From a bacterium (GTDB taxonomy: Bacteria; BMS3Abin14), in the NCBI GenBank assembly GCA_029210545.1, contig JARGFV010000074.1, positions 1-13,119 of the forward strand: a DNA stretch of 13,119 nucleotides, written 5' to 3'. Positions 1-13,119 of the stretch are shown here, one piece after another. Position 1 is the first letter of the stretch. Each line of letters begins with the position of its first letter. The notes under the pieces are model-generated. The model had not been told where the DNA came from. It did no database searches and saw only the letters and a program-made list of their open reading frames with translations. A program made the position numbers and the translations under genes.

Positions 1-57
1 CCTTCCCGGACGCAACCGGCCATCGATCCGGGCGTCCTTCCCAGGCGCGGCTTGTCG

Positions 58-112
58 TTGATTTGGGCGCCCCGCGCGGGGCGCATTGATGACTTTTTGC
101 GAAGCCATCAAA
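58..112 (-). repeat. Partial copy of family-1 multi-hairpin repeat
   Basis: This stretch carries the terminal hairpin (TTGATGGC-type arm, CGCAAAAAG loop) and the 18-bp GC palindrome centred near 75-76. Both match the outer end of the complete copies at 7276-7454 and 11444-11600, in the same orientation as the first of these. The rest of the element is missing or degenerate. Positions 21-34 resemble the sequence next to the palindrome in the 11444 copy, so a decayed remnant may extend to the window edge. Confidence 0.75.
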
Positions 113-128
113 CAATCGGTCCCGAATC

Positions 129-186
129 TACTCTGCACTCTGCACTGATTTACCCCTTTGGACTTTGGACTTTGGACCTTGGACTG
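129..186. repeat. Short tandem repeats just past the permease stop
   Basis: An 8-bp CTCTGCA-type duplication lies at about 129-145, followed by a run of about four 7-bp TTTGGAC units at about 157-185. The tract ends only a few bases from the permease stop codon at 190-192. No coding potential is evident. Confidence 0.6.
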
Positions 187-189
187 ACC

Positions 190-1140
190 TTATACCACCA
201 TCCTGAAGACCAGCCCCGTCACCACAGCGCCCGACAGGCAAAGCCCGAGGTAAACGAAAAAGAGGCGCCGCTCGAAGATCTTCCAGAGCACCAGCAGCGC
301 CGGGATGCTCGTCACCGGCCCGGCTACCAGGAAGGTCGCCGCAGCCCCGGGGTCCATTCCCAGGTCAAGGAGACCCCTGATAATGGGCACCACGGGTACC
401 TGGTGGGCCGGGAGGGGCGCCCCGAGGACGGCTGCCCACAGCAGCGAGCTGACCTGGGGCTTGCCCGCCAGGACCTTCACAAAGTCCATGGGCACAGCCA
501 TCTCCAGGATGACCTGCACTGCTACTGCCATCAGGAGGAACTTCCCCACGAACCGGGATGTGTCCCGCGCTCTTTCGAGAAAGAACAACAGCCTGTTTTC
601 CCTGGGAATAACCACCATGGTGGGGATGGAGATGTCGTTGGCGCAGGCGATGTCGTAGGCGGGCGCCAGCGAACCGTCCCCTGTAAAAACAGGCTTGATC
701 CTGACGATGTTTTCCGAAAAATTACTACGTTTTTCAAGGAGATAAGTTACGCCGCCCACCAGAAACCCCATGCCGGCCGCACTGATGATCTTGGTCCACG
801 CGAAGACCGGGCCCAGGCCCGCCCAGGTGATGGTCAGGGCGTCGGGGCTCATGAGAGGCGAAGTGGCCAGGAGAGCCAGCAGTGGGGGCAGGGGAACCCC
901 GGAAACGGCAAGAGGGATGACAACAGGAAGAACCCCGCAGGCGCAAAGGGGACTGAAAATACCCAGAAAAACAGCCAGAGGGATGGTGGCAGCCCCCGAG
1001 TCCCTCATGTAGGCCCGGAGCTTCAGGTCCCACTGGAACGTCTTTATGAAGGCCGCCACACCGACGCCCAGGACAAAAGCCGGGACGAGCTGCCACAGTT
1101 CCCGGCCATAGATCCCGATGGCCTCAAGCATGATGGACAT
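190..1140 (-). CDS. Inner-membrane permease, ArsP/DUF318 (SO_0444) type
   Basis: A 316-residue polytopic membrane protein. Two halves each carry a re-entrant-looking motif: SPLCACGVLP at about 63-72 followed by TSPLMSPDAL at about 93-102, and PLPAHQVPVVPI at about 242-253 followed by AGPVTSIPAL at about 273-282. The CAC pair (Cys66, Cys68) and the duplicated layout are typical of the permease family that includes ArsP organoarsenical efflux proteins and SO_0444-like metal exporters. A polar loop at about 136-192 should be cytosolic. The substrate cannot be read from sequence; metal or metalloid efflux is an inference from the family. It is the last gene of the minus-strand cluster, about 260 bp after the FmdE gene, with repeats between them. 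No strong ribosome binding site precedes the ATG, and a second in-frame ATG lies three codons on. Confidence 0.85.
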   Translation of the reverse strand: MSIMLEAIGIYGRELWQLVPAFVLGVGVAAFIKTFQWDLKLRAYMRDSGAATIPLAVFLGIFSPLCACGVLPVVIPLAVSGVPLPPLLALLATSPLMSPDALTITWAGLGPVFAWTKIISAAGMGFLVGGVTYLLEKRSNFSENIVRIKPVFTGDGSLAPAYDIACANDISIPTMVVIPRENRLLFFLERARDTSRFVGKFLLMAVAVQVILEMAVPMDFVKVLAGKPQVSSLLWAAVLGAPLPAHQVPVVPIIRGLLDLGMDPGAAATFLVAGPVTSIPALLVLWKIFERRLFFVYLGLCLSGAVVTGLVFRMVV

Positions 1141-1217
1141 GCTAATAGTCCAGCATGCAGCTCGCGCCGGTCAGGCGGGAGCTGGGGTGGGGCATCAAGT
1201 AGCCCATTTCATAATTC

Positions 1218-1300
1218 TTCTTCCCCCTTGAGGGGGGAAGACCGAGATGGGGGTGAATTGCCCCCTCACCCCGACCCTCTCCCACGACGGGGAGAGGGAG
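1218..1300. repeat. Two G/C-strand-biased hairpin repeats between FmdE and permease genes
   Basis: One hairpin has arms CTTCCCCC (1220-1227) and GGGGGAAG (1233-1240). A second has CCCTCTCC (from 1275) and GGAGAGGG (to 1298). This type of sequence is a common dispersed intergenic repeat in environmental bacterial genomes. It occupies most of the 262-bp gap upstream of the permease; no gene is seen here. Confidence 0.6.
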
Positions 1301-1323
1301 AATGATGTCAAAGGCGGCGATTA

Positions 1324-1383
1324 ATAACCTCGCCTCACAAAATGAGCCCATGGATTCCCAAAGGAAACTTTTTGTGAGGTTAT
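1324..1383 (-). terminator. Imperfect hairpin after the FmdE gene, possible terminator
   Basis: CCTCACAAAA (1333-1342) pairs perfectly with TTTTGTGAGG (1370-1379), and ATAACCTC (1324-1331) pairs with GAGGTTAT (1376-1383). The two pairings overlap, so they either compete or form one long stem with a duplicated CGAGG bulge. It lies about 20 bp downstream of the FmdE stop codon, so termination is plausible, but there is no clear U tract. A small mobile repeat is the alternative. Confidence 0.4.
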
Positions 1384-1402
1384 CATGATAGTTGGACAAG
1401 GC

Positions 1403-1885
1403 TTATGCTCCCGGGTATCTGCTGACGGTCCCAAGGCCGGTGACAACCTTCGATTCCAGGAGTTCACTGTCCGGGGCCGATGTGAAACGATCCATGAGCA
1501 CGCTCCTTGCTTCCGGTGACCTCTCGCCCCTGATCCGGTCAAGAGCGCCGGGCAAGGGCGATACTTCGATCCCCGTACCCTTCCCTTCTTCCGTCAGGAT
1601 CAGGGAAGAGTTCCGCCCGCGGAGCAGGACCAGGTTACCGTTACCCCACGTACATCCGGTAAAAAGCTGGATCCCGTCCACGGCGCACCCGAACCCGCGG
1701 AAAAAACCGAAAAGGCGTTTATCCCCGCCCAACGAACCTTGTTCGGCATTGGTCAGCATCGCCCTCTTCGCGACCCGGGCACCGAGTAGCACCATGGGGC
1801 AAAGGTGCCCGTGGACCCGCAGGATGAGTCCGATCTCCTCCTCAGAAAGCCCATCAGAATGCATAGTGGTGGGGACAGTCGTCAC
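1403..1885 (-). CDS. FmdE-domain protein
   Basis: 160 residues, essentially one FmdE domain (family of formylmethanofuran dehydrogenase subunit E). Visible signature: HGHLCP at 25-30 (usually HGHLCPG, here followed by Met), then GCAVDGIQLFTGCTWGNGNL at about 66-85, which matches the family's Cys-Asp-x-Ile-Gln and GCT-G-GNL motifs. His25, His27, Cys29, Cys67 and Cys78 are the candidate metal ligands. No C-terminal zinc-finger domain is present, unlike longer homologues. The GTG at 1885 is preferred because GGGAG lies 7 nt upstream; the ATG at 1864 has no such site. Its first 32 nt overlap the end of the AAA gene, which points to translational coupling. Metal or cofactor binding is a family inference; the partner enzyme is unknown, since no formylmethanofuran dehydrogenase subunits are visible here. 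Confidence 0.88.
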   Translation of the reverse strand: MTTVPTTMHSDGLSEEEIGLILRVHGHLCPMVLLGARVAKRAMLTNAEQGSLGGDKRLFGFFRGFGCAVDGIQLFTGCTWGNGNLVLLRGRNSSLILTEEGKGTGIEVSPLPGALDRIRGERSPEARSVLMDRFTSAPDSELLESKVVTGLGTVSRYPGA

Positions 1886-2735
1886 GGTATATCTCCCAGT
1901 ACTTCTCAGTCATGTCGGGGGAAAGCCAGGGCTCCACCTGGTCCACAGCAGCGATAAAATCCTCCATCTGCACCTTTTCGGAATCCCGTTCGACAGCGTT
2001 TAACACCGCCCTTTTGCACAGGTTCTCCACGTCCCACCCCACGAAACCCTCGGTACGGTTCGCAAGCTCGGTGACGTCGATCTGGCCGCCCAGGGTGGGG
2101 ATCCTGTCGACGTAGATCTTCAGCATCCCCTCCCGGTCCCCGGCAGTGGGAGGAGAGACGAAGACCTTGCGGTTGAACCGCTTTTTTTCCTTGATGATGG
2201 CCTGGTCCACGATGTCGACCCGGTATGCCGATCCCATGAGCATGATGTCGGTTCTGCCCTCGATCCGGTCTATCTGCCTTATGAACACCTCGGTAAGTTC
2301 CCTGTCAGCGAACGTGGGCGGTTTGCCCCTGAAGTTGCCCGGACCCCATTCGTAATCAGAGCCGGCCCTAGGGGCCAGCCATTCGGTGTCGGAGATGTAC
2401 AAAACACATGGAGCCTCGTGTTCGGCATCGTGGAACGCCTGCTCCAACTCCCGGGGTTTGCCAAGCATCTCCTGGCCCGAGATATAGACATAAGACACAC
2501 CCGCTTCCGTGGCGGCTGCCTCGGCAAGCATGGTGATCCCGACACCCAAGGGGCCCCAGATAAGGACCCCCGACGGGATGGTGAGCTGGTGCCTGGCCAG
2601 AAGCTCCGCCTTCATCAGGGGCAGGCTGACCATCTCCCGGACGATACGCTTGGGACCTTCCAGGCCGCCGATGTCGTCCCAGGTCAAGGTGGGTTCTTTT
2701 ACCTCATAGTAGATACGGTTGAGTTTTCGATGCAA
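1854..2735 (-). CDS. CDC48/p97-like AAA protein with degenerate ATPase motifs
   Basis: A single AAA module of about 293 residues. Family features are clear: TWDDIGGLEGPKRIVREMV before the P-loop, TEGFVGWDVENLCKRAVLNA in the lid, and a C-terminal helix resembling that of p97. The catalytic motifs are altered. Walker A reads GPLGVGIT instead of GPPGTGKT (lysine replaced by isoleucine), Walker B reads VLYISDTEW where the DE pair is expected (Asp to Ser, Glu to Asp), and the sensor-1 Asn is Tyr in GSAYRVD. The two arginine-finger positions remain (RFNR). It should therefore be a pseudo-ATPase or a non-hydrolysing partner. The start chosen is TTG at 2735, which has AAGGAG 6 nt upstream; the in-frame ATG at 2804 would add 23 residues (including a hydrophobic stretch) but has no ribosome binding site. 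It overlaps the FmdE gene. Confidence 0.85.
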   Translation of the reverse strand: MHRKLNRIYYEVKEPTLTWDDIGGLEGPKRIVREMVSLPLMKAELLARHQLTIPSGVLIWGPLGVGITMLAEAAATEAGVSYVYISGQEMLGKPRELEQAFHDAEHEAPCVLYISDTEWLAPRAGSDYEWGPGNFRGKPPTFADRELTEVFIRQIDRIEGRTDIMLMGSAYRVDIVDQAIIKEKKRFNRKVFVSPPTAGDREGMLKIYVDRIPTLGGQIDVTELANRTEGFVGWDVENLCKRAVLNAVERDSEKVQMEDFIAAVDQVEPWLSPDMTEKYWEIYRDDCPHHYAF

Positions 2736-2804
2736 GGGGAGCTCCTTAACTTTTTTGAATATGGAAGGTGGAAGAAGAACGAAAAACAGACAGTTTCCCG
2801 TCAT

Positions 2805-3014
2805 AACTGACAGACAGCTGACGCCAAAATGTCATTAAAACGCTCTTTCCCCTGATTTCTGGTTACTGGTTCCTGGTTTCTGTTTAAAGACTTCACTTAG
2901 CGTGCCAATTAGCATCAACTCCAGATTCCATATTTTTAATTCCCGATAAATTGCACTTGGCCTTCAGCTGCCTGCTCTGAGCGTAGCTGGCAGCAAAGCA
3001 GTTGCGCTGTGGCG
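2805..3014. repeat. Intergenic stretch with low-complexity repeats
   Basis: No gene is seen. Positions 2853-2882 hold imperfect tandem copies of a CTGGTT(C/A)CTGG-type unit, a common dispersed motif. Positions 2970-3000 are rich in CAGCTG/CTGCC words and include a GCTGCC...GGCAGC inverted pair. A promoter for the AAA-FmdE pair could lie here but none is convincing. Confidence 0.5.
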
Positions 3015-3812
3015 CTAAAAGGCCATGCCTTCCCCAGCTGGTAGCTGATAGCTATAGATCACCCTGTCCACATTGGCTGGCAGCTTTTCCAGGGCAACAC
3101 CCTCCTGCACCTTCTCCAGAACCGCCTTTCCCCGCAGGATCAACGGCTGATCCAACTTTGTGTTGGTCATGGTGATATCCTTTCCAGTGCGGCACTGCTG
3201 ACCACAGGAACCTTTATCAGTCCAGCTATCGGCCTCCCCGTCATATAGCCAGGGGCATGAGGCCGAAACGGTAATGAGCCGTTCCTCCAGGTGCAGGGAC
3301 AGGGCAAAACCGTCCACCTCGGGCACACGCAGCCAGTGGCGCGGCAAGTCCAGTTCCAGCCGGGTCACCCCCATTTGCCCAAGAAAGTCCAGGAAACCGC
3401 TGTCGTAAAGGGGACCCCAGGCGAAATACCTTTTGGACGTTTCATCCAGTTCATCCCAAAGGTCGAACTCCCCCGGGCCGCGCCTGAAGCGCATGAGAAG
3501 TCGGCCCGCCGTGACCCGGGGGCCGTTGAGTTTACCTGCCTGATCCAGGATCCCCCAATCGTTGATCACGATCTCGCCCCAACCCATCTCAAGGGCAGTT
3601 TCCACAACTTTCATGACCTTCAGGTCCTGGCCGGGACCTGCGATGGGGGTCACCAGGGTGAGACCTTCCGTTTTGAACGCCCCTGATATCTTTATGATCT
3701 GCTCCATTTCGGGCAGGAGATCAAAACAGCTCTCGGAACCGAAACGGTATCCGTCCCAGCCCTCAAGGGGGGAATGTGAGTTGAAATTGTCCAGGTACCT
3801 GCTTCTTGACAT
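3015..3812 (-). CDS. UbiV-like U32-family iron-sulfur protein
   Basis: 265 residues, TIM-barrel-like U32 relative. Segments such as EIVINDWGIL (about 80-89) and TAGRLLMRFRRGP (about 101-113) resemble UbiV-type proteins. There are four cysteines: Cys29, Cys186, Cys203 and Cys207. This one-plus-three spacing with a final CxxxC mirrors the [4Fe-4S] ligands described for E. coli UbiV (Cys39, 180, 193, 197, from memory). It lies 18 bp after the UbiU-like gene, and UbiU and UbiV are known to act as a heterodimer in oxygen-independent hydroxylation in ubiquinone synthesis. No ubiquinone genes are nearby, so the substrate is open. The last residues (about 253-265) are encoded by CAGCTACCAGCTG-type low-complexity sequence and may be a repeat-derived tail. 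Confidence 0.75.
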   Translation of the reverse strand: MSRSRYLDNFNSHSPLEGWDGYRFGSESCFDLLPEMEQIIKISGAFKTEGLTLVTPIAGPGQDLKVMKVVETALEMGWGEIVINDWGILDQAGKLNGPRVTAGRLLMRFRRGPGEFDLWDELDETSKRYFAWGPLYDSGFLDFLGQMGVTRLELDLPRHWLRVPEVDGFALSLHLEERLITVSASCPWLYDGEADSWTDKGSCGQQCRTGKDITMTNTKLDQPLILRGKAVLEKVQEGVALEKLPANVDRVIYSYQLPAGEGMAF

Positions 3813-3830
3813 GCCTTTACCGGGCCCCCC

Positions 3831-4844
3831 TTACCATGTACCGCAGATCTTTGGGTAGTAGCAGTTGTGGGGTGTGCAGGGGTGGCCGAAGATGGCGCGA
3901 TATTCCTCCCGACACCTTGTTACCCATTCCCTCCACCCTGGTGTCCCGGATAGTTCCGGGGCGGATAACCCAGACGCCGGCAAGGGGGGCATGGATGCCA
4001 GGACCCTGTCCAAAGTGCTGACCAGCTGGAGCTTTCTGGTAAGTGGAGTTCCCCTTCCCACAACTTTAAACGCTGCAACACCGGCTGCCGCCAGGAACGG
4101 GACAGCGCAGAGGCCACATCCATCCCGACGGTCGCTTTGGGCCAGATCAGCATAATGGCCCGAGACACGGGCTGGAGGAGCTGAACCATTTTCGTCTTCC
4201 AGCTCCCACTTCCATTCGCAGGGCCAGCGGCGATCCGGGCTGTCGTGGACGAAGGAGCATACCCCCTCGATATTGGGGCACTTGCCCACCAAGACGAACG
4301 CTTCGTACTCCAAGTCCGGCACACTCTCAATCATTTCGAGGATCTGTTCGGCGGTCAGGAACCGGGGGAGGATGATCCGGCTGACTCCCAGGCGGCTGTA
4401 CATTCTGACAGCGTGAGCGTTGGAGGCCAACCCCATGGTGCTCAGATGTAAAGGGACCTCGATATTATCCCTGGCCAGGGCTTTCATGAGCCCGGGGTCG
4501 GCGGCGATGACAGCATCCACCCGGATGTCCCTCGCCCACCGCACCAGGTCCAGGACCGCCGGTAACTGCTCGTCCATGTAGAAGGGCGCGTTGAGGGTCA
4601 GGGCAAAGCGGCCGCCCCCTTTTTGGGTGAGGCGGACAGCGTTCTCAAACTCCCCCAGGGAGGAGAACTGCGCGCCTGGAAAGGTCCGCTGGTTCAGGAG
4701 CACCGTGGAAGGGTACCGTTCCTGCCATCGGGAAGGGATTACCCCCCCGTAGAGCCACCTGGCCCCGGCTTCAAGGAGTGGCACGACCTCCTCGACGGAG
4801 TTGATGGGGGCGAGAATGTGGGGGGATTTAATACTATAATTCAT
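3831..4844 (-). CDS. UbiU-like U32-family protein with extra C-terminal cysteines
   Basis: 337 residues from the ATG at 4844. The N terminus (HILAPINSVEEVVPLLEAGA) and the KVVGRG motif late in the barrel are typical of the U32 'peptidase' family, whose studied members (UbiU, TrhP, RlhA) are involved in hydroxylation rather than shown to be proteases. Cys189 and Cys196 (CX6C), Cys209, and Cys243 or Cys246 fit the UbiU [4Fe-4S] ligand pattern. A further C-terminal set, Cys323, Cys328 and Cys334 (CX4CX5C), is unusual and may bind another metal site. The open frame extends upstream to an ATG at 4928, but those 28 residues do not resemble the family and are encoded partly by repeat-like DNA. Spacing to the UbiV-like gene is 18 bp, so the two are probably co-transcribed. 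Confidence 0.82.
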   Translation of the reverse strand: MNYSIKSPHILAPINSVEEVVPLLEAGARWLYGGVIPSRWQERYPSTVLLNQRTFPGAQFSSLGEFENAVRLTQKGGGRFALTLNAPFYMDEQLPAVLDLVRWARDIRVDAVIAADPGLMKALARDNIEVPLHLSTMGLASNAHAVRMYSRLGVSRIILPRFLTAEQILEMIESVPDLEYEAFVLVGKCPNIEGVCSFVHDSPDRRWPCEWKWELEDENGSAPPARVSGHYADLAQSDRRDGCGLCAVPFLAAAGVAAFKVVGRGTPLTRKLQLVSTLDRVLASMPPLPASGLSAPELSGTPGWREWVTRCREEYRAIFGHPCTPHNCYYPKICGTW

Positions 4845-4865
4845 AGTTATTATCCGTATTAAATC

Positions 4866-4895
4866 CGTACGTGCGTATAGCGTACGTGCGCACGT
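4866..4895. repeat. Alternating purine-pyrimidine tract with direct repeat and palindrome
   Basis: CGTACGTGCG occurs at 4866-4875 and again at 4881-4890 (15-bp period), and ACGTGCGCACGT at 4884-4895 is a perfect palindrome. The tract is almost entirely alternating purine and pyrimidine. It lies just upstream of the UbiU-like start, so it could be an operator or a Z-DNA-prone spacer. Similar words (TACGCACACAC, ATACGCC, CTCACG) continue to the end of the preceding gene near 4954. Confidence 0.45.
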
Positions 4896-4951
4896 GAGTA
4901 AAATTGACCACATTTTGTTTTTACGCACACACTCATATACGCCTCACTCGC

Positions 4952-5731
4952 TCACGTTCTTTTCCTGTCCCAGAACTTTTCCTTCCTCTTGTCCCAGAAG
5001 GCCGGGTCAGATGGCACTTCCAGGACATCTCCAACGAGAACGATAGCCAGGGACGGGTCGCCCGAGACCAGGCCGAAGATATCGTCCTCACCAACCACGG
5101 CGGCTATGGTCGCAAGGGTACCCCTGTATACCTTCTCCCCGGAAAGCCCGATGCGGGAGACCACTGCCGCCGGAGTATCGGGCTCGAAACCTTCTGACAG
5201 TTCAGCGGCGAGCTGATCCAGAGGACGGTTGTTCATGTACAGCACCATGGTACCCGCAGCCCTGGCCAATTGGCCCATCTGTCGGGTATCTCCGGACTTG
5301 TCGATATGTTTGGGGCTGGTCAGGACAATGGCATGGCTGACGCCTGGCATATCAAGGGTTTTTTTTAACAGGGCTGCCGCCGCGTTGATTATCCCCACGC
5401 CGGCGATGACTCTGGCCCTCTCCCCGAAACGCTCCACCAGGGGTAAAAAGGGTGAAAAGGCGGTGATGTCACCCGGCACGAGAAACCCCACCGGAGCATT
5501 GGTCAGTCCCTCTTCCACCTCCTCCACGATCTCCCTGAAAACACGGTCGAAGGGGTCCCGGACCTCCTTACCGGCAAGAAACCGCCGAAAGGTCTCAGGA
5601 TAAGGGTCCATCGCATAGACAACGGTGCAGTTGGATAGGGCATCACTGCCTTCCAGGGTCAGGTACCGGGGGTCCCCGGGCCCGGCGCCGATGAAGTAAA
5701 CGGAATGGTATTTATCATTCTTTTTTGTCAT
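4952..5731 (-). CDS. CobM/CbiF-like tetrapyrrole (precorrin-4 C11-type) methylase
   Basis: 259 residues, the usual length for precorrin-4 C11-methyltransferase. SAM-binding features of the tetrapyrrole methylase fold are visible: VYFIGAGPGDPRYLTLEG at 11-28, VPGDITAFSP at about 85-94, GVGIINAAAALL at about 111-122, GTMVLYMNN at about 160-168, and AVVSRIGLSG followed by YRGTLATIA at about 189-210. The closest layout is CobM/CbiF. The canonical LxSGDP motif is replaced by VPGD, so the exact substrate is uncertain. No other corrin-ring genes are nearby; here it leads into the UbiU/UbiV-like pair about 107 bp downstream. ATG start at 5731; GAGGT lies 12 nt upstream, an imperfect ribosome binding site. 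The last codons and stop enter the alternating tract described separately. Confidence 0.82.
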   Translation of the reverse strand: MTKKNDKYHSVYFIGAGPGDPRYLTLEGSDALSNCTVVYAMDPYPETFRRFLAGKEVRDPFDRVFREIVEEVEEGLTNAPVGFLVPGDITAFSPFLPLVERFGERARVIAGVGIINAAAALLKKTLDMPGVSHAIVLTSPKHIDKSGDTRQMGQLARAAGTMVLYMNNRPLDQLAAELSEGFEPDTPAAVVSRIGLSGEKVYRGTLATIAAVVGEDDIFGLVSGDPSLAIVLVGDVLEVPSDPAFWDKRKEKFWDRKRT

Positions 5732-5766
5732 CTCAGATCTCGGACCTCAAAAGTGCGAGCATTGTT

Positions 5767-5853
5767 GTCATCGCGAATCACGCCGCTGGCGTGATGAAGC
5801 GATCCCGGGATTGCCACGTCGCTCTCGCCTTACTCGACGCTCCTCGCAATGAC
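5767..5853. repeat. Dispersed 'GTCATTGCGA' inverted-repeat element
   Basis: Terminal inverted repeats GTCATCGCGA (5767-5776) and TCGCAATGAC (5844-5853) enclose an 87-bp element. Inside is a perfect ATCACGCC/GGCGTGAT hairpin (5777-5795). This matches a widely seen intergenic repeat type (GTCATTGCGAGGAGC...). It is non-coding and lies upstream of the CobM-like gene. Confidence 0.7.
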
Positions 5854-5924
5854 GCCAATCTTCGGTTGGGGTTCCATGTCCCGGGTTTCAAAATAATCGA
5901 ATCCAAAATCCAGGTGTTTTCCTA

Positions 5925-6135
5925 GACGCCAGGCACCAGGCACTGTCCTTCCTCTTCCCCCACGCTCCCAGGCACCCATGCCCCCATGCTCCCATGCCCC
6001 CTCCGCTCTTCCCCATTGCCTCCCGCCTCTCGCCTATTGCCTGCCCGCCCTGCCTGTCCACCATAGCTTTAGCGACGGTGGGAGCTTGTCGAAGGGTGGC
6101 TCAATCGCCCTTCCCCGCGTCACCGCGTCCCCGCG
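5925..6135. repeat. Low-complexity C-rich repeat region
   Basis: There is no convincing gene here. Motifs include CCAGGCAC duplications (about 5930-5942), CCCATGC-type units (about 5975-6002), a CGCCT-rich stretch, and at about 6061-6098 a degenerate copy of the family-2 palindrome (ATAGCTTTAGCGACGG). The region separates the lipoprotein gene from the methylase gene. Confidence 0.5.
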
Positions 6136-6210
6136 CTTGCCACGCCGTCTTGTCACGGCGTCTTGTCACGGCGTAGCCCCAGCGAAGACGGAAACTATGG
6201 CGAAGGCGGG
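6136..6210 (+). repeat. Family-2 element, copy with three 13-bp units
   Basis: It begins with three consecutive 13-bp units (CTTGCCACGCCGT, then CTTGTCACGGCGT twice; 6136-6148, 6149-6161, 6162-6174). Two AGCGAAGACGG / GCGAAGGCGG-type arms follow. It sits between CCCCGCG and TCTCCGCG, i.e. inside family-3-like sequence, as do the other copies. Confidence 0.7.
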
Positions 6211-6274
6211 TCTCCGCGTCAAACGAACTTGCTTTTCAGACCCTCCCATGCCCCCACGCCCTCTCGGCTCTCCC

Positions 6275-7123
6275 TCACCGCGTCTCCCTGTCTCCGTAGG
6301 GCGAGATCTCTATCCTCACACCCTCCGTTACCGAACCCCCTTCAACCTCCCGGGGCTGATCCCGCCCGCCCCAGAATCCGATCCGGTCTTCCGGTCCCGG
6401 TTTGCCCCTCAGGCCGGTCCTCGCCCCCACCGTGAACGTGCCGCCGCCAGGCAGGCTGATCCGGAAATATCCGTCCTCATCAGCTTCGGGGGCCATGAAA
6501 TCCGGGGGATCAGGCCTGAACTTTCCTTCGTATGCGAAAACGTGGGCACCGGGCACCGGCCTGCCGGAAAGATCGACTACCTGACCCTCTATCCGTGTGT
6601 CCGTGGTCAGAATCCGCTTCGGATCGCCCTCGGCACCCTGGTGAAACCCGGTCAGGATGATCCCGAGATTCTTCACTCCCCCGGAAACCGCTTCGACAGG
6701 TTCCGCTACCTGGCCGGCCAGGTCTCCGTTCCGGAGGGGTCCGCTGATCGCCCCTGAGACCCTCCTGCGCGCAGCAACCATGTAAAACCCTTCCGGGACG
6801 ATGAGCAGGTACCTGCCATCCTCACCCGACGGCTCACTCATTGCGTCGGCCGGGCCGAGAATGTTGTGCTTCCCGGCATTGTAAGCGTAAACGTAACCTC
6901 CCGGAACCGGTTGCCTGTTCACATCCACAATTCGGCCGGTGATTTGGACACCCTCCCAGCTTTTTATTTCTTGGCCAGAACAAGCCGGAAATAAAAAGCA
7001 AAGGGGTAATAATACGGACAGAAACAAGAAGAAACATAACCCGTCTCGGCCACAGATATCCCTGGGAGATAAGACCCGGGATGCTGGAGCCTTGGAAAGG
7101 CGCATACCACATTTAAGCATCAT
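6275..7123 (-). CDS. Lipoprotein with two carboxypeptidase-regulatory-like domains
   Basis: About 282 residues. After a basic N-terminal stretch, a hydrophobic segment (CFFLFLSVLLPLCFLFPAC) ends in a plausible lipobox cysteine, so the mature protein should be anchored to a membrane facing the periplasm or outside. Two similar beta-sandwich domains follow, each with the signature (I)xGxVVDxxxxPVPGxxVxAY and a later DGxYxxxxPxGxxxVxAR. The first starts about 12 residues after the lipobox, the second about 115 residues later. Such domains usually serve binding or structure; no catalytic residues are visible. The ATG at 7123 is chosen because AGGTGG lies 5 nt upstream; an in-frame ATG at 7183 has no ribosome binding site. 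The final GDRETR residues and the stop come from a GGAGACAGGGAGACGCGG-type repeat, so the original C terminus may have been altered. Confidence 0.7.
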   Translation of the reverse strand: MMLKCGMRLSKAPASRVLSPRDICGRDGLCFFLFLSVLLPLCFLFPACSGQEIKSWEGVQITGRIVDVNRQPVPGGYVYAYNAGKHNILGPADAMSEPSGEDGRYLLIVPEGFYMVAARRRVSGAISGPLRNGDLAGQVAEPVEAVSGGVKNLGIILTGFHQGAEGDPKRILTTDTRIEGQVVDLSGRPVPGAHVFAYEGKFRPDPPDFMAPEADEDGYFRISLPGGGTFTVGARTGLRGKPGPEDRIGFWGGRDQPREVEGGSVTEGVRIEISPYGDRETR

Positions 7124-7275
7124 ATCGGCCACCTGCGACGCAGATGCACGAACTGTACCGTGTTTAATATCCTGATCATCCATGGGATTTTACGGTACCG
7201 GTTCGAGTTAGCCAAGGGGTATTCAGATTTCGTGTGGGGAAACGGGCATGCGGGGCGTGGGTCCCAAGGTTAACT

Positions 7276-7454
7276 TTGATAGGGTCGCAAAAAGTCCAAT
7301 CCGGGACTTTTCGCTCCACGGAAAGGGAAAAGCGTCGTTTTCCCTTTCCTTACAAATCAATGACTTATCCCGCAAATTAATGACTTGCGGTGCGGGTCAT
7401 TGATTTGGGCACCCCGCGCGGGGTGCGTTGATGGATTTTTTGCGAGTCCATCAA
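7276..7454 (-). repeat. Complete family-1 multi-hairpin element (179 bp)
   Basis: Read on the minus strand, it starts TTGATGGACTCGCAAAAA and ends TTTTTGCGACCCTATCAA, giving imperfect ~22-bp terminal inverted repeats. Internal stem-loops in order: TTGATGGA/TCCATCAA; an 18-bp palindrome (7409-7426); AATCAATGAC/GTCATTGATT enclosing a smaller CCGCAA/TTGCGG stem; GGAAAGGGAAAA/TTTTCCCTTTCC (12 bp); and AAAGTCC/GGACTTT. It carries no open frame, which suggests a MITE- or REP-like non-autonomous element. Its outer end provides the stop codon of the GxxExxY gene. Confidence 0.85.
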
Positions 7455-7684
7455 TCTTCAACGACGATATCGATTCTGTAACCACATTCCAACTGGATCT
7501 CTTTGTATCTAACAGGTAGATGAACCTGGCGATCATGCCTCAGACCTGCGCTTCTCAACTCATAGCACAGGCATTCTTCATATGCGGATTCCAACAAACC
7601 AGGCCCAAGAGTCTTATGTACCTCAATAGCAAGGCCAAGAACCTGGTCGGTCAACGATCCTTTCTTGATCCTGGTATCAGCCAA
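7451..7684 (-). pseudogene. Truncated GxxExxY (PDDEXK_3) protein
   Basis: 77 residues from the TTG at 7684, which follows an AGAGGAG site by 9 nt. The core [20 protein letters not shown] and [14 protein letters not shown] is the diagnostic start of the GxxExxY family, a PD-(D/E)XK nuclease-fold group normally about 125 residues long. Here the frame ends at YRIDIVVED, just before the expected beta strand carrying the E-x-K catalytic residues. The stop is the TGA within the first bases of the family-1 repeat at 7454, and no remaining coding sequence is found on the other side of that repeat. It is therefore very likely inactive. An in-frame ATG at 7711 falls in the neighbouring repeat and is unlikely to be used. 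Confidence 0.75.
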
Positions 7685-7700
7685 GTATTTATTCTCCTCT

Positions 7701-7830
7701 TTTCTCCGCATCTTCCGCCGTCGCTAGCGCCTTTCGTCCAGCTTCCGACTACGCTTTACAAGCTACGACGGACAAGATGGCGGGACAAGCCGTGGTGAAT
7801 CAGTCTTTCGGGCTTTGCCGGCGCACGCCC
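7701..7830 (-). repeat. Family-3 unit 1, interrupted by a family-2 element
   Basis: Flanking parts match the intact unit at 7859-7916: CTCCG... on the left and CGTGGTGAATCAGTCTTTCGGGCTTT on the right in two parts. The middle (7715-7790) is the inserted family-2 element. The right portion overlaps the end of cysC. Confidence 0.65.
7715..7790 (-). repeat. Family-2 element inside family-3 unit 1
   Basis: On the minus strand it begins with two CTTGTC-type units (CTTGTCCCGCCAT, then CTTGTCCGTCGT), then AGC..., an AGTCGGAAGCT segment and a final GCGACGGCGG. It is very similar to the copy at 8951-9025 and is inserted at the same point of the host repeat. Confidence 0.7.
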
Positions 7831-8525
7831 TTTGCCTTCCCCTTGGACTTGTTTTCTCCGCTTTTCTCCGTGTCTCCGTGGTGAATCAGTCTTTCGGGCT
7901 TTAACGGCAAACGCCCGCTCCCTTTCAATTTAATTATCTCTACCTTTTCCAGTAGTTCAACGATCTCTCCCGCGCATTCCTCGATCGACAGCGCTCCCGT
8001 ATCCAGCACAAGCTCAGGACCGTCCGGAACCTCATACGGGCTGTCAATTCCGGTGAACTCTTCAATTTCTCCACTGCGGGCTTTTTTGTAAAGCCCTTTC
8101 GGATCCCTCTCCTCGCACAGATCCAGGGGACAATCCAGGAAAACCTCGAAGAACTTCCCGACGCCGGCCCGGTTTCTCGCCATTTCGCGCTCCTCCCTGT
8201 AAGGGGAGATAAAGGCCGTGATCACAACGAGGCCGGCGTCCATCAAAAGATTTGCGACCTCACCGATGCGCCGGATATTTTCCTTCCGATCCTCATCGGA
8301 AAAGCCAAGATCTTTGTTCAATCCGCTCCTGACGTTGTCCCCGTCGAGAACGTAGCTGTGGATACCGCGTTCCATGAGTCGCCGCTCAACGTCGTAGGCG
8401 ATGGTGGATTTCCCGGATCCGGACAGCCCGGTGAGCCATACGACAGCCGAGCCGTGACCGAGGATCTTCCGGCGGTCATCCGATGAGAGCAGCCCTTTGT
8501 GAGGAATGATATGTTTTGATTCCAT
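7800..8525 (-). CDS. cysC: Adenylyl-sulfate kinase (APS kinase)
   Basis: Phosphorylates adenosine 5'-phosphosulfate to PAPS with ATP in cytosolic sulfate activation. Family hallmarks: P-loop GLSGSGKST at 33-41, DGDNVRSGLNKDLGFS at 61-76, ENIRRIGEVA at 82-91, FISPYREERE at 105-114, and CEERDPKGLYKKAR at 127-140. The catalytic core ends near residue 200. The last ~40 residues (from about GSGRLPLKPERL onward) are encoded by two family-3 repeat units and look like a repeat-derived, basic tail with no family counterpart. The ATG at 8525 is preceded by TTGGAG with a 5-nt spacer. No ATP sulfurylase (CysD/CysN or Sat) gene is in the window. The SLC13 permease further right on the same strand is a likely functional partner, but about 640 bp of repeats separate them. 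Confidence 0.93.
   Translation of the reverse strand: MESKHIIPHKGLLSSDDRRKILGHGSAVVWLTGLSGSGKSTIAYDVERRLMERGIHSYVLDGDNVRSGLNKDLGFSDEDRKENIRRIGEVANLLMDAGLVVITAFISPYREEREMARNRAGVGKFFEVFLDCPLDLCEERDPKGLYKKARSGEIEEFTGIDSPYEVPDGPELVLDTGALSIEECAGEIVELLEKVEIIKLKGSGRLPLKPERLIHHGDTEKSGENKSKGKAKGVRRQSPKD
7859..7916 (-). repeat. Family-3 unit 2 (intact), inside the 3' end of cysC
   Basis: Contains TTCTCCGTGTCTCCGTGG, GTGAATCAGTCTTTC and ACGGCAAACGCCC. Read on the minus strand it encodes the tail residues GRLPLKPERLIHHGDTEKSG of CysC. It is an intact example of the unit interrupted in copies 1 and 4. Confidence 0.65.
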
Positions 8526-8611
8526 AATTACTCCAAAGCCTATAACAAGGAGAATATAAAACTATTAACCACGGAGACACGGAGGACACGGAGAAGGTCC
8601 TTTTCGCATAT

Positions 8612-8732
8612 CCTCACCTGACCTTCCTCCCTGGAGGAAGGGATTTCTCTGAAATCGGTAGATAGAACATTGAAGATGTTGTTGAAAGTGCTCTTTCACA
8701 AACATCTTCAATGCTCATCCATTCAGGTGAGG
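8612..8732. other. Cloverleaf-like inverted-repeat structure, possible structured RNA or small mobile element
   Basis: A closing stem CCTCACCTGA (8612-8621) / TCAGGTGAGG (8723-8732) encloses three hairpins: CCTTCCTCC/GGAGGAAGG (8622-8641), GATTTC/GAAATC (8642-8656), and a long arm CATTGAAGATGTT (8668-8680) / AACATCTTCAATG (8701-8713), continued by TGAAAG/CTTTCA (8683-8698) around a TGCT loop. All stems are perfect over 6-13 bp. The strand of any transcript is unknown. Low protein-coding likelihood; it does not match tRNA. Confidence 0.6.
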
Positions 8733-8845
8733 GATAATTGTTTCCCATTCCTTTATCTGCGAGCTTGGCTTCTTCAGGCTTTTGGAACCTCAACGTTTTC
8801 TCCAACCCATCACTCCCCAGCTCTTTCCAATTGGAATGTATTTAT

Positions 8846-8904
8846 CTCGGTGCTCTCTGTGTCTGTAATGAATCAGTCTTCAGTATATTAATGGTGTTTG
8901 CCTG
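8846..8904 (-). repeat. Family-3 unit 3 (diverged)
   Basis: A diverged version reading CTCTCTGTGTCTGTAATGAA, then TCAGTCTTCAGTATATTAATGG and GTTTGCCTG in consecutive pieces. It aligns end to end with the other units but has many substitutions. Confidence 0.5.
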
Positions 8905-8930
8905 AGCCTTTCCCCCTGTATTTGTCTTTC

Positions 8931-9064
8931 TCCGCTCTTCTCCGTGCCTCCCGCCGTCGCTAACGCCTTTCGTCCAGCTTCCGTCTACGCCAGAGGCTAC
9001 GACGTGACAAGATGGCGGGACAAGCCGTGGTGAATGCTCTTTACGCTCTGATGGCATACGCCTG
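8931..9064 (-). repeat. Family-3 unit 4, interrupted by a family-2 element
   Basis: TCTTCTCCGTGCCTC on the left and CGTGGTGAATGCTC...GGCATACGCCTG on the right rejoin to the pattern of the intact unit at 9097-9156. The intervening 8951-9025 is the family-2 element. Confidence 0.65.
8951..9025 (-). repeat. Family-2 element inside family-3 unit 4
   Basis: On the minus strand it starts with two 13-bp units (CTTGTCCCGCCAT, CTTGTCACGTCGT), then AGCCTCTGGCGTAGACGG, and ends GCGACGGCGGG. It is inserted at the same point as the copy at 7715-7790. Confidence 0.7.
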
Positions 9065-9096
9065 AGGATCCCCCCTAAAGAGATTTGTGCTTTCCT

Positions 9097-9156
9097 CCGA
9101 CTTTCTCCGTGCCTCCGTGGTGAGTCAGCACTTTACGCGTCAGTGGCAGACGCCTG
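9097..9156 (-). repeat. Family-3 unit 5 (intact)
   Basis: An intact unit: TTTCTCCGTGCCTCCGTGG, GTGAGTCAGCACTTTACGCG and TGGCAGACGCCTG in consecutive pieces. It begins about 10 bp downstream of the SLC13 stop codon. Confidence 0.65.
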
Positions 9157-9165
9157 CATACCTCC

Positions 9166-10941
9166 TCAGAATTCCCATACTAATGGAATGACCAGTAGTG
9201 AAACGATCATAAAGATAATATTCAGCGGTATCCCAACCTTCAGGAAATCCCGGAACCTGTAGCCGCCCGGACCGTAGACGATGAGGTTGGTCTGGTACCC
9301 GAACGGGGTTGAAAAGCTGGCCGAAGCGCCGATGGCCACGGCGATGACGAAAGGCATGGGGTCCGATCCGATCTGGGCAGCCGCGGAGATGGCGATGGGG
9401 AAAACCAGGGCCGCGGCCGCGTTGTTCGTAATGATCTCGGTGAGCAGAGAGGTGACAAGATACACTCCGCCCAGGACTCCGATGGGCCCGAGGGACTTGA
9501 CCGACCCCACGATCGTGTCCGCGAAAAGGGCGGCCACTCCCGTCTTGTCCAATGCCTTGCTGATGCCGAAGGCGCAGGCGATGACGATGAGGACGTTCCA
9601 CTCGATGGCCCTGCGCGCCTCGAGGGGAGTCACGCAGCGGCTGAATATGAGCACGATGGCGGCCAGGATGGCGGCGTTGAATATGGGCATGACTCCGGTG
9701 GCGGCCAGGAGCACCATCCCGGCCAGCGTCAGGACGGAAACAGCGGCCCTGATCCGGTTCAAGGCCGGGATGTCGGACACCTTGGAGATCATGTAGAACT
9801 CGCGCGAACGGATCCAGGTCGGGATGAAATCGTCGCCGGTGAGCAGCAGCACGGTGTCACCCGGCTTCAGCTTGATGTCCCCGATCTTGGACCTGATGCG
9901 CTCACCGCTGCGGTGAACAGCCAGGACGGCGGCGTTGTAGCGGGACCGGAACTTCCCCTCCCTGATCGTCTTGCCCAGCATGGGGGAAGAGCGGGAGATC
10001 ACCGCCTCGACGATCCTCCCCCCACCGCTGCTCCGAAGATCCCTCGCCAGCGTCGCTTCACCGGAGTAAACGAGGCCGGGGATCTTCTTGAGCTGCACGA
10101 TGGAGTTGACCAGGCCGGTGAAGATGAGCCTGTCACCTGCATGGATCCTGTCCGCCGGTTTGACAGGGGCGAGGGAGTCGCCGTCCCTGACGATCTCAAC
10201 CAGGAAGAGGCCCTGCAGGTTTCGAAGGCCCGCCGACAAGACCGATCGGCCAGCCAGCGGACACCCCTCCCTGACGTCCATCTCCACCAGGTATTCCCGG
10301 CCGCTGTCGAGAAGGTCTTCCACCGGGTCCCTGTGGTCGGGAAGCAGTTTGTGTCCAACCAGGGCAAAATAGACGATCCCGGCGGCGGCTGCCGGGATGC
10401 CGACCCATGCCAGTTCGAACATGGTCATGGACCGTCCCAGTTCCTGCTGGAGAAGGCCGTTGACCACCAGGTTGGTGGAGGTCCCGATGAGGGTACACAC
10501 ACCCCCGAAGATGGAAGCGTAGGAGAGGGGTATGAGGAATTTGGAAGGTGAAAGCCCCCTGGCCCGGGCCCAGTCACGCACAGCCGGGGTGAACATGGCG
10601 ACGATGGGTGTGTTGTTGAGAAAGGCCGACAGGGCCGCCACCGGGACTGTGATCCTGAACATGGATCGCCTGAGCCCTTTGCCGCGCCCCATCAACCGAC
10701 CCGCGAAAAGTTCCAGGATGCCTGAACTCTGGGCTGCGTAGGCCACGATAAAGAGGATCCCAACGGTGAGCATCCCTTTGTTTGAAAAGCCGTTGAAAGC
10801 TTCTTCGGGAGTCAGGACACCGGTGAGAAAGAGGGCTGCGAGCGCCGTGAAAAGGATGACGTCGGGGGAAAGGATCTCCAGGACCAGGGCCGCAAGCATC
10901 CCGAGCACGACCGCGATTGTAAAGATGCCTGCACCTGTCAT
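9166..10941 (-). CDS. SLC13/DASS-family anion permease with two RCK_C domains
   Basis: 591 residues from the ATG at 10941, which has AAAGG 6 nt upstream; an upstream in-frame ATG at 11010 lies in a palindrome and adds non-hydrophobic residues. An N-terminal membrane half carries NNTPIVAMF and GTSTNLVVNG (about 143-152). A cytosolic loop at about 190-365 holds two RCK_C/TrkA_C domains: one from about 205 (DVREGCPLAGRSV ... HAGDRLIFTG) and one from about 300 (GRIVEAVISRSSPMLGKTI ... KPGDTVLLLTGDD). A C-terminal membrane half repeats the motif as TNNAAAALVFP and STPFGYQTNLIVYGPGGY (about 535-552). This is the architecture of bacterial sulfate or dicarboxylate importers of the DASS family. Sulfate is the likely substrate given the neighbouring APS kinase; that is inference. 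RCK_C domains suggest ligand or nucleotide gating. Confidence 0.88.
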   Translation of the reverse strand: MTGAGIFTIAVVLGMLAALVLEILSPDVILFTALAALFLTGVLTPEEAFNGFSNKGMLTVGILFIVAYAAQSSGILELFAGRLMGRGKGLRRSMFRITVPVAALSAFLNNTPIVAMFTPAVRDWARARGLSPSKFLIPLSYASIFGGVCTLIGTSTNLVVNGLLQQELGRSMTMFELAWVGIPAAAAGIVYFALVGHKLLPDHRDPVEDLLDSGREYLVEMDVREGCPLAGRSVLSAGLRNLQGLFLVEIVRDGDSLAPVKPADRIHAGDRLIFTGLVNSIVQLKKIPGLVYSGEATLARDLRSSGGGRIVEAVISRSSPMLGKTIREGKFRSRYNAAVLAVHRSGERIRSKIGDIKLKPGDTVLLLTGDDFIPTWIRSREFYMISKVSDIPALNRIRAAVSVLTLAGMVLLAATGVMPIFNAAILAAIVLIFSRCVTPLEARRAIEWNVLIVIACAFGISKALDKTGVAALFADTIVGSVKSLGPIGVLGGVYLVTSLLTEIITNNAAAALVFPIAISAAAQIGSDPMPFVIAVAIGASASFSTPFGYQTNLIVYGPGGYRFRDFLKVGIPLNIIFMIVSLLVIPLVWEF

Positions 10942-10978
10942 TTGGTACCTTTGCCAGCAGCGTGTCGGAAAACCTCGG

Positions 10979-11019
10979 CACCCTTCCGGGAGCCTGTTGA
11001 CAGGCTCCAAATAAGGGTG
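10979..11019. promoter_or_regulatory. Nested inverted repeat upstream of the SLC13 permease
   Basis: GGAGCCTGT (10989-10997) and ACAGGCTCC (11000-11008) form a 9-bp stem around two bases, enclosed by CACCCTT (10979-10985) and AAGGGTG (11013-11019). It lies 38-78 nt before the permease ATG. It could be an operator, a leader hairpin or an attenuator. Confidence 0.4.
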
Positions 11020-11090
11020 TGAAGCTTCTCCTGTCCACCGCGTTAGATGAAAAGGGACTAAGTTTCAGGAGATTAGCATATTTAACTCAC

Positions 11091-11119
11091 GTTTTGCGTT
11101 TTGGGTTTTGCGTTTTGCG
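11091..11119. repeat. GTTTTGCG low-complexity repeat
   Basis: Four near-identical GTTTTGCG / GTTTTGGG units in a row, a type of simple dispersed repeat. No gene is seen between 11020 and 11440; the stretch holds this repeat, a family-2 copy and a 16-bp tandem repeat. Confidence 0.6.
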
Positions 11120-11244
11120 TGCAAATATCAATCGCTCAGTCGTCCCGTATTCAGGTCACCGTATCGTGAGCAAAGCGAACTGTCTTCGCACCGACACCTC
11201 GATAATCCGTGTCCGCTTTTCCCCCGTGTCCCCGCGTCTCCGTG

Positions 11245-11309
11245 CTTGCCACGCCGACTTGTCACGTCGAAGCTCAAAGAGCGTAGACGGAAGCTTCAGC
11301 GAAGGCGGG
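11245..11309 (+). repeat. Family-2 element, two-unit copy
   Basis: Two 13-bp units (CTTGCCACGCCGA, CTTGTCACGTCGA), then AGCTCAAAGAGCGTAGACGG and GCGAAGGCGGG. It is flanked by GTCTCCGTG on the left and TCTCCGCG on the right, again inside family-3-like sequence, but on the plus strand. Confidence 0.7.
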
Positions 11310-11330
11310 TCTCCGCGTCCGCTCTTCCCC

Positions 11331-11366
11331 CTCGCCCACGCGCCCCCTCGCCCACGCGCCCCCTCG
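11331..11366. repeat. 16-bp tandem repeat
   Basis: Two perfect copies of CTCGCCCACGCGCCCC (11331-11346 and 11347-11362), followed by the first four bases of a third. Confidence 0.75.
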
Positions 11367-11394
11367 TCCTCCATTTGTACAAGCCTTCACATCG

Positions 11395-11424
11395 TTGACA
11401 TCGGAGTCTCGAATAGGCTAGAAA
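11395..11424 (+). promoter_or_regulatory. Candidate sigma-70-type promoter for the first TlpA-like gene
   Basis: TTGACA (11395-11400) is followed after 18 bases by TAGAAA (11419-11424). If real, the transcript would pass through the family-1 element at 11444-11600 before the gene at 11641. This is weak evidence from motif match only. Confidence 0.25.
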
Positions 11425-11443
11425 AGAGGGGTTTGTTTCGTAG

Positions 11444-11600
11444 TTGATGACCTCGCAAAAAGTCATCAACGCGCCCCGCGCGGGGCGCCCGGATCAATGA
11501 CTCGCACCGCAAGTCATTGATCTGTGAGGAAAGGGAAAACGACGCTTTTCCCTTTCCGTGGAGCGAAAAGTCCCGGATTGGACTTTTTGCGACCCTGTCA
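11444..11600 (+). repeat. Family-1 multi-hairpin element, 157-bp variant
   Basis: It starts TTGATGACCTCGCAAAAAG and ends GGACTTTTTGCGACCCTGTCA. Stem-loops: TTGATGAC/GTCATCAA; an 18-bp palindrome (11471-11488); ATCAATGACT/AGTCATTGAT; GGAAAGGGAAAA/TTTTCCCTTTCC; and AAAGTCC/GGACTTT. It lacks an internal segment of about 22 bp (TTGCGGGATAAGTCATT-type) found in the copies at 7276 and 12997. Confidence 0.85.
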
Positions 11601-11640
11601 TAGTTAAAAGCTTTCATTTCCCAAAAGGAGGGGACTTGCC

Positions 11641-12195
11641 GTGTCGAGAAAAATCAACACCATGCCGAAGGTTTTTTCAGTAGCTGTTGTTCTGCTTGTC
11701 GTCATGTTCGCCTTCGGGTGTGCGACAAAGGGATCCGGACCTGAACTTACACCTGCCGCTGCCCATCCCAAGGCGCCGGAGGTGACCTTCAGGTATCTTG
11801 ACGGGACCCAGACAAGCCTGTCCGATTATGTCGGTGAATCGGTGGTCGCGGTCAACTTCTGGGGCCTGAGATGCCAGAACTGCATTGAGGAGATGCCTTT
11901 CCTGGAGAGGCTCCACAACAAGTACGGGGGCAAGGGACTCCTCATTGTCGGCGTGAACACCGATGGTGTCGATGAGGCGCTGCTCCCTCGCTTCTTGCCC
12001 CAGCTGCCTGTAACGGTCAGCTATCCTTTCGCCGTCGATCCCGAGTTCATCCTGGCCGATTCTTTCCAGATGATGGCGGCGCCGCTGACGATAATCGTCG
12101 CCAAAGATGGGACGGTGAGGTATCGACACGAAGGGTATCAGCCTGAGGTCGAGGCGGAGTTCGTTGAGATCATCGAGGATCTCCTGGCGGAATAA
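11641..12195 (+). CDS. TlpA-like thioredoxin-fold lipoprotein
   Basis: 184 residues. A hydrophobic segment (VAVVLLVVMFAFGC) ends in a lipobox with Cys27, so the protein should be membrane-anchored outside the cytoplasm. The thioredoxin domain begins near residue 42. The active site is CQNC (Cys78, Cys81) preceded by WGLR instead of the usual WATW, and the cis-proline is in MAAPLTIIV (Pro148). Family role: thiol-disulfide exchange on exported proteins, for example in cytochrome maturation; the actual partner is unknown. The GTG start at 11641 follows AAGGAGGGG by about 7 nt; an ATG seven codons on lacks such a site. It is followed by a strong terminator and then by a paralogue. Confidence 0.85.
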   Translation: MSRKINTMPKVFSVAVVLLVVMFAFGCATKGSGPELTPAAAHPKAPEVTFRYLDGTQTSLSDYVGESVVAVNFWGLRCQNCIEEMPFLERLHNKYGGKGLLIVGVNTDGVDEALLPRFLPQLPVTVSYPFAVDPEFILADSFQMMAAPLTIIVAKDGTVRYRHEGYQPEVEAEFVEIIEDLLAE

Positions 12196-12235
12196 CGTAA
12201 AAAACCCGGGAAAGAATATTCCAGGTTTTTTACGT
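12195..12235. terminator. Rho-independent terminator, probably bidirectional
   Basis: ACGTAAAAAACC (12195-12206) and GGTTTTTTACGT (12224-12235) form a perfect 12-bp stem, with a smaller GGAA/TTCC stem inside the loop. The A and T tracts are inside the stem on both strands. The stem begins at the last base of the stop codon of the first TlpA-like gene. Confidence 0.75.
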
Positions 12236-12278
12236 ATGACAAAATTCGTTCCAGGCCGGGAGCCATCTTGAGATCAGA

Positions 12279-12310
12279 GATTTGAGATCTGAGATTTGAG
12301 ATCTGAGATT
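12279..12310. repeat. 14-bp tandem repeat
   Basis: Two perfect copies of GATTTGAGATCTGA (12279-12292 and 12293-12306) plus four bases of a third. A diverged unit precedes it. The rest of the gap 12236-12434 shows no gene. Confidence 0.75.
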
Positions 12311-12361
12311 AACTCCTCTAAAGCGGCCTCCAACCGGCTGCTCTGCATATTCGCCGTAACT

Positions 12362-12389
12362 TTGCTGGATCCATAACAGTAATTATAGA
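12362..12389 (+). promoter_or_regulatory. Candidate promoter for the second TlpA-like gene
   Basis: TTGCTG (12362-12367), a 16-bp spacer and TATAGA (12384-12389). A run of ten T (12404-12413) follows in the presumed leader. Because a terminator separates the two thioredoxin-like genes, the second one needs its own promoter. Motif match only. Confidence 0.3.
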
Positions 12390-12434
12390 GGGGTGGATGG
12401 CCGTTTTTTTTTTGCGTTTCGGGACTTTTAAACC

Positions 12435-12977
12435 ATGCGAACTCATATCCTGACCCTGGCGTTTCTGTTTACCTACAGTATCTCGTGTACTGCTGGAGAT
12501 ATTGTCGGCCCCAGGGAAACGACCGTTTCCAGTACAAACGGCCATGTCGGGACTGCTGTGGCCGCTTTCGAGGGGAAAACCTCATCCGGTAAAGAGGTGT
12601 CTTCGAGAAATTTCGGAGGTGAAGTCCTCATCATCGACCTGTGGGGCCTCAATTGCGGATCGTGTCTCGAAGAGATGAAGGCTCTCGAACCGATCTACCG
12701 CGAGTATAAGGATAAGGGGCTCAGGATCTGGGCGGTCAACACTGAAAATATTGGTGCCCCGGAGATGAAGAACGGGTTGGCGGAACGAAAGATGGAAGTC
12801 AGCTACGATCTCCTGGTGGATCCGGACCTGGAGATAACGAAAAATTTCACAAGCTGGTTCATTCCTGTAACTGTCATCGTTGACAGGGAGGGGATCGTGC
12901 AATATTATAAGGTCGGTTTTAATCAGGCGGACGCTGAAAAGATTAAGGCGAAGGTGGAGGCTCTCCTTGCCCGGTAA
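12435..12977 (+). CDS. Second TlpA-like exported thioredoxin-fold protein
   Basis: 180 residues. A short hydrophobic N terminus (ILTLAFLFTYSISC) could be a lipoprotein signal ending at Cys18, although the lipobox is poor; a cleaved or uncleaved signal is also possible. The thioredoxin domain has CGSC (Cys74, Cys77) preceded by WGLN, and the cis-proline in FIPVTVIV (Pro144). It resembles the upstream gene in length, layout and the unusual WGLxC context, so the two are probably paralogues from a duplication. No clear ribosome binding site is seen before the ATG. The coding sequence is more AT-rich in places than its neighbour. A family-1 repeat begins about 20 bp after the stop codon. Confidence 0.82.
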   Translation: MRTHILTLAFLFTYSISCTAGDIVGPRETTVSSTNGHVGTAVAAFEGKTSSGKEVSSRNFGGEVLIIDLWGLNCGSCLEEMKALEPIYREYKDKGLRIWAVNTENIGAPEMKNGLAERKMEVSYDLLVDPDLEITKNFTSWFIPVTVIVDREGIVQYYKVGFNQADAEKIKAKVEALLAR

Positions 12978-12996
12978 CTTTCGCTCTTCTTAATCG

Positions 12997-13119
12997 TCGA
13001 TGGACCCGCAAAAAGTCCATCAACGCACCCCGCGCGGGGTGTCCAAATCAATGACCCGTCCCGCAAGTCATTAATTTGCGGGATAAGTCATTGATTTGTA
13101 AGGAAAGGGAAAACGACGC
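12997..13119 (+). repeat. Family-1 multi-hairpin element, cut by the window end
   Basis: It matches the first ~123 bp of the copy at 7276-7454, including the terminal hairpin with ATGGAC/GTCCAT arms, the GC palindrome (13025-13042, one end pair mismatched), and a nested AATCAATGAC/GTCATTGATT stem around TCCCGCAA/TTGCGGGA. The window stops at the loop of the GGAAAGGGAAAA hairpin. Confidence 0.85.

Follow-up and report, generated by a model that had tools for sequence, protein, structure and literature searches.

A six-gene cluster with a UbiU/UbiV-like pair and a degenerate AAA protein forms one arm of an extensive gene system, apparently undescribed, that is shared by at least four deep lineages of bacteria

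We analysed a 13,119-bp stretch of DNA (the window); it is a whole contig, so on the left it ends at an assembly break. Six minus-strand genes lie at 190–5731, all present as open reading frames in the order given by a preliminary description. They encode an ArsP_1-family permease (190..1140; 316 aa; PF03773, E = 2e-37), an FmdE-family protein (1403..1885; 160 aa; PF02663, 5e-18), a CDC48-like pseudo-AAA protein (pAAA; 1854..2735; 293 aa; PF00004 and AAA_lid_3), a divergent U32-family protein (V; 3015..3812; 265 aa; no Pfam or NCBIfam match), a UbiU-like U32 protein (U; 3831..4844; 337 aa; PF01136, 7e-32) and a CobM/CbiF-like SAM methyltransferase (4952..5731; 259 aa; PF00590, 1e-37). The FmdE and pAAA genes overlap by 32 bp and V and U are separated by 18 bp; gaps of 262 bp (1141–1402) and 279 bp (2736–3014) interrupt the run. 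Repeats had been described within these gaps, but neither contains a direct repeat of at least 25 nt; the repeats of the window are located at 6.2–13.1 kb. On the same strand lies a two-repeat CarboxypepD_reg protein (6275..7183), which in relatives is the upstream neighbour of the CobM-like gene.

The most likely start of U is ATG 4844 rather than 4928. The models nearest to U are UbiU and TrhP; UbiU is its best NCBIfam model, at 82 bits against a cut-off of 440, and E. coli UbiU matches it at E = 8e-22. For V, sequence searches of PDB, Pfam and NCBIfam gave nothing relevant, and in a set of 13 V proteins the UbiV model had no match at E 0.1. Since V showed no significant similarity to one UbiV sequence from E. 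coli, its kinship to UbiV rests on cysteines, pairing and fold. V is joined to U by a profile match (9.5e-8), and its best Foldseek match in the PDB was 5d88 (E = 5.9e-4), which in VIA-align reached Z 12.0, a score that other TIM barrels equalled. CutC also ranked high for V in VIA-align, which we took as the common TIM barrel, and viral structures yielded nothing relevant for V. The patterns shown to bind 4Fe–4S clusters are CX6CX16CX38C in UbiU and CXnCX12CX3C in UbiV (PMC6747719); the cysteine spacing of U and V differs from these in part. Candidate cluster ligands in U are C189, C196, C209 and C243, and the four cysteines of V (C29, C186, C203 and C207; C-Xn-C-X16-C-X3-C) resemble those of UbiV, with C203 retained in 12 of the 13 members. 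Both proteins thus fall in the U32 superfamily, U by PF01136 and V by profile match and fold, and their genes are adjacent, as are those of UbiU and UbiV. Fold and cysteines back the earlier proposal of a UbiU/UbiV-like pair with predicted iron–sulfur clusters.

Such a pair might act as UbiU–UbiV or TrhP do, with the CobM-like enzyme methylating the hydroxyl so added and with ArsP and pAAA as mere neighbours. This would fit the models nearest to U, and both pathways are known to hydroxylate and then methylate. However, ArsP adjoins U–V or the CobM-like gene in three lineages, pAAA and CarboxypepD_reg track U–V and the CobM-like gene, and quinone genes were not seen nearby, and we consider this account improbable.

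Comparison with relatives places the start of pAAA at TTG 2735, not at 2804 (MHRKLNRIYYEV...). The preliminary description called this protein catalytically degenerate, and alignment to the VCP-like ATPase bore this out: Walker A reads GPLGVGIT in place of GPPGVGKT (K to I), Walker B reads YISD in place of FLDE (DE to SD), and the sensor-1 Asn is a Tyr, with one Arg of the Arg-finger region retained. pAAA therefore lacks the intact Walker A and Walker B of a CDC48/VCP ATPase. GPLGVGITM does not vary among 12 sequences drawn from Nitrospirae and the window's phylum, and a CPHHY motif lies at the C-terminus. pAAA is the best conserved gene of the set (81–85%; dN/dS ~0.05–0.1).

For the methyltransferase, the best NCBIfam model was cobM_cbiF, at 96 bits against a cut-off of 260, and the nearest solved relatives are CobM and CbiF. 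In the window genome (G000), the CobM-like profile gave one match at E 1e-10 and no close second tetrapyrrole methylase; other corrin-ring methylases do not accompany the gene there, and on this single match we rejected a role in the cobalamin pathway in that genome. The CobM-like enzyme and U–V could instead modify a tetrapyrrole or heme-like cofactor that ArsP exports for cytochromes. The solved relatives are consistent with this, as are the nearby genes for the cytochrome c biogenesis protein ResB and for some c-type cytochromes, and a U–V-like pair in G053 that adjoins CobN/Mg-chelatase. Yet members of the tetrapyrrole methylase superfamily also act on RNA, proteins and peptides, and the CobM-like gene is absent from G003 and from two of the four lineages, both of which keep U–V and ArsP. 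We judge this explanation unlikely; because two lineages do without the gene, a tetrapyrrole product, as first suggested, is unsupported as a general feature.

The permease scored 129 bits with PF03773 (gathering threshold 32.3) and has an invariant CxC (FSPLCACG); its nearest NCBIfam models, SO_0444 Cu/Zn efflux and SaoE, both remained far below cut-off. A search of open papers for the Sao organometal system found nothing relevant. ArsP is adjacent in seven genomes of the phylum and elsewhere adjoins U–V or the CobM-like gene. FmdE (66 bits with PF02663, gathering threshold 22.9) keeps the HGHxCP, GCxxDG and GCTxGN motifs and occupies this position only in the window's phylum.

Searches of the window's class and of its phylum covered the same 12 genomes. 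Seven of these carry CobM–U–V–pAAA–FmdE–ArsP or its remnant, and V is present in exactly the seven with pAAA. In G007, U–V–pAAA–FmdE and most of ArsP are missing as a block between the CobM-like and UnbV genes. Outside the phylum, G194 holds U, V, pAAA and ArsP in a span of 8.5 kb, G195 has the order NosD–U–V–ArsP–UnbV–CarbReg, and Nitrospirae genomes cluster U, V and the CobM-like gene (CobM–V–U) with ArsP nearby and pAAA elsewhere in the genome. pAAA was found in five records titled as Nitrospirae and in two more small phyla (4/4 and 2/2 of the genomes searched). G053 has a U–V-like pair without pAAA, and G158, G197 and G003 yielded no U. U, V, ArsP and pAAA show correlated distances (r 0.93–0.96), which may simply reflect shared descent. 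At least four of the six genes thus co-occur in distant lineages (Nitrospirae and G194), and the scattered homologues and uncorrelated profiles that would have spoken against a system were not seen. Of the first interpretation, then, the distant co-occurrence and the UbiU/UbiV-like pair stood, and the tetrapyrrole product as a general feature did not. Because its order recurs in relatives, the run is more than chance: the 262- and 279-bp gaps do break it in the window, but the order shared across genera, the block absence in G007 and the co-occurrence in distant lineages contradict a chance co-orientation of unrelated genes, which we regard as scarcely credible.

The six genes are one arm of a supercluster of ~35 kb, half of which lies in the window. 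The ends of contigs C74 and C12 do not overlap and their adjacency is taken from the gene order of relatives; the C12 end carries sequence repeated in the window. The supercluster encodes an extracytoplasmic redox apparatus (CarboxypepD_reg, FG-GAP/UnbV, NosD-like, DUF362, NapH/G and ResB proteins), an ethylbenzene-dehydrogenase-like heme-binding protein and a selenium-type module (YedE, a desulfurase and GeoRSP). The protein at 6275..7183 belongs to its recurring CarboxypepD_reg family, which was present in 9/9 pAAA genomes and only 3 others among 193 genomes surveyed (Fisher 3e-13, uncorrected for phylogeny).

MoaA and MoaC adjoin pAAA in G097, G195 and G194, as does a MOSC protein in G097, which raises the possibility that pAAA and FmdE help to make or insert molybdopterin cofactor for a periplasmic enzyme. 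FmdE takes its name from the formylmethanofuran dehydrogenase operon, and the heme-binding protein of the supercluster would also fit. In the window's phylum and in Nitrospirae, however, moa genes are absent near the cluster, reading the supercluster stretches by eye revealed no molybdoenzyme catalytic subunit, and U, V and the CobM-like enzyme have no known role in the synthesis of this cofactor. A molybdenum function is therefore doubtful.

YedE (TIGR04112, over cut-off) occurred in 17/17 pAAA genomes from four lineages, compared with 4/48 unrelated genomes, and has been reported as confined to selenium-utilising organisms (PMC5322559). It is linked to the system repeatedly: as PhnD–YedE–desulfurase–pAAA in Nitrospirae, next to DUF362, NapH/G and NosD in G194, inside the supercluster in G000 and G002, and as desulfurase–YedE near the CobM-like gene in G009. 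In eight pAAA genomes from two lineages SelA was not found and YedE was present, whereas all four unrelated YedE genomes had SelA. The arm might therefore make or handle a selenium- or persulfide-containing small molecule, other than selenocysteine, that the extracytoplasmic apparatus uses and that is supplied via YedE and a TIGR01977 desulfurase/Sec lyase. We hold this to be possible, if distinctly the less likely case; it is a special case of the explanation we favour, with the product named. The cargo of YedE is a prediction, however, and relatives of YedE move thiosulfate; SelA does occur in two pAAA lineages, not all SelA-negative genomes are complete, and YedE also occurs in own-family genomes without pAAA. 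SelD, YqeB, YqeC and SelU were not seen near YedE in the stretches examined and may lie elsewhere in the genome; open papers searched for GeoRSP gave nothing relevant. That the U–V/CobM-like/pAAA/ArsP arm makes a cofactor with selenium in a form other than selenocysteine and exports it, in some lineages without selenocysteine insertion, is a long shot. If true, it would be a new use of selenium, in a cofactor for an extracytoplasmic redox apparatus. The selenium-type link offers a direct, testable handle.

Our best explanation, to which we give about an even chance, is that the six genes supply the cytoplasmic and inner-membrane part of a single conserved multi-gene system for hydroxylation, methylation and export to the apparatus. 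The genes are linked and co-occur, pAAA is degenerate, and U and V are U32 proteins with the cysteines described; beyond this, we infer each catalytic step, the role of pAAA, the direction of export and the nature of the product. U and V would pair as a heterodimer in which each carries one 4Fe–4S cluster, and would add a hydroxyl to a small precursor without using O2, and the CobM-like enzyme, where present, would methylate the hydroxylated product. Hydroxylation followed by methylation has precedents in ubiquinone and mo5U tRNA. FmdE, where present, may be a carrier that binds a metal or cofactor, and pAAA, without ATP hydrolysis, may hold enzymes or product, or pass them on, as a scaffold or chaperone. 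Since the CobM-like gene is patchy and FmdE occurs in one lineage only, their steps would not be needed everywhere. The ArsP-type permease, with its CxC motif, would export a small cofactor-like product, received outside the inner membrane by, or maturing, an electron-transfer apparatus of CarboxypepD_reg proteins, FG-GAP/UnbV propellers, a NosD-like beta-helix, PQQ-like and DUF362 proteins, NapH/G polyferredoxins and ResB, probably under two-component/NtrC control. Against this explanation stand the separation of pAAA from U–V–CobM–ArsP in Nitrospirae, the pAAA-free pair of G053, the genomes in which U was not found and the lack of significant similarity between V and the one UbiV sequence from E. 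coli.

The system links about 20 gene families and recurs in no fewer than four deep lineages, which are known chiefly through metagenomes, and libraries miss this U32-pair subfamily. Were the proposed chemistry true, O2-independent hydroxylation would reach beyond ubiquinone and RNA, and pAAA would be a bacterial example of a pseudo-AAA protein under strong selection.

Neither the libraries nor the open papers that we searched contained a described system matching this gene combination, and the system is apparently undescribed. Like the accessory genes of nitrous oxide reduction (nos), it brings together a NosD-like beta-helix, NapH/G polyferredoxins and propeller-type proteins, but no NosZ, NosF or NosY was recognised in the stretches read, and U–V, CobM-like and pAAA lie outside nos. 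UbiU–UbiV, which act with UbiT, are likewise an adjacent U32 pair with four-cysteine patterns, and U matches UbiU; here, however, the UbiV model misses V, the window U falls far short of the UbiU cut-off, no UbiT or quinone gene was seen near the pair, and U–V are tied to pAAA, ArsP and extracytoplasmic proteins. U matches the model of TrhP tRNA hydroxylases weakly, but it is shorter and paired with V, and no tRNA-modification gene was seen nearby. CobM/CbiF precorrin-4 methyltransferase is the closest relative of the CobM-like protein by sequence; the low model score and the absence of other close tetrapyrrole methylases from the window genome set the two apart, and Nitrospirae genomes G198–G200 have a separate CbiF-like gene. 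The permease shares PF03773 and CxC with ArsP, SaoE and SO_0444 but reaches only 87–99 bits against cut-offs of at least 300 for the named subfamilies. With CDC48/VCP, pAAA shares the AAA domain and lid, and its best PDB match is a VCP-like ATPase, yet it has one domain only, its Walker A Lys, Walker B acidic pair and sensor-1 Asn are replaced, and the C-terminal CPHHY is its own feature. Finally, the selenium-utilisation genes YedE and TIGR01977 and the GeoRSP radical SAM system match their models over cut-off in the supercluster, but here they also occur where SelA was not found, and they are linked to U–V, pAAA and the extracytoplasmic apparatus.

The six minus-strand genes of the window (190-5731) are present as the preliminary description had them. 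The most upstream encodes a CobM/CbiF-like SAM methyltransferase (4952-5731), followed by U, a UbiU-like U32 protein (3831-4844), V, a 265-aa protein (3015-3812), the CDC48-like AAA protein pAAA (1854-2735), an FmdE-family protein (1403-1885) and an ArsP_1 permease (190-1140). Comparison with homologues puts the start of pAAA at TTG 2735 and, most likely, the start of U at 4844. The window is the entire contig C74 of a 2.7-Mb MAG (97% complete), and the contig breaks directly past ArsP. Its relatives include the MAG records CP070682, CP070719 and QIEJ01000003, in a phylum that we take to be GTDB SZUA-79. Elsewhere in the window, 25-63-nt repeats (7691-9116) lie around genes for an APS kinase (7800-8525) and a PDDEXK_3 protein (7451-7711), and a tandem pair of ResA/TlpA-like thioredoxin-fold proteins is encoded on the plus strand (11641-12977).

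Aligned with an archaeal VCP-like ATPase, pAAA has GPLGVGIT vs GPPGVGKT at Walker A, YISD vs FLDE at Walker B and Tyr in place of Asn at sensor-1, and retains one Arg in the Arg-finger region, bearing out its earlier reading as degenerate. All 12 sequences of the window's phylum and of Nitrospirae share GPLGVGITM, and pAAA of further lineages likewise lacks the Walker A lysine (for example, GPLGVGIKM and GPLGAGMTM); Walker A is intact in a 730-aa CDC48-like protein of at least one relative (locus L008). The pAAA protein is nevertheless strongly conserved: within the phylum, identity to the window copy is 81-85% for pAAA, 66-82% for ArsP, 62-73% for the CobM-like protein, 51-58% for U, 43-50% for V and 44-60% for FmdE. 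Nei-Gojobori dN of 0.04-0.17 and dS of 0.5-2.6, the latter often close to saturation, give pAAA a dN/dS of ~0.05-0.1; the gene is under purifying selection and not in decay.

Among 12 genomes of the window's phylum, seven carry pAAA and the identical seven carry V; several of the pAAA-negative genomes are incomplete (71-91%). The order CobM-U-V-pAAA-FmdE-ArsP is retained in five genomes (G000, the window genome, and G001, G002, G004 and G008), divided between two contigs in G011 and reduced to V-pAAA-FmdE-ArsP in G003. In G007 (L093, 3278-4675), the CobM-like gene is followed directly by a C-terminal remnant of ArsP, with U, V, pAAA and FmdE absent between them, a gap that arose by loss of the block or is an artefact of assembly.

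Across 193 surveyed genomes, pAAA occurred in two genomes of other phyla, and then in 4/4 and 2/2 available genomes of those two phyla; it was also found in five Nitrospirae-titled records. G194 has U-V-MoaA-MoaC-pAAA-ArsP within 8.5 kb, and G097 and G195 have NosD-U-V-ArsP, with pAAA elsewhere after CarbReg-MoaA-MoaC. Maturation of Moco is one alternative function for the system. Three Nitrospirae genomes (G198, G199 and G200) have a cluster of U, V, ArsP and the CobM-like gene at a distance from pAAA; in G197, a small draft Nitrospirae genome, U was not found and a contig ends within the CobM-like gene. Thus, the grouping of the six genes proposed earlier holds as a conserved cluster, and at least four of the six do co-occur in distant lineages, as had been put forward as a sign of a system. 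U, V, ArsP and pAAA show correlated distances (r 0.93-0.96), although shared descent would likewise produce this. In a search of 80 genomes, the CobM-like protein had strong matches (E 4e-79 or better) only in the window's phylum and in the four Nitrospirae genomes; matches in other genomes were weaker (1e-37 or worse), a level expected of true CbiF-type enzymes. On this distribution, the CobM-like and FmdE proteins are lineage-specific and the wider core is U, V, pAAA and ArsP. Tetrapyrrole modification is a further alternative, but the two lineages without the CobM-like enzyme argue against methylation of a tetrapyrrole, and against a tetrapyrrole product, one option of the preliminary description, as the central feature.

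V members matched neither UbiV nor a relevant Pfam family. A profile of V matches that of U (E 9.5e-8), and the AlphaFold model of V (pLDDT 84) has the U32 protein MK0906 as its best Foldseek PDB match (E 5.9e-4), so that V is a U32 protein overlooked by family libraries. V keeps C29, C186, C203 and C207 (C203 in 12/13 members); in UbiV, C39, C180, C193 and C197 form a CXnCX12CX3C motif (PMC6747719). U matches E. coli UbiU (E 8e-22) and retains four cysteines of the UbiU/UbiV-like kind. Together, these features make Fe-S binding by both proteins likely. Quinone or RNA modification is an alternative role. A U-V-like pair with neither pAAA nor ArsP occurs in G053 (L074, 7127-13512), beside an opposite-strand gene for a 1301-aa CobN/Mg-chelatase-family protein.

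In G002 the same contig continues past the cluster with an UnbV/FG-GAP propeller, CarboxypepD_reg, NosD/PQQ and a spermidine-synthase-like membrane protein, then further CarboxypepD_reg and NosD proteins, OpuAC, DUF362, NapH/G, ResB, a histidine kinase, an NtrC regulator, an ethylbenzene-dehydrogenase-like protein, HEAT, a second NapH-like protein, PhnD, YedE, two GeoRSP proteins and a TIGR01977 desulfurase. Contig C12 of the window genome carries this series starting with UnbV, the gene that comes after ArsP in relatives; by gene order, the window holds half of the locus and C12 probably the other half. The ends of C74 and C12 do not overlap, and a sequence near the C12 end that is repeated in the window could have caused the break. 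Nitrospirae loci L019 and L022 read PhnD-YedE-desulfurase-pAAA-CarbReg-UnbV-CarbReg-NosD/PQQ. All nine pAAA genomes among the 193 have the system's CarboxypepD_reg family, and just three further genomes have it, two of which belong to the window's family; G149 (C65, C42 and C214) is the sole matching genome outside pAAA lineages. Among NosD-like genes of G198 lies a NicO-type nickel transporter with a His-rich loop (L079, 15734-16648), and in G002 a GeoRSP radical SAM protein (TIGR04303 over cut-off) and its SPASM partner (L127, 4074-6072) sit between YedE and the desulfurase.

YedE (TIGR04112 over cut-off) was found in 17/17 surveyed pAAA genomes vs 4/48 unrelated ones (by lineage, 4/4 vs 4/48; Fisher 3e-4). 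It is also in 4/5 genomes of the window's family without pAAA, and so does not track pAAA inside that family. YedE is reported to be confined to Se users (PMC5322559), and a selenium compound is an alternative product; however, the cargo of YedE is a prediction, and the product may instead be a sulfur (persulfide) compound. A search for SelA found none in the eight pAAA genomes that make up two of the lineages or in G004 (73% complete), whereas 4/4 unrelated YedE genomes have it.

From the observed family assignments and gene linkage, we infer a route in which U-V would carry out a first step, hydroxylation, the CobM-like enzyme, where present, would then methylate, pAAA and FmdE may aid hand-over, and ArsP would export the putative product to the extracytoplasmic apparatus. 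The libraries and open papers searched contained no description of such a system; the subscription literature may differ. No known system of this composition was found, while the single parts are variants of known families. On the curated criteria applied, none of its proteins qualifies as UbiU, UbiV, CobM or an active CDC48, although the U-V pair may work like UbiUV.
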